64,000 nt of DNA, from positions 1-64,000 of the IMG/VR virus record IMGVR_UViG_3300020439_000004; one strand, given 5' to 3'. Position numbers and translations under genes: made by a program. Below the pieces are notes generated by a model. It had not been told where the DNA came from, searched no databases, and worked only from the letters and a program-made list of their open reading frames with translations. Every line of letters begins with the position of its first letter. Within the stretch, counting starts at the first letter, position 1. Origin of the DNA: a virus. Shown piece by piece: positions 1 through 64,000 of the stretch.

Positions 1-3000
1 AGGCACTGGAACTTTCCATTCTGTAGACATTACAGGTACATCAACACTTACTGTTTCTGGTAAAGTTGGTATAGGAGAAGTTAGCCCAGATAAATCTCTT
101 CATATTGTTGGAAATGATGTAAATGGTGAGCTAATTAAACTTGAGGGAGATGCAAATTATGGAGCTACAATTCAATATGGAAGATCAGTAAATTATCTTT
201 GGAGAGCAGGTATTGGAGGGGGATCTTCTACTAATTCAAAAATACCAACAAGTTATTGGGGTATAGAAGATGTTACTTCAAGCAACACTCCATCTATAGT
301 CTGTAGACCGATTAATCAGTATGTAGGAGTTAAAAATACAAATCCTCAATACGAACTTGATGTAAGTGGCACAATTCACGGCACAAGCGGAAACTTTGAA
401 AATGGTATTACTATAAATGGTAATCCTGTTATGACAGGAGCTAGTGATTTAGATACCGATACCCTTCAAACGGTTACCGACAGAGGTAATATAACAACCA
501 ATGATATTGGCGCTGGAACAATAACAGGAAATACTTTAGTCATTACTGGTGCTAATTCTACCTTTAAAGCTTTTGAACAAGCTAACGATGATTTCCGTAT
601 AGGGACAGACACTGCTGATGATATAAGTATAATAACTAATGGTAGCAGAAGGTTAACTGTTACTGATGCTGGTAATGTTGGTATAGGAACAACTAATCCT
701 GACTCAATTCTACATATTCAAGATACTAATGATGCAGTATTAACTATTGCAGGTGGTGCAGGGGCAGGTAGTAGTGTTGGTTATATTGATTTTTATTCAA
801 GAACAGGGACTAAAAGTATAGCCCGTATTGAAGCTGATAGAGGAACAGCCAACAACAATGGTATGTTAACTTTTCATACAGCAGATTCAAGTAGTGCAGT
901 AGCCGAAAGAATGCGTATTGATCAAGATGGAAATGTTTCAATTGGTAATAATTCTCCAGCAGGTAAACTAGAGATCAGAACTGACAGCAGCACAATAAAT
1001 GGCGTTGCTTTAAGAGGAGAGTCTAGCACAGGAGCCTATTTCAGACTTTATCACGGAGGAGCTATAGATACAGAGGGTAATATTACTGCTCCTAGATTCT
1101 TACAAGATTCAGCGGTTCAAAGTAATTTTTATGCTGTTGCTGTTAGTAGATCATCTACTGGTTTAACACTTCCAGATGTATTTGCTACAAATGCTGATGG
1201 GTTAGTATTAGGATCTAGTTCTACCGATGCTACATTAGTTATTGATACTGGCGGGACAGTATTAATTAATGGAAATGGAACTGCTGATTCAAATACTTAC
1301 AAAGCTGATTTATCTGTAGATGTGGGAGGAGACCCTGAAGTCTCTTGGAGAAGAAATGTTCAGCAAGTCCAGATCGGTTCGACTGATATGAACTGGGATG
1401 GTCGAATTTTCCATGATGGCACTTATAGAATGGCTGCTTGGTCTAGTAATTTAGATTTTCATATTTCTAGTAGTTCTAGTAATGCTTATGACATATTATT
1501 CCGCCCTTGGAATGGGAGTAGCGCATCTGAAGCTATGCGTATTGTGGGAGAGGGTAATGTCGGAATAGGAACGAATGACCCAACATCAGAAATAAATAGC
1601 AACAATCAGTATGTAGGACCAAATGTAGTTAGTGGCCGCACTTTAACTGTAGGAACCACGACTACTGGTAGAGCTAATTTAATTTTACAAAGTAATAATC
1701 AAGAAGGAACTGGTGATGTTTTAGGTGGTCTTTACTTTAGTCATCCTAGCGGCCAAGGAGATGCTCACCATATAGTTGGAGCTATTGAATCTGTTGTTCA
1801 TCCACATAGTAACCGCATTTTTAATGGAGGTGATTTAGCTTTTTATACAAAACCTGCTGGTGCAGGAAGAGATACAGGTGATGCTCAATTATACATAACT
1901 CACAATGAATTGGTTGGGGTCGGGACAAAGCCACAATTTAGATTTCATGTTAATTCTGATGGAACAGACACTGTAGCAAGATTTCAGTCTACTGATAATG
2001 ATGCTCATATATCTATAGCAGACGACACTGATATTGTATACATCGGACACGATGCTGCCCTTGATGTTATGTCGCTTGGATTTAATTCAAGTATGGGAAG
2101 TAGTAGCAACCTCAATATTGATACGGCAGGTCACGTAGGGATAGGAACAAATAATCCTAATGCTATGTTGCAAATAGGAGATGGAAGTTCAGAGGCTACT
2201 CTATTTCATAGTTATGACCAATATAATGAAGTAAAGTTTTATGGTTTCAGTGACACCACTGACAGCGGTGTTTGGCAGTTTATAAACGATGGGACTTGGG
2301 ATCAAACAAGATTTTTTATTCAAGATGCTAATAACTCAAGCAGCCGTTTAACCTTACATGTAAAAGGTAATAATGGAGCTACCGAAATTTTAGCTGCAAC
2401 CTCTGCGGGAAATGTTGGTATAGGAACAAGTAGTCCAGCACATGAACTAGAAGTTGTAGGAGATGTAGCAATTTCAGACGCTAAAAAGTTTAAGGGACTC
2501 ACATACTCTAGCTCTTATGTAAATTTTCAAGATGATACAACATTAAGCGCAAATAGTGATATTATATTTGATGTTAATGGTTCTGACGAATTAATGCGTC
2601 TTGAAGAGGGAGGTTATGTTGGAATAGGAACTTCTTCTCCAAGCTATGAACTCGATGTAAATGGAACAACAAGATCCACTTACTACGTTGGTGGTGCTTA
2701 CTTAGAGGAGAACGCATCTTCCAGCAAATTAAAATTCTACAAAGATGGAACAGTCCTTGTCATGGATAAAGATGGCGAACTCAAGCCATGTGAAAAAGAA
2801 AATGACACTTTAGTTTTTGGTGTTAGTAAAATAGATTTTGATTCTCCTGTAGTTCTCGGAGCAGAGCCTATTCTTATAACAGGACCAATTAAAGTCGGTG
2901 ATTATATTGTAACTTCAAGTAAACAAGGTCACGGACAAGCCATGAAAGAGCAAAAACTAGGTACGATTATAGCCCAAGCCATGGAAAACGGCGATGGCGA

Positions 3001-3037
3001 ATCGTATAATATTAAAGCGATGATTAGAAAAATGTAA
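1..3037 (+). CDS. Long tail fibre with VGIGTxxP repeats (5' end outside window)
   Basis: The reading frame is open from base 2 with no stop, so the gene begins before the window; the first ATG at 431 is internal. About nine VGIGTxxPxxxLHV-type repeats are spread along it, separated by beta-rich, Gly/Ser/Asn/Thr-rich segments, as in phage fibres and adhesins. The last ~120 residues are not repetitive (VFGVSK, then GDYIVTSSKQGHGQAMK, then GTIIAQAMENGDGESYNIKAMI) and resemble the intramolecular-chaperone/Peptidase G2-type ends of trimeric fibres; that assignment is from memory of the family. The stop overlaps the next start by one base (TAATG), which implies translational coupling. The likely role is receptor binding. 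It is a paralogue of the fibre at 5873-11287. Confidence 0.85.
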   Translation, partial: GTGTFHSVDITGTSTLTVSGKVGIGEVSPDKSLHIVGNDVNGELIKLEGDANYGATIQYGRSVNYLWRAGIGGGSSTNSKIPTSYWGIEDVTSSNTPSIVCRPINQYVGVKNTNPQYELDVSGTIHGTSGNFENGITINGNPVMTGASDLDTDTLQTVTDRGNITTNDIGAGTITGNTLVITGANSTFKAFEQANDDFRIGTDTADDISIITNGSRRLTVTDAGNVGIGTTNPDSILHIQDTNDAVLTIAGGAGAGSSVGYIDFYSRTGTKSIARIEADRGTANNNGMLTFHTADSSSAVAERMRIDQDGNVSIGNNSPAGKLEIRTDSSTINGVALRGESSTGAYFRLYHGGAIDTEGNITAPRFLQDSAVQSNFYAVAVSRSSTGLTLPDVFATNADGLVLGSSSTDATLVIDTGGTVLINGNGTADSNTYKADLSVDVGGDPEVSWRRNVQQVQIGSTDMNWDGRIFHDGTYRMAAWSSNLDFHISSSSSNAYDILFRPWNGSSASEAMRIVGEGNVGIGTNDPTSEINSNNQYVGPNVVSGRTLTVGTTTTGRANLILQSNNQEGTGDVLGGLYFSHPSGQGDAHHIVGAIESVVHPHSNRIFNGGDLAFYTKPAGAGRDTGDAQLYITHNELVGVGTKPQFRFHVNSDGTDTVARFQSTDNDAHISIADDTDIVYIGHDAALDVMSLGFNSSMGSSSNLNIDTAGHVGIGTNNPNAMLQIGDGSSEATLFHSYDQYNEVKFYGFSDTTDSGVWQFINDGTWDQTRFFIQDANNSSSRLTLHVKGNNGATEILAATSAGNVGIGTSSPAHELEVVGDVAISDAKKFKGLTYSSSYVNFQDDTTLSANSDIIFDVNGSDELMRLEEGGYVGIGTSSPSYELDVNGTTRSTYYVGGAYLEENASSSKLKFYKDGTVLVMDKDGELKPCEKENDTLVFGVSKIDFDSPVVLGAEPILITGPIKVGDYIVTSSKQGHGQAMKEQKLGTIIAQAMENGDGESYNIKAMIRKM

Positions 3038-3234
3038 TGAGAGTTTATTTTAAATACAATAAAAATACAAATGAGACTTCTCTTTATGGAGATGACTCAG
3101 CTTTAGACCTTTTTGAAGTAGAAAGCATTACAAATGATGATGATGAAGTTTTATTAAGTGTTGTTGTTAAAGTGGGAATGGAACCTTTGGGAGCGCCTCA
3201 AACTATAGAAGAAATGGAGGAATTTGAAGATTAA
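3037..3234 (+). CDS. Small acidic protein of the fibre operon (65 aa)
   Basis: A 65-residue acidic protein joined to both neighbours by one-base TAATG overlaps, so it is translated as part of the fibre operon. No membrane segment or signal peptide is visible. The N-terminal half looks like short beta strands and the C-terminus is Glu-rich. No family is recognised. Its place between two structural genes makes a small fibre-associated protein or assembly factor possible; that is inference. Confidence 0.65.
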   Translation: MRVYFKYNKNTNETSLYGDDSALDLFEVESITNDDDEVLLSVVVKVGMEPLGAPQTIEEMEEFED

Positions 3235-5873
3235 TGGCAGCTTACACATCTACACAAAACGGCAATTTCAACGATGCTTCCACATGGGGTGGTGGTGGTT
3301 TTCCTAATGCAAACGGAGATACATTCACTATAACAAATGGACATACTGTTGTTTACAATGTTAGTGGCACTATCTCTGACGGTTTTGGAAATTCTAATAT
3401 TTATGGGCATTTAAGACACTCTGGAGGAATGGTTACAGAGTTAAGAATGGATGGAAACTTAGACGTAAGAACAAATGGTCTTTATGAAATGGTGGATGAT
3501 AGCACTTTGGTTTTTAAAGGGACAAATGCAGATGATCATGGTTTAAATGTAAGAGCTGAAGCTGGAGCGAGTTTTCTAGCTACTGGAAGTTCACCAACGC
3601 AAGAAACAAAGCTTTCGGCTACTGGAGATGTTGGAGATGCATATTTTAGTGTTGATAGTTCAACTAATTTTGCATCAGGTGACTGGTGCAGTATTCATTA
3701 TAGATATCATGATTTAAAAACAAGAGAACAATGGATTGCTAATACAGATTATCCTACTGGCCCTTTATCTGGAGATGGTGTTAATCAATCAAGAAGTTCT
3801 TGGGAAAGTAGTGATCAAGGTCACAATGAATCAGCGCGTAGTTTAGATGAGGGTTTTATTATTCATGATATTGACAGCAATAATATTTATCCAAGGCAAT
3901 TAGTTGGCCCTGAAGATACAGTTGTTTCAGCTAGAGATAATAAAATAACAGTAAATGACTCTAGAATTTTTAGAGTTGGGCAAACTTTAATTTTTGGAAA
4001 TAGCAGCGATAGAAATGTTTTAGTTATTTCTGATATTAATAATAATAGAAATAGAATAACTTTTGAAAGCAATTTATCTAGCACCAACGTTGTTGGACAA
4101 AAAGTTTACTTAGGTGGCGCTGTATCACACCACTATGCAAAATCTACTGTAAGACGAGTTGCATCTATGGTGATGTCTCATACAGCAAAAGATTCTACAA
4201 CTATAACTATAAATGATGCCAGTGATTATTCTGTTGGTGATGAATTTTACGTTGATCACATAAAAACCGATGATGAAACTTTTGATCAGTTATTTCCTAA
4301 TGATAATAACAATTGGAATGAAGATACAAACAAAAGGCACTTAATAAGCAACAAATCAGGAAACACTTTGACATTTAGCCCCGCTTTACCTCATGCGGTT
4401 GCAGTAAATACTTTCTTATATAAAGCTAATAGAAAAATAACAATAAGAGGCGCAGATTATTCTGTAGATAAACCTTATGTATATTTTCAAAATAGAACCT
4501 CTACAGCTACTACAGACGGTCAAAGTAGATATGATAGAAAACTTTTAATAAAAGATATTCAGTTTTTAGGCTTAGGCAATAGTAGTTCTTCTTACCAGCT
4601 TTGGTTTAGAGGTGGATATAACGACGGTTATTGGAGATTTTCTCACACTTGTGAAGGTGTTGTAGTAGACGGCATGGGGAATGGTCATGCTAATTACATA
4701 AGAGCAGATAGCTACCAACGTGGTATTTGGAGAAATTGGATTGTAGCAAATATGTATAGAGGCGGGTATTCAGGCAATCAAGATAATTGCATATTTAATT
4801 CTGTTTATTTAAACTGCCGCCGATCAAACGAAAATAGATATACATATTATCGTAACGGCAGGTATTGGTTTAATAGGTGCGTGAGAATAAGAGAGTATGA
4901 TTACGCAAGATCTCCAAGCAAAATGGGAGGTATGACAACTCATTATCAAAATTATTACAATGGAGAATATGGTATATATTTATATGATGCCGCAGAAATG
5001 TTTCAATGCGAAATACATTACAGGTATTATCCAATAAGAGGTTACTATGGAACTCAAAAATCAATCAGTTACAGTAAATGTGTAGCGGAGGTTATTAATA
5101 ATAATGATGAAACTTATTATGAAAGTAGTAGAGCTATTGATAGATATAGCCCAGAGTTTAATTTATTATTCAAAGATAAAGATTATATTTTAGGTAATGA
5201 TTTTATTTATTCTGGTGGAGTAGCAAAATGTTGGAAAGAAGAGGAGGGTGCTTATAGGGTTTATGGAGGTAGAAGTGGAGGCTATCATGATCCAGATGGG
5301 TCTTATCAAGAAATTGAAATACCACCAAGGGCTACAATTAGAATAACTGGTGAGGCTAAATTACCAGAAACCACATATGATAATGGCACTTCTTGGAGTT
5401 ATTGCCCGCATTTAATTTATTATTTAATTTCAGACAGAAATCATTATTCGTCAGCGTATAGTGATCAGTATCACAATTCTGATTTTTTTAGTGGCAATAA
5501 AAATAGTAGATATTTAATTAAGCCAGATGTTGATGTGAATTTTGGTGCTGCGGGCAGATTTGACTATGATGGCACAGCTCCAGCAGAAAGTTATAGGAAC
5601 ACGCCATTTAATTCAAAAACTCAATATAATAGCAAAACTATCACAATCACTAATGAGAGTTGGTTCCCTAAGAAACTTAGAGTTGGATTTTGTTCTGTAA
5701 GCGGTAATGCTAGACTTGGATGGTGGGAAAAACCGTTAAAAATAGCAATAACTAATGAAGGTGGAATAGGTAATAGAAGATTAAATACTCTTAAAAAGGT
5801 GGGGGAATACATATTTAAGATAGGTGTAAGTACAGTAAACAACATTAAAAGAATCGGAGGTTCTAGAATATAA
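3234..5873 (+). CDS. Large beta-helical tail adhesin with N-terminal G8-like domain
   Basis: An 879-residue protein. Residues ~5-50 follow the G8-like pattern: an N-terminal FNDASTWGGGGFPNANGDTF stretch, then TITNGHTVVYNVSG and hydrophobic-polar alternation. This pattern occurs in secreted and virion proteins with right-handed beta-helices. The rest is rich in Tyr, Asn, Arg and short beta-strand repeats, which fits a parallel beta-helix or a polysaccharide-binding/depolymerising tailspike. No catalytic residues can be assigned. The start overlaps the previous stop (TAATG) and the stop overlaps the following fibre start in the same way. Most likely a second host-surface binding protein. Confidence 0.7.
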   Translation: MAAYTSTQNGNFNDASTWGGGGFPNANGDTFTITNGHTVVYNVSGTISDGFGNSNIYGHLRHSGGMVTELRMDGNLDVRTNGLYEMVDDSTLVFKGTNADDHGLNVRAEAGASFLATGSSPTQETKLSATGDVGDAYFSVDSSTNFASGDWCSIHYRYHDLKTREQWIANTDYPTGPLSGDGVNQSRSSWESSDQGHNESARSLDEGFIIHDIDSNNIYPRQLVGPEDTVVSARDNKITVNDSRIFRVGQTLIFGNSSDRNVLVISDINNNRNRITFESNLSSTNVVGQKVYLGGAVSHHYAKSTVRRVASMVMSHTAKDSTTITINDASDYSVGDEFYVDHIKTDDETFDQLFPNDNNNWNEDTNKRHLISNKSGNTLTFSPALPHAVAVNTFLYKANRKITIRGADYSVDKPYVYFQNRTSTATTDGQSRYDRKLLIKDIQFLGLGNSSSSYQLWFRGGYNDGYWRFSHTCEGVVVDGMGNGHANYIRADSYQRGIWRNWIVANMYRGGYSGNQDNCIFNSVYLNCRRSNENRYTYYRNGRYWFNRCVRIREYDYARSPSKMGGMTTHYQNYYNGEYGIYLYDAAEMFQCEIHYRYYPIRGYYGTQKSISYSKCVAEVINNNDETYYESSRAIDRYSPEFNLLFKDKDYILGNDFIYSGGVAKCWKEEEGAYRVYGGRSGGYHDPDGSYQEIEIPPRATIRITGEAKLPETTYDNGTSWSYCPHLIYYLISDRNHYSSAYSDQYHNSDFFSGNKNSRYLIKPDVDVNFGAAGRFDYDGTAPAESYRNTPFNSKTQYNSKTITITNESWFPKKLRVGFCSVSGNARLGWWEKPLKIAITNEGGIGNRRLNTLKKVGEYIFKIGVSTVNNIKRIGGSRI

Positions 5874-8800
5874 TGCCAACAGTAACAGGAGACAATTTCT
5901 ATATAAATAAACACACACTCCAGTTTAGAACTGGGGAAACAGGAGTAGCTTCTATTGTTTATGATAAAACTGATGAAAGTATTAGTATTGCTAATGCTGG
6001 TACAGGTCAAATAAGCATAGGAGATGCAGGTGGTGATATTTATATCGGAGATGGAACTACTGAGACTGATATTATTTTTGAGCAGAATGGAGCTATAAGA
6101 GCTTTAACAAACAAAACTTTAAAGTTAGGTCAGGGTGATTCTGATGTAAAAGTAGAAGCGCAAAACTTTTTTGTTACTGGGGATGCAGGGTTTAGTGGGA
6201 CAGTTACAATAAATGGCAATACGGTTTTAACAGGAGCAAGTGGAGCAGAGGGTGATACTCTTCAAAGCGTTACTGACAGAGGGGCAATTACAACTAACAA
6301 CCTAGAAATACAAGGTGCTGGTTCAAAGTCTCTTACTGTCGATTCAACTGATGGTCATGCATCCTTAGTTATAGATAGGCACAGCACAAGTTATGATGCT
6401 AATTTGTCATTCCAAACAAATGGAGCTACAAAGTGGAGATTGTGGAATAATTCAAATGATACGACTCTTTCAATAAGAGATGAGGTCAACGCCTCTAACG
6501 TAATGACATGGGAAACGGGTGGCAAAGTTGGTATAGGAACAGATAATCCATCAACAAGGTTGCAGATAGATAACGGAGGAGCAGGAACTGTAGATAGTGC
6601 TTATTCATTGGCAATACTAGGTGATGGTATTGATGGGATTCAAATAATTAGTAGTTCTTCACACCAAGGAAGAATTGTGTTTGGAGATAATAGTAGTAAT
6701 GCGATAGGACGTATTAATTACGACCATTCAAATGACAGTATGTCTTTTGTAACTAATGGATCTGAAGCAATGCGCATCAACTCAAGTAGCAATGTTGGTA
6801 TTGGGACAACTAGTCCAGATTTTGAGTTAGATGTTGATGGAGACATTGGCATGAATGGAAAACTATACCACAATGGAGATCATAATACTTATATAGGTTT
6901 TGAAGCTGATGATATTAAATTAAGAGTTGGCGGGACTGATATAGTTAATGTAGATTCATCTAAAAACGTAGGTATAACAACAAATAGTCCGACATCAAGA
7001 CTTCATGTTTATGGTGGAGATAACACGGGTCTTTTTGGGTCAATAAGAAACGACTCAAAAAACAGAATGAACATGAAGGTCGCAATGGGTTCGACCACAC
7101 GTTACATTGGAACAGTTGAGCAATACGGAAATGGAGATTCATCAGGTTTTACTATCAGAATATATGATGGAGCGGAAAAAGTATTTAGAATTGTTCGTGT
7201 TGTTGTTGTAAATAGTGGAGGAACTAATGTTCCTAGGGCAACTGTTGAAGGTGGCGGAGAAGACACTGATATTCATATAAATTTAGAATATAAAAATAGA
7301 GATGGAGATGCGACTAAGACAGACTTCTTTCTTGTTCCTACATCAAAAAGCTTTACTCAATATGTTGAAATAGAAGGATACATATTAAGAGATACTGGTT
7401 GGAATACAACTTCACTTACAAGCGTTAGCCTTGATGATGACCTTGCTTTAAATATTCTTGATTCTGTCAACGGTAGTAGAGTTGGTGTTGGAACTACAGA
7501 TCCATCAGCAAAGCTTCATGCTGAAGGTTCCATGATAGTCAAGGGTGATGTTGGTTGGGCTGGAACAGATAATCAAGATGGAGCTATATTTCTAAACACT
7601 GCTGGAAGAGCATTACTTGGAGCTTTCTCCACTAGTTATGCAAGACCTTTAATTAGAACTGCTAGTAATTACATAGAGCATGGTAGCGCAGGAACTAGTT
7701 TAATTAACGGTTTTAGATTTTATGCAGGAAGCACAACTGCCACTGTTGGAACATATGATTTCTATACAAGTGGATCTAATAGCAGATTACGTATAGAAAA
7801 AGGCGGTAATGTCGGCATAGGAACAACTAATCCAGATCTTAAATTACACATTCATGGAGGAGGAATTTATGCTACTCCTGTCTCATACGCTGCCAATGCT
7901 GATGAATGGTTATTAAGAGCAGGAGCTAATAATAATGCTGGTTGGGATTATGGTGGCTTAAAAGTTAGAGTAAACAGCGCAGGGAATCCACGCCTTGCAT
8001 TTATGGGATTTAGTAGCAATGAAGTTTTTGCTATAGAAGGGACCAATGTCGGTATAGGGACAACTGATCCATCAGAAAAACTCCATGTGGATGAAGGTTA
8101 TATACTCGCTGATGGAGCGTCTACAAATCACGGATTTGAATTAAGAAGAGATTCTGCTGACACTTTCCAAATAAGACATTTAGGCGGTAATTTTACTATA
8201 AATAACCTTACTGATAATCGTAAAGATTTATCTATTGATGGAAATGGTAATGTTGGTATAGGAACAGATATTCCAGCTACGATTCTTGATTTAAGTAAAC
8301 AAGACAATCTTGTTGAACTTTCAATAAGGAGAAAAGGATCTGACCCAAGCGCCAATACAGATATAGGTGGCATACAATTTAAAACAGATTATACCTCTAC
8401 TTCACATGACGTAGGGAGAATACTTGTAAAAACAAACTCCAGCCCTTACAGGACTGACATGAAGTTTTCCACTAGATCAACAGCGGGAACTGAAATGATT
8501 GGTATGACTTTGCATGGCACAAGTAGTAGTGGTCCATATCTTGGTGTTGGAACAGAGACTCCATCTTCATTGCTACATGTAAGAGGTAGTGACCCCGTAT
8601 TAAAAATAACAGACTCATCTACAACTGATAATAGTGCAACTCTCTGGCTCCAAGAAAGTGATACTTATGGAGTAAAACTAAATTATGAATCTAATGGTGG
8701 TAATGGTGGAATAGATTATTTCACTATAGATACTTTATCTGCCACTGGTGGTAATAATCAAGCAGGTAATCACGACAATGCTTGGGGTATAGATCAACGA

Positions 8801-11287
8801 GGTAATGTCATGCCACATAAAGGTGCGGTAGATGGTAATTTACTAAAATCATATGAGTGGCTACTTTACGGACCAGAGGTTAGCGGTTCGACTCCTTCTT
8901 TCCCACAAAATGGAACAACAGCAGAGAATGCGAGAATCTACGGTGAAAACCCATTCGGAGAACCCGCTATCTTGTGGCATACTCCTAGTAATGATACTGG
9001 CGACAATGCTGATGGTGGTTGGAATACAGATACATTTCAAATAGATAGAGGAAAATCATATAGAACTTCTGTTTGGGTTAAGAAGATTACAACTACAACA
9101 AATGATGGTAATTTATATTTAGGAACAAATTTTGTAAACAACCTAAATGGCACTTACAATAGCAATCCATATTTTATTGGTGGAGCCACAATGGCTACTG
9201 CTGGCATGGAGACTGGTCAGTGGTATTTGATGGTTGGCTATATATATGATAGTGGTCATTCAGGAACAGCTAATCATCCAGATGGAGGTATCTACGACAG
9301 GAATGGTCGAAAAATATATGGTGCTACTTCTTTTAAGTTTACTGATAGTGGAAGTCCTAGTGATGGATTAAACAGTCAATGGAATTTATCAAAACAAAGA
9401 GTTTATAACTATTATGATCAAAATACAGGTTCTAAAACTTATTGGTGGGGACCAAGATTTGAACCATTAGAAGAAAGCACACCGACTTTAAAAGAGTTAT
9501 TAAATACTCCTTCTTCTGATACGGGGGCATTTTTTATGGGTGCTGTCGGAGTAGGAACAACTGATCCATCAGAAAAGCTTCATGTTTACGGAGGAGATGT
9601 AAGAATTTCTGACGGCACTCCTGTTTTAACTCTTCATGATACTAGCTCATCAGCACTTACTACTCTTACTCTTGATGGAGTTAATACTACTTTAAATAAC
9701 GCTGGCACAAACGGTAGCTTAATCTTTTCTACTGAAAGCGCTGAAGCTATGCGTATAGATGAGGATGGTAAAGTTGGTATAGGAGTAACTAACCCAGATG
9801 CAACTCTAGAAGTTAAAGGCGCAGGAAATACCAATGCTACTACATCTCTTCATGTTAGAGATAGTGATGACCAAAAGTTATTGATGGTTAGAAATGACGG
9901 TGTTGTAACTGTAGAGCATAATTATTTCTATGCTAGTGCAAGTGCTGGAGCTTATGTTCAAAACGGATTAAGAGTTAGAGGGTTTCTTGAGAATGACCAA
10001 GGAACTTTAGCAATAAATGGTGATGTTAATTTTGATTCTGATACTTTATATGTAGATAGCACAAATAATAGAGTAGGTATAGGAACAAATAATCCAAGCT
10101 CAACTCTTCAGGTAAGTAATTATACAGGAGCAGCAGGTGCAGCAGCGCAAAGTGTTTTTGGTGATGTATCATTTTTCTCAGATGATGGTGACGATGCTTT
10201 ATTTTTAGGTTTAAAAGATGCCACTTATCAAAATAGAGGTTGGGCATTTCAAGTCCATGCAAATGGTGTCAATTCTGATTTGGCAATTAAAGAACATGGT
10301 TCAAGTGCAGAGAGAGTTAGGATAACAACAGACGGTAATGTCGGCATTGGAACGACTGATCCACCGCAAAAACTTACTGTAAAAGGAGGAATAACACACA
10401 CAAATTCTTCAAATATTCAAATTGTCACTATGACTAACTCTAGTGAGCACGGCAGACTTATTGTAAACCAAGCGGCAGGAGTAACAAGAGTTCTACTTAA
10501 TTCGAATGGAGATAGTTATTTTAATGGTGGTGATGTTGGGATAGGGACAACTAATCCCGTTACTCAACTTGAAGTCCAAGAAGCTGCTGGCGCACCTATG
10601 TTGCAACTGCGCCCAAATGCAGCCTCTACAAACCTTAATCCTATTATATTATACAGGAGTCAGTTAGATGGTTCTGCGAACTATATGCTTTGCCAAGGGG
10701 TTTCAACTTTCTTTGGCACGTATGAAGGAGGTGTGCCAACTGATCCGTCAGACATGATCAAGCTGCAACCAAATTCAAGTGCTAATCCTCAATTACACAT
10801 AGGTGATGCAGGATCATCAGCAGCAGCATTAAATGTTGGAGACAATATAAAATTATTAAATAATGGAGCCAGCTACATTAATGGTGGCAATGTTGGTATT
10901 GGAACTCAAAGTCCAAGTTACACACTGGAAGTAATTGGAGATATTGTCGGTAGTTCTAAATCATTTTTAATTGATCATCCTACTCAATCAGACAAGAAGC
11001 TTATGCATGCTTGTATTGAGGGTCCAGAACATGGAGTTTACTTTAGAGGAAAATCACAAGATAGCGGCATACAGGCTCCAGAATATTGGTCTGGATTAGT
11101 GCATATTGATTCAATGACAGTTGATGTAACTCCAATAGGACCGAATCAAAGTATTTATGTTGATAGAATAGAAGACAATGGAGATGTTTATGTGGGGGCT
11201 AATACTGACGAACCGCTTAATTATTTTTATGTTATCTATGGTGAGAGAAAAGATATAGATAAGTTGGAGATAGTTAAAGATAAATAA
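5873..11287 (+). CDS. Giant tail fibre with 14 VGIGTxxP repeats
   Basis: A 1,804-residue fibre. I count about 14 repeats of the type VGIGTTNPxxxLxV (for example VGIGTTDPSEKLHV and VGVGTTDPSAKLHA), each followed by a beta-rich insert of variable length. The N-terminal part (NGNTVLTGAS, DTLQSVTDRG) matches the corresponding part of the first fibre, so the two are paralogues. The C-terminal ~110 residues (SKSFLIDHP, then KLMHACIEGPEHGVYFRG) form a tip domain I recognise as common in long fibres of aquatic phages. GGAGG lies 12 bases before the ATG, and the start also overlaps the previous stop. It is the last gene of the fibre operon. Confidence 0.85.
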   Translation: MPTVTGDNFYINKHTLQFRTGETGVASIVYDKTDESISIANAGTGQISIGDAGGDIYIGDGTTETDIIFEQNGAIRALTNKTLKLGQGDSDVKVEAQNFFVTGDAGFSGTVTINGNTVLTGASGAEGDTLQSVTDRGAITTNNLEIQGAGSKSLTVDSTDGHASLVIDRHSTSYDANLSFQTNGATKWRLWNNSNDTTLSIRDEVNASNVMTWETGGKVGIGTDNPSTRLQIDNGGAGTVDSAYSLAILGDGIDGIQIISSSSHQGRIVFGDNSSNAIGRINYDHSNDSMSFVTNGSEAMRINSSSNVGIGTTSPDFELDVDGDIGMNGKLYHNGDHNTYIGFEADDIKLRVGGTDIVNVDSSKNVGITTNSPTSRLHVYGGDNTGLFGSIRNDSKNRMNMKVAMGSTTRYIGTVEQYGNGDSSGFTIRIYDGAEKVFRIVRVVVVNSGGTNVPRATVEGGGEDTDIHINLEYKNRDGDATKTDFFLVPTSKSFTQYVEIEGYILRDTGWNTTSLTSVSLDDDLALNILDSVNGSRVGVGTTDPSAKLHAEGSMIVKGDVGWAGTDNQDGAIFLNTAGRALLGAFSTSYARPLIRTASNYIEHGSAGTSLINGFRFYAGSTTATVGTYDFYTSGSNSRLRIEKGGNVGIGTTNPDLKLHIHGGGIYATPVSYAANADEWLLRAGANNNAGWDYGGLKVRVNSAGNPRLAFMGFSSNEVFAIEGTNVGIGTTDPSEKLHVDEGYILADGASTNHGFELRRDSADTFQIRHLGGNFTINNLTDNRKDLSIDGNGNVGIGTDIPATILDLSKQDNLVELSIRRKGSDPSANTDIGGIQFKTDYTSTSHDVGRILVKTNSSPYRTDMKFSTRSTAGTEMIGMTLHGTSSSGPYLGVGTETPSSLLHVRGSDPVLKITDSSTTDNSATLWLQESDTYGVKLNYESNGGNGGIDYFTIDTLSATGGNNQAGNHDNAWGIDQRGNVMPHKGAVDGNLLKSYEWLLYGPEVSGSTPSFPQNGTTAENARIYGENPFGEPAILWHTPSNDTGDNADGGWNTDTFQIDRGKSYRTSVWVKKITTTTNDGNLYLGTNFVNNLNGTYNSNPYFIGGATMATAGMETGQWYLMVGYIYDSGHSGTANHPDGGIYDRNGRKIYGATSFKFTDSGSPSDGLNSQWNLSKQRVYNYYDQNTGSKTYWWGPRFEPLEESTPTLKELLNTPSSDTGAFFMGAVGVGTTDPSEKLHVYGGDVRISDGTPVLTLHDTSSSALTTLTLDGVNTTLNNAGTNGSLIFSTESAEAMRIDEDGKVGIGVTNPDATLEVKGAGNTNATTSLHVRDSDDQKLLMVRNDGVVTVEHNYFYASASAGAYVQNGLRVRGFLENDQGTLAINGDVNFDSDTLYVDSTNNRVGIGTNNPSSTLQVSNYTGAAGAAAQSVFGDVSFFSDDGDDALFLGLKDATYQNRGWAFQVHANGVNSDLAIKEHGSSAERVRITTDGNVGIGTTDPPQKLTVKGGITHTNSSNIQIVTMTNSSEHGRLIVNQAAGVTRVLLNSNGDSYFNGGDVGIGTTNPVTQLEVQEAAGAPMLQLRPNAASTNLNPIILYRSQLDGSANYMLCQGVSTFFGTYEGGVPTDPSDMIKLQPNSSANPQLHIGDAGSSAAALNVGDNIKLLNNGASYINGGNVGIGTQSPSYTLEVIGDIVGSSKSFLIDHPTQSDKKLMHACIEGPEHGVYFRGKSQDSGIQAPEYWSGLVHIDSMTVDVTPIGPNQSIYVDRIEDNGDVYVGANTDEPLNYFYVIYGERKDIDKLEIVKDK

Positions 11288-11322
11288 GTTGATTTAATAT
11301 TTAACTTTTAATATTGTTGGTT

Positions 11323-11328
11323 TATAAT
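11323..11328 (+). promoter_or_regulatory. -10 box of a leaderless promoter for the glycosyltransferase
   Basis: A perfect TATAAT hexamer ends exactly six bases before the ATG at 11335, which places the expected +1 on the start codon. No good -35 box is seen 17 bases upstream (TTTAAC at best). Confidence 0.5.
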
Positions 11329-11334
11329 ACCAAT

Positions 11335-12018
11335 ATGTTAAAATGTATTTTCTTAACTCCGATAGCAAATGGGATTACAGGCAACTTAGTGCCTAATTAT
11401 CTACGATTACAATCTTGGTGTGATAAAAATAATTCTGCTATATTAACTTGTCATAGATTATTTCTAAACTTTGCCCGCAATTACCTTGCAACAGGAGGAA
11501 AAGGATTTGTTGATACCAGACCACCAGATGCAGAATGGTTGTTTTGGATTGATTCTGATGTAAATTTTACAATAGAGCAGGTAGAACAAATACTATCAAT
11601 AGGCGATGAGCATAAGTTCGTTACAGGTTGGTATAGATCAAATTATTCAGATCAAGCTATGGTTGGCAACTGGGATGAAGATTTTTTCAGAAAGCATCAT
11701 CATATGCCCTTTACTTCAGTAGAATGGCTTGATAAAATGGGTAAAGAAGAGCCAAATAAGTTAGTTGAGGTAGATTGGTGTGGATTTGGTTTTACTAAGA
11801 TACATAGATCAATTTTTGAAGAGATGGAATATCCATACTTTCCACTCAATCATGCAAATATAGATGGGTGTGATGACAGAAAAGGCGGTAAATTTGATTT
11901 GAAAGATTTATCCTTTGAGGATGTTAGTTTTTGCCAAAATTGCTATAAAAAGACTGGAATTAAGCCTTTAGTAGTACCATCAGTGAGGTTGCCACATTAT
12001 AAATCCTTTTTTGTTTAA
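11335..12018 (+). CDS. GT-A-like glycosyltransferase
   Basis: About 227 residues. The N-terminus (MLKCIFLTPIANG) and an acidic WIDSDV motif at ~70-75 fit a GT-A nucleotide-sugar transferase with a metal-binding DxD-like site. The later VDWCGFGFTKIHRSIFE segment matches the conserved C-terminal acceptor region of phage glycosyltransferases of this type. I chose the ATG at 11335 rather than an upstream in-frame start because TATAAT lies six bases before it and the longer reading would run through the promoter. Next to the fibre genes, it may glycosylate virion proteins or alter host surface sugars. The substrate is unknown. Confidence 0.7.
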   Translation: MLKCIFLTPIANGITGNLVPNYLRLQSWCDKNNSAILTCHRLFLNFARNYLATGGKGFVDTRPPDAEWLFWIDSDVNFTIEQVEQILSIGDEHKFVTGWYRSNYSDQAMVGNWDEDFFRKHHHMPFTSVEWLDKMGKEEPNKLVEVDWCGFGFTKIHRSIFEEMEYPYFPLNHANIDGCDDRKGGKFDLKDLSFEDVSFCQNCYKKTGIKPLVVPSVRLPHYKSFFV

Positions 12019-12057
12019 ATGTGTGTAAGATTTATTAGAAATAATAATAATTTTAAC

Positions 12058-12063
12058 TATAAT
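12058..12063 (+). promoter_or_regulatory. -10 box ahead of proline-rich protein
   Basis: TATAAT ends five bases before the ATG at 12069, the same spacing as the leaderless genes on the minus strand. The preceding TTTTAAC is also found before 34134. No clear -35 box. Confidence 0.45.
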
Positions 12064-12068
12064 TAATT

Positions 12069-12548
12069 ATGCCAGAAGATAATTTAGGAGATCCAATTCC
12101 AAGAGATGAGCCATTTGTGGTTCCTGCAACTCCAGAACAAACATTTGATTCTGTTTGGTTGCGTAGTATTAATATTTATGCACCAAATACAGCAGAGGCA
12201 GCACCAACAGAAGGGAGCATCAATATTGAAATGCTTCCTTATGATGGAGCAACTGAAGAAGTTTTAGTAACTGCTGATAATGAAGGTGCTGAATATATAA
12301 ATGTACCTTCTAGAGTTAACGGAAGAAAGCCTTTTTGGCAGATGATTCAAGAAGTTCCAGAGGCAGCCGCTGCCATGGATGCTATCATTGCTGCTGTACC
12401 TGCTATTAGAACTTGGGCAAATACACCGCCCCCAGAGCCAGAGCCAGAGCCACCTGAGCCATCACCACCAGAGCCTGATCCAGAGCCAACTCCAGATCCA
12501 GAACCAACTCCTGATCCAGAGCCAGATCCAGTTGACGAGGGGGCATAA
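12069..12548 (+). CDS. Protein with proline/glutamate-rich (PEPDP) repeat tail
   Basis: A 159-residue acidic protein. Residues 1-~117 look like a small soluble domain. The C-terminal ~40 residues are a low-complexity Pro-Glu-Asp tail built of repeated PEPEP, PDPEPTPDPEP units, encoded by CCAGAGCC-like direct repeats. Such tails are extended, negatively charged linkers. No enzymatic motif is seen. It follows the glycosyltransferase and is closed by the hairpin terminator at 12582-12620. A virion-surface or anchoring role is possible but not shown. Confidence 0.7.
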   Translation: MPEDNLGDPIPRDEPFVVPATPEQTFDSVWLRSINIYAPNTAEAAPTEGSINIEMLPYDGATEEVLVTADNEGAEYINVPSRVNGRKPFWQMIQEVPEAAAAMDAIIAAVPAIRTWANTPPPEPEPEPPEPSPPEPDPEPTPDPEPTPDPEPDPVDEGA

Positions 12549-12581
12549 GTCAAAGGTTAACGTTTATTTTTGCAAATAAGG

Positions 12582-12620
12582 TGTTAGGATATGTCTTTCT
12601 TGATGTATCCTAACATTTTT
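12582..12620 (+). terminator. Intrinsic terminator between convergent genes
   Basis: A 10-bp perfect inverted repeat TGTTAGGATA / TATCCTAACA with a 14-base loop is followed by TTTTT on the plus strand. It ends the transcript of 12069-12548, and the stop codon of the opposing gene (12584) lies inside its left arm. Confidence 0.75.
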
Positions 12621-12916
12621 ATTTGTCCGATTAAACTCATAACGTTAACACAATTTATACTTTCTGCGACTACAGTTAAGGGGTAGTTATGTTCGGTGTC
12701 TAAACGTACACCTTCTTCTCTTTTATCTGGGCTAAGTATTTCTGACACATAGTCATAGAAACCTTTTTTCTTTAGAATCTTATAATAATAGTCTATTTTA
12801 GATTCAGGAGCCTCAATTAGCACATCCATCTCTAAATAAGACTTGGCAGTCATGCTAAGAAATCTGAAATATAGACCTTCGTTTAGAGTTAAATCAGATA
12901 CAACAATCAAGTTCAC
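12584..12916 (-). CDS. Hypothetical protein (about 110 aa)
   Basis: A well-formed soluble protein with alternating beta/alpha character (MNLIVVSDLTL, DVLIEAPESKIDYYYKIL, GFYDYVSEILSP). I do not recognise the family. The longest reading starts at a GTG that is fused to a TATAGT hexamer; if that hexamer is a -10 box, the true start would be the TTG at residue 3 or the ATG at residue 22. The stop lies inside the shared terminator hairpin. Confidence 0.6.
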   Translation of the reverse strand: MNLIVVSDLTLNEGLYFRFLSMTAKSYLEMDVLIEAPESKIDYYYKILKKKGFYDYVSEILSPDKREEGVRLDTEHNYPLTVVAESINCVNVMSLIGQIKMLGYIKKDIS

Positions 12917-13022
12917 TATAATTTTTACACAAATATAGCTTAAAAATCGCCTTGATTGAATTTAAATTAATTAAAATTAAGAATAGATCTAGTAATAAAT
13001 TACTTCCAAGAATGAGAGCTAA

Positions 13023-13120
13023 AGAGCCAAATATAGTAGGATTCATAAAAGTCCCAAGTTTGAGCGAAAAAAAGCCAAATATAGAAAGTCCCAAGTTTGA
13101 AGAGAAAAAAGCCAAATAAA
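13023..13120. repeat. Two-and-a-half copy direct repeat in intergenic DNA
   Basis: GCCAAATATAG and AGTCCCAAGTTTGA alternate: GCCAAATATAG at ~13027 and ~13073 (a third, GCCAAATAAAG, at ~13110), AGTCCCAAGTTTGA at ~13051 and ~13088. The repeated block, plus the absence of a start signal, argues against the 73-residue minus-strand ORF that spans it. Nothing else is seen between 12917 and 13156. Confidence 0.6.
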
Positions 13121-13156
13121 GAACTTTAAATTAAATAAAAAAACAAAATAAAAAAA

Positions 13157-13516
13157 TTAATCTGGCAAAACAAATTCTTCTTTTGTGGAATATTTCTTTT
13201 CTTTTCGTTCTTTTATCAACATTGCTTTTGCTAAAATCGCATAGTTTACAATGTCATCACAAGCATCTGTAACAGTCTCATCTGAAACAGAAAGTTCTTT
13301 GTCGTTAGTAAAAGAATTAATTCTTTGTATTTTGTCAATGACACGAATCAAAAGACCTTTTACTGGATGCATACCAATAATTTTGGCTGAGTTAAAATTA
13401 GCAAAAATATCTTGTGCGGTTTTACCACCAGTATAATCGCTGTTTTTCTTTACCATGACTTCCCTGCAACTATTGCAAGTATCTTCGTGAATGTTTAATA
13501 ATTCATTTAAATCCAT
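13157..13516 (-). CDS. DUF1599 / nucleotide-modification-associated domain protein
   Basis: 119 residues. C14xxC17 near the N-terminus is followed by the KKNSDYTGG motif (23-31) and FANF, the signature I associate with the DUF1599/Nmad1 family found beside phage nucleotide-metabolism genes. The function of the family is not firmly established; a role in handling modified nucleotides has been proposed. The helical C-terminal half fits the MazG-like all-alpha architecture. The start lies three bases from the stop of the upstream membrane protein gene, in one operon. Confidence 0.65.
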   Translation of the reverse strand: MDLNELLNIHEDTCNSCREVMVKKNSDYTGGKTAQDIFANFNSAKIIGMHPVKGLLIRVIDKIQRINSFTNDKELSVSDETVTDACDDIVNYAILAKAMLIKERKEKKYSTKEEFVLPD

Positions 13517-13519
13517 TTT

Positions 13520-13765
13520 TTATTCCTCAGATTGTTCTCGTTTTTTTTGCTCCATTCTATAAATGTGTCTAGTCCACATATCGGCTCGTTCCATAGTTAC
13601 TCTATCAGACCATTGTTTATAAGTACCCATGTATATATAAAAAGGGTATTCTATTACTTTTGTAACAAAGCTTACTATACCTGCAAGAATTCCTAATGGA
13701 ATGCCGATAAGAATAGCTAATAAAAAGATAAATGATTTTCCAAAAAATAATTCTAATCTATTCAT
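13520..13765 (-). CDS. Small membrane protein with one long or two short TM segments
   Basis: 81 residues beginning MNRLELFFGK. Residues ~10-45 form a hydrophobic stretch rich in Ile, Leu and Gly, followed by a charged, Arg/Glu-rich cytoplasmic tail. The ATG at 13765 is preferred to an upstream TTG because it overlaps the stop of the preceding gene (ATGAATAG), an arrangement used for translational coupling. No family recognised. Confidence 0.65.
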   Translation of the reverse strand: MNRLELFFGKSFIFLLAILIGIPLGILAGIVSFVTKVIEYPFYIYMGTYKQWSDRVTMERADMWTRHIYRMEQKKREQSEE

Positions 13766-13895
13766 CTTCTTCTTCAAGTCTTTCTAATTCGTTTATTGCT
13801 TGTTCTATTTCTTCGTCTGTCGGATAACGCATTCTATGTTTTTCACTTTCTGGAATAACTCCCATCCAACAGATACTTTTTTCTTCATCTTTCAT
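13758..13895 (-). CDS. Small acidic protein (45 aa), first gene of minus-strand operon
   Basis: Translates to 45 residues: MKDEEKSICWMGVIPES, then a Glu-rich helical end finishing RLEEEDE. It follows a good promoter (TTGACA and TATAAT), has no Shine-Dalgarno, and its stop overlaps the next start. The function is unknown; the strong acidity could suit a nucleic-acid mimic or protein-binding inhibitor, which is a guess. Confidence 0.6.
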   Translation of the reverse strand: MKDEEKSICWMGVIPESEKHRMRYPTDEEIEQAINELERLEEEDE

Positions 13896-13904
13896 AATAC
13901 ATAT

Positions 13905-13932
13905 ATTATAAATAGTAAACTGGTATTGTCAA
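13905..13932 (-). promoter_or_regulatory. Sigma70-type promoter (TTGACA / TATAAT)
   Basis: On the minus strand TTGACA (13927-13932), a 16-base spacer and TATAAT (13905-13910). The ATG is nine bases further on, so the leader is at most a few bases. It is divergent from the promoter at 13958. Confidence 0.75.
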
Positions 13933-13957
13933 AGGAATTTTTATTCAAAAAAAATAC

Positions 13958-13985
13958 TTGACCATATAAAAAGCTGTAGTAAATT
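13958..13985 (+). promoter_or_regulatory. Leaderless promoter of the RuvB-like gene
   Basis: TTGACC (13958-13963), 16 bases, TAAATT (13980-13985), then six bases to the ATG at 13992. The expected transcription start is the A of the start codon. Confidence 0.7.
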
Positions 13986-13991
13986 AGCCTC

Positions 13992-14930
13992 ATGCAAAAA
14001 GTAAACGAAGTCTTCAAAGACGCAATTGGACAGGATTCTGTCAAAAAGACATTGAGTGTCTATATAGATGCTTATAAGAAAACAAATCGTATGCCCTTCT
14101 TGAATTTCACTACTCAAAAGGGTGGCGGTAAAACATTCTTCGCTCGTAAGTTTAGAGAAGCTCTACAGCGAACAGATGGTAGTAGACCTCCAATGCTTGA
14201 GGTCAATGGTAAAACAATAAAAAACGCAAATAGTTTCTTCGAACAAGTTTATCCAGTTTGGATACAGAACAAAGCACATTTGTTTATTGATGAAGGACAT
14301 AATTTGCCTAATGAATTACAGCAGATTTTTCTTTCTGTTTTTAATGTGGATAAGAATCCTATTAGAACAGTTGAGCATGATACTATTCCATACACTTTTG
14401 ATTTTAGAGAAATATCATTCTGCATGGCAACTACAGATCAGCAGAAGTTAGCTGAACCATTGAGAGATCGTCTTCGTGATATTGCTTTTGAAGAATATTC
14501 AAATGAAGATCTATATAGTATATTTTATGATAACATGGAGAATAAAGCAGATATAAAGCAGAGCGTACAGGAAGATATTGTTTCTACTTTTAGAGGTAAC
14601 CCCAGAGATGCGGTTGTTAAAGCAGAAGATTTAAAAACATTCGTTTCTGCTAGATCTTTAAAGGAGATAACAAAATATGTATGGCAGGATTTCTGTAAGA
14701 CTATGGGAATACTTAAATACGGCTTAACTGCTTCTGAGATGTCAATCATAAAAACTCTTGGAGAAAGAGGGGCTATGTCATTGACTGGATTGTCTTCAAT
14801 CACTGGATTCCAAAAAGGAGCTATCCAGAAAGATTATGAAGCAATATTAATCAAGAAGAATCTAATGAAAATAGACTCTAAAAGAGAATTAACTAAAAAA
14901 GGATTGGATCTTGCAAGAGCTATTGCTTAA
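13992..14930 (+). CDS. RuvB-like AAA+ ATPase (branch migration helicase-like)
   Basis: 312 residues. Walker A TQKGGGKT (41-48), Walker B HLFIDEGH (96-103), sensor 1 ATTD (146-149), and an arginine-rich LRDRLRDIAF (157-166) occupy the order found in RuvB. Residues ~240-312 form a winged-helix end (SIIKTLGERGAMSLTGLSS, then KKNLMKIDS and ELTKKGLDLA) like the DNA-binding domain of RuvB. The protein is slightly shorter than bacterial RuvB and the Walker A is unusual (KGGGKT). A clamp-loader-like ATPase is the main alternative. It probably acts on recombination or replication intermediates. No RuvA or RuvC partner is recognised in the window. Confidence 0.8.
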   Translation: MQKVNEVFKDAIGQDSVKKTLSVYIDAYKKTNRMPFLNFTTQKGGGKTFFARKFREALQRTDGSRPPMLEVNGKTIKNANSFFEQVYPVWIQNKAHLFIDEGHNLPNELQQIFLSVFNVDKNPIRTVEHDTIPYTFDFREISFCMATTDQQKLAEPLRDRLRDIAFEEYSNEDLYSIFYDNMENKADIKQSVQEDIVSTFRGNPRDAVVKAEDLKTFVSARSLKEITKYVWQDFCKTMGILKYGLTASEMSIIKTLGERGAMSLTGLSSITGFQKGAIQKDYEAILIKKNLMKIDSKRELTKKGLDLARAIA

Positions 14931-14938
14931 AATTATAT

Positions 14939-15250
14939 ATGCGAAATAACTATAAGCCCAAAGAAATCATAGTCGCAGGAACAAAGTTTGATATTGTATA
15001 TAAAACAATGAAAGATTTTGGCGAATTAGATTTCGACGAAAGAAAGATTTACGTATCTAATAAAATAAAAGGAGAAGTTCTTTTAGATACAATAATTCAT
15101 GAAGCTGTTCATGTCATGCTTTCTTTCTCAGGGCTTGGTTATATCCTCGAAGATGTACAAACAGAATTAGAGGAAGCATTAGTTCGGGCATTTGATAACA
15201 TAGCAATTCCAATTATAAAAGAACAAATTAAATCTTACTATGAGGTTTAA
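14939..15250 (+). CDS. Small zincin-type metallopeptidase-like protein
   Basis: 103 residues with the zinc-binding HEAVH motif at 54-58 and a downstream Glu-rich helix (ELEEALVRAFD, 76-86) that could supply the third ligand. Preceding strands (GELDFDERKIYVS) match the edge-strand arrangement of minimal zincins common in phages. It lies eight bases after the RuvB-like gene and is probably co-transcribed with it. Whether it is an active protease or only a metal-binding domain cannot be told. Confidence 0.7.
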   Translation: MRNNYKPKEIIVAGTKFDIVYKTMKDFGELDFDERKIYVSNKIKGEVLLDTIIHEAVHVMLSFSGLGYILEDVQTELEEALVRAFDNIAIPIIKEQIKSYYEV

Positions 15251-15270
15251 TTTTTATTTAAAAAAAATAG

Positions 15271-15298
15271 TTGACATTAAAAGCGAACCAAGTATATT
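15271..15298 (+). promoter_or_regulatory. Sigma70-type promoter (TTGACA / TATATT)
   Basis: TTGACA (15271-15276), 16 bases, TATATT (15293-15298), then nine bases to the ATG at 15308. The leader would be about three bases. Confidence 0.7.
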
Positions 15299-15307
15299 AG
15301 AAGCACT

Positions 15308-15508
15308 ATGAGAATTACAGTCGAATATGATCACGTTATTCACAATGCTACTCAAACATCTTTTTCTTTTAAAGAGATGGCTATGAAGCACCACGACTGG
15401 CTTTGTGATCAGGGTATTTTATACGAAGGCTATGATGAGTTACCTTTTACAGAGGAGCAGTTCAATGCTGTTATTGAGTATCTGGACAGGAAAAGCCATC
15501 AAATCTAA
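15308..15508 (+). CDS. Hypothetical small protein (66 aa)
   Basis: A soluble 66-residue protein (MRITVEYDHVIHNATQ then helical) directly behind a near-leaderless promoter. No signal peptide, membrane segment or known motif. First gene of a run of small overlapping genes. Confidence 0.6.
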   Translation: MRITVEYDHVIHNATQTSFSFKEMAMKHHDWLCDQGILYEGYDELPFTEEQFNAVIEYLDRKSHQI

Positions 15509-15534
15509 TAAACATAAAACTAAAAAACAAAACA

Positions 15535-15747
15535 ATGGGTAGAGGTAGACCAAAAGGAGCAAAGTCATTTGTAAACATTGACATGGAAACACTGAATAAT
15601 TATTTTGGTGCTAGACAGTTTGTTCCAGTAAGTAGGGTTTGGCTTGAAAAGCTAAACATCGTAATTGACGAGAGTCAACCAAACGTAGTAAAAACTTCGG
15701 CTAAACCGACAGAAGGTGAAGTCATATCAATGAACTTAACACAATGA
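15535..15747 (+). CDS. Small protein with AT-hook-like RGRPKG N-terminus (70 aa)
   Basis: The N-terminus MGRGRPKGAKSF contains an AT-hook-like RGRPKG core, which binds the minor groove of AT-rich DNA in other proteins. The rest (NIDMETLNNYF, VPVSRVWLEKL) looks like a helix-turn-helix-sized domain. Similar small phage proteins are common and usually unannotated. The stop overlaps the next start (ATGA). A DNA-binding regulator is plausible in this AT-rich genome. Confidence 0.65.
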   Translation: MGRGRPKGAKSFVNIDMETLNNYFGARQFVPVSRVWLEKLNIVIDESQPNVVKTSAKPTEGEVISMNLTQ

Positions 15748-15992
15748 GAACTTTACTTGATGCAATTAAATTAGCAGAAAGCGAAGAGATTGATGGTCTA
15801 TGGGCTATCTTAAAGTACAAAGATATTGGTATTATGAGGAAGCTGAAATCTATGTCAGCTTTATTAGATATAGATGATAATAAAGTTATTGATGAAGCTC
15901 CTAAAGACGAAGATAATAGAATAATAGATTTTAAAACTAGAAATCAAATACATAAAATATTATTAGAAACTAGCAAACAAGCTTATGAGTGA
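15744..15992 (+). CDS. Hypothetical protein (82 aa)
   Basis: An 82-residue helical, charged protein coupled by an ATGA overlap to the gene before and by an 8-base overlap to the gene after. No recognised domain. Confidence 0.6.
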   Translation: MRTLLDAIKLAESEEIDGLWAILKYKDIGIMRKLKSMSALLDIDDNKVIDEAPKDEDNRIIDFKTRNQIHKILLETSKQAYE

Positions 15993-16182
15993 AAAAATTA
16001 ATTTTACCTTATTAGGAGGTTGGATTTTAAAAGCAGAAGTTGACGAAGAGAATGAAGTAATTCATGTTACTCTTGGCAATGAAAAGGGGCAAATAGCAAA
16101 AAAAGATTTGTCTAATTACACAGGTGGACACCTTGATGAAGATACAACATCTTACGTTCTGATTAATGAAGGAAGTAATTAA
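15985..16182 (+). CDS. Hypothetical protein (65 aa)
   Basis: A 65-residue, beta-rich acidic protein (INFTLLGGWILKAEVDEENE). It overlaps both neighbours, which points to coupled translation. No family recognised. Confidence 0.55.
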   Translation: MSEKINFTLLGGWILKAEVDEENEVIHVTLGNEKGQIAKKDLSNYTGGHLDEDTTSYVLINEGSN

Positions 16183-16357
16183 GTACATTGTTCTTGATAG
16201 AAAGAACAGGAAGATGGGAGGATATTCTACAAAATTGCAAATAGGATGTCCTAAAAAAATGGCTATACAAAACGCAGAGCAATCAAACGGAACAGTTTTT
16301 GCGGTTGATGAAGATGGAGACATGAGAGAAGTGTATCCAAAAGATAAATTAAAATGA
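16166..16357 (+). CDS. Hypothetical small basic protein (63 aa)
   Basis: 63 residues, basic in the first half (KYIVLDRKNRKMGGYSTKLQ) and acidic later (VFAVDEDGDMREVYP). The start lies 17 bases inside the previous gene and the stop overlaps the next start. No family recognised. Confidence 0.5.
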   Translation: MKEVIKYIVLDRKNRKMGGYSTKLQIGCPKKMAIQNAEQSNGTVFAVDEDGDMREVYPKDKLK

Positions 16358-16599
16358 TTATTTCAGAGAACGCACTGTATCTACACGGATTAAAAGATGC
16401 GATTGCAGGTTCTTCAAGTTGTGGAAAGATAATCTACGATTATGAAAAGGTTGTTGCTATTTTTATAAAACAAGGAATGACAGAAGACGAAGCAATTGAT
16501 TATGTTGATTATAATGTAATGGGGATGCAATGCAATGGCGATGGATTTATCATGATGTATGATAAAAATATGATTGACATAGAGGATTTTGAGGAGTAA
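16354..16599 (+). CDS. Hypothetical protein (81 aa)
   Basis: An 81-residue protein starting by ATGA overlap. The middle (GMTEDEAIDYVDYNVMGMQC) resembles a short helical motif seen in many uncharacterised phage proteins. Last gene of the overlapping run begun at 15308. Confidence 0.6.
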   Translation: MIISENALYLHGLKDAIAGSSSCGKIIYDYEKVVAIFIKQGMTEDEAIDYVDYNVMGMQCNGDGFIMMYDKNMIDIEDFEE

Positions 16600-16606
16600 T
16601 TTTTAT

Positions 16607-16635
16607 TTGACACCGAATTTAAATTAATTTAAATT
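16607..16635 (+). promoter_or_regulatory. Leaderless promoter, copy 1 of a duplicated core
   Basis: TTGACA (16607-16612), 17 bases, TAAATT (16630-16635), seven bases to the ATG at 16643. Its spacer and -10 (16615-16640) are identical over 26 bases to the promoter at 18333. Confidence 0.75.
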
Positions 16636-16642
16636 AAAACAT

Positions 16643-16825
16643 ATGAAGAAGTTTAAAGTTACATTCAGAGATGAAATAGAAGCAGAATCAGAAGAGGAAG
16701 CGTATAAAAACATTCTTAATTTTTGTGCAATGGTTTACAATAGTTCAGATGTTACAGCTTTTAAATTTGAAGAAATTAAAGAAGATGGCAATGGGCATGA
16801 GATTAGAATGCCTGTAACCCCATAA
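16643..16825 (+). CDS. Small DpnD/PcfM-like fold protein (60 aa)
   Basis: 60 residues with the pattern KFKVTFRDEIEAESEEEAYK: a strand, a second strand and a helix starting with a Glu-rich EEA turn. I associate this with small DpnD/PcfM-type proteins of mobile elements. Two similar proteins follow at 18671 and 19359. No biochemical function is known to me. Confidence 0.6.
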   Translation: MKKFKVTFRDEIEAESEEEAYKNILNFCAMVYNSSDVTAFKFEEIKEDGNGHEIRMPVTP

Positions 16826-16832
16826 AAAGTAA

Positions 16833-17018
16833 ATGTATTTTAGAAAAGAGATTGAAGCAATAGCTGAGTTAGCAAGCGAAGAACATCCGATCAAGATTGC
16901 TCATTGGGCTATAAAAAATAAAAAAGAAAGATTAGAACAGGTATTTGATTTTAGAGCAAAAACATTTAATGATCTAGAAGATTACCTTGACTTTTGCGTA
17001 AAAGAACCTATTGATTAG
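16833..17018 (+). CDS. Hypothetical small protein (61 aa)
   Basis: A 61-residue, mostly helical, charged protein seven bases after the previous stop and one base before the next start. No recognised motif. Confidence 0.55.
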   Translation: MYFRKEIEAIAELASEEHPIKIAHWAIKNKKERLEQVFDFRAKTFNDLEDYLDFCVKEPID

Positions 17019-17019
17019 T

Positions 17020-17490
17020 ATGAATATATTTGCAGTAGATAAAGATCCTAAAATTTCAGCACAGCAGTTGTGCGACAAACACGTTGTAAAAATGATTCTA
17101 GAATCGGCACAAATGCTTTGTGCGGTTTATGACAATGGTACAGCACCATACAAAAGAGCTTTTTACAATCACCCTTGCACCATATGGGCTAGGGAATCAC
17201 AAGAAAACTATGAGTGGTTAATAGATCATGCTTATGCTATGTGTCAAGAATATACGAGACGTTATGGTAAAGTGCATAAATCTATTTACGCTATTGAGTG
17301 GTGCGGTAAAAACTACCACAGATTAAATTTACCTAAGATTGGTTTGACACCTTTTGCTCAAGCCATGCCAGAAGAGTACAAAAATGATTGTGCTATTAAA
17401 GCATACAGAGCTTATTATAATGGAGAGAAAGCATATTTTGCTACTTGGAAAACAAGAAAAACTCCTGAGTGGTTTCAGCCAGTTAAATGA
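17020..17490 (+). CDS. Pyrimidine-dimer DNA glycosylase-like protein (Pyr_excise family)
   Basis: 156 residues from the ATG at 17020, one base after the previous stop; the longer reading from 17011 would overlap it. The N-terminal MNIFAVDKDP and CDKHVVKMILE segments match the phage branch of the Pyr_excise family related to T4 endonuclease V. The residue after Met is Asn, not the Thr2 nucleophile of T4 DenV, so the catalytic chemistry may differ or be absent. Later conserved-looking parts (NHPCTIWARES, GLTPFAQAMPEEYK) also recur in this family. It would protect phage DNA from UV damage, if active. Confidence 0.65.
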   Translation: MNIFAVDKDPKISAQQLCDKHVVKMILESAQMLCAVYDNGTAPYKRAFYNHPCTIWARESQENYEWLIDHAYAMCQEYTRRYGKVHKSIYAIEWCGKNYHRLNLPKIGLTPFAQAMPEEYKNDCAIKAYRAYYNGEKAYFATWKTRKTPEWFQPVK

Positions 17491-17774
17491 ATTTTTTAAA
17501 ACTAATTTTTGCATATATCAATATAGTAGTTCCTGCTCCTTCAGAGGAGTGGGAGCTACACCATGCAAATACTGAAGCAGTTGGTGGTGGAGATAATCAT
17601 TATCTAATTGTTCATACAAGTGGAAGATGGTATGAAAAAATAGTTGACAAGCAAAATAGACCACTATATATTTCAAACAGCGAAAGTTTTCGCTACATAA
17701 TTTCTTGGGAACAAGATAAACCAATAGTAAAATATAAAGCACCCAACTCTTGGAAGTGGGTAAAACTAAATTAA
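17487..17774 (+). CDS. Hypothetical protein with hydrophobic N-terminus (95 aa)
   Basis: 95 residues starting by ATGA overlap. Residues 1-17 (MNFLKLIFAYINIVVPA) are hydrophobic and could be a signal or membrane anchor. The remainder is a Trp/Tyr-rich beta domain (HTSGRWYEKIVDKQNRP, then SWKWVKL). A small exported or membrane-attached protein is possible. Confidence 0.55.
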   Translation: MNFLKLIFAYINIVVPAPSEEWELHHANTEAVGGGDNHYLIVHTSGRWYEKIVDKQNRPLYISNSESFRYIISWEQDKPIVKYKAPNSWKWVKLN

Positions 17775-17778
17775 GCGT

Positions 17779-18336
17779 ATGGCAAATATTATTACAAATA
17801 AACTAACAATAAGAAAGGGAGCAAAAAAAATCTTTTCTTCTCTTGGTTCTGAAGTTGCTAATCACACAATAGTAAGCGATGAACTTTACGACATCTTAAA
17901 AAACTTTTCTTTCCAGAAGGTTATAAAGTGCGACCCTGATGATCGTCAGGAAGCTTTTGATAAGTGGGGTTGCCCTAGTGATGCTGAAACTTCTCATGAA
18001 GAGTTTTTAGGTGAAGATGACACTGTTAATCTAATAAATAGTTTTGGTGAGTTCTGTACAGAATGGCATCCGCCAGTAGAAATAGTAAGAGCATTGCAAA
18101 AGAAGTTTCCTGATTATACTTTTGCGTTGGACTTTATAGACGAAGGATTTTGTTTTTGTGGTTCTGTAGATATAAATGGTGAAGAAAATTTCTCAGAGGA
18201 AGAAAAAGATATGAGATATTACGGAGCTTATCTCTTGAACTTATCGCACAAAGAATTAGATGAGTTTCTAGAAGTTGATGAAGAGAATGGTAAAGTCAAG
18301 AATGACATTGATAAATTTATTGAAAAAAACTCTTGA
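17779..18336 (+). CDS. YubB / DUF1281-like ferredoxin-fold protein
   Basis: 185 residues. The order MANIITNKLTIRKGAKK, a KWGCPSDAE turn, a WHPPVEIVRALQKKFP segment and a late FCFCGSVDING segment fits the DUF1281/YubB-like ferredoxin-fold family carried by phages and plasmids. The assignment rests on pattern memory. The stop codon overlaps the -35 box of the next promoter. Confidence 0.5.
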   Translation: MANIITNKLTIRKGAKKIFSSLGSEVANHTIVSDELYDILKNFSFQKVIKCDPDDRQEAFDKWGCPSDAETSHEEFLGEDDTVNLINSFGEFCTEWHPPVEIVRALQKKFPDYTFALDFIDEGFCFCGSVDINGEENFSEEEKDMRYYGAYLLNLSHKELDEFLEVDEENGKVKNDIDKFIEKNS

Positions 18337-18361
18337 CCTTGAATTTAAATTAATTTAAATT
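18333..18361 (+). promoter_or_regulatory. Leaderless promoter, copy 2 of a duplicated core
   Basis: TTGACC (18333-18338), 17 bases, TAAATT (18356-18361), six bases to the ATG at 18368. The -35 box overlaps the TGA stop of the upstream gene. Bases 18341-18366 repeat 16615-16640 exactly. Confidence 0.75.
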
Positions 18362-18367
18362 AAAACC

Positions 18368-18553
18368 ATGACCTTAAGATATTATTATTCAGAAAAAGCA
18401 GGTACAGTGATTGATACACTGAAAGAACACAAGGATTTAATTATGGAAGCATTCAATCCTATCGGAGATGTATTCGACGAGATGGAAGCACAGTTTGATC
18501 TCATGATTAATGAAGCAGAAAGAATATTAAACGCAAGCAGGAGAATAAAGTGA
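18368..18553 (+). CDS. Hypothetical helical protein (61 aa)
   Basis: A 61-residue helical protein (KEHKDLIMEAFN, VFDEMEAQFDLMINEAERIL). It has its own leaderless promoter and heads a second run of tiny overlapping genes. No family recognised. Confidence 0.6.
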   Translation: MTLRYYYSEKAGTVIDTLKEHKDLIMEAFNPIGDVFDEMEAQFDLMINEAERILNASRRIK

Positions 18554-18678
18554 TAGACTTAATAGAAGAAATTAGAAATATTTGTTCTACAAATGTAGAT
18601 GTAGATTGGCTAGAGAATGATGCCAGTGAAGAATTTGCAAGAATTGTTGAGTTAATTGATAACAAAGAAGATGAGTAA
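18550..18678 (+). CDS. Tiny acidic protein (42 aa, GTG start)
   Basis: GTG at 18550 overlaps the preceding TGA (GTGA). The product is 42 residues, MIDLIEEIRNICSTNVDVD then DNKEDE at the end, and its stop lies inside the next gene. Continuous overlap on both sides supports a real gene; function unknown. Confidence 0.55.
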   Translation: MIDLIEEIRNICSTNVDVDWLENDASEEFARIVELIDNKEDE

Positions 18679-18892
18679 AGGTTATACAAACGAAGAAGTA
18701 CAGCAGTGGCAAGATTATGTTAACGGCAGACAAAAGAAGAAATATTATGTTGGCGTTAGCATTCTGAATGTCTACGAAGTAGAAGCTAAAAATAAAGAAG
18801 AAGCAGAAGATATGGTTAGAAATTATTCTAATGAAGAACTGCTTGAGGATCATGATTTTAATATTAACTACATTGACGAGATAAAAGAATGA
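18671..18892 (+). CDS. DpnD/PcfM-like small protein (73 aa)
   Basis: 73 residues from the ATG at 18671; the longer TTG reading would lie wholly inside the previous gene. KKKYYVGVSILNVYEVEAKN followed by KEEAEDMVRNY shows the same strand-strand-helix pattern as the protein at 16643. Stop overlaps the next start (ATGA). Confidence 0.6.
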   Translation: MSKGYTNEEVQQWQDYVNGRQKKKYYVGVSILNVYEVEAKNKEEAEDMVRNYSNEELLEDHDFNINYIDEIKE

Positions 18893-19362
18893 GCGAGAAA
18901 ACAGACCAAGTAGCCAAAGATGGAGAAACTTATGAGTACGAGTTATTTTTAACTCATGAAGATGGTACAGGCTTTATAGTTGATTGTAGAGAGGATATTG
19001 TAAAAGATGGTGATGTAGTATCATCTGAGTATGCAGAAGGTTTTATTTTTGATAATTATCCTGAAGCAGAGAAAAAACTCAAAGAGATTGAAGATCGACT
19101 AGAAAAACAGAATAAAAAAATATTTGTTACTAATGAAGTAAAGACATTGCATAATGTTCTTGGTAGAAAGATTGAACCAAAAGAGAAACCAAGTCTCTGG
19201 ACAGTAGATCTTAACACAGTGTTTAAAAACATTCTATTTGAATGCACTGAGGATGAGCTAGAACAAAATATTCAAGAGTTTGTTATTAGTGAATTGGAAA
19301 ATTTAGACTGGACATATGAAAGAGCAGATGTTAATGTAAGTAAAACAATGATAAGATCATGA
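18889..19362 (+). CDS. Hypothetical acidic protein (157 aa)
   Basis: A 157-residue acidic protein with beta strands at the N-terminus (YEYELFLTHEDGTGFIVDCR) and a charged coiled helix near residues 60-85 (AEKKLKEIEDRLEKQNKK). Coupled by ATGA overlaps to both neighbours. No family recognised. Confidence 0.6.
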   Translation: MSEKTDQVAKDGETYEYELFLTHEDGTGFIVDCREDIVKDGDVVSSEYAEGFIFDNYPEAEKKLKEIEDRLEKQNKKIFVTNEVKTLHNVLGRKIEPKEKPSLWTVDLNTVFKNILFECTEDELEQNIQEFVISELENLDWTYERADVNVSKTMIRS

Positions 19363-19517
19363 GCGAAGAAAATAAAGAAACAAAGTATTATAGTGCGTCT
19401 TGTAATTTAAATTTTACAGCAGGAAGTTATGAGGAGGCTTGTGACCAACTGCTAGACTATTTAAAAGACTCAGTTACCGATGGAGATGTTACATCTTGGT
19501 TTATAAACGAAGAATAA
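19359..19517 (+). CDS. Small strand-helix protein (52 aa)
   Basis: Starts by ATGA overlap. The product (KYYSASCNLNFTAGSYEEA, helix, ending WFINEE) again shows the strand, strand, EEA-helix pattern of 16643 and 18671, so it may be a third diverged paralogue. Confidence 0.55.
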   Translation: MSEENKETKYYSASCNLNFTAGSYEEACDQLLDYLKDSVTDGDVTSWFINEE

Positions 19518-19519
19518 AA

Positions 19520-19666
19520 ATGATATTATTAAATCCAAACTATTGGGATTGTGAATGTGAGAGTGATTACATCCACAAAAAAGTAGAAACAAATCATTGT
19601 GTTAAGTGCGACACATATGAAGAAGATCAACCAGATTCAAGGCAGGAGGAAATAGATGCAATATAA
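19520..19666 (+). CDS. Small Cys-rich zinc-binding-like protein (48 aa)
   Basis: 48 residues: NYWDCECESDYIHKK, then CVKC and EEDQPDSR. The C11xC13 and C27xxC30 pairs could bind one zinc. I recognise the NYWDCEC...DQPDSR pattern as a very common unnamed small protein of aquatic phages and T4-like phages. Function unknown. Confidence 0.7.
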   Translation: MILLNPNYWDCECESDYIHKKVETNHCVKCDTYEEDQPDSRQEEIDAI

Positions 19667-19799
19667 AATTAAAATATTTGGCGGTATTGATGATGGTAAA
19701 ACAAAAGGATTCTTTAGAGAAGATCAAATACAAAGTGCAATAGCTTTGATGACACAAAAGTACGGAAAAGATTGGGCTTATGATATTATAGAAGCCTGA
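19656..19799 (+). CDS. Hypothetical small protein (47 aa)
   Basis: An ATG 11 bases before the end of the previous gene opens 47 residues: MQYKIKIFGGIDDGKTKGFF then helical to DIIEA. Compact strand-helix protein; function unknown. Confidence 0.5.
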   Translation: MQYKIKIFGGIDDGKTKGFFREDQIQSAIALMTQKYGKDWAYDIIEA

Positions 19800-19839
19800 T
19801 AAAAATTTAAGCCCCCATAACTTAACAACATAAAAACAA

Positions 19840-20022
19840 ATGAGCAATAAAGCATTAGCTACAACAAACATATTAGTCATTATGACTCCATTCCTACTAG
19901 GAGTATTCGCAACCGCTTTTGAGAAGCAAATCCTTTCACAAGGATGGACTGCTATCTTAGGCTTTGTCATGATGGTCGTTGGAATTTGGACTTCATTAAG
20001 ACTAGCAAAACAACCTGATTAG
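19840..20022 (+). CDS. Two-TM, holin-like membrane protein (60 aa)
   Basis: 60 residues with two hydrophobic segments (NILVIMTPFLLGVFATAF, ~9-26, and ILGFVMMVVGIWTSLRLA, ~39-56) joined by a short polar turn and ending in a small charged tail. Size and topology fit a class II holin, but no sequence signature proves it. It is followed without a gap by a single-TM protein and a signal-peptide protein, a set that could be a lysis cassette. Confidence 0.55.
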   Translation: MSNKALATTNILVIMTPFLLGVFATAFEKQILSQGWTAILGFVMMVVGIWTSLRLAKQPD

Positions 20023-20420
20023 TGACATCTGTTAAAAAAATGAAAAGGAATTTGTCTTTAGGAATATTTATTGGTGCAATAGTTTTTTGCATAATGACAA
20101 TAATATCTAATATTATACATAAAGAACCAGAAGAAAGTCCGATTCCTGATCTTATAATATTGCCACCGCCTCCAGAGGAAGGTGTGCCATTAGATTTACA
20201 TCCTCCTATAGAACTTCATCCTCTAGATCATGATAACGTAGCTCAACCAAGGTTTGAGATAAAAATACAAAATGAAATAGAAGATGAGGTTCTGGAGGTT
20301 GTAGCAACATTAGCGGATGCTAAAGAATATATCGCAGAATATGGTCAATATCATGATGATTTGTTTGTTTATGATAAAGATACAAATGAATTAGTGCTAA
20401 CCAGTAATAAAAATGAATAA
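20022..20420 (+). CDS. Single-TM protein with proline-rich stalk (possible inner spanin)
   Basis: 132 residues from GTG at 20022, overlapping the previous TAG by one base; ATG at 20040 is an alternative. One TM helix (LSLGIFIGAIVFCIMTIISN) is followed by a Pro-rich stalk (PDLIILPPPPEEGVPLDLHP) and an acidic, helical C-terminus. This topology matches inner spanins and other membrane-anchored periplasmic proteins. The spanin reading is inference. Confidence 0.5.
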   Translation: MTSVKKMKRNLSLGIFIGAIVFCIMTIISNIIHKEPEESPIPDLIILPPPPEEGVPLDLHPPIELHPLDHDNVAQPRFEIKIQNEIEDEVLEVVATLADAKEYIAEYGQYHDDLFVYDKDTNELVLTSNKNE

Positions 20421-20787
20421 AAAATCAATTTTTATTCCAATCTTCCTTTTTGTTTCCTTGTTTTGCAGGGCAGACGATCATTGGGGAGAGGCTCCACCTG
20501 TACCAGAGCTACAGATAAACCATGATATATTTTCTGGTATAGTAACAGTTGGTTGGATGTCTGATTCGACTTTTGATAAGCCTATTTGGTATATTGTAGA
20601 AGTAAAGCAAGTAGATGAAGATAGAGTGGCTGATCCAGAATTCTTTTGGTTTAGACCATTTGTGCCAATACAGAGTAATTTTAATGAGTTTATTACAATA
20701 AGATTGGACTACAGAGATGAGTCTGGTTTAGTAAAAGATTGGACAAGAGCGGAGATGTTCAGAATAAGAGCAATGTGGGGAGCGTAA
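20413..20787 (+). CDS. Secreted beta-sandwich protein with signal peptide
   Basis: 124 residues. MNKKSIFIPIFLFVSLFCRA is a clear signal sequence; Cys18 (SLFC) is close to, but not, a lipobox. The mature part has alternating strands and many aromatic residues (GIVTVGWMSDS, PIWYIVEVKQV), fitting a fibronectin-III-like domain. It starts 8 bases inside the previous gene. It could be an outer spanin-like or host-envelope protein; unproven. Confidence 0.55.
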   Translation: MNKKSIFIPIFLFVSLFCRADDHWGEAPPVPELQINHDIFSGIVTVGWMSDSTFDKPIWYIVEVKQVDEDRVADPEFFWFRPFVPIQSNFNEFITIRLDYRDESGLVKDWTRAEMFRIRAMWGA

Positions 20788-20789
20788 AT

Positions 20790-22175
20790 ATGGACGAAAA
20801 GAGATTTTACGTTTACGCATATCTCCGTGAAGATGGGACTCCTTATTACATAGGTAAGGGTTGTAAGAATAGAGCTTATGACTATCATCGTCATAATATA
20901 AAACCGCCTAAAGATAAAAATAGAATAATTTTTTTAAAAAAGGGGCTAACTGATCAAGAGGCATACGATTATGAAAAAGAAATGATTTCTTTTTACGGTA
21001 GGAAAGACTTAGGGACTGGTATTTTAAGAAACTTATCAGACGGAGGTCACGGCCCATTGAACCCCTCCCCAGAATCAAGAAAGAAAAACTCTGAAAGAAA
21101 TAAAAAAGCATATGCTGAAGGGAAGCATCCTTTATCTAAATTGACCAAATTTGAAAGAGTCATTTATGGTCATCTAGCGACAGAAGCTCGCAAAAAATCT
21201 GAATGGTTCAAAGAAAACCCAGAATATTGGGGTGGTTCCCTTGGGAGAACGCCAGAAAAACATAAAAAAGATAGTAAAAAAGCGTGGCAAAAAGGGCTTT
21301 CGAAATGGATGGAAGATACTAAAGATGATCCAATTTGGCAAAAATACAGAAAAGAACTTTCTAGAAAAAATGGATTAAAAAATGCTAAACTAGGGATAGG
21401 TATATGTGGATTATCATCTGAAGAAAGAAGTAATATTATTAAAAATTTTTTAGCAGATCCCGTAAAAGGCCCAAAACAAAGAAAACTTTTATCAGAAAAA
21501 GGGAAAAAGCAATATGCACAGGGAATAGGTATAGCATCTGAAGAAGCAAAACAAAAATCAAGAGAAGTTAATCTTGAAAGAACTGGACATGATTTTACAG
21601 TTAGAAGTCCAGATGGGAAAATACATACTGGTCATGGCATAAAACCATTTGCTAGAAAACACGGAATACCCATGGAGTCATTCAGGGCTTTAGTGCAGGG
21701 CAAAACTCCAAAAGTTTGTGGTTGGACTTTACCTGATTATGATGAATATAAAGTGTTGAATTTATTTAGAGAAGGTTTATCAAAGGAAGAAATAAAAGAA
21801 ATAGTTGGCTACGGAGTTACTTATGTAGATAGCCACTTCCCAAAACCTGAAGAGGGTTACAAATGGTGCATATATTGTTTTGAGCAAAAACTTTTTTGTG
21901 AATTTACTAAAGATGAAACACGAAAAGATGGGTATAGAGAAAAATGCAGTCAGTGTAATCACACTCCTGAAGAATGGAGTCGAAAACAATTACTTAAAAA
22001 AGGTTATAAAAAATGTACAATTTGTGGAGAAGAGTTGTTAATAAATTCTACTAATTTTCACAAAGATGGCAAATATCCTTCTGGAGAAGTTAAATATAAA
22101 GGAGCTTGTAAAAAATGTATTCGTCCGATTGCCAGAAAAGCAGCCAGAGAAGCCTATAAAAAGAAGCTGAATTAA
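20790..22175 (+). CDS. GIY-YIG homing endonuclease with NUMOD and zinc-finger C-terminus
   Basis: 461 residues from the ATG at 20790; a longer in-frame reading would run back into the previous gene. The GIY-YIG core is at the N-terminus (YVYAYL 7-12, YYIGKG 19-24, Arg28). A NUMOD-like DNA-binding module follows (KPFARKHGIPMESF, KTPKVCGW). The C-terminal ~100 residues have several Cys pairs (WCIYC, CSQC, CTIC, CKKC) for zinc fingers. Many Lys/Arg between modules fit a DNA-gripping linker. Free-standing: I see no intron around it. It would nick or cut allelic phage DNA to spread itself. Confidence 0.85.
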   Translation: MDEKRFYVYAYLREDGTPYYIGKGCKNRAYDYHRHNIKPPKDKNRIIFLKKGLTDQEAYDYEKEMISFYGRKDLGTGILRNLSDGGHGPLNPSPESRKKNSERNKKAYAEGKHPLSKLTKFERVIYGHLATEARKKSEWFKENPEYWGGSLGRTPEKHKKDSKKAWQKGLSKWMEDTKDDPIWQKYRKELSRKNGLKNAKLGIGICGLSSEERSNIIKNFLADPVKGPKQRKLLSEKGKKQYAQGIGIASEEAKQKSREVNLERTGHDFTVRSPDGKIHTGHGIKPFARKHGIPMESFRALVQGKTPKVCGWTLPDYDEYKVLNLFREGLSKEEIKEIVGYGVTYVDSHFPKPEEGYKWCIYCFEQKLFCEFTKDETRKDGYREKCSQCNHTPEEWSRKQLLKKGYKKCTICGEELLINSTNFHKDGKYPSGEVKYKGACKKCIRPIARKAAREAYKKKLN

Positions 22176-22186
22176 AATAAATATAA

Positions 22187-22729
22187 ATGCATATTGATAT
22201 AAAAAGTTTAGTCGAAAAGGGCAAAGCAAAAAAAATAAAAAATCACGAAGATTATATTGTGACAAAAAATGGTAGAGTTTTTAGTTGTAAATCTAATAAA
22301 TTTTTAAAACCTTATTTATGTGGCAAAAAAGGTAAAGAGTATAAAACTGTTTCTTTATATAAAAAAGGTAAGGAAGATAAAAGAACTGTACACTCCTTAG
22401 TTGCTGAAGCTTTTATTGGGAAAAGACCAAAAAATAAAATTGTTGGTCATATAGATGGTAATAGGTTTAATAATCATGCAGACAATCTTGAATATGTAAC
22501 AGAGTCACAAAATCGTGTGAATACTTATTATAGAAAAGCGAATAAAAGTAGTCCTTACATGGGAGTTTGTATATCCAAAGGTAAAATTCGTGCTACAACA
22601 TATCGTGACGAGGGAGAGTTTTTTGATTGTGAAATAGAGGCTGCAAAAGCATATGATAGAGCAGTTTACAAAAAATTCGGCAAACACGCATTATGTAAGT
22701 TGAACTTTCCAGAATTAATAGATGAATAA
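22187..22729 (+). CDS. HNH homing endonuclease with AP2 domain
   Basis: 180 residues. A NUMOD4-like N-terminal part (EDYIVTKNGRVFSCKSNKFL) precedes an HNH core (VHSLVAEAF, VGHIDGNRFNNHADNLEYVT; His69, His88, Asn97) and a C-terminal AP2-type DNA-binding domain (SSPYMGVCISKGKIRATTY, then EIEAAKAYDRA). This order is standard for free-standing phage HNH/AP2 enzymes. Confidence 0.85.
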   Translation: MHIDIKSLVEKGKAKKIKNHEDYIVTKNGRVFSCKSNKFLKPYLCGKKGKEYKTVSLYKKGKEDKRTVHSLVAEAFIGKRPKNKIVGHIDGNRFNNHADNLEYVTESQNRVNTYYRKANKSSPYMGVCISKGKIRATTYRDEGEFFDCEIEAAKAYDRAVYKKFGKHALCKLNFPELIDE

Positions 22730-22738
22730 AAAATAATT

Positions 22739-22909
22739 ATGATATATATAATTGGAGCAATAATTTGGGTAATAGCTAATATATTAATACTAAGATTCTT
22801 TTCTGTTTGTAAGAGCGACAAGCATAGACCAAGAGATTCTGAGCTAAATAATAGAATAAATGCTAATAGTCCATATAATGATGGCTATACAAGAGAATTT
22901 TATGAGTGA
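22739..22909 (+). CDS. Small single-TM protein (56 aa)
   Basis: 56 residues: IIGAIIWVIANILILRFF forms one membrane helix, followed by a basic then polar tail ending NDGYTREFYE. The stop overlaps the next start (ATGAGTGA), supporting coupled expression. Function unknown. Confidence 0.55.
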   Translation: MIYIIGAIIWVIANILILRFFSVCKSDKHRPRDSELNNRINANSPYNDGYTREFYE

Positions 22910-23390
22910 AAATCCACATAAGTTATTTATAAATAATGCCAAAAACAGTATTGGAGCCGTTATGTTTGTAGCAGAATGGGCGGTTTTAAAAGGTTTTGAT
23001 GTAGAAATAAAAGGAATGAAGTTTGCCAAAAACTATGGTGAATGGAAATCTTGTGCAGATGACGGCTTTGATTTAACAATTATTAATGATTCGGGCGTTA
23101 GAAAAACAATCAATGTAAAGAAAAATAGAAAATCTTTTTCTTCTGTAAATGATTTTACTAGCAACTTTAAATATTTCGAAAGACCAATTTTAGTTAGTGC
23201 TACTCATGTTAATACTCCAGATATTACTCTTATATTAAGTTCTGATTATAATGGAGCAATTAAAATAAAAAAAGAAACAAAAGAGTTTTGGGGCATAAGA
23301 AAGAATGTATTTGATGCAAGATACAATACTACCCAAGATTGCTTTGATGTCTCAAATGATCATGTAGAATGGGTTAATTTTAAAGATTAG
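22902..23390 (+). CDS. Possible PD-(D/E)XK-type nuclease-like protein
   Basis: 162 residues from the ATG at 22902, which overlaps the previous stop; the longer reading lies in another gene. AEWAVLKGFDVEI followed by DDGFDLTIINDSGVRKTINVKK has the E...D-x(n)-(x)xK layout of PD-(D/E)XK nucleases. Overall similarity to a named family is not recognised. It sits between two HNH genes, so a degraded or unusual mobile endonuclease, or an unrelated accessory protein, are both possible. Confidence 0.4.
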   Translation: MSENPHKLFINNAKNSIGAVMFVAEWAVLKGFDVEIKGMKFAKNYGEWKSCADDGFDLTIINDSGVRKTINVKKNRKSFSSVNDFTSNFKYFERPILVSATHVNTPDITLILSSDYNGAIKIKKETKEFWGIRKNVFDARYNTTQDCFDVSNDHVEWVNFKD

Positions 23391-23394
23391 TAGA

Positions 23395-23907
23395 ATGAAA
23401 GCTAAACCACTACCACCGCTAGAAGAATTAAAAGAATTCTTAGATTATAATCCAGATACAGGGATATTTACTTGGATAAAAAAACCAAGTAAAAAAATAA
23501 AAGTTGGTCAACAAGCTGGAAAAATGCATACTAAAGGTTACATCCAGATTACATTTAGAGGATTTTTATATCTTGCTCATAGATTAGCTTATTATATGTA
23601 TCATGGTGTAGACCCACTGGAAAACCTTGTAGACCATAAATACGGGGATAAGACTAATAACAAGATTAAGAATTTAAGATTAGCGAATAAATTTCAAAAT
23701 AGTACGAATCGTGTTAATTTACCTAGTAATAATAATAGCGGTGTAATAGGAGTGTGTTGGGATAAAAACGCTAAAAAGTGGAGATCGCAGATTGTAGTAA
23801 ATAAAGTTCAAAAACACTTAGGATTTTTCATTAATAAAGAAGATGCAATAAAAGCCCGTAGAGAAGCAGAGATAAAATATTTTGGTGACTTTCGGGGCAA
23901 TATTTAA
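23395..23907 (+). CDS. HNH homing endonuclease with AP2 domain
   Basis: 170 residues. An HNH core lies at ~55-100 (AHRLAYYMYHG, LVDHKYGDKTNNKIKNLR), where the usual DHINGD is DHKYGD. An AP2-type domain follows (GVIGVCWDKNAKKWRSQI, then NKEDAIKARREAE). Third homing-type enzyme within 3.2 kb. Confidence 0.8.
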   Translation: MKAKPLPPLEELKEFLDYNPDTGIFTWIKKPSKKIKVGQQAGKMHTKGYIQITFRGFLYLAHRLAYYMYHGVDPLENLVDHKYGDKTNNKIKNLRLANKFQNSTNRVNLPSNNNSGVIGVCWDKNAKKWRSQIVVNKVQKHLGFFINKEDAIKARREAEIKYFGDFRGNI

Positions 23908-24044
23908 CATAATTTATAATAAATTATTTTTAATTACCTTTTTATTATTTTTTATTAATTTAAAATACAGTATCCTACCTATACATACCATATAATCATA
24001 TAGATAAGTATAATAGAGAATATAAAGAATAGACTGATAATATA

Positions 24045-24446
24045 GCATTTGGGAGATATTGGGGCAAATTGGAGAAAGATGTAGGATAGTACCGCCCTCC
24101 CTAAAAATAAAATATATACTATTATATTAGCGTGAAGGGCTAGTTTGTGGGATATTTTAGCAAATAAAAGCTAATTCTAGCTTATTTCTTGCGTTTAATT
24201 TAAATTAATAAAAATTAATTTAAATTAATTAATATTATTTTTTATTATTTTTTATTCGAATTTAAATTAATAAAAATACAATTTAAATTAATTTTTATTC
24301 GTGCCAGAATGTCAGATATTGGGCGTAATAAAGGGCGCTAGGTTGTCGGATATTTTCCTTAATAAGCGAAGCTAGAATGTCAGATATTTTTCTTAATAAG
24401 TGTAAGTATAAAAGTCGCCACTTTATACTAAAAAACCTTAATAAGC
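24045..24446. repeat. Iteron-like direct repeats around an AT-rich stretch (candidate origin)
   Basis: Copies of a GCTAGAATGTCAGATATTTT-type unit ending CTTAATAAG lie at 24303, 24337 and 24371 with an exact 34-base period. Diverged copies are at ~24045 (AGATATTGGG) and 24139 (GCTAGTTTGTGGGATATTTT), and a partial end (CCTTAATAAGC) is at 24436. An inverted copy of the unit's first eight bases (ATTCTAGC) is at ~24173. Bases ~24185-24300 are almost pure A/T with repeated AATTTAAATTAAT. Iterons beside an easily melted region are typical of replication origins. There is no gene between 23908 and 24446. Confidence 0.6.
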
Positions 24447-24527
24447 ATGAATAGAATAGAAGCATTATTATATTTGTTGTTTTGTATAATCACACTTTAT
24501 CTTTTGTGTGACTTAATTTTATTTTAA
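24447..24527 (+). CDS. Possible 26-aa membrane peptide beside the iterons
   Basis: ATG to TAA gives 26 residues (MNRIEALLYLLFC, then ITLYLLCDLILF), a single hydrophobic helix. There is no Shine-Dalgarno; the start immediately follows the last partial iteron. A TCACAC/GTGTGA hairpin lies inside the frame (24490-24511). It could be a real micro-protein or part of the origin by chance. Confidence 0.3.
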   Translation: MNRIEALLYLLFCIITLYLLCDLILF

Positions 24528-24540
24528 TTAATTTTTATTC

Positions 24541-24569
24541 TTGACGAGTACCATCGCAGATGGTACTAT
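24541..24569 (+). promoter_or_regulatory. Leaderless-type promoter with internal inverted repeat
   Basis: TTGACG (24541-24546), 17 bases, TACTAT (24564-24569), eight bases to the ATG at 24578. The spacer holds an inverted repeat AGTACCATC / GATGGTACT reaching into the -10 box, which could be an operator. Confidence 0.65.
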
Positions 24570-24577
24570 ATGGCATC

Positions 24578-24877
24578 ATGAATAAAGCTATAAAATATCC
24601 ATTGCCCACAGTTAACTTCAATGGCACTGACAGGGAGACTCTACTCAAAGATAATGTGAGAATCCTATCTGCTATTGCTGATCTAAGAGAAGCTATTAAT
24701 GCTAGTACATTTCACCCACGAGATTACAACACATACGGGCCAAATCCTAACGCATATGAATGCCGACCTCCTTATCAGGAAGCAAGAGATGAGCGGGCTA
24801 AACACATAAAAAAGATTAATGAATTCGCTGAGTATATTGAGCAACACATAGAACACTTAGTAGAAGAAAATTATTAA
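24578..24877 (+). CDS. Hypothetical protein (99 aa)
   Basis: 99 residues starting MNKAIKYPLPTVNFNGTDRE. The upstream in-frame start at 24560 lies inside the promoter, so the ATG at 24578 is chosen. The middle (HPRDYNTYGPNPNAYECRPP) and the helical C-terminus recall small uncharacterised phage proteins. The stop overlaps the start of the next micro-gene. Confidence 0.65.
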   Translation: MNKAIKYPLPTVNFNGTDRETLLKDNVRILSAIADLREAINASTFHPRDYNTYGPNPNAYECRPPYQEARDERAKHIKKINEFAEYIEQHIEHLVEENY

Positions 24878-24972
24878 TGCCCTCTTTATCAGAACTAACA
24901 TTATTTATTATTATATTAGCCACCATTATATTAACTATTGCCCAATTACTATCATGCACCCAAATAAACTAA
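24877..24972 (+). CDS. 31-aa single-TM peptide coupled to its neighbours
   Basis: A TAATG overlap with the upstream gene opens 31 residues: MPSLSELTLFIIILA then TIILTIAQLLSCTQIN, one strong membrane helix. Its last 19 bases overlap the start of the metallopeptidase gene. Overlap on both sides argues that it is translated. Confidence 0.5.
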   Translation: MPSLSELTLFIIILATIILTIAQLLSCTQIN

Positions 24973-25460
24973 TTCATATTCAGCTATTCGCCATTAATAA
25001 ACTAAAAGAATTTGGTCTTTTCGAGCAGGGATGGAGGTTTGTGTGGGATAAATCTGTTTGTAGATATGGCCAGTGTAGACATACTAAAAAAGAAATTGGT
25101 ATTAGCAAAAAATTAACACAAATAAATGAAATAAGCGAATCAGAGGACACCGTACTGCATGAGCTTGCTCATGCACTCGTAGGCAGTGGACATGGACATA
25201 ACGCTGTATGGAAGCAAATGTGTGTTAAGATAGGTGCAAAGCCTGAGAGTTGCTACAAGGATGAAGACCATGGTGGCAAGGTTAAATCAGTAAAACCCAA
25301 ATATATAGTTGTTAATAAAGATACAGGTGAAATCTACTGTAGATATCATAGAAGACCGAAGATTAAAGATTGGTCTACTAGGTGGATAGGCGGCAAGAAG
25401 GCAGAAACATATGGTAAGCTAGAATTAAGGTCAGCGCTAGGTTGTAGGTTAAAGCTATAA
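24954..25460 (+). CDS. SprT-like zinc metallopeptidase
   Basis: 168 residues. HELAH (69-73) with a following GSGHGHNAVWK gives the SprT-type zinc site (His69, His73 and His80 or His82), and the core starts with the usual helix (IQLFAINKLKEFG) and W/Y-rich strands (WRFVWDKSVCRYGQC). Cys residues (C36, C41, C90) may bind a second metal. SprT-like proteases in cells digest DNA-protein crosslinks; a role in clearing host proteins from DNA is an inference for the phage. Last gene of the plus-strand middle block. Confidence 0.8.
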   Translation: MHPNKLIHIQLFAINKLKEFGLFEQGWRFVWDKSVCRYGQCRHTKKEIGISKKLTQINEISESEDTVLHELAHALVGSGHGHNAVWKQMCVKIGAKPESCYKDEDHGGKVKSVKPKYIVVNKDTGEIYCRYHRRPKIKDWSTRWIGGKKAETYGKLELRSALGCRLKL

Positions 25461-25530
25461 TAAACAAATAAGTGTGTTGTAGTTTTTCTTATTATTTATA
25501 TTATTACTTTATTTAGAGGTTAACTTCTGA

Positions 25531-25606
25531 AAGTCATTGAGGCTTAGGGAGTTACACCGCTGGCGGTATGCCGCGCCCGCCTAACTCGTTGGTATCCAAC
25601 GACTTA
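25531..25606. repeat. A-B-A palindromic element E1
   Basis: A diverged 25-base A palindrome (25531-25554), a GC-rich B part with GCGGTATGCCGC, and an A palindrome TAACTCGTTGG-TAT-CCAACGACTTA (25582-25606, one mismatch). The stop codon of the minus-strand gene 25552-25734 lies inside its left arm. Confidence 0.75.
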
Positions 25607-25734
25607 CGACATTTTTTCTTATTTAATCGCTTCTTTTTATCCGTGTGGCTAGTGGTGGGCGGTGGCATCGGGTGGCGCACCATGTTTCTACCCTCTAGTG
25701 AGTTAGTCGGCAATTTTGGTTTCTTCTTTTTCAT
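25552..25734 (-). CDS. Small very basic protein (60 aa) ending inside element E1
   Basis: Product starts MKKKKPKLPTNSLEGRNMV, contains PMPPPTTSHTDKKKRLNKKK, and has a C-terminus encoded by element E1 (SLDTNELGGRGIPPAV). The basic RNxxxxHPMPPPTxxHxDKKK pattern resembles small basic phage proteins that I have seen unannotated elsewhere. The ATG at 25734 is preferred over the GTG at 25752, which falls in a stem-loop. An overlapping plus-strand ORF (25568-25759) is judged spurious. Confidence 0.5.
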   Translation of the reverse strand: MKKKKPKLPTNSLEGRNMVRHPMPPPTTSHTDKKKRLNKKKCRKSLDTNELGGRGIPPAV

Positions 25735-25747
25735 AATCTTTTTTTCA

Positions 25748-25850
25748 TGCACCAGTTAGGTGATCAACAGAGGGAAAGAAAAGGGCAATATGAGAAACCC
25801 TGAAACCCTCGTTCTAGGATCTCCCTAGACTCTACTCCTAACTGATGCAC
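25748..25850 (-). ncRNA. Candidate structured 5' leader of the basic-protein gene
   Basis: A 13-position closing stem (25748-25760 with 25837-25849, one mismatch) encloses a GAGGG/CCCTC stem (25770-25774, 25806-25810) and a TCTAGG/CCTAGA hairpin (25813-25818, 25824-25829). On the minus strand an extended -10-like TGGTAAATT lies just upstream, and the structure ends 14 bases before the ATG at 25734. It could be a cis-regulatory leader; the strand is not certain. Confidence 0.4.
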
Positions 25851-25866
25851 AATTTACCAAAACAAA

Positions 25867-26052
25867 TTATTTTTTATTTTTAGCCATCTGTTCTTGATAG
25901 CTATTATTCATTTGATCTCTAAAACTGTATGTTCCTATTCCCTTCTTGCGAAGCCATGCTTCGCAAGCATCCCCCACAATCTTAGAAAGATTTTCATACG
26001 TTTCTTTTTTTTCTTGGTCTATTATATTTGGCTCGTGCTGTATACTTCTCAT
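25867..26052 (-). CDS. Hypothetical helical protein (61 aa)
   Basis: 61 residues, charged and helical (QEKKETYENLSKIVGDACEA). Its ATG overlaps the stop of the 24-residue membrane peptide (ATGA). Last gene of the operon that starts at 27621. Confidence 0.6.
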   Translation of the reverse strand: MRSIQHEPNIIDQEKKETYENLSKIVGDACEAWLRKKGIGTYSFRDQMNNSYQEQMAKNKK

Positions 26053-26123
26053 GTTAAAAACTGAATTACTGTTACAAAAAGTGTGATTACTATTAAACTA
26101 AAAAGGATTGTATCGCTTGGCAT
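26049..26123 (-). CDS. 24-aa single-TM peptide
   Basis: MPSDTILFSLIVITLF then VTVIQFLT: one membrane helix with a short polar N-terminus. It starts four bases after the upstream stop and its own TGA overlaps the next ATG, so coupled translation is likely. Too short for any homology call. Confidence 0.5.
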   Translation of the reverse strand: MPSDTILFSLIVITLFVTVIQFLT

Positions 26124-26127
26124 TTTT

Positions 26128-26397
26128 TTAAATGCTCATGCCGTCTTTTAATGTACCACGCCTATCTTTATAGATCAACTCAATTACCATTTTTTCTATC
26201 GGGTCATTCTCTACAAAGTAAGGCGGTAATTCATCTAGAACTTCTGAACCGTCTATATGTGGAATCTTCTTAAACATCTTTGCTTGATATGTCTTAACGG
26301 CATTCATTAAGCCCTTGCTGTTATCGTACTTGATGTCTAGTAGAACTTGTGTCTCTTCTAGGAAAACACGAATTTGATTTGTGTGATTAGCTGTCAT
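26128..26397 (-). CDS. Hypothetical protein (89 aa)
   Basis: An 89-residue soluble protein (TNQIRVFLEETQVLLDIKYD). It overlaps the upstream gene by 11 bases. No family recognised. Confidence 0.6.
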   Translation of the reverse strand: MTANHTNQIRVFLEETQVLLDIKYDNSKGLMNAVKTYQAKMFKKIPHIDGSEVLDELPPYFVENDPIEKMVIELIYKDRRGTLKDGMSI

Positions 26398-26659
26398 TTT
26401 TTTGTCTTTCTTCTCTTACTGATATTACTAAAGTTTCTCTCATTGGATCAAACTTGCAATCCAAAAGTGTTTCTATATATTGCATATCCTCGCTGCAATT
26501 CATGCAAACGGGAGTTCCATTGTCTTCGTACCAGTCAGGGCTAACCTCTACGGTATGAACTGAGCTATTCCATTTTATACCTTCAGGATCATTGCGTCCA
26601 TCACAAACACATCTCCAACGGTGTAAAATCTTTTCGTCTTTTATTGGTCTCCAACCCAT
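26387..26659 (-). CDS. Small putative zinc-binding protein (90 aa)
   Basis: 90 residues with C17xC19 (RWRCVCDGR) and C52xxC55 (PVCMNCSED), a probable zinc ribbon, joined by a strand-rich linker (SSVHTVEVSPDWYE). It starts one base after the stop of the Gp88-like gene. Function unknown. Confidence 0.6.
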   Translation of the reverse strand: MGWRPIKDEKILHRWRCVCDGRNDPEGIKWNSSVHTVEVSPDWYEDNGTPVCMNCSEDMQYIETLLDCKFDPMRETLVISVREERQKNDS

Positions 26660-26660
26660 C

Positions 26661-27374
26661 TTATTTCTTCTGGTTTTGTTGTTCCGATTCCGACTTTACC
26701 TTCACAACAAATCCCGAATTGTCGTGCTTGGCTTTGCCTTTTGCTTCTAGTCCGATTATTTTACCATGAGGATCAGTAAAACGCAAGTCATGATCGTCGC
26801 CACTGATTACTTCCATGCCCTCCCAAGTATTTGGAATCTCATCAAACACAACTGCAACATTACCGCCTTTTTTAATTACTTCTTTTATAAACTCAGTATC
26901 TGTCGTTTCGTCTCTGCTAAAAGTAAGATGATAGTTGTGGGGCATTTCATGAGAAAGAAACGCCATTATTCTTTCTTTGCTTTTAGTATAGTCATAGAAC
27001 TGATGTTTTGGGAACTCTTGCATGATGCCATATTTTTCCCAACGGATATCACTTGTTAAGTTTAAACGAAAACAAACGCTCATTTGTTTACGTGCCGCAA
27101 ACCTTATGCCCGCTTGAATGTCCTTCACTAACTGAAGCACAAACTCAAACTTATTCTCATAGAACTTATTTGTTTTGTTTATTCTAGCCTCTTGAACCAT
27201 TTTCATCATGCCCCGCCCTGCTGTATTTAAACAAGCTGCTGCACATCCTGCACTAGCATTAGGACAAACATTCCGCCCCGACAAAGTAGACGGTGCGAAG
27301 TGAAGACCGTAAGTGATAAAACCTTTTTGGAATCCTTTTAGGATTTTAGAATTGCTTAGTGTTAAGTATCTCAT
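26661..27374 (-). CDS. Gp88-like phage protein
   Basis: 237 residues. The N-terminal order GFITYGLHFAPSTLSG, CPNASAGCAAACLNTAGRG (Cys37, 44, 48), then VQEARINKTNKFYENKFEF is the pattern of the phage 'gene product 88' family first noted in mycobacteriophages. The three close cysteines suggest a metal or Fe-S site. The molecular function is not established. The C-terminal ~80 residues are strand-rich and end in a Lys/Gln tail. Second gene of the operon after 27376-27621. Confidence 0.75.
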   Translation of the reverse strand: MRYLTLSNSKILKGFQKGFITYGLHFAPSTLSGRNVCPNASAGCAAACLNTAGRGMMKMVQEARINKTNKFYENKFEFVLQLVKDIQAGIRFAARKQMSVCFRLNLTSDIRWEKYGIMQEFPKHQFYDYTKSKERIMAFLSHEMPHNYHLTFSRDETTDTEFIKEVIKKGGNVAVVFDEIPNTWEGMEVISGDDHDLRFTDPHGKIIGLEAKGKAKHDNSGFVVKVKSESEQQNQKK

Positions 27375-27375
27375 A

Positions 27376-27621
27376 TTAATCTATAACTATATTTGTGTTG
27401 TCTAACAATATCTGAAAATCGGTTACTTGTAAATCAGTTTGTAGATATTTCTTTTTTTGTTTTTTTATTTCTTTTACTGCACCATCATAAGTAAACCATC
27501 CGTTAATTGTTTGGTCGCCATTGCGATGTGTCAAAAAGACTTGAAAGTCTCTTTTGTTTTTGTTTATGTGAATTGGATATCCTTCTGTGGTTATTGGTAA
27601 ACCGTTTTTTCTTGTCTTCAT
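27376..27621 (-). CDS. Hypothetical basic protein (81 aa), first gene of operon
   Basis: 81 residues beginning MKTRKNGLPITTEGYPIHIN. The ATG at 27621 is chosen over the upstream ATG at 27633 because the promoter's -10 box ends seven bases before it. Strand-rich N-terminus and Lys-rich helix (VKEIKKQKKKYL). One base separates it from the Gp88-like gene. Confidence 0.65.
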   Translation of the reverse strand: MKTRKNGLPITTEGYPIHINKNKRDFQVFLTHRNGDQTINGWFTYDGAVKEIKKQKKKYLQTDLQVTDFQILLDNTNIVID

Positions 27622-27628
27622 ATGTATA

Positions 27629-27656
27629 AACATAGCACCAGCGATTAAAAAGTCAA
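27629..27656 (-). promoter_or_regulatory. Leaderless promoter for 27376-27621 operon
   Basis: TTGACT (27651-27656), 16 bases, TATGTT (27629-27634), seven bases to the ATG. Confidence 0.65.
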
Positions 27657-27726
27657 TTTAAATTAATTTTTATTATTTTTTATTATTTGCTTGACTTATT
27701 CTTTTTGTGTGTTCAATGTTTGTCTA

Positions 27727-27803
27727 TAACTCCTTGAGTATCAAGGAGTTACGAAGGCGCGGCATGCCGCGCCGCCCCTAAGTCGTTGATACTTAACGAC
27801 TTA
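27727..27803. repeat. A-B-A palindromic element E2 (inverted relative to E3)
   Basis: A: TAACTCCTTGA-GTA-TCAAGGAGTTA (27727-27751, perfect 11-bp arms). B: GGCGCGGCATGCCGCGCC (27756-27773, perfect 18-base palindrome). A': TAAGTCGTTGA-TAC-TTAACGACTTA (27779-27803, one mismatch). Read on the minus strand, its B junctions match those of E3 read on the plus strand. Confidence 0.9.
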
Positions 27804-27842
27804 CAGAACTTTTTACTTTATTACGTGTCAAGTTAAAAACAC

Positions 27843-27870
27843 AAAAAAAACCCGACCCTTTCGGGTCGGG
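27843..27870 (-). terminator. Intrinsic terminator of the DUF932-like gene
   Basis: On the minus strand CCCGACCC-GAAA-GGGTCGGG, a perfect 8-bp stem with a GNRA loop, is followed by eight T. It lies 20 bases after the stop codon. Confidence 0.92.
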
Positions 27871-27890
27871 CGTGGCGAGTGCTTCCCCAC

Positions 27891-28715
27891 TTACGCGGGT
27901 AAGGCAACCTCTTCAGCTTCCACGATCACCGAGCGGTGACCTGCGACACCGTCAAAGATGCTCTGCATCTTCATGGTGCGCTCTGGGAGCTTGGACAAAT
28001 CGCCGCCCTTGAGATTCTCAGTGACAGCGTTGTAGAGGTTCCAGAGGGTGTTGCCTCTGAACTCAGGGTGACGAGGGTCACGGAACTCCTTGACCGTCTT
28101 GTAGACATCCCTCTCAGGAAGTGCCTTGTACTCGGCAAGGTCAACAGCAAGGTTGCTCGCAACCTCTGGGGAAATCTCAGTCTCCTTATAAGCTGAGATC
28201 CTCTGACCCATATCAGCCCAAGATGAGCGGATACGGCTGATAGCCTTGGCTAGCATACCGTCAAGATCCCGAAGGATATTAACAGTGTGTCTGCGAGCGA
28301 GCTTAACGTCAGACGAAAAGCACATATTGTCGCAAACCAACATGGAGTTACCCATGCAAGCGGAAGCCGCTGTGGACTTGTCGCTTGAGTTACGTAGCCC
28401 GAAGACCAAACGGCGATCATCGCCTGTGATGCCCTCACCTCTGAGAGCGAAGCCACCGAAGTAGCGTTGACCCCCTCTAGCGAGGGCGTGTTCCTCCTCC
28501 GAGATGGAGAAACCTGCTTTACCTAAAGCCTTACGTGCCTTAGAGACAAGTAGGCTGTGTGGGATCGGCGTATGAGTAGCCGTCTTTTCAGGCGTTTTTA
28601 CCGCCTTAAGCTGATCTTCTACGGATAGAAGCTCACGCTCTCTGCGAGTCCAAACCGACCCTGCCGTTGGCAAGGTGATTGGCTCCAGTTTGTTTTTTGC
28701 ATATATCAATGCCAT
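27891..28715 (-). CDS. DUF932-like protein in a GC-richer cassette
   Basis: 274 residues from the ATG at 28715 (leaderless; an in-frame TTG two codons earlier is rejected). Signature-like parts are LVFGLRNSSDKS (104-115), the Cys-containing GNSMLVCDNMCFSSD, and NTLWNLYNAVTE near 225-240, as in DUF932 proteins of plasmids and phages. No enzyme activity is known. Base composition is visibly richer in G/C than the neighbours (CTG, GCG, CGC codons), suggesting recent transfer. It has its own promoter and terminator and is bracketed by inverted palindromic elements E2 and E3. Confidence 0.75.
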   Translation of the reverse strand: MALIYAKNKLEPITLPTAGSVWTRRERELLSVEDQLKAVKTPEKTATHTPIPHSLLVSKARKALGKAGFSISEEEHALARGGQRYFGGFALRGEGITGDDRRLVFGLRNSSDKSTAASACMGNSMLVCDNMCFSSDVKLARRHTVNILRDLDGMLAKAISRIRSSWADMGQRISAYKETEISPEVASNLAVDLAEYKALPERDVYKTVKEFRDPRHPEFRGNTLWNLYNAVTENLKGGDLSKLPERTMKMQSIFDGVAGHRSVIVEAEEVALPA

Positions 28716-28720
28716 GCCCA

Positions 28721-28749
28721 ACTATAACCGCAAAAAAGAAAATGTGCAA
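28721..28749 (-). promoter_or_regulatory. Leaderless promoter of the DUF932-like gene
   Basis: TTGCAC (28744-28749), 17 bases, TATAGT (28721-28726), five bases to the ATG at 28715. Confidence 0.8.
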
Positions 28750-28879
28750 GCACTAAAAACAAAAAAAAGAAAAAAAATCGCTCCAACATTGCCCGATATT
28801 TAGTCAAATATTTACTTGACAAAAAAACTTTATTTTTTAGTTGACAAGGGATTACATAGTAAAAGAGTAGTAATGTGTG

Positions 28880-28956
28880 TAACTCGTTGAGTATCAACGA
28901 GTTAGGGCGGCGCGGCATACCGCCATCTTCGTAACTCGTTCAGGGTGAACGAGTTA
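28880..28956. repeat. A-B-A palindromic element E3
   Basis: A: TAACTCGTTGA-GTA-TCAACGAGTTA (28880-28904, perfect). B: GGCGG...CCGCC around GCGCGGCATAC (28907-28924). A': TAACTCGTTCA-GGG-TGAACGAGTTA (28932-28956, perfect). Its left A is identical to the solo copy at 30446. Confidence 0.9.
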
Positions 28957-28971
28957 TAGAGAAAGTTAACA

Positions 28972-29022
28972 GAACAAAAAGAAACCGCCGATAGGACAAC
29001 AACTATGAAAACCTATCGACGG
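28972..29022 (-). terminator. Intrinsic terminator after the structured RNA
   Basis: On the minus strand CCGTCGATAGG and CCTATCGGCGG pair (11 positions, one mismatch) around a 16-base loop and are followed by TTTCTTTTTG. This fixes the minus strand as the transcribed one for the region to the right. Confidence 0.8.
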
Positions 29023-29250
29023 CTCCCCTACTGGCGGGAGCGCTCCGTTGGGGCTTGCCTCCAGTATTTAGGTTTGGGATTGTTTCTCACTCTCGGAGCT
29101 GGCGGTAAATCCCTTTATAACCATACCAATGTTTCATCGTCACTTACCTACAACTTTTGTGCTGTAGGAGGCTAAGTTTAGGAAAACAGCTTGTCCGTCA
29201 TGTCAGGACTGAGGTATCTATCAAAGACCTCACTGTGTCTAAACTCGGTG
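28972..29250 (-). ncRNA. Candidate structured RNA, about 270 nt
   Basis: No plausible gene covers this stretch, but many helices can be drawn. AGTTTAG/CTAAACT (29175-29181, 29239-29245) encloses GTCC/GGAC and TGAGGT/ACCTCA hairpins as a three-way junction. ACTTA-CCTACA pairs with TGTAGG-(4-base bulge)-TAAGT (29142-29177). GGGATT/AATCCC lies at 29076-29113. TACTGG/CCAGTA (29029-29066) and CCCC/GGGG (29025-29028, 29050-29053) interleave as an H-type pseudoknot. A TATAGT lies six bases before the outer helix, though without a good -35 box, and the terminator closes the 3' end. Helices were found by eye, not by folding. No known RNA class is recognised. Confidence 0.55.
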
Positions 29251-29262
29251 ACTATACCCTTC

Positions 29263-29481
29263 CTAGGATTGTTCTGCGTTTAACGCAAATTTTTCGTTTA
29301 ATGTATTAGCGTGTTTGCGTGTCCACTTTACATTATCAATGAAGTGGTCAAGTTTATCATCTGCCACCTCTGACATTCTTTCTGCCAAGGTCTGATGTAC
29401 TACACCAAGCGCATAATTTAAAAGCGTTGCTTGGTCTTTGTTTTTCACTTCAATGCGAACTGATTCGGATGTCTTTGCCAT
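29263..29481 (-). CDS. Hypothetical helical protein (72 aa) upstream of structured RNA
   Basis: 72 residues, helical and charged (MAKTSESVRIEVKNKDQATL, then MSEVADDKLDHFIDNVKWTR). Unlike its neighbours it is not leaderless: the nearest plausible promoter lies ~100 bases upstream, giving a leader with a strong hairpin (29530-29574). It precedes the candidate RNA and terminator, so all may form one transcript. Function unknown; binding to the adjacent RNA is only a speculation. Confidence 0.6.
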   Translation of the reverse strand: MAKTSESVRIEVKNKDQATLLNYALGVVHQTLAERMSEVADDKLDHFIDNVKWTRKHANTLNEKFALNAEQS

Positions 29482-29529
29482 GTTAGTTATAGTTTTATTT
29501 TTATATTATTGTGATTGATTTTGTAGGCT

Positions 29530-29574
29530 AGGGCGACGAGACCATGATCCCCTCAGAAAAAATCTCGCCACCCT
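29530..29574 (-). promoter_or_regulatory. Leader hairpin with minus-strand G-U pairs
   Basis: On the minus strand AGGGTGGCGAGA pairs with TCTCGTCGCCCT (12 pairs, two of them G-U); on the plus strand these two positions would be mismatches. The loop has TTTTTT. It lies in the leader of 29263-29481. Confidence 0.6.
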
Positions 29575-29587
29575 TCACTATACCTAC

Positions 29588-29614
29588 ATTATACTATGAC
29601 ATCTATACTGTCAA
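29588..29614 (-). promoter_or_regulatory. Possible promoter of the 29263-29481 unit
   Basis: TTGACA (29609-29614) with TATAAT (29588-29593) at a short 15-base spacing, or TAATGT at 17. It overlaps the stop of the upstream gene. The resulting leader would be about 100 bases, unlike the leaderless neighbours. Confidence 0.45.
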
Positions 29615-29846
29615 CATATAAATTTCTGTACTTCTCAGTGCCAGAGTCATCAACGTCTGAAACTTTTGCGGTTATAAACTGCTCGCTTGTTTCAACGTGT
29701 CTGCCAACTCTGTCAATGGAGTTGATTTTAAAAGTTCTAGTTCTATCTCCTGTAACAGAAGATTCTTTTTTTGTGTTTGTGTATCTAACAGTTTTACCTG
29801 CTAAGAATGATGCTAGTTGTGTAGGATTTAAGTGTTCTAATTTCAT
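29589..29846 (-). CDS. Hypothetical protein (85 aa), leaderless
   Basis: 85 residues (MKLEHLNPTQLASFLAGKTV, then strand-rich and Thr/Asp-rich). Its ATG lies six bases after a TAAATT -10 box. No family recognised. Confidence 0.65.
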   Translation of the reverse strand: MKLEHLNPTQLASFLAGKTVRYTNTKKESSVTGDRTRTFKINSIDRVGRHVETSEQFITAKVSDVDDSGTEKYRNLYVDSIDVIV

Positions 29847-29852
29847 ATAGGT

Positions 29853-29881
29853 AATTTAGCACATATTTAAAATGGGTGCAA
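29853..29881 (-). promoter_or_regulatory. Leaderless promoter
   Basis: TTGCAC (29876-29881), 17 bases, TAAATT (29853-29858), six bases to the ATG at 29846; T/A tract upstream. Confidence 0.75.
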
Positions 29882-29889
29882 GTATTTTT

Positions 29890-30096
29890 TTATTTTTTTG
29901 TTAAAGGTTTCGCTTCAACGTCAGAGATGTCAGTGCCGACAAACCTAACATTAAACTCAAGTTGATCGTTGGGTTCATCAGGATTATGAAGAAGATCTTT
30001 AGCAACGATTTCGCCATTTTCAACAAAGAGGCAAAAACCTCCATCTACAGCGGCACTATTTAGATGTGCCATTATTTCATCAATTCTATTTTTCAT
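29890..30096 (-). CDS. Hypothetical protein (68 aa), leaderless
   Basis: 68 residues from MKNRIDEIMAHLNSAAVDGG. The upstream start at 30132 would place the promoter inside the gene and is rejected; the promoter's -10 ends seven bases before the ATG at 30096. Strand-rich (FCLFVENGEIVAKDLL), acidic, no family recognised. Confidence 0.65.
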   Translation of the reverse strand: MKNRIDEIMAHLNSAAVDGGFCLFVENGEIVAKDLLHNPDEPNDQLEFNVRFVGTDISDVEAKPLTKK

Positions 30097-30103
30097 ATAA
30101 GGT

Positions 30104-30132
30104 AATTTAGCATAGGTTGAAATTAATTGCAA
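30104..30132 (-). promoter_or_regulatory. Leaderless promoter
   Basis: TTGCAA (30127-30132), 17 bases, TAAATT (30104-30109), seven bases to the ATG at 30096. Confidence 0.75.
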
Positions 30133-30161
30133 GTATTTTTTTGTATTTAAATTAATTTTTT

Positions 30162-30341
30162 TTAGAGGTAAGCCGAGTCGAATAATCCATTTACTTCTTT
30201 TATAAGCGAGTCAACTTTTTCTTCTATGTCTACCGAAGCGAACTTCATAGCGTCTGGATCATATGATTCTACCATGTCCATTTTGAAGTCGTTAAGTATA
30301 GCGTTCAAATCTTCTATTAATTCTTTTGCGGTTGTGTCCAT
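30162..30341 (-). CDS. Hypothetical acidic helical protein (59 aa), leaderless
   Basis: Translates to 59 residues: MDTTAKELIEDLNAILNDFK, then VESYDPDAMKFASVDIEEKV and a hydrophobic-acidic end. It lies five bases behind a canonical promoter. All-alpha prediction by eye; no family recognised. Confidence 0.65.
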   Translation of the reverse strand: MDTTAKELIEDLNAILNDFKMDMVESYDPDAMKFASVDIEEKVDSLIKEVNGLFDSAYL

Positions 30342-30346
30342 GGCGT

Positions 30347-30375
30347 ACTGTACAGGTTAAAGGCGAAGGTGTCAA
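30347..30375 (-). promoter_or_regulatory. Leaderless promoter
   Basis: TTGACA (30370-30375), 17 bases, TACAGT (30347-30352), five bases to the ATG at 30341. Confidence 0.75.
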
Positions 30376-30445
30376 ATATTTATTTATATTTTTCCGTGCA
30401 AGGTTGTAGGTTATACTAACAAATACCAAATATTGCTTGACAACG

Positions 30446-30470
30446 TAACTCGTTGAGTATCAACGAGTTA
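30446..30470. repeat. Solo A palindrome E4
   Basis: TAACTCGTTGA-GTA-TCAACGAGTTA, perfect 11-bp arms, identical to the left A of E3, without a B part. TTGACA lies a few bases to its left on the plus strand. Bases 30342-30710 hold no gene, only E4, E5 and a short TCTAACA repeat. Confidence 0.85.
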
Positions 30471-30512
30471 TGAAGATGACGACTTGGTACTTTATTCAAG
30501 TAGAAACTTCTG

Positions 30513-30589
30513 TATGTCGTTGGTTATCAAGGAGTTACACATTCGGCGACATGCCGCGTCGTCGTAACTCCCTCAGTATCAAGGAGTTA
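30513..30589. repeat. A-B-A palindromic element E5
   Basis: Left A (30513-30537) is diverged; B contains CGGCGACATGCCGCG; right A is TAACTCCCTCA-GTA-TCAAGGAGTTA (30565-30589) with two mismatches. The left flank AAACTTCTGTATGTCGTTG matches E1, E6 and E7. Confidence 0.8.
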
Positions 30590-30656
30590 CGAGGCTTTTA
30601 TGCGATTACCTCAAGGCGATGAAAAATTAACCAGACCAGAACTGCCCGCCGCAATG

Positions 30657-30712
30657 CCTAACTCTTTACTAAAACTCTAACATTATTCTAACACTAACAA
30701 AACTCTAACACT
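30657..30712. repeat. Short TCTAACA direct repeats
   Basis: Four spaced copies of a TCTAACA/ACTAACA unit, two of them as AAAACTCTAACA. They lie directly after the stop of the minus-strand gene 30711-30884. Low complexity; role unknown. Confidence 0.4.
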
Positions 30713-30884
30713 ACCCGAATCTTTTTTTTATGATCATGTCGCACAACTCCTCTAACTGATCAACAATTTCTTTTTTGTTCTCTTTGAATCGTAGATCATT
30801 GTGCATGAAGTGAAGCTTGAATTTTATATCTGCTAACTCTCTTAAAAGATTACTTCTATTTTGATTTTGAATTTTTTCAGTCAT
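30711..30884 (-). CDS. Hypothetical helical protein (57 aa)
   Basis: 57 residues: MTEKIQNQNRSNLLRELADI, then helical to DMIIKKRFG; heptad-like spacing suggests a short coiled coil. No own promoter; the start lies eight bases after the stop of 30893-31150, so the two form an operon. Confidence 0.6.
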   Translation of the reverse strand: MTEKIQNQNRSNLLRELADIKFKLHFMHNDLRFKENKKEIVDQLEELCDMIIKKRFG

Positions 30885-30892
30885 GATTTTTA

Positions 30893-31150
30893 TTACAATG
30901 TTAGTTTACTGAAAGGTGTCTGCCAATCGGTCGGGTCTTTCTCGCCGAAGACTATTGCGTCGGTTCTCTCGCTATGATCTGCGAGAGCTTTATCAAGGCG
31001 AGCTTCAAGGCGCTTGAAGTTTTCAGCAGTGTCAGTGCTGATGTTCAGATCCATAGCCATAGCCTGAGCTTGACCAGATGCACCGATGACCTCCGCGCGG
31101 AGTTGATCGGCGATTTTCATTAACTCAATTATTTGTTCATCATTTTTCAT
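30893..31150 (-). CDS. Hypothetical coiled-coil protein (85 aa), leaderless
   Basis: 85 residues, mostly helical (DEQIIELMKIADQLRAEVIG, then FKRLEARLDKALADH), with a coiled-coil-like pattern and a polar end. The ATG lies six bases behind the -10 box. Codons are GC-richer than in the flanking genes. Confidence 0.65.
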   Translation of the reverse strand: MKNDEQIIELMKIADQLRAEVIGASGQAQAMAMDLNISTDTAENFKRLEARLDKALADHSERTDAIVFGEKDPTDWQTPFSKLTL

Positions 31151-31156
31151 AACGTA

Positions 31157-31185
31157 AGTATAGTGTAGATTTGAATTAAAAGCAA
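31157..31185 (-). promoter_or_regulatory. Leaderless promoter
   Basis: TTGCTT (31180-31185), 17 bases, TATACT (31157-31162), six bases to the ATG at 31150; A-tract upstream. Confidence 0.8.
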
Positions 31186-31196
31186 GTTTTTTTTTA

Positions 31197-31454
31197 TTAG
31201 TCTATGGAGTTTATAACTGAGAGGTGGGCTAAAAGCATGAGAGAGCTTTCATTCCTTTTCAGATCCGAACCTTTGCCTTGTTTGCAAAGTCCTATAGCGT
31301 TATTAACCATGTGTTTACAGAATGCAAGCTCTGCTTCAGATTTAAGATTAAGATCTCTAGCAATTTGAAAGTTTAGAAGATCTGCGTCTTCAGTGAAACG
31401 AGGCGCTGATTTGACTACCGCCTCCGCGATTTTTAAAGTAATTTTATCTTTCAT
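31197..31454 (-). CDS. Hypothetical helical protein (85 aa), leaderless
   Basis: 85 residues from MKDKITLKIAEAVVKSAPRF. The six extra N-terminal residues of the longest ORF overlap the -10 box, so the ATG at 31454 is chosen. All-helical by eye (AELAFCKHMVNNAIGLCKQG). No family recognised. Confidence 0.65.
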   Translation of the reverse strand: MKDKITLKIAEAVVKSAPRFTEDADLLNFQIARDLNLKSEAELAFCKHMVNNAIGLCKQGKGSDLKRNESSLMLLAHLSVINSID

Positions 31455-31460
31455 GATTAT

Positions 31461-31488
31461 ACTATAGCACACTTTCAGAAAAAAGCAA
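31461..31488 (-). promoter_or_regulatory. Leaderless promoter
   Basis: TTGCTT (31483-31488), 16 bases, TATAGT (31461-31466), six bases to the ATG at 31454; long A/T tract upstream. Confidence 0.8.
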
Positions 31489-31563
31489 GTAAAAAAAGTA
31501 TTTTTTATTTATTTTTATTTATTTTTATTTTTCGCTTGACAAAGGTTTTCGTAAAAACTTACG

Positions 31564-31641
31564 TAAGTCGTTGAGTGTGAAGGAGTTGCAGCCGCCGCGG
31601 TATGCCGCCGCCCGCGTAACCCGTTGATTTTCAACGAGTTA
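31564..31641. repeat. A-B-A palindromic element E6
   Basis: Left A (31564-31588) diverged; B is GC-rich around GCGGTATGCCGC; right A TAACCCGTTGA-TTT-TCAACGAGTTA (31617-31641), one mismatch. Preceded on the plus strand by TTGACA, 15 bases and ACTTACGTAAGTCGTTGA. Confidence 0.85.
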
Positions 31642-31657
31642 CGCAAGATTTTACTGG

Positions 31658-31939
31658 TCAATCCCAGTAGTCCCAGATGACCTTGTTGCCCCTTTTCAGC
31701 ACGAAATGGCTCATGGTAGGCACACCCTGCGCCCCGTAGTGGCGGGTGGTCACAGAGCATTCTGGCCCCTTGTACTCACCCCTGTTGCTCCTACGGCGGG
31801 GGTTCATGGCACAGGCCAACTTAGGCGAGCGCGACATGGACACGGTGACCTCCTCGCCGTGGTCCCAGTTGCCGCCGCAAGATGGCGGGTTGCATTCGTA
31901 TGTGGTGCGGGTCAAGATGAATAGATTTGAATTTCTCAT
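31658..31939 (-). CDS. Hypothetical Cys-containing protein (93 aa), leaderless, GC-rich
   Basis: 93 residues (MRNSNLFILTRTTYECNPPS, then HGEEVTVSMSRSPKLACAMN), strand-rich, with three Cys and a C-terminal FVLKRGNKVIWDYWD. Composition is clearly GC-richer than the surroundings. It lies six bases behind its promoter and 17 bases from E6. Plus-strand and alternative minus-strand ORFs here are shadows. Confidence 0.6.
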   Translation of the reverse strand: MRNSNLFILTRTTYECNPPSCGGNWDHGEEVTVSMSRSPKLACAMNPRRRSNRGEYKGPECSVTTRHYGAQGVPTMSHFVLKRGNKVIWDYWD

Positions 31940-31945
31940 GATGTA

Positions 31946-31974
31946 ACTATAGCACAGATTAGAATTAAAAGCAA
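31946..31974 (-). promoter_or_regulatory. Leaderless promoter with upstream A-tract
   Basis: TTGCTT (31969-31974), 17 bases, TATAGT (31946-31951), six bases to the ATG at 31939. AAAAAAAAAA-rich DNA directly upstream could be an UP element. Confidence 0.8.
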
Positions 31975-31999
31975 GAACTTTTTTGTGTTTTTTTTTTGC

Positions 32000-32227
32000 T
32001 CACCCCTCGGTGAGCGCGTCGAGGTGCAGATCAGGCTCATCCTGCTTTGCCCATTTTGCATCCATGTGAGCGCGAGCGTCATCCATGCGGCTGTCAAGCC
32101 ACGCCTCGAATTCCTCGCGCTCCTGCGCCTCATTTAGAAGCTCGTTGATCGCGCGGTTGTCCACGCCGAACTCCGTGCCTTCGTTAGTAAGATCTCTGAT
32201 GTCTGAAGTAGTAAGTGAATTTTTCAT
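32000..32227 (-). CDS. Hypothetical acidic protein (75 aa), leaderless, GC-rich
   Basis: 75 residues, helical and acidic (AINELLNEAQEREEFEAWLD, then DDARAHMDAKWAKQDEPD), GC-rich codons. The stop lies in a GCTCACC/GGTGAGC hairpin that is followed by A, not T. No family recognised. Confidence 0.65.
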   Translation of the reverse strand: MKNSLTTSDIRDLTNEGTEFGVDNRAINELLNEAQEREEFEAWLDSRMDDARAHMDAKWAKQDEPDLHLDALTEG

Positions 32228-32232
32228 GCCTG

Positions 32233-32261
32233 ACTATACCACAGGCTAAAAGAAAAGTCAA
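32233..32261 (-). promoter_or_regulatory. Leaderless promoter
   Basis: TTGACT (32256-32261), 17 bases, TATAGT (32233-32238), five bases to the ATG at 32227; preceded by an A-tract. Confidence 0.85.
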
Positions 32262-32330
32262 AACTTTTTTGTTATTTTTTTCACTTTTTTTGCTTTTTTT
32301 ATTTGACAAGCTTTTGCGTAGGAACTTCTG

Positions 32331-32407
32331 TAAGTGCTTGATTATCAACGAGTTACAGCCGCGGCGGCATTCCGCGCCCGCGTAACTCCTTGAGGCTCAA
32401 CGAGTTA
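32331..32407. repeat. A-B-A palindromic element E7
   Basis: Left A (32331-32355) diverged; B around GCGGCGGCATTCCGCGCCCGC; right A TAACTCCTTGA-GGC-TCAACGAGTTA (32383-32407), one mismatch. The TAA stop of the gene 32405-32635 is its last three bases. TTGACA lies 15 bases before its ACTTCTGTAAG flank. Confidence 0.85.
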
Positions 32408-32635
32408 CGAAGATTTTTTGTCATTCCATTCTCGCCACTTTTGTAGTACAGTGTTAGGGTCTTTGTGATGTCCTAACATTATTTTAAAAGTCTCCCATGT
32501 CGGTTTTGGTTCTGTTAGGGATTCCCAAGCTTGCTTTCTTTGTTTTGGTGTCATGTTAGAGTTTAGTGCTTCTGTTAGAAAGTTTTGAGCTGACTCGCGC
32601 CAGCTCTTTAGTTTTTCTCTGCCTGATTTTGACAT
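32405..32635 (-). CDS. Hypothetical helical protein (76 aa)
   Basis: 76 residues, basic, helical, Trp-rich (LKSWRESAQNFLTEALNSNM, then TVLQKWREWNDKKSS). Coupled to 32638-32886 (two bases between stop and start). Its stop codon is supplied by element E7. Confidence 0.6.
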   Translation of the reverse strand: MSKSGREKLKSWRESAQNFLTEALNSNMTPKQRKQAWESLTEPKPTWETFKIMLGHHKDPNTVLQKWREWNDKKSS

Positions 32636-32637
32636 TG

Positions 32638-32886
32638 TTAGGAAACTCCGTTAAGTTTATTAACCGCTCTATTGAGCCACACCATAACGAAAGCCCACAC
32701 TAACGGAAGCCCAAACATGATGAACAAGATTGTGCCACCAGTTAAACCGTGAACGCTTTTCCTAAGTGACAGCCAAGACTCTTCTCCTAATGAGATTGCG
32801 AGCAGACAGATGAAAAGATTAAAGGCGTTTGTGATTAGACAAGTGATAGTGAACTGGTCGAACAATTGAGTAAAGAATTTTTTCAT
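32638..32886 (-). CDS. Two-TM membrane protein (82 aa), leaderless
   Basis: 82 residues with two hydrophobic helices (ITCLITNAFNLFICLLAISL, ~14-33, and GGTILFIMFGLPLVWAFVMV, ~50-69) separated by a polar loop. First gene of a two-gene unit. Possible host-membrane effector; no family recognised. Confidence 0.7.
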   Translation of the reverse strand: MKKFFTQLFDQFTITCLITNAFNLFICLLAISLGEESWLSLRKSVHGLTGGTILFIMFGLPLVWAFVMVWLNRAVNKLNGVS

Positions 32887-32892
32887 GATGTA

Positions 32893-32920
32893 AGTATAGT
32901 TGAATTTAAAGTTAATGCAA
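32893..32920 (-). promoter_or_regulatory. Leaderless promoter
   Basis: TTGCAT (32915-32920), 16 bases, TATACT (32893-32898), six bases to the ATG at 32886. Confidence 0.8.
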
Positions 32921-32924
32921 GTTT

Positions 32925-33167
32925 TTATTTTGTTATTTCTAGTTTTCTGACAGAGGCTATACTTGCGTTGAATTTTCTAGCAAAGAACCCAAGTTTTTCG
33001 TTTGTGTTTTTTGCTGTGGCTATGAGGGCATTGAGCTGTCTCATTTGCTTAAGTGTCGCCTCCTGCTTTTCCTTATCGGATAGTTGGTTGCTTTCAGAGA
33101 TCCACTGCACAAGGCTTTCAGTTGCTTTGATGGTGGCTTCAATTTTTAACATTTCTTTTGTTTTCAT
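32925..33167 (-). CDS. Hypothetical helical protein (80 aa), leaderless
   Basis: 80 residues, helical and charged (MLKIEATIKATESLVQWISE, then KQEATLKQMRQLNALIATA). It lies exactly six bases behind TATAGT. No family recognised. Confidence 0.65.
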   Translation of the reverse strand: MKTKEMLKIEATIKATESLVQWISESNQLSDKEKQEATLKQMRQLNALIATAKNTNEKLGFFARKFNASIASVRKLEITK

Positions 33168-33173
33168 GTTTTA

Positions 33174-33202
33174 ACTATAGCACAGATTTTTATTTAACGC
33201 AA
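33174..33202 (-). promoter_or_regulatory. Leaderless promoter
   Basis: TTGCGT (33197-33202), 17 bases, TATAGT (33174-33179), six bases to the ATG at 33167; A/T tract upstream. Confidence 0.85.
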
Positions 33203-33221
33203 GTATTTATTTTATTTTTTT

Positions 33222-33401
33222 TTAGAACCAAGCTTCTAAGATTTCTTCCTCTACTACTTCGAAGACCTCATCTAATTCTTTGACCTCAACGTGTACGCAG
33301 TTATCTTCAATGTGAAACACAACCCCAGTGTCAACGAACTCTAAGTTTTCGCCATGCTTGAAAGTTACATTGTCGTTTATATCTATATCAGTTATTTTCA
33401 T
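33222..33401 (-). CDS. Hypothetical acidic beta protein (59 aa), leaderless
   Basis: 59 residues from MKITDIDINDNVTFKHGENL, strongly acidic and strand-rich (KOW/SH3-like spacing by eye), ending EEEILEAWF. The upstream ATG at 33425 falls before the -10 box and is rejected. Confidence 0.65.
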   Translation of the reverse strand: MKITDIDINDNVTFKHGENLEFVDTGVVFHIEDNCVHVEVKELDEVFEVVEEEILEAWF

Positions 33402-33407
33402 GTCTCT

Positions 33408-33436
33408 ACTATACCACAGGTTCAAGTTAAACGCAA
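33408..33436 (-). promoter_or_regulatory. Leaderless promoter
   Basis: TTGCGT (33431-33436), 17 bases, TATAGT (33408-33413), six bases to the ATG at 33401. Confidence 0.85.
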
Positions 33437-33449
33437 GATCTTTTTTGTT

Positions 33450-33650
33450 TTATTTTTCGCATCCTATGCGGGCGGCTTCACCTGTCACGGATGTGTTTTT
33501 ACCTTTATGCTCACCCTCCATGATTTCACCAGAGCAGATTGGCTCGCCATTGTGAAAGCCATAGGTGGAAGGAAAGCACTTGACCTTGTAGCCGTTAAAG
33601 GTGACAATGTAGCGAGTGCGGTTAAGGAGTTCTGGATTTATTACTAACAT
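33450..33650 (-). CDS. Hypothetical protein (66 aa), leaderless
   Basis: 66 residues, strand-rich with three Cys (NRTRYIVTFNGYKVKCFPST, then PICSGEIMEGEHKGKNTSV). Six bases behind TATAGT. No family recognised. Confidence 0.65.
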   Translation of the reverse strand: MLVINPELLNRTRYIVTFNGYKVKCFPSTYGFHNGEPICSGEIMEGEHKGKNTSVTGEAARIGCEK

Positions 33651-33656
33651 GTTTAT

Positions 33657-33685
33657 ACTATAGCACAGTTTAAGTTAAAAGTCAA
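33657..33685 (-). promoter_or_regulatory. Leaderless promoter
   Basis: TTGACT (33680-33685), 17 bases, TATAGT (33657-33662), six bases to the ATG at 33650; A-tract upstream. Confidence 0.85.
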
Positions 33686-33705
33686 GGATAAAAGTATATT
33701 TTTTT

Positions 33706-33942
33706 TTATTTTTTTATAGTCAACGTGTTGAGCATAGGCGACCAGTCACGGCTAACCATGTCAGCCAAGCTCTCGCTTATATCGTCTATAGAGTCTATAG
33801 CGATCTCCTGCTCGCCTCCGTCTTGATCGACACCCCACACAAACCCATTTTCGAAGTCTGTATCTACAACAACGAACCACTCACCGCGGGCAGTGATCTC
33901 AGTTCCATTTCCTAAACGACTAATTAATTCTTTGTTTTTCAT
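33706..33942 (-). CDS. Hypothetical acidic protein (78 aa), leaderless
   Basis: 78 residues from MKNKELISRLGNGTEITARG. The 49 extra residues of the longest ORF would run through the promoter and are rejected. Acidic, strand-rich (VVVDTDFENGFVWGVDQDGG). First gene of the minus-strand block, divergent from phoH. Confidence 0.65.
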   Translation of the reverse strand: MKNKELISRLGNGTEITARGEWFVVVDTDFENGFVWGVDQDGGEQEIAIDSIDDISESLADMVSRDWSPMLNTLTIKK

Positions 33943-33948
33943 GTGGTA

Positions 33949-33977
33949 AGTATACCATACATTTAGCAAAAAGTCAA
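33949..33977 (-). promoter_or_regulatory. Leaderless promoter at the divergent junction
   Basis: TTGACT (33972-33977), 17 bases, TATACT (33949-33954), six bases to the ATG at 33942. The 190 bases from 33943 to 34133 hold this promoter and a G/C-rich GCCGCGGGGGGTGGTG stretch; no clear plus-strand promoter is visible. Confidence 0.8.
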
Positions 33978-34133
33978 TGGCTAAAAGTAAAAAAATTAAA
34001 GTTTTTTTGCAGAGGGGAGGGTTTTTTGAGAATTTTTGACTTTTCAGTTGACAGTCGAAGCCGCGGGGGGTGGTGATTTCTATAAACATCTTGCCACCAA
34101 AAGCGTAATATGTGTAAAATTATTTAACTATAT

Positions 34134-34805
34134 ATGTCATATAAGCAAAACAGGTCTTTGGGCCACATTGAGTTAACAGAAAAGCAGTCAGAGTTTCATA
34201 AGATTATGAGAAGCCCACAAACGCGGGTTGCCTTTATAAGCGGGCCAGCAGGAACGGCGAAGACCTTTTTATCTATATATACAGCATTATATAAACACTA
34301 TGATGATAATCTGCTTAATATCTTATATCTGAGAAGTTTGGCAGAGAGTGCTGATAAGGGGATGGGTTTTCTGAAAGGTACGATGGATGATAAATTTGGA
34401 CCATACGTTGGGCCGTTAGAAGATAAATTGGAGGAGTTGCTGAGTCCCGCAGAAAAGAAACATATTGAAATGAAACAAGTCGTCCAAGCAGCTCCAATTA
34501 ACTTTATGAGAGGAGCTACATGGAGAAATAAAGTTGTGATTGTAGATGAGGCGCAGAATATGACTATAAAAGAACTTACTACAATACTAACAAGAATAAG
34601 CAGAAATAGTACATTGTTTATATGTGGAGATACGATGCAGAGTGATATTAAGAAAACGGGGTTTGCTAGATTTTGTGAAGTATTTGATGATGAGGAGAGT
34701 CGAAGTTATGGGATACATCATTTGGAGTTTACTAAGGATGATGTGATGAGGGATAAGATTATAGGCTATTTAGTAGAAAAAATTGAAAAAAGTAATTTAA
34801 ATTAA
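34134..34805 (+). CDS. phoH: PhoH-like ATPase
   Basis: 223 residues. Walker A GPAGTAKT (37-44), a LRSLAESADKGMGFLKGTM segment (66-84), Walker B VVIVDEAQN (134-142) and GDTMQSD (165-171) follow the order of PhoH-type P-loop ATPases, the NTPase half of superfamily I helicases. PhoH is a frequent marker gene of marine phages; its role in them is unknown (RNA metabolism or phosphate-stress links have been proposed). It opens the plus-strand morphogenesis block. No Shine-Dalgarno is seen. Confidence 0.9.
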   Translation: MSYKQNRSLGHIELTEKQSEFHKIMRSPQTRVAFISGPAGTAKTFLSIYTALYKHYDDNLLNILYLRSLAESADKGMGFLKGTMDDKFGPYVGPLEDKLEELLSPAEKKHIEMKQVVQAAPINFMRGATWRNKVVIVDEAQNMTIKELTTILTRISRNSTLFICGDTMQSDIKKTGFARFCEVFDDEESRSYGIHHLEFTKDDVMRDKIIGYLVEKIEKSNLN

Positions 34806-34817
34806 TAAAATAAAGCT

Positions 34818-35186
34818 ATGAATAAGATGTTTTGTGTGTCGTGCGGGTTTAAAATACTCTATGAAGTAAGTAAACCTAAGTTTTGTTCTAGTTGTGGGCA
34901 TAATTTAGCAGGAATAACTAAAGCTAAAGTGGCTGAAGAGCCAGAAGAGGAGTCATCTATTGATTCTATTGATGTTAATAAGTTAAAAAGGAATATTTCT
35001 GTTGATTATAGTTCAGCTAAAACAACTTTAAAAGATATAATAGCTAGCTCTACTGCCGCGGATGCTAATCCAGAGTATAAGAGTAGACCAGCTTCAACCA
35101 ATGCTGAAGGAGATGCCTTGCTTAAGCAGATTCAACAAGAATGTGCTTCATCAAGAATGCGAGATGTAGATGAAGGAGGCGTTTGA
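34818..35186 (+). CDS. Zinc-ribbon protein (122 aa)
   Basis: An N-terminal zinc ribbon (C6VSC9 and C23SSC26) is followed by an acidic, disordered-looking region. Its end overlaps the start of the sigma-like gene by 17 bases. By analogy with other ribbon proteins next to transcription factors it may bind RNA polymerase or nucleic acid; that is inference. Confidence 0.65.
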   Translation: MNKMFCVSCGFKILYEVSKPKFCSSCGHNLAGITKAKVAEEPEEESSIDSIDVNKLKRNISVDYSSAKTTLKDIIASSTAADANPEYKSRPASTNAEGDALLKQIQQECASSRMRDVDEGGV

Positions 35187-35850
35187 AGATAAACGCGAAG
35201 ATCTAGATCAACTTTTATTAAAATATAGACCTAAGTGGCAATTAAGCGCATTAGCATGGTTAGACTATGATGACGTTTGTCAGATAATTCGCTTACACGT
35301 TTATAATAAGTGGCATCTTTGGGATCAGTCGCGCCCATTTAAACCTTGGGCTTCTATGATTATCTCTAATCAGATAAAGAATCTGATCAGGAATAATTAT
35401 ACTAGTTTTGCTAAACCATGTTTGCGCTGTCAGTACAACATGGGTGGAACATTGTGTGATTGGACAAAGAGCGGAGATCAGGATAGAACATGTGCTGATT
35501 TCAACAAATGGAAGAAAAAGAAAGAACGGGCGTATAATATTAAGCTTCCATTAACATTAGATGATGGAGTTGCTACTCAAAACACTTCATCTATTAAAGA
35601 TCAAGTAGATTACAAGTTATCATCTGGCAGGTTGCATGAGTTAGTGATGACTCAGCTTAGTGAGCGGCATAAAGCGATATATGCCATGCTTTATATTGAG
35701 CATAAGGATGAGAAAGAGGTTGCTAAGAAATTTGGCTTCAAAGGAGACTCTACTAAAAGAAAAACAATAAGATATAAGCAAATATCTAATTTAAAAAAGA
35801 AATTTTATAGAATCGCAATTAAAATAATAGAGGACAACGATATACTATGA
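35170..35850 (+). CDS. Sigma-70-like factor with Cys-containing insertion
   Basis: 226 residues. Residues ~27-78 resemble sigma region 2 (LDYDDVCQIIRLHVYNKWHL, then FKPWASMIISNQIKNLIRNN). Residues ~155-215 resemble region 4 with a helix-turn-helix (LSERHKAIYAMLYIEHKDEK, then KTIRYKQISNLKKKF). Between them lies an insertion with Cys84, 87, 96 and 108, a possible zinc site. It most likely directs host RNA polymerase to late promoters, as phage sigma factors do; it sits directly upstream of the packaging and structural genes. No known late-promoter sequence is evident. Confidence 0.7.
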   Translation: MKEAFEDKREDLDQLLLKYRPKWQLSALAWLDYDDVCQIIRLHVYNKWHLWDQSRPFKPWASMIISNQIKNLIRNNYTSFAKPCLRCQYNMGGTLCDWTKSGDQDRTCADFNKWKKKKERAYNIKLPLTLDDGVATQNTSSIKDQVDYKLSSGRLHELVMTQLSERHKAIYAMLYIEHKDEKEVAKKFGFKGDSTKRKTIRYKQISNLKKKFYRIAIKIIEDNDIL

Positions 35851-36908
35851 GTGAAGTAACTTTGACAGAGGAACAAAAACAACAAATAGAAAAATTATTT
35901 AAATCAAACCCCGATTTAAGAGATATCACCCAAAAAGTGTTTGATGATGAGAGTTTGGATGGTAGGTCGAAGCAAGGTAGGGCTGTTAGAGCATTCTTGA
36001 TTAAAAGCGATTTAACCTACAAAACTACTTTGGTTGACAAAGCAGAAGAGATAGATTTAACAACAGAGCAAAAGCAATTTTTAATGAGCAACAATATAGA
36101 GCGCGGAATGAACGCGCTAGAAGTTGCTCGTTTGACTTTTAAGGATAGAGAGATACAACCGCTTAGTCAGCAGCATAGAGTGACTATGGACTTTCTGAGA
36201 AAGTATCGCCCAGAGATAGTTGATGATAATGAAATGCTAACAAATGATAAGTGGTCGCCGCCAAAGTCCTTATCTAGAGCTATCAAAAAAGTCAATGACT
36301 GGGCTGGACAAAACTTTGATGAAATAACAATACAAACAAAACATAAAAAAATGTGCGAAAAGCTCTTGTTGTATCTCAAGAGTCCAAGATTTGTACATTT
36401 TATCAATCAATATTCTACAATAGCAGATAGAGAATTATTTGAGAGTGAATATGTCAGGACTGTATGGGACAAACCTGATTTAACTAATGATGAGCTTAAC
36501 TTGTACATCACTGTATGTACAAACTATGTACGCCAAAAGCATATTCAACAGAGAATAGACAAACTCAATGCTATGCTCAACGATTCTGAGAATGAGCAGA
36601 ATATTACTATAAGACTAACAGAAATAATCAAAGCCACCAGTGAAGAACTCAACCAATGTGAGAAAAGAATAGAATCGCTCACAAAAGATCTTAACGGAAG
36701 TAGGCAAGCGCGACTGAAAGCGCGTGGTGAAGAAAACGGTAGCATCGCAGCGCTCGTCGAAGCGTTTCAAGAAAAAGAAGAGCGAGATCGTATGATTCTA
36801 ATGGCAGAGATGCAAAATAAGCTCGTTGAAGATGAAGCTAATAGACTTGAGACTATGGACGAGTACAAAGCTCGTATACTTGGAATATCTAAAAAAGAAT
36901 TACTCTAA
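35847..36908 (+). CDS. Coiled-coil protein upstream of terminase (possible small terminase)
   Basis: 353 residues, coupled by ATGA to the sigma-like gene and by one base to the nuclease gene. The first half contains helical segments with a GRSKQGRAVRAFL turn that could be helix-turn-helix. Residues ~230-340 form a long charged coiled coil (QQRIDKLNAMLNDSENEQ, then RLTEIIKATSEELNQ). Size, coiled coil and place two genes before terL fit a small terminase subunit, but no signature confirms it. Confidence 0.45.
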   Translation: MSEVTLTEEQKQQIEKLFKSNPDLRDITQKVFDDESLDGRSKQGRAVRAFLIKSDLTYKTTLVDKAEEIDLTTEQKQFLMSNNIERGMNALEVARLTFKDREIQPLSQQHRVTMDFLRKYRPEIVDDNEMLTNDKWSPPKSLSRAIKKVNDWAGQNFDEITIQTKHKKMCEKLLLYLKSPRFVHFINQYSTIADRELFESEYVRTVWDKPDLTNDELNLYITVCTNYVRQKHIQQRIDKLNAMLNDSENEQNITIRLTEIIKATSEELNQCEKRIESLTKDLNGSRQARLKARGEENGSIAALVEAFQEKEERDRMILMAEMQNKLVEDEANRLETMDEYKARILGISKKELL

Positions 36909-37858
36909 TGGAATACAAGTGCAAAGAATGTGATAGAGAATTTGATAGCCGAAGAGGTTTTCATCTTCATTTGAAGGCGCATGCTTTGACTATAGGTGAT
37001 TATTATGTAAAACATTTTGATAGAAGAGATTTATATACAAATGATAGAATTCCATTCAAAAATTATGACCAGTATTTTAGAGATAATTTTACTAGTTATG
37101 ATAATTTTATAAAATGGGTTAATTCTGCTCCTGACAAAGATGTTAAGACACTGCTTAAGTCAAAAGCACAAGATAAATTCTCTTATAAGGGGATCGGTCT
37201 ATCTCCACCGAATCTTTATTATGATTTATCAGAGATGGCTAATATCAACCTCTATAAGAAATTATGGGGAAGCTATTCTAATTTTCTACAAGAATTAGAA
37301 ATAGAGAACTTCTATACAAAATCTCTGCCCCGAAACTTCTGGGATGACCCACATGACGACATAGAGATCTTTGTAGACACAAGAGAGAAAGCCCCACTTA
37401 AATTTAAGAATGCTATACAAAACAAATTAGACTTTGGGGATTATACAGTTGGAGGAGAACTTTACTCTAAAACATTTGTAGATAGGAAAGCACAAGACGA
37501 TTTCAGACACACATTTGGCAAAGACATCAACCGCTTCAGGAGAGAGATGGATAGATGTGTGCAATTTGATTCTTATATGTTTGTTGTAGCAGAAACAAAT
37601 ATAGAAAAACTAGAAAACCATAATAAAAGATCTAAATTCAAATCCAACCTAAGCTATCTCTGGCACAATGTCAGAGGTTTAATGGTAGAATACCCTAGAA
37701 ACTTACAAATCATATTTGCCCACAATAGAGCAGGAGCAAAGAAGATAATACCAAAAATACTTTTTTACGGTAAGGATTTGTGGAATGTAGATTTACAATA
37801 TTTTATAGACGAGAAAGTACATGGCTTGGAACAAAGGAGAACAAGGATATCGGCTTGA
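36908..37858 (+). CDS. ERCC4/XPF-type nuclease with N-terminal C2H2 zinc finger
   Basis: 316 residues. An eukaryote-like C2H2 finger opens the protein (C5xxC8-x12-H21xxxH25). After a ~120-residue helical linker, residues 153-~260 carry the ERCC4 nuclease signature: VDTRE (156-160), LDFGDYTVGG (175-183) and FVDRKAQDD (190-198), where the usual ERK is DRK. No helicase or HhH domain is attached. The gene overlaps terL by 38 bases, so it is probably expressed with it and might trim branched DNA before packaging. Restriction or recombination roles are alternatives. Confidence 0.8.
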   Translation: MEYKCKECDREFDSRRGFHLHLKAHALTIGDYYVKHFDRRDLYTNDRIPFKNYDQYFRDNFTSYDNFIKWVNSAPDKDVKTLLKSKAQDKFSYKGIGLSPPNLYYDLSEMANINLYKKLWGSYSNFLQELEIENFYTKSLPRNFWDDPHDDIEIFVDTREKAPLKFKNAIQNKLDFGDYTVGGELYSKTFVDRKAQDDFRHTFGKDINRFRREMDRCVQFDSYMFVVAETNIEKLENHNKRSKFKSNLSYLWHNVRGLMVEYPRNLQIIFAHNRAGAKKIIPKILFYGKDLWNVDLQYFIDEKVHGLEQRRTRISA

Positions 37859-39713
37859 CCATTCAGCTACAGAGTTAAATGAACAACTCAAAGCTATGGA
37901 AGGAAGCATCAAAGAAGAAGATGCTAGATACTACTTATATAAATTTCTAAGAAACAATATTTCATTCACCTCCGAAATGTTCTTAGGTGTTAGGTTATTC
38001 CCATTCCAAGCTATGGCTATTAAAGGAATGATGGTATCTGACTATTCTATGTTCGTATTCTCACGAGGAATGTCTAAGACCTTCTCTACAGCAATATATG
38101 TGCTGTTAGAGTGCCTCCTCAATCCTAAAGCAAATATAGGCGTTATAGCGGGTAGTTTCAGACAGTCTAAGCAAATCTTTCAGAAGATGGAAGATATATT
38201 GAGTAAACCAGAAGCTAGTTTACTTAAAGAATGTGGATTTAAAATACAAAAAGGAACTGACCAGTGGACATTGACTCTTGGCAGTAGCAGAGCTATAGCA
38301 CTGCCGCTGGCTAATGGAGAAAGGCTTCGGGGATTCCGATTTAATAGGATAGTGTTGGATGAGTTTTTAACTATACCAGAAAAGATTTTTAACGAAGTTA
38401 TTATTCCTTTTCTGGGTGTGGTGGAAAACCCTATCGAGCGCGAGGAATTATACAATCTCGAATCAAAATTAATCGAGAAAAATGAGATGAAGGAAGAAGA
38501 TCGGTATATTTGGCCCAATAACAAATTAATTATTCTTTCATCTCCATCCTTCAAATTTGAGTACATGTATAAACTTTATAAGAAGTATGAAGATTTAATA
38601 AATGGTTTGGGGGTAAAAGAGGGCGATGAAGAAGACGATTTTAAAGATGATGCTTATAGACTGATAATGCAGTTGAGTTATGATTGCGCTCCATCAAGAC
38701 TTTATGATCAGAACTTGCTTAAACAGGCAAAAGCTACAATGAGTGAAATGCAGTTTAAGAGGGAGTTTGGCGCACAATTTATAGATGAAAGTGATGGATA
38801 TTTTAGATTATCAAAAATGGCTGCTTGTACAATACCAGACGGTGAAATGCCAGCAGTTGAGATTGTTGGAAACCCTAGTGATGAATATATTTTGTCCTTT
38901 GACCCTAACTGGGCGGGAAACACAAGTGCTGACCATTTTGCTATGCATGTTTTCAAGATAGATAGAGATTCTCAGAAAGTTTGCTTAGTTCATAGCTATG
39001 CTATAGCAGGAGTATCTCTGAAACAGCATATGGAGTATTTTTTATATCTAATTAAATATTTTAACATAGTTGGTATATGCGGGGACTATAACGGTGGTGT
39101 CCAGTTTATAAACTCATGCAACGAGAGCGCTATCTTCAAAAACGAAAATATAAAGATTGGGGTTATAGATGTTGATTTAGAAAAACCAGAAAACTGGCAT
39201 TCAGACATAATGAGCTTCAAGAGTCAATACAATGTAAAGTCAAGAAACTATTGTATACTAAGAAAACCAACAGCAAACTGGAATAGGAATGCTAATGAGA
39301 TGCTACAGGCGGCAATAGACCATAAAAGAATATTATTTGCTTCTAGAGCGGTAGACACACACTTTGACGAGCAGAGAAAGAAAAATATACCCATAGACAA
39401 AATTAAATGGGATATGAAAATGTTGGGATCTTCAAAAGGAGCCTTAATGATTGATTTTATTGATCATCAGAAGTCAATAGTTGAATTAACTAAATCTGAA
39501 TGTGCAAACATAGAAGTTGTAGCTAATCCACAAGGCTCTCAGTCATTTAATCTACCACAAAACCTTAGAAGACAAAAAGGTCCAAATAGAGCTAGAAAAG
39601 ACTCATATTCTGCTTTGGTATTAGGAAACTGGTTTGCCAAAGTATTTTTTGATTCTGAAAATGCTACAGCAGAGAGACGAGTAGAAAGTACATTTGTGCC
39701 TTTTGCGATTTGA
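37821..39713 (+). CDS. terL: Terminase large subunit
   Basis: 630 residues. ATPase half: Walker A-like SRGMSKT (81-87), Walker B RIVLDEF (176-182), coupling motif LIILSSPS (236-243). Nuclease half with RNase-H-like acidic residues: SFDPNWA (Asp361), GICGDYNGG (Asp422) and MIDFIDH (Asp545/548). This is the packaging motor that cuts and translocates DNA into proheads. The start lies inside the ERCC4 gene; the adenine-site and Walker A deviate from GKS/T (GMSKT), as is common in terminases. Confidence 0.92.
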   Translation: MAWNKGEQGYRLDHSATELNEQLKAMEGSIKEEDARYYLYKFLRNNISFTSEMFLGVRLFPFQAMAIKGMMVSDYSMFVFSRGMSKTFSTAIYVLLECLLNPKANIGVIAGSFRQSKQIFQKMEDILSKPEASLLKECGFKIQKGTDQWTLTLGSSRAIALPLANGERLRGFRFNRIVLDEFLTIPEKIFNEVIIPFLGVVENPIEREELYNLESKLIEKNEMKEEDRYIWPNNKLIILSSPSFKFEYMYKLYKKYEDLINGLGVKEGDEEDDFKDDAYRLIMQLSYDCAPSRLYDQNLLKQAKATMSEMQFKREFGAQFIDESDGYFRLSKMAACTIPDGEMPAVEIVGNPSDEYILSFDPNWAGNTSADHFAMHVFKIDRDSQKVCLVHSYAIAGVSLKQHMEYFLYLIKYFNIVGICGDYNGGVQFINSCNESAIFKNENIKIGVIDVDLEKPENWHSDIMSFKSQYNVKSRNYCILRKPTANWNRNANEMLQAAIDHKRILFASRAVDTHFDEQRKKNIPIDKIKWDMKMLGSSKGALMIDFIDHQKSIVELTKSECANIEVVANPQGSQSFNLPQNLRRQKGPNRARKDSYSALVLGNWFAKVFFDSENATAERRVESTFVPFAI

Positions 39714-39756
39714 AAAGTTTCAAAGTAACTTTTATAACTTTAGTGTAAACTTTTAT

Positions 39757-41721
39757 ATGCCACGAAAATATACCAAAAGATCTGATTATTGGAACAAATT
39801 TAGAAAATCTGAGCAACCTATAGAAAGTCTACTTTCTTCAGAAGCTGAGAACTTTAATCCTGAACTCATAGGAGATAGCATCTATGAAAGCGTAGAAGCT
39901 TCTAGACTTTCAGAGCCTACAAAAAGAACTTCTAAGAGAAATAATAGAATTACTATTAACCCAGCTAAAAACAGGTTCCAGAATATTAAAGATGGCCTTT
40001 TGCCATTTGAGTATTCAAAAGATTCTGTAAGCGTTAAAGAGGCTATAGAGCTTTGCCAAAAAGCTTATTTCAACATAGCTACATTTAGAAGCACAATAGA
40101 TCTTTTATCTGAATTTGCTGATTCAGACATTTATCTTGAAGGCGGCACACAAAAATCAAGAAATTTTATAGATGCGTGGTTTAAGAGAATCAAAATGCAC
40201 GATCTTAAATCTCAGTTCTTCAGAGAGTACTACAGATCAGGCAATGTTTTCTTGTATAGAGTTGACGGTGTACTACCTCTCAGAAATAGCCAAAAAGTTT
40301 TAGAGGCTTATGGAGCTAGCTCAAGATCAAAGGTTCCTATTAAGTATATGGTTATAAACCCAACTGATGTGGCAACAAAGGGTTCTGTTTCTTTTACTGA
40401 TTATAGTTATTTTAAAGTTTTGACTCCTTTTGAGATAGCAAGACTTAAAAACCCACAAACAGAACACGAACAAGAACTTTTCAACTCTTTACCAGAGGAT
40501 GTGCAAACAAGAATTAAGGTTGGTACTTCAGCAAACAGCGAGAGACTTTATATAGAATTAGATACAGATTATTTGCATCCTGTCTTTGCTAAGAAGCAAG
40601 ATTATGAGCCAATGGCTGTTCCAGCAGGTTTCTCTGTACTTGATGATTTAAACAAGAAAATAGAATTAAAGAAAATAGATCAAGCTATTAGCCGCTCTAT
40701 TGAAAATGTAGTTTTATTAGTAACCATGGGGGCTGAACCTGATAAGGGTGGTGTTAATCACAAAAACTTAGCTGCTATGCAACAAATATTTAGAAACCAG
40801 AGTGTTGGTAGAGTTCTTGTATCTGACTATACAACAAAAGCCGACTTTGTTATTCCTGATCTTAGGAAGGTTGTTGGCTCTGAGAAGTATGAGGTATTAA
40901 ACAAAGATATTGAAGAAGGTCTTCAGAATATTCTAATTGGTGATACTAAATACTCAGACGGCAAAATTAAAATGAAAGTATTTTTCCAGAGACTAGAAGA
41001 ATCTAGAAATTTATTTTTAAAAGAATTTATAAACCCTGAAATAAGAAGAATTTGTAAGAATGCAGGTTTGCGTTCTTGGCCAGAGGTAAAGTTTGTTAAG
41101 AATGACACATTAGATGATGACAACTTAACTAAGCTAGCTACAAGGCTTATGGAGCTTGGAGTAATTACTCCAGAGCAAGGAATGAAGGTTGTTGCAACTG
41201 GTACATTCCCAGATCCAGAAGAGATGGCTCCAGCTCAAGACAGGTTTAAAGAAGAAAGAGAAAAAGGTTATTACATGCCTCTAGTTAATACTATTAACTT
41301 ATATGATGACGATGATACTCCTGATAAACCTGCTCCAGCAGATACACCACAAGCTGTAGCTCCTTCAGGTGGCAGACCAGTAGGAGTATCTAATTCTAAA
41401 GTTTTCTCAAAGAAAAATATTATTGCTGCTACTAAACAAGTTAATGAATTTGAACTTAGAGCATTTAGAGAATTTGCCGCGAAATTCGGTCTTAAGAGAA
41501 TGTCTAAAGAAAAGAAAGAATTAGTATCTCGCGCTTGTGAGTCTATTATAGTAGCAAAAGATCACACTCAATGGGATGAGTCTCTTGCAGAGGTTGTAGA
41601 TAATTTAGATTCTCTAGCATCTCTTGGAGTGCATGATAAAGTGCTTGAGTTAGGTGCTGAACATCAGCTAGATGATTTATCTTCTGCAATTTTATATCAC
41701 TCTACGCAAATTTGCGTGTAA
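39757..41721 (+). CDS. Portal protein
   Basis: 654 residues from MPRKYTKRSD; an upstream start at 39694 would lie mostly inside terL, so the ATG at 39757 is used. Size, position between terL and the protease, and segments such as ANSERLYIELDTDYLHPVFA, IDQAISRSIENVVLLVTMGA and GDTKYSDGKIKMKVFFQRLE fit a portal of the large-phage type. It forms the dodecameric DNA channel at the capsid vertex. The C-terminal ~140 residues (after a Pro/Ala-rich linker) form an extra helical domain. GTGTAA lies 14 bases before the ATG. Confidence 0.8.
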   Translation: MPRKYTKRSDYWNKFRKSEQPIESLLSSEAENFNPELIGDSIYESVEASRLSEPTKRTSKRNNRITINPAKNRFQNIKDGLLPFEYSKDSVSVKEAIELCQKAYFNIATFRSTIDLLSEFADSDIYLEGGTQKSRNFIDAWFKRIKMHDLKSQFFREYYRSGNVFLYRVDGVLPLRNSQKVLEAYGASSRSKVPIKYMVINPTDVATKGSVSFTDYSYFKVLTPFEIARLKNPQTEHEQELFNSLPEDVQTRIKVGTSANSERLYIELDTDYLHPVFAKKQDYEPMAVPAGFSVLDDLNKKIELKKIDQAISRSIENVVLLVTMGAEPDKGGVNHKNLAAMQQIFRNQSVGRVLVSDYTTKADFVIPDLRKVVGSEKYEVLNKDIEEGLQNILIGDTKYSDGKIKMKVFFQRLEESRNLFLKEFINPEIRRICKNAGLRSWPEVKFVKNDTLDDDNLTKLATRLMELGVITPEQGMKVVATGTFPDPEEMAPAQDRFKEEREKGYYMPLVNTINLYDDDDTPDKPAPADTPQAVAPSGGRPVGVSNSKVFSKKNIIAATKQVNEFELRAFREFAAKFGLKRMSKEKKELVSRACESIIVAKDHTQWDESLAEVVDNLDSLASLGVHDKVLELGAEHQLDDLSSAILYHSTQICV

Positions 41722-41722
41722 A

Positions 41723-41728
41723 GGAGGT
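41723..41728 (+). promoter_or_regulatory. Strong Shine-Dalgarno at the protease/scaffold start
   Basis: AGGAGG, rare in this window. It is two bases from the ATG at 41730 (too close) and seven from the TTG at 41736 (ideal), so the true start may be the TTG. Confidence 0.6.
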
Positions 41729-41729
41729 T

Positions 41730-43250
41730 ATGCAATTGGATGATTTTAATATTTGCCAATTTGAAGGCAAGATAAGAGAAATAAAAGAAGAGGAATTTGA
41801 GGCGTTCGGTTTATCAGAAGGTTCTATAGCAGAGGCGGCTCAATCATTGCTCCCAGAAGACTTTGATCCAGAACAGAATATAGATGTTCTGCCAGTTGTA
41901 TTTAATTTGGCGAAAGTTAACGAGTTTAATAAAAATGGTGATGGGATTGATTCCAAGACAGCCGTGGCTGCCGTAAAAAGATTTATCAACAAGCCAATAA
42001 ATATTGAACATAAAAAAGATAAAATAGTCGGCCATATGATTAATGCGTCCTTCTCTACACGAGAGTTTGACTTTAAAAATAACGACATTGAATCTTATGC
42101 CGACAAAACTGAGCCTTACTATATAAATGCAGCAGGTCTTATTTATAGACAAATATATCCAAAATTAGCTGACGCAATAATGGAAGCCTCTGATGATAAT
42201 GATGAGACGTATCAATCCATTTCTGCGAGTTGGGAATTAGCCTTTAAGCAATACGAAGTAACATATGGTTCAAACATTTTAGAAGATTCTAAGGTTTTAA
42301 CTGGTAGCGAAAAAGAAGAGAAAAAGCAGTATTTAAAGGGTCTTGGTGGAAAAGGGCAAGATGACGACGGAGTTCCCGTCAATAGATTAATTGTTGGTGA
42401 AACCTATCCTCTGGGTGCAGCCCTAACAAGAAATCCTGCCGCAGCAGTCAAGGGTGTTTACCCAGACGAAGCCAAAGATGAAAAAATGGAATCAGAAAAA
42501 ATTTCCCTAAATAGCAATAAAAATGTAAATGCAGACAAATTTAAATTTATTTTTAATAATATGGACAAAGAACAATTCGACGAACTTATGGCTAAAGTTG
42601 GCGAGAGTGTTGCTTCTGTAGTGAAGCAAGAGTCTGAAGCTTCAACTATTGGCGAAATCATGCGTGATGCACTCACGGACCACAGCGAATCTTGGAAATC
42701 CAAGGTTGAGCTTGAGCGGGAGGCTAAAGCCAAGGCTGAAGCCGATCTTTCTGAAGTTAAGGAAGCCCTTGACGCTACGAAAGAGGAATTAGAAACTCTT
42801 AAAGCTGAAGCTGAAGCTAAAGCAACTGCTGATCTTTTCAACGATAGAATGAATTTTATCGACAATGATTACGATCTTAATGAGCAGGAGCTTGAGTTAG
42901 TCACTGCTGAAGTCAAAGAATTGGAATCTACTGAAGAAGCCTTCGAAGCTTACAAAGGTAAATTGCAGGTAATCTTTGCTCACAAACTCAAAGCTAATAT
43001 TGAAGCCAAAGAAGCTGAGATAAAAGCAAGAATCGAGGAAGCTGTTGCTAGTAAGAGTGAAGATGCTGTTGAGGAAGAGGCTCCAAAAGCTGACCCTCAG
43101 CCTGAGCCTGAGCCAGAACCAGCAGAAGAGTTAGAAGTTGAAGAGGATGAAGAAGCTGAAGCTTCAATTCCAAACAACAACGCTGACGCTAGTGAAAAGA
43201 TTTCTTTAGTCGAAAGACTCAAGAAGAACTTCTCTGTAGAAGTATCCTAA
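41730..43250 (+). CDS. Prohead protease fused to scaffold-like coiled coil
   Basis: 506 residues from ATG 41730 (TTG 41736 is possible). Residues ~50-200 look like a phage prohead protease: NKNGDGIDSKTAVAAVKRF, NIEHKKDKIVGHM with a candidate His94, and ETYQSISASWELA with candidate Ser163/165. Residues ~250-420 are a long Ala/Glu/Lys coiled coil (AEADLSEVKEALDATKEELE) typical of scaffolds, and the end is acidic with a PEPEPEP run. Such fusions let the scaffold be cleaved from the head interior. Catalytic residues are inferred. Confidence 0.7.
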   Translation: MQLDDFNICQFEGKIREIKEEEFEAFGLSEGSIAEAAQSLLPEDFDPEQNIDVLPVVFNLAKVNEFNKNGDGIDSKTAVAAVKRFINKPINIEHKKDKIVGHMINASFSTREFDFKNNDIESYADKTEPYYINAAGLIYRQIYPKLADAIMEASDDNDETYQSISASWELAFKQYEVTYGSNILEDSKVLTGSEKEEKKQYLKGLGGKGQDDDGVPVNRLIVGETYPLGAALTRNPAAAVKGVYPDEAKDEKMESEKISLNSNKNVNADKFKFIFNNMDKEQFDELMAKVGESVASVVKQESEASTIGEIMRDALTDHSESWKSKVELEREAKAKAEADLSEVKEALDATKEELETLKAEAEAKATADLFNDRMNFIDNDYDLNEQELELVTAEVKELESTEEAFEAYKGKLQVIFAHKLKANIEAKEAEIKARIEEAVASKSEDAVEEEAPKADPQPEPEPEPAEELEVEEDEEAEASIPNNNADASEKISLVERLKKNFSVEVS

Positions 43251-43288
43251 TTAAACAATTAACTATTAACTATTAAATACTAATAATC

Positions 43289-43912
43289 ATGGCAAACGAA
43301 ATTACACGTTTATTGCCGTTTCGTCAATACGATGAGAATGATGTTGTAAACTTCTATTCTCTTGATGCCGAAACGGGCGAAGCGGGTTCTGTTGTTAGAG
43401 TTAGCGCTGCTAACTTAGACCAAGAACCTGTAAAGTATGTCGAAAGAGGCGATAGCAATTCTTACGACAATACGTTGGGCCACGGACTATCATTGTATCC
43501 TGAAGTACCGTACAAAGTTACTAAATGTACAGGCACTGGTGCAACTCAGATTCCGTTGGGTATTTTGTTACGGGATGTCCGTGCAAAAGATGAAAATGGT
43601 GAAAATCTTCTCTACTATCCAGAGAAGAAAGAAGAACTTCAGTGCGTTGTATCTGGAGAAGCTGTACCTATCGCAACTAAGGGTTTATTTACAATGAATG
43701 TAAATGCTCTTAAGGGTGGGTTAGCTCCTGCAATCAACTCTCTTGCTGTTTGTTCTACTAACGGAACTCTTACTGGTGTTGCTCGCTCTTCTGCGTCATC
43801 AAATCAGAAAGATGTTGCTGTTGGTAAGTTCATCGCCACAGGTCAGCGTGAGTCATCTAATACAACTGATGCTTTCGCTGGTTCATACGCAATCCTTAAA
43901 CTTGAACTGTAA
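43289..43912 (+). CDS. Head decoration/stabilisation-like protein
   Basis: 207 residues between scaffold and capsid. Strand-rich (AGSVVRVSAANLDQEPVKYV, then PLGILLRDVRAKDENGENLL), with a GEAVPIATKGLFT segment resembling capsid decoration proteins. Uses CGT for Arg, like the capsid gene, suggesting high expression. No Shine-Dalgarno. Confidence 0.6.
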   Translation: MANEITRLLPFRQYDENDVVNFYSLDAETGEAGSVVRVSAANLDQEPVKYVERGDSNSYDNTLGHGLSLYPEVPYKVTKCTGTGATQIPLGILLRDVRAKDENGENLLYYPEKKEELQCVVSGEAVPIATKGLFTMNVNALKGGLAPAINSLAVCSTNGTLTGVARSSASSNQKDVAVGKFIATGQRESSNTTDAFAGSYAILKLEL

Positions 43913-43915
43913 TTA

Positions 43916-43921
43916 GGAGGA
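43916..43921 (+). promoter_or_regulatory. Strong Shine-Dalgarno of the capsid gene
   Basis: AGGAGG, ten bases before the ATG at 43932; one of few canonical ribosome sites in the window. Confidence 0.7.
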
Positions 43922-43931
43922 AATATTACTT

Positions 43932-45077
43932 ATGAAAATTACAATCAAAAGAACCGAAGATCAATTGGCCCTTGTGAGAGCAATGGGTTCAAATAATCGT
44001 GAGGAAGCTTATGAGGCACAAGCAGCAGTAGCTGATCTTCTTGGACCAGTGGTCTCTGAAGTAATCAACAATGCTCCAACAGTTGGAAATCTCTACACCA
44101 GCCTTTCATATGGTGAAGATGATAACCCTTCTCTGCCTTTGGATCTTTTCCACGACATCACTGATGAGGACTACATTCAGGTGTATTCTCAGCAAGTAGC
44201 TGGTGGCCTTCCATATAGCCAAGTCTTTCCTGCTCACAACGAGCTTAAGTTCAGCACTTACACACTTGATAGCGCTCTTGCGTTTGACCGTAAGTATGTT
44301 CGTAAGGCTCGTCTTGATGTTGTCAGCAAGACTTTCACTAGGATGGCTCAAGAAGTTTTACTTAAGCAGACTAAAACTGCTTTTAATGTTCTTGCAACTG
44401 CATTGGTTAAAGGACAGGGAACTTCATCAACCGCTGGTAGCCAAATTATTGGCTCTACAACTGAAAACCGTTTCGTTCTTGACGACTTCAACCGCTTGAT
44501 CACAAAGAGCAAGCGTATCAACAGCTCCTTCAATGGAGGTACTCCTGTTGGTGGAGTTAAGTCTGGAATTACGGATCTTTTAGTTTCTCCAGAAATGGTT
44601 GAGCAACTCCGCTCTATGGCTTACAACCCAATCAACACAATTGATTCAGATGGTAACTCACCAGACTCTGGTGGAGACGGTCAAGTAGCTCCAGACGTTC
44701 TTCGTCAAGAGTTATTTAGCGCCGCTGGACTTCCATCTTTCTATGGTATTAATATCATGGAGATCAATCAGATGGGTATCAACCAAACCTTCAACAAGCT
44801 TTTCGCAGCAGTTGTTACTGCTGAGGGTGCTACTGTTGTTGGTGGAGGTAACACTGGAACCTTTAGTCAGACTGATGACGAAATCGTTATCGGTATTGAC
44901 CGCAGCAAAGACGCTCTTATACGTCCTGTTGTTATCGGTGAAGGATCACCTTCAGAGTTGCAAGTTCTCGTTGATGACCAGTTCTCAGTTCGCCAGAACA
45001 AGATTGGTTACTACGGTAAAGTTGAAGAGGGTCGCATCTGCATTGATGACCGCGCTCTTATCGGACTTGCTGTTTAA
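43932..45077 (+). CDS. Major capsid protein (HK97-fold likely)
   Basis: 381 residues. An N-terminal helical region, a central SYGEDDNPSLPLDLFHDI segment, a spine-helix-like part (KARLDVVSKTFTRMAQEVLL) and a strand-rich end (IGYYGKVEEGRICIDDRALI) fit an HK97-fold capsid protein placed after protease and decoration genes. Codon choice differs from most neighbours: Arg is mostly CGT/CGC and many codons end in C, the mark of a very highly expressed gene. A strong Shine-Dalgarno precedes it and a terminator follows it. Confidence 0.85.
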   Translation: MKITIKRTEDQLALVRAMGSNNREEAYEAQAAVADLLGPVVSEVINNAPTVGNLYTSLSYGEDDNPSLPLDLFHDITDEDYIQVYSQQVAGGLPYSQVFPAHNELKFSTYTLDSALAFDRKYVRKARLDVVSKTFTRMAQEVLLKQTKTAFNVLATALVKGQGTSSTAGSQIIGSTTENRFVLDDFNRLITKSKRINSSFNGGTPVGGVKSGITDLLVSPEMVEQLRSMAYNPINTIDSDGNSPDSGGDGQVAPDVLRQELFSAAGLPSFYGINIMEINQMGINQTFNKLFAAVVTAEGATVVGGGNTGTFSQTDDEIVIGIDRSKDALIRPVVIGEGSPSELQVLVDDQFSVRQNKIGYYGKVEEGRICIDDRALIGLAV

Positions 45078-45102
45078 TCGACAGACACAATCTGACATTA
45101 TT

Positions 45103-45136
45103 AAGAGTCGCCTCGAAAGGGGCGGCTCTTTTTTTT
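45103..45136 (+). terminator. Intrinsic terminator after the capsid gene
   Basis: AAGAGTCGCCTC-GAAA-GGGGCGGCTCTT (12 pairs, two G-U, GNRA loop) followed by a T-run of eight. Confidence 0.93.
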
Positions 45137-45168
45137 GATATTTTAATTAAAATTGATATTATATATAT

Positions 45169-45591
45169 ATGAGTAAGAAAAAGTCTCCAAAGAAAATGAC
45201 GGTATCTAAAGGTGTAGAAAAGAAGAATTTAGAGGAGTTTGATGTAACAGATGGTAAAGAAAGAGATAAAAAAGAAAAAGCTCTAGAAGAAGTAAAAGAG
45301 CTTGAAGAGTTGCTTGGAATGCCTCAAATGAATCCTTATGGAACCTTAAATAGAGACATCTTCAGACAAAGATTAGAGTCTTCATCCGCTTCAGATCTTA
45401 CAGATTTAGCTGCCAGAGTAGGCGTTCCTAGAGAAAGAAATATGAATCTTTTGAGGAAATCATTACTTCAATCTTTTGATTTCTATGCTCAAAAGCATAA
45501 CGTCACTGTACAAGGAAACGCTAAACCAATTATAGACCCAAGTTCCCCAGACTATGAAAAAACTGTAAAGTTATTTAAAGATTTACTATAA
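45169..45591 (+). CDS. Head-neck protein, hypothetical (140 aa)
   Basis: 140 residues: very Lys-rich N-terminus (MSKKKSPKKM), a charged helix, and a compact C-terminal domain (SSASDLTDLAARVGVPRERN). First gene after the capsid terminator, so it begins the neck/tail operon. Some similarity to head-associated proteins by position only. Confidence 0.55.
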   Translation: MSKKKSPKKMTVSKGVEKKNLEEFDVTDGKERDKKEKALEEVKELEELLGMPQMNPYGTLNRDIFRQRLESSSASDLTDLAARVGVPRERNMNLLRKSLLQSFDFYAQKHNVTVQGNAKPIIDPSSPDYEKTVKLFKDLL

Positions 45592-45595
45592 CTTT

Positions 45596-46093
45596 ATGAA
45601 TGACTTTGGGCAATTAGCGAGTGATATAATAACATACGACTTTCCAAATGATACAGGTACTTATGGTACTGGGTATATTTCTGGCTGGTTGGAAGTTAAT
45701 TTAGGCGAGCTAAATGGTCTAACTCATGAGGAATTTTCTGGAAATGCTACAGGAGCTATAGAGTATACTTCTGGATCTGGTTTAATGCCTGTAGAGAAAA
45801 AGATTTTCAGAAGTTTATACGAAATTCATTACTATCAAAAATCAGCCAGAGAATCTCTTAGAGGGTTTACTTATGATTCTTCTGTTGATTGGATTACAAT
45901 CAAAGAGGGTGATACAACTCTACAAAGACAAAATAAAAATTCTGTTGCTAAAACATATCGGGATTTAGAAGAAATGGCTGTTGAAAAACTAGATAATCTT
46001 TTATATCAATATAATTCTACAAAATCTTCTCCACTTCAAGTTGCTGGTACAGATGGAACTTCCTCTATACTAGTTCCAGATGAAACAGACTAA
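45596..46093 (+). CDS. Head-tail adaptor-like protein (165 aa)
   Basis: 165 residues. The first half is strand-rich (YISGWLEVNLGELNGLTHEE); the second half is helical (PVEKKIFRSLYEIHYYQKSA). Position and size match connector/adaptor proteins. The stop overlaps the next start (TAATG). Confidence 0.55.
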   Translation: MNDFGQLASDIITYDFPNDTGTYGTGYISGWLEVNLGELNGLTHEEFSGNATGAIEYTSGSGLMPVEKKIFRSLYEIHYYQKSARESLRGFTYDSSVDWITIKEGDTTLQRQNKNSVAKTYRDLEEMAVEKLDNLLYQYNSTKSSPLQVAGTDGTSSILVPDETD

Positions 46094-46542
46094 TGGCATC
46101 TTTACTCACAGATGCAGAAAAGACTGCAATAAATAGCGCCCTATCTGATGTCCATGATACATTTGCTAGAGATATTTATGTTTATGTTAAAGAGGCTTCT
46201 AGTGTTCCAGCGGAATTAAATTACAATCCTTTGTATGGTAGAACGAAAAATACAGCAAGTTTGCCATCTAATGATAATATACTTACAAAATACACCTTTG
46301 CTGCGCGTATATTCTACAATAACAGGCAGCCAGAGGAAATTGTGGATGCGAACGCCCAAATGAACTTGCTAGCCTCTGACGGCAAAATACGGATCAAAGT
46401 CAAGTCAGATGCTTATGAGAAAATTAAAATATGCTCCAGAATAGAAGTTGATGATGAGCTTTATGTTGTAGATGGTGATCCTAAAATTGTAGGCCCATTT
46501 GATTCTCAATTTTATTCTATATACTTAAAACGTGAAAACTAA
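46093..46542 (+). CDS. Neck / head-closure-like protein (149 aa)
   Basis: 149 residues: an N-terminal helix, then NPLYGRTKNTASLPSND and a small beta-barrel-like end (IEVDDELYVVDGDPKIVG), as in head-closure proteins. TAATG overlaps on both sides. Confidence 0.55.
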   Translation: MASLLTDAEKTAINSALSDVHDTFARDIYVYVKEASSVPAELNYNPLYGRTKNTASLPSNDNILTKYTFAARIFYNNRQPEEIVDANAQMNLLASDGKIRIKVKSDAYEKIKICSRIEVDDELYVVDGDPKIVGPFDSQFYSIYLKREN

Positions 46543-47174
46543 TGCCAAGACAAGGTTTTTTATCAGCAGGTAAATTCCAAGTCACAGTTAACGCAAAAGA
46601 GTTATTAAAAGAGTTAACTGTCGATAACGACAGGGCAATGGGGACAACTATAAGAAACTATATCGCTCCTAAGTTACAACAAAAGCAGGAAAGACTAGTT
46701 AAAAACTTTAAAACAAACAAAATAACTGTAGAGTTAAAAGCTGGCCCAACAGCTTCAAATACTAGTGGTGTTTTAGGAGGTTATGGTAACTTATTTTCAT
46801 TTATTGGTTTTGATGCTGGGACAGACCCGACTGATGTTATTGAAAAAATATTTGAGCAAAAATTTAGATTCAGGGTTAGAAGAATAAATAAAACAGGAAA
46901 ATATAAAATAACTTTTTTTATTCCTAGCATAGAAGAGATTTATGCCTTAACGCCTATGCCTTGGGCATCTGGATCTAGCTGGGTTGATGGTATAGAAAAA
47001 GGAATGAGTAATGTTGGTAGTTATTTGTATAGCTCTAGAGGTTTCGGACAATCTAGGGCTGGAACAGGTTTACAAGCCAAAAACAAGTCTTCTGGTGTAA
47101 CTTTTAGAAACACACCATACATAACAAGACTTTTAAATAATTTTAAAAGAACTTTAGTCAATTTTACTAAATGA
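46542..47174 (+). CDS. Tail completion-like basic protein (210 aa)
   Basis: 210 residues, basic, strand-rich (FQVTVNAKELLKELTVDNDR, KITVELKAGPTASNTSGVLG), ending in a Lys/Arg/Asn-rich tail. The size and place suit an HK97 gp10-like tail completion protein. Confidence 0.5.
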   Translation: MPRQGFLSAGKFQVTVNAKELLKELTVDNDRAMGTTIRNYIAPKLQQKQERLVKNFKTNKITVELKAGPTASNTSGVLGGYGNLFSFIGFDAGTDPTDVIEKIFEQKFRFRVRRINKTGKYKITFFIPSIEEIYALTPMPWASGSSWVDGIEKGMSNVGSYLYSSRGFGQSRAGTGLQAKNKSSGVTFRNTPYITRLLNNFKRTLVNFTK

Positions 47175-48046
47175 AGGCACAATTTGATCAGACATTACTA
47201 TCAAGTTTTTACTTGTGGTTTGAGAATTATTTATTAAAAGATAATTCGAAGGCTTATTCTACAGGAGCTAGCAATACATTTAAATATGTAGATTTTGCTG
47301 ATGTTCCGAGTAGTCATTATGGATATCAAGGGCAATTCAAACAACTTGTAGGAGAACATAGTGTAGATGTCCCTAACTCTGGCTTTTTCTCAGATGGAGG
47401 TTTTGTTACTGGCGATTATGATAATAATGGCGGTGTATTTACAGACTATGACAACGGAAGATTAATATTTCCCTCTGCCTCTGGTACTGGTCTAACTTTA
47501 ACAGCTAATTCTACTGTAAAAGAAGTAAATACTTATATTTCCTATGATGGTGATTTAGAGACTATTTTACATTCAGATTTCAAAGAAGCTGGAGCTAGTT
47601 ATCCTTATCAATACTCAAAAGATAGCGAGTTAGATGAGCAGATATTCTTTCTGCCAGCTTGTTTTATTTCTTTAGCTTCTTCTGATAATACAGAGTTTTC
47701 TTTTGGGGGTGAAGAAAATACAGAGTCTAGAGTAAGGGTTATGATTCTCAGTTCTGACAATTATATTATGGATTCTGTTATGTCGTTATTTAGAGATTCA
47801 GTTAGAAATGACTTTAAAAACGTACCTTACGAAAGTTTCCCATATGGCCCATTTTATTCTATAAAAAGCTATCCTTATACTTATGATGGATTAATTTCAG
47901 GGTTATCAAACCCAGAAACTACTCATATTGACAATGTAACTGTATCTAAAGTTGTTTCAGAACAACTAAGAGAAAACTTAAATAAGGGCATTTCTATTGG
48001 TTTTATAGACTTTGATTTATGCACTTACCGTTTCCCTAGGCTATAA
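47171..48046 (+). CDS. Tail terminator-like / neck protein (291 aa)
   Basis: 291 residues, Tyr/Phe/Ser-rich, with RVRVMILSSDNYIMDSVMSL (a strand-helix pair) near 195-215, as in tail-end proteins that cap the tube. Overlaps the previous gene by ATGA. Function is inferred from order. Confidence 0.5.
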   Translation: MKAQFDQTLLSSFYLWFENYLLKDNSKAYSTGASNTFKYVDFADVPSSHYGYQGQFKQLVGEHSVDVPNSGFFSDGGFVTGDYDNNGGVFTDYDNGRLIFPSASGTGLTLTANSTVKEVNTYISYDGDLETILHSDFKEAGASYPYQYSKDSELDEQIFFLPACFISLASSDNTEFSFGGEENTESRVRVMILSSDNYIMDSVMSLFRDSVRNDFKNVPYESFPYGPFYSIKSYPYTYDGLISGLSNPETTHIDNVTVSKVVSEQLRENLNKGISIGFIDFDLCTYRFPRL

Positions 48047-48087
48047 AATAGTGTAAAGATGGTTAAACATTTTTATTCTTAAATTTT

Positions 48088-49290
48088 ATGGCAACTTCTA
48101 GAACACGAGTAATTTCACAATCAAAAGCTGTATTTGTAGGCCCAACAGGCATAGAGCATGATACAGACTCAGGGTACATCCCTGATCAACTACACCGTAT
48201 CGACACTTTTTCCTTTGATATTGATATCGCTGGAGCAAGGCAAGATATTAGAGAATTTGGTCAATTAGCAAGAATTGACTCTTTAACAATGTCAGACATA
48301 AACCCAAGTATTTCTTTCGGGTATTATTTTACTGACGGAGAAAATGAAGCTAGACTTGGATTTAATGATGATGGTATTGATAACACTGGTCCGTTATCTC
48401 AGTTTATATCAGGAATCATCACTGAAGATCCTAAAAAGAGCGTTAAAAATCTTTATGTTCTTACTGCTAAGGAAGGTATTGATGCCTTTAATAGTGGGCA
48501 AATGATAACTCCAACAAACAGAGCGCTTTCTGATGTAGTTAGCTTCGGTAATGTTGTTATTAACAATTATTCTGCAAGTTTCGCAGTTGGAGATATTCCA
48601 AGAGTTGATATCGAGGCTGAAGCTTCAAATATTTTATTTACAACTGGAACATATAGTGGTTTCGACAACCCATCTATAAATTCAGTAGGTGAGAAACAAG
48701 CTGGAAAAGTTGCTGTTATTGCTGATCCTGATGACGGAACTGTTCCAAAAGCTCCTTCTACTGGAGATTCTACAATATCAGTTTTAAGACCAGAAGATAT
48801 TACAATTACATTTACTTCCCCTAGTTTTGATATGGGTGGAACTAACTTTAGTGATATGCATGTACAAAGTGCATCTATTGATGTACCTTTAGCAAGAGGA
48901 AACATAGAAGCCCTTGGTAAAGCAAGAGCTGTTGCTAAACCTCTTGAGTTTCCAATTGATGTAACTATGTCATTTAGCTCATTATTAAAGAACTTTGATG
49001 ATGGTGCTTTAGACTTAGTTCTTACTGGATCAGCAGGTGATCAAAAGACAGATATAACTCTTTCTATTACAAATAGAGAAGATTTAGAGATTAGTAGATT
49101 TACTCTAAAGAACGCTCAATTAGATAGTCAGGCGTTCAGTCAAGGGCTTGACGATAATGAGACTGTAGATCTTACATTCTCTGCACAGATCGGTGGACCT
49201 AATACAATAACTCAAGGGTTGTTTTACAGTGGTAAAGCTGATCCAACTGTAGATGCTACAGGTGCTACCAACAGTTACGATATAGCTTAA
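48088..49290 (+). CDS. Tail tube-like protein 1 (400 aa)
   Basis: 400 residues. Strand-rich with RPEDITITFTSPSFDMGG and QSASIDVPLARGNIEALGKA, followed by PLEFPIDVTMSFSSLL. The same succession occurs in the next gene's product, so the two are paralogues. Two repeats of a tail-tube-like beta-barrel are likely. Followed at once by a terminator, as fits a high-copy structural protein. Confidence 0.7.
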   Translation: MATSRTRVISQSKAVFVGPTGIEHDTDSGYIPDQLHRIDTFSFDIDIAGARQDIREFGQLARIDSLTMSDINPSISFGYYFTDGENEARLGFNDDGIDNTGPLSQFISGIITEDPKKSVKNLYVLTAKEGIDAFNSGQMITPTNRALSDVVSFGNVVINNYSASFAVGDIPRVDIEAEASNILFTTGTYSGFDNPSINSVGEKQAGKVAVIADPDDGTVPKAPSTGDSTISVLRPEDITITFTSPSFDMGGTNFSDMHVQSASIDVPLARGNIEALGKARAVAKPLEFPIDVTMSFSSLLKNFDDGALDLVLTGSAGDQKTDITLSITNREDLEISRFTLKNAQLDSQAFSQGLDDNETVDLTFSAQIGGPNTITQGLFYSGKADPTVDATGATNSYDIA

Positions 49291-49314
49291 CATTATAAAT
49301 ATATAAATAAAACA

Positions 49315-49340
49315 GCCTCGCCTTCGGGCGGGGCTTTTTT
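49315..49340 (+). terminator. Intrinsic terminator after tail tube gene 1
   Basis: GCCTCGCC-TTCG-GGCGGGGC (8 pairs, one G-U, UUCG loop) followed by six T. Confidence 0.93.
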
Positions 49341-49356
49341 ATGTGTAATATACAGT

Positions 49357-50220
49357 ATGGCATTAGATAGAGTTCATTCTAGCGAGACTCAGTTGTTTTA
49401 TACTGGAGTTAGAGTACCTGCTATACAGTCTATTAATTTTTCTACAGAAAAGCAGACTACTGATATCAGGCATTTAGGTCATTTGTCTTATGGAGAAAGA
49501 ATATTAAACTCTAACCAAACAGTTTCATTTAGTTACTCTAATGTCATTACTACAGGGGCTAGTGGACAAGATCCGTTTTACAATTACCAGCTATCAGATA
49601 GTGGATTTATGAATACCACAAGTTATGGATTTAACATAAAGGATTTTGCAGGTCAAAATACTATAACTGGAGCTTATCTAAGTTCATATTCACTGAGAGG
49701 CTCTGTAGGGTCTTTTGTTGAAGGTGAATCTTCTTATGTGGGAGAAGTAGTATCTTTTGACTCTTCAAATGCTATAGGATTTAGTGACATGTCTGATGAC
49801 ACTTTTGATGTATTCCAACCTAGAGATATATCAATTGTAACATCAGGCTCTATGGGTAGTGCTGGCACAGGAGTTATAAGTACAGCTAATTTAAGTATAC
49901 AAAGTTTTGACATTTCAGTAGCTACCTCAAGACAACCTATAAATAGACTAGGTTCAAGAACTCCAGAGTTTAGATATCCAAGTTTGCCTATTGATGGCAC
50001 TTTGAATGTAAGTTTTTTAAAGACTGCTGTTACTGGAATAGACATGGGGCCGCTCATAATAGATACAGGAACTATAACAGTAGAATTGAAAGATGATGCC
50101 GACGACACTATAATGAGATTTATAAATAGTGGATGTAGTTTAAAGTCTGTCTCAGAATCAGTAGATCTAGATGGAAATAATCTTTTAAACTTTTCTTACG
50201 TTATTTGTATAAAAAAATGA
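49357..50220 (+). CDS. Tail tube-like protein 2 (paralogue of 48088)
   Basis: 287 residues. QPRDISIVTSGSMGSAGTG, ANLSIQSFDISVATSRQPIN, then LPIDGTLNVSFLKTA follow the same order as in the 400-residue protein. It may be a second tube protein, or a tube-adaptor near the tip. Just upstream lies GTGTAATATACAG. Its stop overlaps the protease gene start. Confidence 0.65.
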   Translation: MALDRVHSSETQLFYTGVRVPAIQSINFSTEKQTTDIRHLGHLSYGERILNSNQTVSFSYSNVITTGASGQDPFYNYQLSDSGFMNTTSYGFNIKDFAGQNTITGAYLSSYSLRGSVGSFVEGESSYVGEVVSFDSSNAIGFSDMSDDTFDVFQPRDISIVTSGSMGSAGTGVISTANLSIQSFDISVATSRQPINRLGSRTPEFRYPSLPIDGTLNVSFLKTAVTGIDMGPLIIDTGTITVELKDDADDTIMRFINSGCSLKSVSESVDLDGNNLLNFSYVICIKK

Positions 50221-51479
50221 ATGTAACAGGAACTCTACCATCAGGATTTAAAAATTCAATTATAGATATTGAATTAATTGTGAATTCACCTCAAAGCGGA
50301 TTTGAAGTATCTTTAATGGAAAGCGGGAAATTTCACTCCTCTAAATTAATTACTTTTTCAGGCTCTGAGGGCGCTATGTTTGATCAAAGCGGTAATTTTT
50401 TTGGTGGCTACAAAAGTGGTTCAGCACTAGATTTAAAAGTTCACTATGATTATGCAAATTCTGGATTTTCTTATTATTTTGAAAATACTTTAATTGCTAA
50501 CAACTTACAACCTACAGGAGTTAGCGAGGGAGCCACAGATGCGAGTGTTAATGCTGTAAGTTTTAAAAAGTATGGTAATTCCTCTGTATCTGTAGTTGCA
50601 AATGGAGATGCTAGAACAACTTTAGCTAAAGATGCTACAGATCAAATAGAATCAGATATCACAGATTCCATGGATGTAGCCACTAATGGAAGCATGTTTA
50701 TAGGTTATACAGATCCTGCTGGAACTTTAGAAGGGGGTGGTTTTAATGCTTTGCGCTCTGACAACTTCTGGGGTAAAGATATTGATTTTACAGCAGTAAG
50801 CGTTTGGAATAATGAAGGTGACGGAAGTGCTGGTAGTGAAGATTTTAGGAAAAGAGCAGCAACCGCTATTACCAGAAGACACGTAGTAATGGCAAAACAT
50901 TTCCCAATAGCAGCATCTCAAGTAGTTTATTTTTCAGATTCTAATGGAACTTGGATCTCTAGAACAATTGAAGCTGTAGCAAACCACGCGAGCGCTGATA
51001 TTACAGTTGGCGTATTAGATGAGGATCTTCCTGAAACTGTAACCCCTGTTAAGGTTGTGCCTTCTAATATTAATACATACTTTAGAAGAAATACCTCAAC
51101 TCAGCTAATAAGTGATTTTTTTAGGCCAATAGTTGTTGGGTTTGATTTTGAGAAAAAAGGTTTATTGATGGAATTGAATAATGCAAATGATGCTTCAAAC
51201 TTGTTCCGATTCCTTGCAGCAGGTTCAATTCCCAGCCCTTTTAGTAATTTATCTGAAGCTTTGGGTTCTGGAGATTCAGGAAACCCATGTTTTTTAATAA
51301 TTGATGGTGAAGCAATATTAATTGGCACTTTCCACACTACAGCGTATGGGCCAGCTTTTGCTAATTATATTTCAGATATAAATACACTTATTGCCTCCGC
51401 TGATTCTTCTGCAAGTATTACTACAAATCTAGTAGTAACAGAGGCTAAGTTGCCGTTAACTACTTATTTCAGTTATTAA
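50217..51479 (+). CDS. Virion-associated trypsin-like serine protease
   Basis: 420 residues from the ATG at 50217, which overlaps the previous TGA (ATGA). Residues ~1-100 are a strand-rich attachment domain (LDLKVHYDYANSGFSYYFEN). The rest has the chymotrypsin-fold landmarks: AITRRHVVMAKHFP (His228, like the xTAAHC motif), ADITVGVLD (Asp261) and GSGDSGNPCFLI (Ser354), followed by ILIGTFHTT. GDSGNP in place of GDSGGP is a conservative change. A tail protein could be processed by it, or it could act on host surface protein at adsorption. The triad is assigned by eye. Confidence 0.7.
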   Translation: MNVTGTLPSGFKNSIIDIELIVNSPQSGFEVSLMESGKFHSSKLITFSGSEGAMFDQSGNFFGGYKSGSALDLKVHYDYANSGFSYYFENTLIANNLQPTGVSEGATDASVNAVSFKKYGNSSVSVVANGDARTTLAKDATDQIESDITDSMDVATNGSMFIGYTDPAGTLEGGGFNALRSDNFWGKDIDFTAVSVWNNEGDGSAGSEDFRKRAATAITRRHVVMAKHFPIAASQVVYFSDSNGTWISRTIEAVANHASADITVGVLDEDLPETVTPVKVVPSNINTYFRRNTSTQLISDFFRPIVVGFDFEKKGLLMELNNANDASNLFRFLAAGSIPSPFSNLSEALGSGDSGNPCFLIIDGEAILIGTFHTTAYGPAFANYISDINTLIASADSSASITTNLVVTEAKLPLTTYFSY

Positions 51480-51524
51480 TATTTTTTTGATAAAAGCTTA
51501 GTTATTTTTTATAATAAAAAATAT

Positions 51525-52268
51525 ATGAGTGATTTATATACTTTTGATATCAAGAGGAAAGCTGGCGGAAAATCAAAAAAAACCATAAAAACTAAAGTTA
51601 TTATTAAAAGACCAACTTTAGCACAAACTGAAGATGGTGAATTTTTCTATGGTCAAAAATTTAATGAGTTTATTAATGCTGGCTTTCTAACTAAAGCCAT
51701 GCTATCCAAGAAAATGGAAGACATAGGTGAAGGAGTCTTTTCTAAGAAAGAAAGCGCTCAAATGCAAGAAATAATGAAGCAGAATGTAGAGGCGAGTAGA
51801 ATTATTGAGTTTTATGGAGAAGCAAAAGATTTAGATGAAGAGCAAGAACAAAAACTAGAGAATGCCAAAGATGATTTTGTTGCTACCCAATCTGCTCTAT
51901 ACCAGTATCAGAGCCAACTTAGGGATCAGTATTCACAAACAGCGGATTCAAAAGCAGAGCAAAAGTTAATAGAATGGTTTGTTTTTAACTTTTCTTTTTA
52001 TGAAGATAAAATAGATAATAAAAAAGAGTTATTTCCTATCTTTCAGGGAGAGAATTATGATGATAAAAGAAAATTTTATCTATACATCTCTGATGAAGCC
52101 ACTGAAATTAAAGATGACGATCTTAAAAAGGCTAAAGATATATTTCAAGAGTCTTACGATACTTTAATTAGAGTTATTAGCATTTGGTTTAATCAATTAG
52201 GTAGGGATCAAAAGTCTATTGATAAAGCTTTGAACGATTTGTTTACAGACGAAGAAGATGCAAAATGA
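51525..52268 (+). CDS. Tail assembly chaperone-like protein 1
   Basis: 247 residues, highly charged; basic N-terminus (FDIKRKAGGKSKKTIKTKVI) then helical, Glu/Lys-rich. It sits two genes before the tape measure, the usual place of the tail assembly chaperone pair. The last 11 bases overlap the next gene. Confidence 0.55.
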   Translation: MSDLYTFDIKRKAGGKSKKTIKTKVIIKRPTLAQTEDGEFFYGQKFNEFINAGFLTKAMLSKKMEDIGEGVFSKKESAQMQEIMKQNVEASRIIEFYGEAKDLDEEQEQKLENAKDDFVATQSALYQYQSQLRDQYSQTADSKAEQKLIEWFVFNFSFYEDKIDNKKELFPIFQGENYDDKRKFYLYISDEATEIKDDDLKKAKDIFQESYDTLIRVISIWFNQLGRDQKSIDKALNDLFTDEEDAK

Positions 52269-53124
52269 GATATCTCCATCTCAAATTTTATTAGAAATCT
52301 CCAGAGGTTATAGCGTTTTTGAAATAAACGAAAAAATATATTTCTTTAAGCATTTCTCTATAGAGGAAATGCTAACTCTAGATGAGTTTGAAAGAGATGA
52401 AGCTAAAAGGGCTAAAAAAATGGGCCTAAAAAATGAGGGTGAGCTTTTAAAAGATGCCATGAAATATGGCGCTTGGACTCAGCAAGAAGAAGATAAAATA
52501 AAATCTCTTGAATGGACAATTAATAACTCTTATAAGGTTTTAGAAAAATTCAGCGATCCTGTCACAAAAAGAAGCTTTGAGAATCAAATAAAAGATCAAG
52601 AAGAAGAATTAAAAATATTAAAAAATAAAAAATCTAAGATTAGTTCTTACAGCGCAGAAGCTTTAGCACAGCAAAAGAAGCTCTCGAAAATGATATTTAA
52701 CTCCTTATTTTACGATAAGGAGTTTACTAAAATTGTAAAAGATAAAGATGTTGAAGTTTTAGGTGCTTTAGTTTTTTCAAAATTTAGTGAATTGGCTAAT
52801 AAGGAAAATACTTTAAAGGCATGTTATTTAACTTATTTTTTTGAAGTCTTTATGGCTACTTCTAATTGCTTAGACTTATTCAAAACAGATTTTATGAATT
52901 TAACAATATTCCAAAAGGGTCTAATTTCTTACAGTCGCGCCCTTATGAACAAGATACAAAATACTAGCATCCCTGAGAAAATATACGGAGATCCTGTAAA
53001 AATGTTTGATTACAAGGAACCAAAGAAAGAAGAAAAAGAGAACACAACGCATGGTTTAGACGATTTAAAGAGAAGAATGTCTAGCAGAGGTGGAGAACTT
53101 AAAGCTGAGGACTTTTTAGGTTGA
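52258..53124 (+). CDS. Tail assembly chaperone-like protein 2
   Basis: 288 residues, helical and charged, with a central coiled coil (KDQEEELKILKNKKSKISSY). Overlaps 51525-52268 by 11 bases with its own ATG, so ordinary coupling rather than the programmed frameshift often used by such pairs is the simplest reading. Ends ~20 bases before the tape measure. Confidence 0.55.
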   Translation: MQNEISPSQILLEISRGYSVFEINEKIYFFKHFSIEEMLTLDEFERDEAKRAKKMGLKNEGELLKDAMKYGAWTQQEEDKIKSLEWTINNSYKVLEKFSDPVTKRSFENQIKDQEEELKILKNKKSKISSYSAEALAQQKKLSKMIFNSLFYDKEFTKIVKDKDVEVLGALVFSKFSELANKENTLKACYLTYFFEVFMATSNCLDLFKTDFMNLTIFQKGLISYSRALMNKIQNTSIPEKIYGDPVKMFDYKEPKKEEKENTTHGLDDLKRRMSSRGGELKAEDFLG

Positions 53125-53127
53125 TTA

Positions 53128-53140
53128 GTGTAATTTACAC
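53128..53140. promoter_or_regulatory. GTGTAA-T-TTACAC palindrome before tape measure gene
   Basis: A perfect 6-bp inverted repeat four bases before the ATG at 53144. GTGTAA also lies close upstream of 39757, 48088, 49357 and 34134. Confidence 0.4.
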
Positions 53141-53143
53141 TAT

Positions 53144-56100
53144 ATGCCATCTTCTTTTGACGTAACCGCTAATGTAAATCTTGATCCCAGAAGTTTAAAC
53201 GCTTCTGCGAAGAAGATTGAGCTTGCTTTAGGCCGTATTACGGGGCAAGCATCAGAATTTCAAAAATCACTTGATGCCTCTACTGCTCGTGTTTTTGCGT
53301 TCGGAGCTACAACAGCGGTTCTAAATGGAGTCAATCAGGCATTCAAAAAACTAGTAAGTACTACTATAGAAGTAGAAAAAAGATTAATAGAAATTAATTC
53401 TATATTCCAAGCTAATGAAAAAGTATTTAACCAGTTCAGAAACTCTATATTTCAAGTAGCAAAAGATACAGGACAAGCATTTGGAACAGTTGCAGAAGGT
53501 GCTGCGGAATTAGCTAGACAAGGTCTTAGTGCAGAAGAAACAGCTAAAAGACTAAAAGCTTCTTTGGTTTTAACAAGAATATCAGGGCTTGATGCAGAAA
53601 AGTCTGTAAAAGCTCTTACTGCTGCTATAAATGGATTTGCTTCTGCTGGACTTAGTGCAAATCAGATTGTTAATAAGTTGGTTGCTGTTGATACCGCCTT
53701 TGCTGTATCTGCTCAAGACTTGGCTGAAGCATTTAGTCGTGCTGGATCTACAGCGGAGGACGCTGGTGTTAGCTTTGACCAGCTTTTGGGTTTAGTTACA
53801 GCAGTTGAGCAGAAGACTGCTAGAGGTGGTGCTGTTATTGGTAACGCCTTTAAATCTATTTTTACAAGACTTTCTAGAGGGGACACCATAGAATCTTTAA
53901 GAGAATTAGGAGTTCAGATTGATGCAACTCAAAACGGAATACAAAAACTAAACGCACTTTCGGTTGCTTTAGAAAATATCTCAGACCCTACTGTCGCTTC
54001 TCAAATTAAAGAGCTAGCTGGTGGTGTTTTCCAGATAAACGTTGTTAGTGCAGCATTGAAAGATTTAAGCTCTGACACTTCTATATTTGCTGGAGCTGCC
54101 AAGACAGCATCTGAAGCTACTAATGAAGCTTTTGAAAAGAACGCAGATTTAAATAGGAGTTTAGCCGCTCAAATAAATGCTCTTATAGCAGGACTAACAT
54201 CTCTAGCAGAAAGAGTTGGTTCATTAACTTTTGGACCTCTTTTAGAAAACTTATTGGGTCTTACTACAAAATTTACAGAGTTTTTAGATAAAGCATTGGA
54301 CCCAGAAAAAGGTAGTGCTTTTGTAAAAGGATTATTTAAAACAATTGGTCAGTTTCTTGGTGGTCCTGCTGTAGTTATATTTACTGGTGCTTTTGTTAAG
54401 ATATTCGCGCTTGTTGCTAAGTTTGCTAAAGATGGATTAATGTCTGTCTTTGCTATTGGTTCTGAGACATCTAAAATTAGAAACATAGAAGCTGGTATTG
54501 TTGGTTTATTGCAGAAGGATAGTCAGCTAAGACAGTTAATTACAAGTTCTACTGCTTCACAAGCTCAAAAAGAGCAAGCAATTATAAGCGCTATAAAAGC
54601 TGAAAATGCTTTACTTGCACAACAGGCATCATTGATGAACTCTATAGCTTCTGCTGCTAGAGCTAGAGGTGTTGCATCTTTTAATGCCTCAACAGGTCAA
54701 TTTAAAGGTAAGAAGGGCTTTGCATCTGGCTTCATGCAAGAAGAAGCGACGGCTAGAGGGTTGGGAGCTACTGGATCAGTTAAAGCTCATTTTGGTCAAG
54801 GCACAATAGGTGGCCGCAGATTCATAATGAACAACCAAGAAGTGGAGATTCCTAACTTTGCTGGTGGTAGAGATTCTGCGGTTATACCAATGTACGCAAA
54901 AGGAGGTCCGTACAGAACAAACAAATTTTCTTCAAAATCAACAGGATCAGCCGTAGGAAGTGCGGCAGGAGGTGGCAAAACTTTATTTATGGATGGTTCT
55001 AAATTTGGATTACTTGCCGCCTTTTCAGGTAAAAGTATTCCAAGGGAATCAAAAACAAGCCTTGATAAGTTAAGCCCACCAAGCGTTCAAGGTCTTTCAC
55101 AAAGTGGTTATTCTATACAAGGTCTAAAAAGACAAGGATTTAGTCATGTTGGTGTAAGAGGACTCAAAGTTACTGCTTTAGATGCTGGTAGGCCAAATTT
55201 TAGAAAAAAGTTTCAACCAAGAATACAAAAAGCATTTGCACAACCGTTAGTTAACTTTGGCTCTCAAATTATTGGAGATACCTTCAAAGGTAACGATACC
55301 AAGTCAATAGGCCAAGGTTTAAAAAAGAGTTCAAAAGGTGTTAAGCTTTTCTCTGATGCCGCTGAAGGTGGTATAATAGAGTCTGCAATAAAAGCTGTTA
55401 TTGCGGGATCAAGAGCTGCCAGTGTTTTCAGTACTCCAAATAATGAAAGAGCGCCATTTGATTTTGAAGAAAATACAAATCTAAGACAAAAAGATAGCGT
55501 TGCTGGTACGTTTTTTAGAGGTCAAGGTGTCAAAAGGGCAGATGCTAAAAGAACAGCAGATAAAGATTCTGCAAGGTCTTTTATAGCAAAGATATTACAA
55601 GATAGTTCAGCTAGGTCTATGGCGCTGCCAAGGGGAAGAGGCAAGGCTGCTGGACATATTCCTAGATTTGCAAAAGGTAAAGTGCCAAAAGGTGATGGTG
55701 GTATGGGTGAAGGTGGAATGTTCTTAGCTTTATCAGGAGCATCAATGGCTTTGAATACCATGTCTGCATCTGGCGATGAGGCTGGAGGAGCGTTGAGTGG
55801 TTTAGCGGAAACTGCAAGTAAAGCTGTAAATGCTTTGCTGACATTTCAAACATTAAGTTTTATAACTGGTGGTAAATTGGGTGGTCTTGTAACAAAACCC
55901 ATGTCTACTCTTGGAAGAGGTATGAGAGCAGGATTTGCAGGTAAAGGTGCTGGAGCTTTAGGTGCAGGAAAAATTGGAGGATTAGGAGGATTTGGCGCAA
56001 AAGCTGGTGCATTAGGGGCTACAAAACTAGGAGCTTTTAAAGGTGCTGCCGCAATGGGTCCAGTTGGGGCTGCAATTGGAGCAGCATTTGTTGGACATGT

Positions 56101-57646
56101 TATAGGTTCTAAGATTGGTAATGCAATAGGAGATCAAATTATTCAAAAAGGAACGGCTAAAGCTGCCAAAGAAATGAATATTGCCAACATTGGAGGCATG
56201 AATGCGGAGAGGGTTAATCTTAAGCGTCAGTTGGCTGGAGTTGGAGGTAGAGAAGGTATTGATCTATTTAATCAAACATTTGCTGGAAATCAAGAAGAAG
56301 TAAATAAAGCTTTTAAATCATATGAGGCTGCGTTAAGAGCTTCTGCTGAAAAAACTAAACAAGGAATACCTACCGAAGAAGCTAGAACCCAAGCGACGGC
56401 GGATTTTAACAAAAGATTAAAAGAGCTTGGCGGCATCACCAAGGATACAATATTCCAACAGACAGATTTCAATAGAAGGCAACAGTTTTTAAATAACAAA
56501 ATTGCAGAATTAACAAGCAGAATCAATAGGGTAAAAGGCAGCTCTCAGATGAGAGATATCCAAAACAGCGCAATGATTTCTTCTAGTATGAAGGATAGAG
56601 CTGATATAATGGGAGCCTTAAAGTTTTCAGGACCAATGTCAGCATCTGTTGGTGCAGCAGTAAATGTTACTCAAAGAACATCAGCGGCATCTGATGCTCT
56701 AATGCAAAAAAGAGCATTACAAGCTCAAATGCTTACAGAGGTTGACCCTAAAAAGAGAGAAGATTTAGAAAAAAGTATAGAAGCCGCAGGAAAGAATTTT
56801 GCTAATATAGTTAAAGAGAGTTCTATAAATTTTGCGAACAATATTGTTGCTTTGCAGGATCAAATGAAAGCGGCGGAAGAAAAGAGATTGCAATCTAGAA
56901 CTGATGAGGTTGGTAGAGATATAGGTGCTTTACAAGCTTTAGCTGAAGGTGGTATTATGACACCCAAAGGTCAGAAAGATTTCCAAGAACAAGCTAGAAA
57001 GCAAAGAGAAAAATTTGAAAAAGCACAAGCAAAGTTAGAAGCTAAAAAACCAATATTTAGAGGTTTAGGTGAGAATGAAGATCAAATAAAAACTAGATTC
57101 CAATCTTTAGCAACGAGCGCAGCAGCATCAGCTCTTGAGTTAATAAGATCACAAGGTATTGAGCAGCTTGCCAAACTTAGAGGTGTTTCTCTTGAAACTC
57201 AACTTGCAAGCATGGGAGGTGATGTTGCTGGTCTTCTCGGCACAGTAAGGAAATCAGGATTTGAGGCTTATGGAGCTAAAGAAACTCAACGAAGTAAAGA
57301 TATCAGTGAAGCGGTAATAAATGCTGATAAAGAATATGAGTCTTTAAGTGAGGCTCTTTTTAGAAACACAAAAGCTTTAGATGCATTTGCTGAGAACTTT
57401 AGCACTGATGAAGCAGAAGGAATTCCTCAAAATGTTAAAAAATTAGCTGAAGGTGTGCAAGCGGCGGCTAAAGGTTTTGAAAATATAAAAAATATAACTG
57501 AACCTTTTGCAAAAGTTTCAGCCATGACGGTAACTGCTGCTGAAACTGCTCAACAAGTCATTGGAAAAACAGAAGCTTCACTAAAAAACATGTTAACAAG
57601 AGTAGAAGCTTTAGAAAGAGACTCAGCAGCACTTAGAGGTGAATAA
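53144..57646 (+). CDS. Tail tape measure protein
   Basis: 1,500 residues, the length marker of the tail. The N-terminal ~350 residues follow the TP901-type tape measure core (TGQAFGTVAEGAAELARQGL, DTAFAVSAQDLAEAFSRAGS, GVQIDATQNGIQKLNALS). Hydrophobic segments lie at ~405-440 and Gly/Ala-rich ones (GKGAGALGAGKIGGLGGF, then AAMGPVGAAIGAAFVGHVIG) at ~940-990, likely to enter the host membrane. The rest is coiled coil. At roughly 1.5 angstrom per residue the tail would be some 0.2 micrometre long (rule of thumb). Confidence 0.92.
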   Translation: MPSSFDVTANVNLDPRSLNASAKKIELALGRITGQASEFQKSLDASTARVFAFGATTAVLNGVNQAFKKLVSTTIEVEKRLIEINSIFQANEKVFNQFRNSIFQVAKDTGQAFGTVAEGAAELARQGLSAEETAKRLKASLVLTRISGLDAEKSVKALTAAINGFASAGLSANQIVNKLVAVDTAFAVSAQDLAEAFSRAGSTAEDAGVSFDQLLGLVTAVEQKTARGGAVIGNAFKSIFTRLSRGDTIESLRELGVQIDATQNGIQKLNALSVALENISDPTVASQIKELAGGVFQINVVSAALKDLSSDTSIFAGAAKTASEATNEAFEKNADLNRSLAAQINALIAGLTSLAERVGSLTFGPLLENLLGLTTKFTEFLDKALDPEKGSAFVKGLFKTIGQFLGGPAVVIFTGAFVKIFALVAKFAKDGLMSVFAIGSETSKIRNIEAGIVGLLQKDSQLRQLITSSTASQAQKEQAIISAIKAENALLAQQASLMNSIASAARARGVASFNASTGQFKGKKGFASGFMQEEATARGLGATGSVKAHFGQGTIGGRRFIMNNQEVEIPNFAGGRDSAVIPMYAKGGPYRTNKFSSKSTGSAVGSAAGGGKTLFMDGSKFGLLAAFSGKSIPRESKTSLDKLSPPSVQGLSQSGYSIQGLKRQGFSHVGVRGLKVTALDAGRPNFRKKFQPRIQKAFAQPLVNFGSQIIGDTFKGNDTKSIGQGLKKSSKGVKLFSDAAEGGIIESAIKAVIAGSRAASVFSTPNNERAPFDFEENTNLRQKDSVAGTFFRGQGVKRADAKRTADKDSARSFIAKILQDSSARSMALPRGRGKAAGHIPRFAKGKVPKGDGGMGEGGMFLALSGASMALNTMSASGDEAGGALSGLAETASKAVNALLTFQTLSFITGGKLGGLVTKPMSTLGRGMRAGFAGKGAGALGAGKIGGLGGFGAKAGALGATKLGAFKGAAAMGPVGAAIGAAFVGHVIGSKIGNAIGDQIIQKGTAKAAKEMNIANIGGMNAERVNLKRQLAGVGGREGIDLFNQTFAGNQEEVNKAFKSYEAALRASAEKTKQGIPTEEARTQATADFNKRLKELGGITKDTIFQQTDFNRRQQFLNNKIAELTSRINRVKGSSQMRDIQNSAMISSSMKDRADIMGALKFSGPMSASVGAAVNVTQRTSAASDALMQKRALQAQMLTEVDPKKREDLEKSIEAAGKNFANIVKESSINFANNIVALQDQMKAAEEKRLQSRTDEVGRDIGALQALAEGGIMTPKGQKDFQEQARKQREKFEKAQAKLEAKKPIFRGLGENEDQIKTRFQSLATSAAASALELIRSQGIEQLAKLRGVSLETQLASMGGDVAGLLGTVRKSGFEAYGAKETQRSKDISEAVINADKEYESLSEALFRNTKALDAFAENFSTDEAEGIPQNVKKLAEGVQAAAKGFENIKNITEPFAKVSAMTVTAAETAQQVIGKTEASLKNMLTRVEALERDSAALRGE

Positions 57647-57651
57647 TTAAA

Positions 57652-59193
57652 ATGGCATCAATAATAGCAAACAATATAATAAGTTCCTCTTCCAATATTT
57701 CATATCAGTATAATGAAACGGAAGAAGTGTTTGGATATGTTATATCCGCGACTTATAATTTAAATGTTGCTGATGTCGCTTTTGAAAATGGTGATGGTTT
57801 TTTAATTGCAGGTAGAGAGGCTGTAAGAGCAGCATACGCAAAGCCAGAAATTGTAGCTAGGATAGGTGGAGATGAATTTTTAAAAGGTCAAATTCAAAGT
57901 GTCTCTTTCTCAGATGGAACTTTAGTTGGTTCTGAAACTGCAAACATAACTATTCAAGAATCTAGAAGATTAGATGACTACTCTTCTACAAACTTTTGCA
58001 AATATATTCCCAATCCGCATTTAGTAAGTTCTTTTGCTGAGACTTATAATTTTACTAGATCAGAGGATACATATAGCTATTCAAGAGATATAAATTTAAC
58101 ATACAAGCAAGGAGCTGGAGATAGGTTCTTAAATGACGCTAGAATTTTCCTTACTCAATATTATTTTGCTAACAGGCCATCATTCGGATTCCAATCAGAT
58201 GGTATATCTGAAGACGCTACATTTAATAAAGACTACAGGGGTTTACTCACAGAGAAATACGACCTCATAGGTCTGACAGTTGGATTAACAGAAAATTTTA
58301 ATTCTTCTTTTATAGATAATACTAATCATATTTCTAGAAAAGAAACCCAAACAACAACAGTTGATGAAAAGGGTTATCTTAAAAAGACATTTGCTTTTGA
58401 ATTAACGTCACTAAGATTTGATTCGCAGAACATATTGCAAGAGGCTATGAAGACAATCATAGCTGAAGTCATGACAGCTCAAGGGTCAACTCTTGGAGAT
58501 CCTTCATCAATATCTAAGGGTATTAAAAAAGATGGCAACTCTGCATCTTTAAGTATTAGTTTTTCTACAAACCCCACAGAAAGACAAGGCGACTTAGTAA
58601 CCTACTCTGTTGAAGAGAGAAAAAATCAAAAATTTAAAGACTATATATTATCCGCGACCTACAAGGCTAAAGGTAAAACCGATAGAGAAAAATTTAATAA
58701 AGCTAAAACTTTATGGATTTCAGACAAAGATAATAATATAACTAAAGTACAAAGTGTATTTGCTGGATTGCCCACAATATTTGAGAAAGATAGAAACTCT
58801 AACTTTCAAAAGACTGAAGGGATTATAACAGAAACTATAACTTTTACAGACGACCCAGCTTATAAAAATCAATCAGATGGGTTACTTAAATTAAAGATAA
58901 CATCTTCTAACACAAAAAAGATAAGAAGAAATGAATTGGTTTATGATCTTGGAGATTTAAAAGAGAAGCTTGTTGTGAGTGATTTAGAAAGTGTAGGTCA
59001 AGCATCAGTAACTGCTACAACGACTATAGATCCAAATAGAGATTTATTTGGAGGGAAAGATAAATTACTCAATAAGACTTCTGATATGCAAGAGTTTGTT
59101 ACAGGCTCAAAAGTTTTTACCACTTCAGATGTTGTAAATGTAAACTTAGGAGAAGGAACCTCGACTAGAACAATAAATTATTTATATATTTAA
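57652..59193 (+). CDS. Distal tail / baseplate-like protein 1 (513 aa)
   Basis: 513 residues, strand-rich and Thr/Ser/Asn-rich. Directly follows the tape measure, the usual position for a distal tail protein. Segments QGAGDRFLNDARIFLTQYYF and TTVDEKGYLKKTFAFELTS recall the SQGKVSVTINGSLKG part of the next protein, so the two may share a domain. Stop overlaps the next start (TAATG). Confidence 0.6.
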   Translation: MASIIANNIISSSSNISYQYNETEEVFGYVISATYNLNVADVAFENGDGFLIAGREAVRAAYAKPEIVARIGGDEFLKGQIQSVSFSDGTLVGSETANITIQESRRLDDYSSTNFCKYIPNPHLVSSFAETYNFTRSEDTYSYSRDINLTYKQGAGDRFLNDARIFLTQYYFANRPSFGFQSDGISEDATFNKDYRGLLTEKYDLIGLTVGLTENFNSSFIDNTNHISRKETQTTTVDEKGYLKKTFAFELTSLRFDSQNILQEAMKTIIAEVMTAQGSTLGDPSSISKGIKKDGNSASLSISFSTNPTERQGDLVTYSVEERKNQKFKDYILSATYKAKGKTDREKFNKAKTLWISDKDNNITKVQSVFAGLPTIFEKDRNSNFQKTEGIITETITFTDDPAYKNQSDGLLKLKITSSNTKKIRRNELVYDLGDLKEKLVVSDLESVGQASVTATTTIDPNRDLFGGKDKLLNKTSDMQEFVTGSKVFTTSDVVNVNLGEGTSTRTINYLYI

Positions 59194-60806
59194 TGGCTGA
59201 TCCTACTATAACATACGGAAGTTACACATTTCCAACTCCAAGTCCTCTTGTAGCGGAAACATCAAATCCTATTGTTATAAGTGGACAATCTGATTTTTTC
59301 TTAGATGAAGTTAATTTAGTTGGAACTTTAACTGGCGCTAACCTTAGTGGATTGCATGTCAGAAAAATGCAAATGATTAGTGGTTTGCTGTCAGAATTTC
59401 AGACTCTTACTGTTACAGGAGATAATAAAGGAAAGTTTTATAGTGGAGCAAAACCAACATCAATAAGTTTTTCTGAGTCAGACTTAACAACAATTCTACC
59501 TTACTCTGTAACATTTGAGGCTTACTCGTCTGGTACTTTTAGTAAGTTTTTTGGTGTTGTAGATCCACAAGATAATTGGACTTTCTCAGAACAAGATGGA
59601 AGAGTTTCTAATGCTTCGCATACCGTTTCTGCAAGAGGATTAAATCTGGGTAATAGCGTAAGCGCATTAACAAACGCAAAGAATTTTGTATCTGGTAGAA
59701 TTACAGGAAGTAATGGAGGTTATAGAGATATTAGTTTATTCCAAACAGGCGCTAAAGCTTTCCTAAGATCAAGAACAGAAACTATAGATAATAAAGCAAG
59801 CTCATACACTATCACCGAGCAATATAATTATTCTACTAGCGATACTACAATTAATAATAATCCAAGTGGTATACTAGAATCAAACTCTCAGATATCCTTA
59901 GACTCTCAAGGAAAAGTTTCTGTAACTATAAATGGCAGCTTGAAAGGTTCTATAGATGCAAACTCTACTGGCGCTCTTCTAACAACAGGAAACTTCACTC
60001 CTACTCAGGCTCAAGAGCTAGCTGTAAATGCAGTAGCTTCTTCTCTTTCTGATTTTGAATCAGGAGCATATACTTTTTCAAACGTTGGTCCAAGTTCTTA
60101 TGAATACCAATTAAATACAGGAAGCAATACTTTAAATTTTTCTTTTACCTTCACCGATTCTTCTAACACCGAACAATCTGGGAATATATTGCATACCAAA
60201 TCAGCTTCAGTGAGTTGCTCCAAAGATGATGCTAATACAAAAGTCTCTATTAATGGTGAATTAAAGTATCACTCAAATGCTTCTGTCATAAATTCCACAG
60301 GTGACCCTACATCAAGTCAACAATGGTTAGAGTTAAGAAGAGAATTTAGTGGTATAAACTTTTTTAATTTGGCTGTAGAAGCGTTACAGGACTTTACTGG
60401 ATGTGCGACTGGTTACCAAATAAGCGGGTTAAATTTAAATGAAACACCAATAGAAAGTGGTGTTAATAAAAATCCATTTGAAGGAACTATATCTTATAAT
60501 GTTTCTTTTGATAATAAGCTTGATTTAAGTAATGGTGAGTTGACTGGTTTAAGAGTTTCTATAACTGATACTAGGCCAATACAGGTAAGTGGGATAAAGC
60601 CATCTATCGCGGGCTTCGCCACACAAAATGTTAAAGAAAGACAAATGGGCTTGTATGCGGTGTCTGCCACTTGCGAAGGAGACACTGGAACTTTGCCAAC
60701 TTTAGCAACCAACGTAAACAAATATATCACAGGTGTTTTTGACCAAGCTAAAAGCGAAAGTGTTGGAGAAAATACTATATCTTTTAACTTAAGTAGATAT
60801 TATTAA
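59193..60806 (+). CDS. Distal tail / baseplate-like protein 2 (537 aa)
   Basis: 537 residues, beta-rich (ADPTITYGSYTFPTPSPLVA, then PYSVTFEAYSSGTFSKFFG). The C-terminal part has IQVSGIKPSIAGFATQNVKE. Co-translated with its upstream neighbour. Possible distal tail or tail-hub component. Confidence 0.6.
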   Translation: MADPTITYGSYTFPTPSPLVAETSNPIVISGQSDFFLDEVNLVGTLTGANLSGLHVRKMQMISGLLSEFQTLTVTGDNKGKFYSGAKPTSISFSESDLTTILPYSVTFEAYSSGTFSKFFGVVDPQDNWTFSEQDGRVSNASHTVSARGLNLGNSVSALTNAKNFVSGRITGSNGGYRDISLFQTGAKAFLRSRTETIDNKASSYTITEQYNYSTSDTTINNNPSGILESNSQISLDSQGKVSVTINGSLKGSIDANSTGALLTTGNFTPTQAQELAVNAVASSLSDFESGAYTFSNVGPSSYEYQLNTGSNTLNFSFTFTDSSNTEQSGNILHTKSASVSCSKDDANTKVSINGELKYHSNASVINSTGDPTSSQQWLELRREFSGINFFNLAVEALQDFTGCATGYQISGLNLNETPIESGVNKNPFEGTISYNVSFDNKLDLSNGELTGLRVSITDTRPIQVSGIKPSIAGFATQNVKERQMGLYAVSATCEGDTGTLPTLATNVNKYITGVFDQAKSESVGENTISFNLSRYY

Positions 60807-60808
60807 TT

Positions 60809-62185
60809 ATGTCAACGAGCGGAGTACAATATGCAATAAATCATAATTTTACCAGCAATGACCCTTTGTTGATTTATTATGATTTTTCTAGTGGAACAGG
60901 AACAGCTCTTTCTTTTACAAGTGATGTAGACGCAAGAGTAGACAACCAAGAGCCAGCAGTAAATACAACTCCATACGCTGGAGTTATAATAAATTCTAGA
61001 GCTGGAACAGAAACAGCCGCAAAGACATATGCAACTGGAGCATTTTTAAGCGAAAATAAGGCTAGATTAAGTGCATCAAATATCAAAGTTGATGCATCTA
61101 ATTTAAACTTTAATTCATTAACTGCTATATTTGATTTTGAGTTTGATACTGCACATCCCGTAACTGGTGGAGTTTTATTTGGAGCCTTAGAAAAAACTCT
61201 TGAGACTATTAATGGAGAAATTATAACAGGATCTAAAGGGTATAATTTTGGAATAACTGATAGAGGTAAACTCTACTATCAAGGCTTTGATCGTCATGGA
61301 GATTTTATACATGTCGCATCAGAAATTGAGCTATCTAAAAGAAATTTAATATCTTTTTCTTTAGATTCTAATACTTTAGAAGTGGCTAGAGTTGATTATC
61401 TTAACGAAAAAATACATAGTCAAAACTATACTCTAGATACTTCTTTTATAGCTAACTCAGATAACTTTTACTTAGGAGGGTCAAATACCTTTTACAAAAC
61501 ATCAAGTCCAAGTGACACAACGTTTAGTGGTTTCATAAATGAGTTCGCTTTGATTTCAGGGTACATTTCTACTGATATTGTTAAAAGTATAGGCAGTGGA
61601 ATGATAGGGGAGTACTTCTTCAGCTCAGGAGCTGCAACTACTAAAGAACAAATCACAGGTTATTCAGAAACAATAATTTATAAAACTGGCATCACTGGAT
61701 ACGACTTCAATCAAACTGGTCTTCTTACAATAACCACAGGAAGAGATATGCAAACAGGATCGTTTGCTTCAGATTCTACAAGCTCTATTAACGAAGGGGA
61801 TAAATATTTTAAATTTTATACTTTAGATAATGGCGATGTAAAAACATTTTATAAAGAAGAGATTGGATTTTTAGATCCTGATTCTGGTTTTAATTATGCT
61901 CCAACAGGTTCTGGAGCGTTCGCTACTTTAGGTTTGAATAATATTACTGGAGTTATAAACACTTTTGCAGAAACAACTGGTGTTGATGATGCTGGCAATA
62001 TTACAATTAAACTTTACGAGAGTATAGTTCAAACAGGAACATTAAATGAAATAAGCGGTATAACTACAACAGCTCTAACAGAAACAATCAACGTGCCAGC
62101 TATTCCAGTATCAGGAATAACACTATCAGGAAACTCTGAAGACTTAAAGAAAGATTACATCTACTATATGGGACAAAGGCTATGA
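60809..62185 (+). CDS. Tail protein with LamG-like (concanavalin-fold) domain
   Basis: 458 residues. Residues ~90-270 resemble a LamG/concanavalin-type jelly roll (LTAIFDFEFDTAHPVTGGVL, LISFSLDSNTLEVARVD, NFYLGGSNTF, FSGFINEFALISG), a fold that often binds glycans. The C-terminal half repeats ITGYSETIIYKTGITGYDF-like strands. Likely a tail-tip or fibre-base adhesin. Confidence 0.65.
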   Translation: MSTSGVQYAINHNFTSNDPLLIYYDFSSGTGTALSFTSDVDARVDNQEPAVNTTPYAGVIINSRAGTETAAKTYATGAFLSENKARLSASNIKVDASNLNFNSLTAIFDFEFDTAHPVTGGVLFGALEKTLETINGEIITGSKGYNFGITDRGKLYYQGFDRHGDFIHVASEIELSKRNLISFSLDSNTLEVARVDYLNEKIHSQNYTLDTSFIANSDNFYLGGSNTFYKTSSPSDTTFSGFINEFALISGYISTDIVKSIGSGMIGEYFFSSGAATTKEQITGYSETIIYKTGITGYDFNQTGLLTITTGRDMQTGSFASDSTSSINEGDKYFKFYTLDNGDVKTFYKEEIGFLDPDSGFNYAPTGSGAFATLGLNNITGVINTFAETTGVDDAGNITIKLYESIVQTGTLNEISGITTTALTETINVPAIPVSGITLSGNSEDLKKDYIYYMGQRL

Positions 62186-63003
62186 TATACAATTACATAT
62201 TTTCTACAGGTGATGCCACTATATCAGGATGCACTCTTTCTGGTTATAGCGGGCAGAAAGATAATTCATCAAGTTTTCAAGACAACTTCTATTATAACTC
62301 TGCACTAATAACAGGTTTAAAGAATATGAAGTTAGCCTCCAATGGACAAACTTTATATGAAGAAGGACCGATTGAAACTGAGGCAACAAATGAAACTGTA
62401 TATCAAATATTATCAGGAGATTTCTTTTTAAAGACTGGTGCTGTTGATCAGTTTGATAGGAATAAACTTTTTGGAGATTCTACAACTCCATTCAAGTCTA
62501 CATATAATGTTTCATATGAAAAATACACTGGCAAATCAGCCGTAGGTCTAGGAAGCGCTGCTGCTGAGCTTGGGCCAGCACTTAAATCAGGTATAAGTGG
62601 AATTGAAACAGCTTTGAATTTTGAAGATTATGAATATTTCTTGAATGGTCAAAAAGTATACTCTGGAGTAGGTGTTGGGGTTTCTGCTGGAGTTGGAACT
62701 CAGTTTATGTTGAATTTTGATAGCTCTAGTTATGGAGGAATAATTACAACAGCTAATAAATCAAATTTTAAAGGTTTTGCTTTTATAAAGCAGGGTAGAA
62801 CAAATGACATAACAGGGGAGAATCCTGATGTGTATGGGACAGGATTTGTAGAAGATCAAACATCTTTTTACTTAAATGGAGTAAAAGAGTCTGATGATAT
62901 GTATCTAGAAATGTATACAGGTGTAACTATTGTAAGAACAGGTGTGTCTGCTGGGGTTTTTGCCTTTGGAGTACCCACTGAAACAGCAAGTGTGAGCTTA
63001 TGA
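62182..63003 (+). CDS. Distal tail protein, hypothetical (273 aa)
   Basis: 273 residues, Gly/Ser/Tyr-rich, strand-rich (VYSGVGVGVSAGVGTQFMLN). Overlaps its upstream and downstream neighbours by four bases (ATGA). No family recognised; likely part of the tail tip. Confidence 0.55.
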   Translation: MIYNYIFSTGDATISGCTLSGYSGQKDNSSSFQDNFYYNSALITGLKNMKLASNGQTLYEEGPIETEATNETVYQILSGDFFLKTGAVDQFDRNKLFGDSTTPFKSTYNVSYEKYTGKSAVGLGSAAAELGPALKSGISGIETALNFEDYEYFLNGQKVYSGVGVGVSAGVGTQFMLNFDSSSYGGIITTANKSNFKGFAFIKQGRTNDITGENPDVYGTGFVEDQTSFYLNGVKESDDMYLEMYTGVTIVRTGVSAGVFAFGVPTETASVSL

Positions 63004-64000
63004 GTTTAGAAACTATAAATAGCGTAGATATAAATTTTTCTAATGGTGCAGGTGGACACACTGCAACAGTAAACTCAACTGTTGATGTAAAAAACTCAGA
63101 CGGATCTCCTTCTTTGGGAGTTGTTGATGGAGAGATAGGGTCTAAGAATTATTTTTCTAAAGATGAGATAAATAATATTATGTCTAGATTCATATGTACA
63201 TCTCTTACTAAAAATCAAGGTCCAATAGGGTTAACCGTTTCTAGAAAATATTCAGACATAACATCTCTAACATTAAACTCTTACTTGGTAATGGTTCGAG
63301 GCGTGAATGCACCGCCAGATAACTCTGACTCTTTCGAGGGTATGTTTCCATTTTTCTCAGAGGTAAAGGGAAGTCCTTTAAAATCTTACCCATCTACTAG
63401 CGTTAGAGAAATTGAAGGTAAAAGAATTTTAGTTGTTGGTAGAATATACAACTATGAAAGCGCAACTGTACTAAATGGCTTGAAAGTTTCTTTGGTTTAT
63501 AATGATCAAGAATTGAAAAAAAATCTTTGCTTGAATCAAGATACTGTAACTCAACCGTATAAAGACTCGCCAAGTTTAGTTAATTACACTTTGAAGTTTG
63601 GATATACCTTGAATGAATATTTGGAGATGCTTGATCATGTAGGTATAGTTCATAAAGGTTTAGAAAATGTAGAAAACGGAGACACTATTTTATTTGAGAA
63701 TAGTGGCACTTTAGCAGATGTAACTTCCGCTATAGCAGCTTACTTTGGTTATTATTATTTTATTGATCCAAATACAGGGCATTTAAATTTCATTGATAGT
63801 AGAATAGCGTCTGATATAGAAATTACTGACTTCACGCAAACAACTGACGAAAATATTGTTTCTGCTACTTTCACTGAAGACAAGTTTACTCCAGAAATAG
63901 TTAATGCTTATGTAGGAAGTGCAGATAAACCTAGCATCAATACAGAACAAGGTAGATTTAAATTTGGTGATGGAGGAGATGGTAATGGACGTTCTACTAA
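63000..64000 (+). CDS. Distal tail protein, partial (3' end outside window)
   Basis: ATG at 63000 overlaps the previous TGA. The frame stays open to base 64000 (at least 333 residues), starting MSLETINSVDINFSNGAGGH. Strand-rich, with GYTLNEYLEMLDHVGIVHKG and GYYYFIDPNTGHLNFIDSRI segments reminiscent of tail-hub/baseplate proteins. Incomplete, so no firm family call. Confidence 0.65.
   Translation, partial: MSLETINSVDINFSNGAGGHTATVNSTVDVKNSDGSPSLGVVDGEIGSKNYFSKDEINNIMSRFICTSLTKNQGPIGLTVSRKYSDITSLTLNSYLVMVRGVNAPPDNSDSFEGMFPFFSEVKGSPLKSYPSTSVREIEGKRILVVGRIYNYESATVLNGLKVSLVYNDQELKKNLCLNQDTVTQPYKDSPSLVNYTLKFGYTLNEYLEMLDHVGIVHKGLENVENGDTILFENSGTLADVTSAIAAYFGYYYFIDPNTGHLNFIDSRIASDIEITDFTQTTDENIVSATFTEDKFTPEIVNAYVGSADKPSINTEQGRFKFGDGGDGNGRST

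Follow-up and report, generated by a model that had tools for sequence, protein, structure and literature searches.

A structured RNA directly downstream of a conserved phage gene is one arrangement of a mosaic of folded modules

Results

A structured RNA directly follows the stop codon of a conserved viral gene

In a viral genome, the DNA directly downstream of a gene for a 72-aa protein specifies a structured RNA that is not one fixed RNA but one arrangement of a mosaic, in which folded modules are combined differently from phage to phage. We studied this locus in the opening 64,000 nucleotides (hereafter the window) of a virus record 108,942 bases long and compared it with related IMG/VR contigs. 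The RNA runs on the minus strand from approximately position 29262 to 28970, with zero gap to the stop codon of the 72-aa gene both in the window and in the relatives. Because of this zero-gap linkage and its fixed place after the gene, we read it as a 3' UTR. Our best explanation, to which we assign a probability of about one half, is that it forms the structured 3' untranslated tail of a short mRNA for the 72-aa protein, with modules that act as recombining cassettes and protect the 3' end.

The 72-aa gene (29263..29481, minus strand, stop codon TAG) is conserved in 26 viral contigs. A PHROG search returned no match for its product, and an AlphaFold2 model (mean pLDDT 68.7, pTM 0.42) was of insufficient quality for a search by fold. 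Among INPHARED phages, we found no homologue of the window region, of one relative's array of modules, of the 72-aa protein or of the protein at 43932-45077, the only relatives being distant ones of the terminase. The lineage is probably of marine origin. Elsewhere in the window, the proteins encoded at 20739-22175, 22187-22729 and 23395-23907 resemble, by eye, GIY-YIG and HNH homing-type endonucleases.

The minus strand folds as a noncoding RNA

An earlier note had proposed that positions 28972-29250 hold a new structured RNA, and this was confirmed, with coordinates right to within a few bases. The 299-nt minus strand reaches a minimum free energy (MFE) of -92.5 kcal/mol, compared with -79.5 +/- 5.3 kcal/mol for 200 dinucleotide shuffles (z -2.46), none of which folded as low. 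The plus strand folds less unusually (z -1.85, 12 of 200 shuffles), and the arrays of eleven relatives also beat their own shuffles (z -2.2 to -4.9). No plausible gene lies in the region, as the same note had stated: stop-free frames on the minus strand span only 27-33 codons, and we rejected coding on either strand, since relatives keep no reading frame and differ by 1-nt and larger indels.

The RNA likewise fits no known class. Rfam 15 gave no match in the window at the gathering cut-off, and a permissive search gave a single chance match to a nematode family (E 7.1); RNase P, 6S, tmRNA, GOLLD, ROOL, HDV-like ribozymes and the L17 downstream element were among the families whose gathering score was not reached. 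ARAGORN found neither tRNA nor tmRNA in the window, and Rfam searches of ten relative loci returned tRNAs only. The covariation check for which the note had called revealed compensatory changes in homologues and so left its reading standing. These changes, the interchangeable GNRA and UNCG tetraloops, the minus-strand G-U pairs and the lack of an Rfam match together support a new structured RNA.

Four modules make up the RNA in the window

The array in the window comprises modules A (carrying sub-module A3), B, C and T in order of transcription. Module A (29130..29262, minus strand) is, as the note had suggested, a three-way junction; it is formed by P1, P2/P2b and P3, is recovered as the MFE fold in most relatives and is supported by pair counts, compensatory changes and a covariance model. 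P1 pairs GUCAC (29248-29252) with GUGAC (29139-29143), and P2 pairs GAGUUUAG (29239-29246) with CUAAACUU (29174-29181). P2b (ACAG/CUGU) encloses both hairpins of the 46-nt sub-module A3 (29189..29234), and P3 (29147-29168) is a CCUACAGC/GUUGUAGG hairpin with the loop ACAAAA. Across eight sequences, 99.5% of alignment cells are paired, compared with 20-37% when partners are slid, in alignments that are small, had inserts trimmed beforehand and are the same sequences from which the structure was derived. Three pairs show double-sided changes, and G-U intermediates in several pairs fix the minus strand as the transcribed one. Close relatives are nearly invariant overall, and their P1 shows no variation. 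Three relatives close P2b with a GAGA, GCAA or GUAA cap. The P2 of L004, shortened to GAGU-UUAG-ACUC, can still form a hairpin, although the MFE adopts another fold.

The covariance model of module A matches this position only, scoring 102.8 bits in the window, which was itself among the training sequences. The distant L131 was left out of the model (MAFFT misaligned its P1 and P2); L131 (GCUGG/CCAGC) and L132 carry possible distant A-like modules in the right place, with the P3 loop ACAAAA on different stems, and score weakly (E 0.21 and 2.7, respectively). A short pattern of module A gave a few chance matches in the unrelated contigs L113, L115, L118 and L119. An H-type pseudoknot around module A (GGGU/GCCU) can be drawn and is plausible as a model; its pairs hardly vary. 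Inspection by eye led us to drop the HDV-like, hammerhead and twister readings of this module, the catalytic sequences being absent.

Module B (29068..29129, minus strand) consists of the nested helices GGUU/AACC and GGGAUU/AAUCCC, and its cap differs among arrays (GAGA, GAAA or UACG on the same stem). Here too an H-type pseudoknot is plausible, with GGUA/UACC predicted to cross GGGAUU/AAUCCC, in pairs that are invariant or nearly so. Module C (29023..29067, minus strand) is a conserved 26-nt motif, GAGGNNAGCCCCAACGGAGNGCUNCC, that caps the stem ACUG/CAGU in the window and unrelated stems in three other phages: CUG/CAG in L005, GAGA/UCUC in L131 and GGGGG/CCCCC in L035. The RNA ends, as the note had anticipated, in an intrinsic terminator on the minus strand, module T (28970..29024; AGCCGUCGAUAGG...CCUAUCGGCGG then UUUCUUUUUG), a long stem with helix strands AGCCGUCGAUAGG...CCUAUCGGCGGUUUCUUUUUG that is followed by a U-run at about 28970. 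The stem of T covaries (GAUAG/CUAUC becomes GGCAG/CUGUC in L020), and its loop is exchanged in relatives.

In L035, module C sits in a hairpin upstream of the 72-aa gene. The corresponding hairpin in the window (29519-29590), probably the terminator of the preceding gene, has a loop that is exchanged among relatives, in the same place in L002-L020 and L035.

Relatives carry a mosaic of nested and relocated modules

At this place, approximately 20 contigs carry a mosaic of modules A, B, C and others, in most cases ending in a terminator, with sub-modules nested within hairpin loops. Among these arrays are A(A3)-B-C-T in L002, A(A2)-C-T in L003, A(A2 and A3)-B-C-T in L020, and in L004 a minimal A followed by a new insert, B-C-T(T2) and a second terminator hairpin. 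In the window, L020 and L121, sub-module A3 occupies P2b, but the sister phage L002 has it in P3. Other phages bring in modules D, E, F and G: A(A2)-D-E-F-C-T in L011, A-D-E-F-C-T(T2) in L014, G-D-E-F-C-T(T2) in L005, and G-D-E-F followed by another terminator in L006. L017 to L019 carry E-U, and L008, L012 and L016 have only the F hairpin and at most one further terminator. In L121 and L150, A(A3)-B-C is followed by four successive terminator-type hairpins, which in L121 (approximately 8001-8300, equal to L150) share the stem theme GCCGUCG...CGGCGGUUU under four different loops. Two findings speak against assembly chimerism: L017, L018 and L019, which come from three separate datasets, have identical arrays, and modules recur across many contigs. 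Directly after the array, L009 (6474-6546) and L048 (5564-5636) have a tRNA gene whose anticodon, judged by eye, is CAT; inspection by eye places one there in L010, L015 and L028 as well.

Module membership cuts across gene groups. The core of module A and module C are each 85-100% identical where adjoining genes are 68-80% identical, and module E is identical in every pair compared. Modules A, A3, B, C and T each occur once in the 108,942-base record, every match to module A sits directly downstream of the 72-aa gene on the same strand, as expected of a structured 3'-UTR element, and across the viral collection module matches are confined to this locus, apart from the few chance ones of the short A pattern. 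Modules A and C had no match in GTDB genomes. Judging from the simple relatives L008 and L012, the locus may have begun as the gene plus a terminator hairpin, with modules added before that hairpin and others inserted into its loops.

A modular 3'-UTR RNA shuffled by recombination is the most likely account of this pattern. Recombination between related phages would swap whole modules while keeping their helices, and would also nest small hairpin modules in loops and move them between loops. Against the 3'-tail reading, L008, L012 and L016 keep the gene with hairpin terminators only, so the gene does not require the modules; in addition, the promoter before the ATG in the window is weak, and P1 of module A is invariant in close relatives.

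The same mosaic could instead reflect selfish mobile hairpins that enter terminator loops and 3' UTRs and persist there because they are harmless, a reading to which we give roughly one chance in five. 

It would explain the nested insertions, the same element in different contexts (A3 in either of two helices, P2b and P3, and C on four stems unrelated to one another, including the upstream hairpin of L035) and the dispensability of modules in L008 and L012, and it has a precedent in mitochondrial genomes (PMC2800124). However, each module occurs once per genome, at this locus only, rather than in dispersed copies as REP/RHE elements do; loops and junctions match the stems in their degree of conservation; and target-site duplications were not found by eye. 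A purely selfish origin is thus possible but a poor account of the one-locus confinement and of the loop conservation. An equally tentative extension of the recombining 3' tail is a dedicated RNA-cassette locus, at which related phages would exchange small folded domains of RNA downstream of a single conserved gene, comparable to their exchange of protein domains in tail fibres; the assembled RNA would act on factors of the host or of rival phages, with its specificity set by the modules chosen.

The RNA probably shares a transcript with the 72-aa gene

By placing TATAGT six bases before the outer helix, the note had also implied a stand-alone RNA gene with its own promoter there. The new structured RNA and its terminator stood up to analysis; the separate promoter did not. 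The last two bases of TATAGT belong to that outer helix, P1, and the hexamer is confined to module A, being absent in arrays that begin with other modules (L005, L006, L009 and L017). It has no -35 element at 16-18 nt and no extended -10, and transcription beginning 6-7 nt downstream would leave out the conserved 5' strand of P1 together with GGGU. A trans-acting small RNA that starts at TATAGT and is ended by terminator T is therefore improbable, even though TATAGT never varies within module A and looks like the -10 elements before other genes here, and the terminator is strong: of the two marks of a stand-alone small RNA gene, the intrinsic terminator is present and the promoter is lacking.

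A promoter-like sequence does stand just before the ATG of the 72-aa gene (29486..29515, minus strand), with TATAAC at 29486-29491 and a weak -35, ATCACA, at 29510-29515 (spacer 18); a consensus promoter scan did not detect it. Relatives have better matches in the same place, such as TTGACA-17-TATAAC in L006. Because TATAGT is unsuitable as a start and promoter-like sequences precede the ATG, we infer from sequence a near-leaderless mRNA of approximately 510 nt, the second half of which would be the structured RNA. On the 3'-tail reading, RNA polymerase would start just before the ATG, read the gene, transcribe the three-way junction of A, the pseudoknot-like B and the capped hairpin of C, and stop at T. 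The dense 3' end would both terminate the transcript and resist 3'-to-5' decay, and as a result the mRNA, or a stable RNA derived from its 3' UTR, may accumulate; single modules might also bind host or phage factors.

Module F, found in relatives and missing in the window, is 98.5% paired with six doubly changed pairs, and none of 500 shuffles reaches its covariation score. Its loop reads UUN[X CUAG Y]CA, in which X and Y change together (UA, AU, GC, UG), leaving the 6-mer a palindrome or close to one (UCUAGA, ACUAGU, GCUAGC); examples of this candidate kissing-loop dimer site are the hairpins of L005 (approximately 6406-6448), L007 and L137. This loop and the GNRA loops in the modules would suit an RNA that self-assembles through kissing loops in the manner of GOLLD or ROOL, but the window lacks module F, the covarying X and Y could also form an intramolecular pair, and GOLLD and ROOL give no Rfam match, which leaves self-assembly with little probability. 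Least likely of all is a role for module A in processing or regulating the transcript as a small ribozyme or a ligand-binding domain: its compact junction, possible H-type pseudoknot and strongly conserved joining segments and ACAAAA loop would fit, but a search permitting E<=10 matched it to no family of ribozymes or riboswitches, the base joining P3 to P1 is C or U where HDV-like ribozymes have a catalytic C, and a site 3' of a gene is unusual for a riboswitch.

The locus differs from known structured RNAs

By the tests made, the RNA belongs to none of the systems that it most resembles. The L17 downstream element (RF01708) is a structured RNA that probably lies within the 3' UTR of a single conserved gene (PMC2864571); it shares with the present RNA the position after one gene, GNRA loops and strand-fixing G-U pairs, but it has one fixed architecture and follows a ribosomal protein gene in Lactobacillales and Listeria, whereas here a changing mosaic gives no Rfam match. 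GOLLD and ROOL are phage-encoded, ornate, pseudoknotted RNAs of several hundred nucleotides (PMC12286853). The present RNA is also phage-encoded and ornate, and some arrays adjoin a tRNA gene (L009, L048); unlike GOLLD and ROOL, it is approximately 300 nt long, forms the tail of a protein gene and has shuffled modules, with no sequence or covariance-model match to either. Mitochondrial repetitive hairpin-forming and double-hairpin elements lie in loops and intergenic regions and are not removed from RNA (PMC2800124). Like these and the yeast GC clusters (PMC4478555), the locus places small hairpin modules in loops, but those elements are dispersed in many copies, with stems more conserved than loops, whereas here each module has one copy at one locus, with conserved loops and junctions.

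In the open-access full texts searched, we found no account of phages with structured-RNA modules that can be exchanged. Phage noncoding RNA families, to our knowledge and in the literature searched, are each described as a single family of one architecture. At this one locus, folded RNA modules recombine, nest in loops and relocate between helices with their folds kept, which makes the modular evolution of RNA domains directly testable. Such mosaicism may explain why RNAs of this kind have been missed by family-by-family searches, and the new compact motifs A, B, C, E and G are offered for structural work.

Other repeats lie nearby and elsewhere in the record

Two 25-bp palindromes, TAACTCGTTGA...TCAACGAGTTA, with starts 52-53 bp apart and a GC-rich centre, make up a dispersed repeat that occurs between genes in this region only, at 25530-25606, 27727-27803, 28880-28956, 30513-30589, 31564-31641 and 32331-32407, with a single palindrome copy at 30446-30470; similar copies lie behind the arrays of relatives. 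At positions 73083-73348 of the record (in L122), an AT-rich intergenic stretch carries repeated TAAGGTTACGATAT motifs and strong hairpins.
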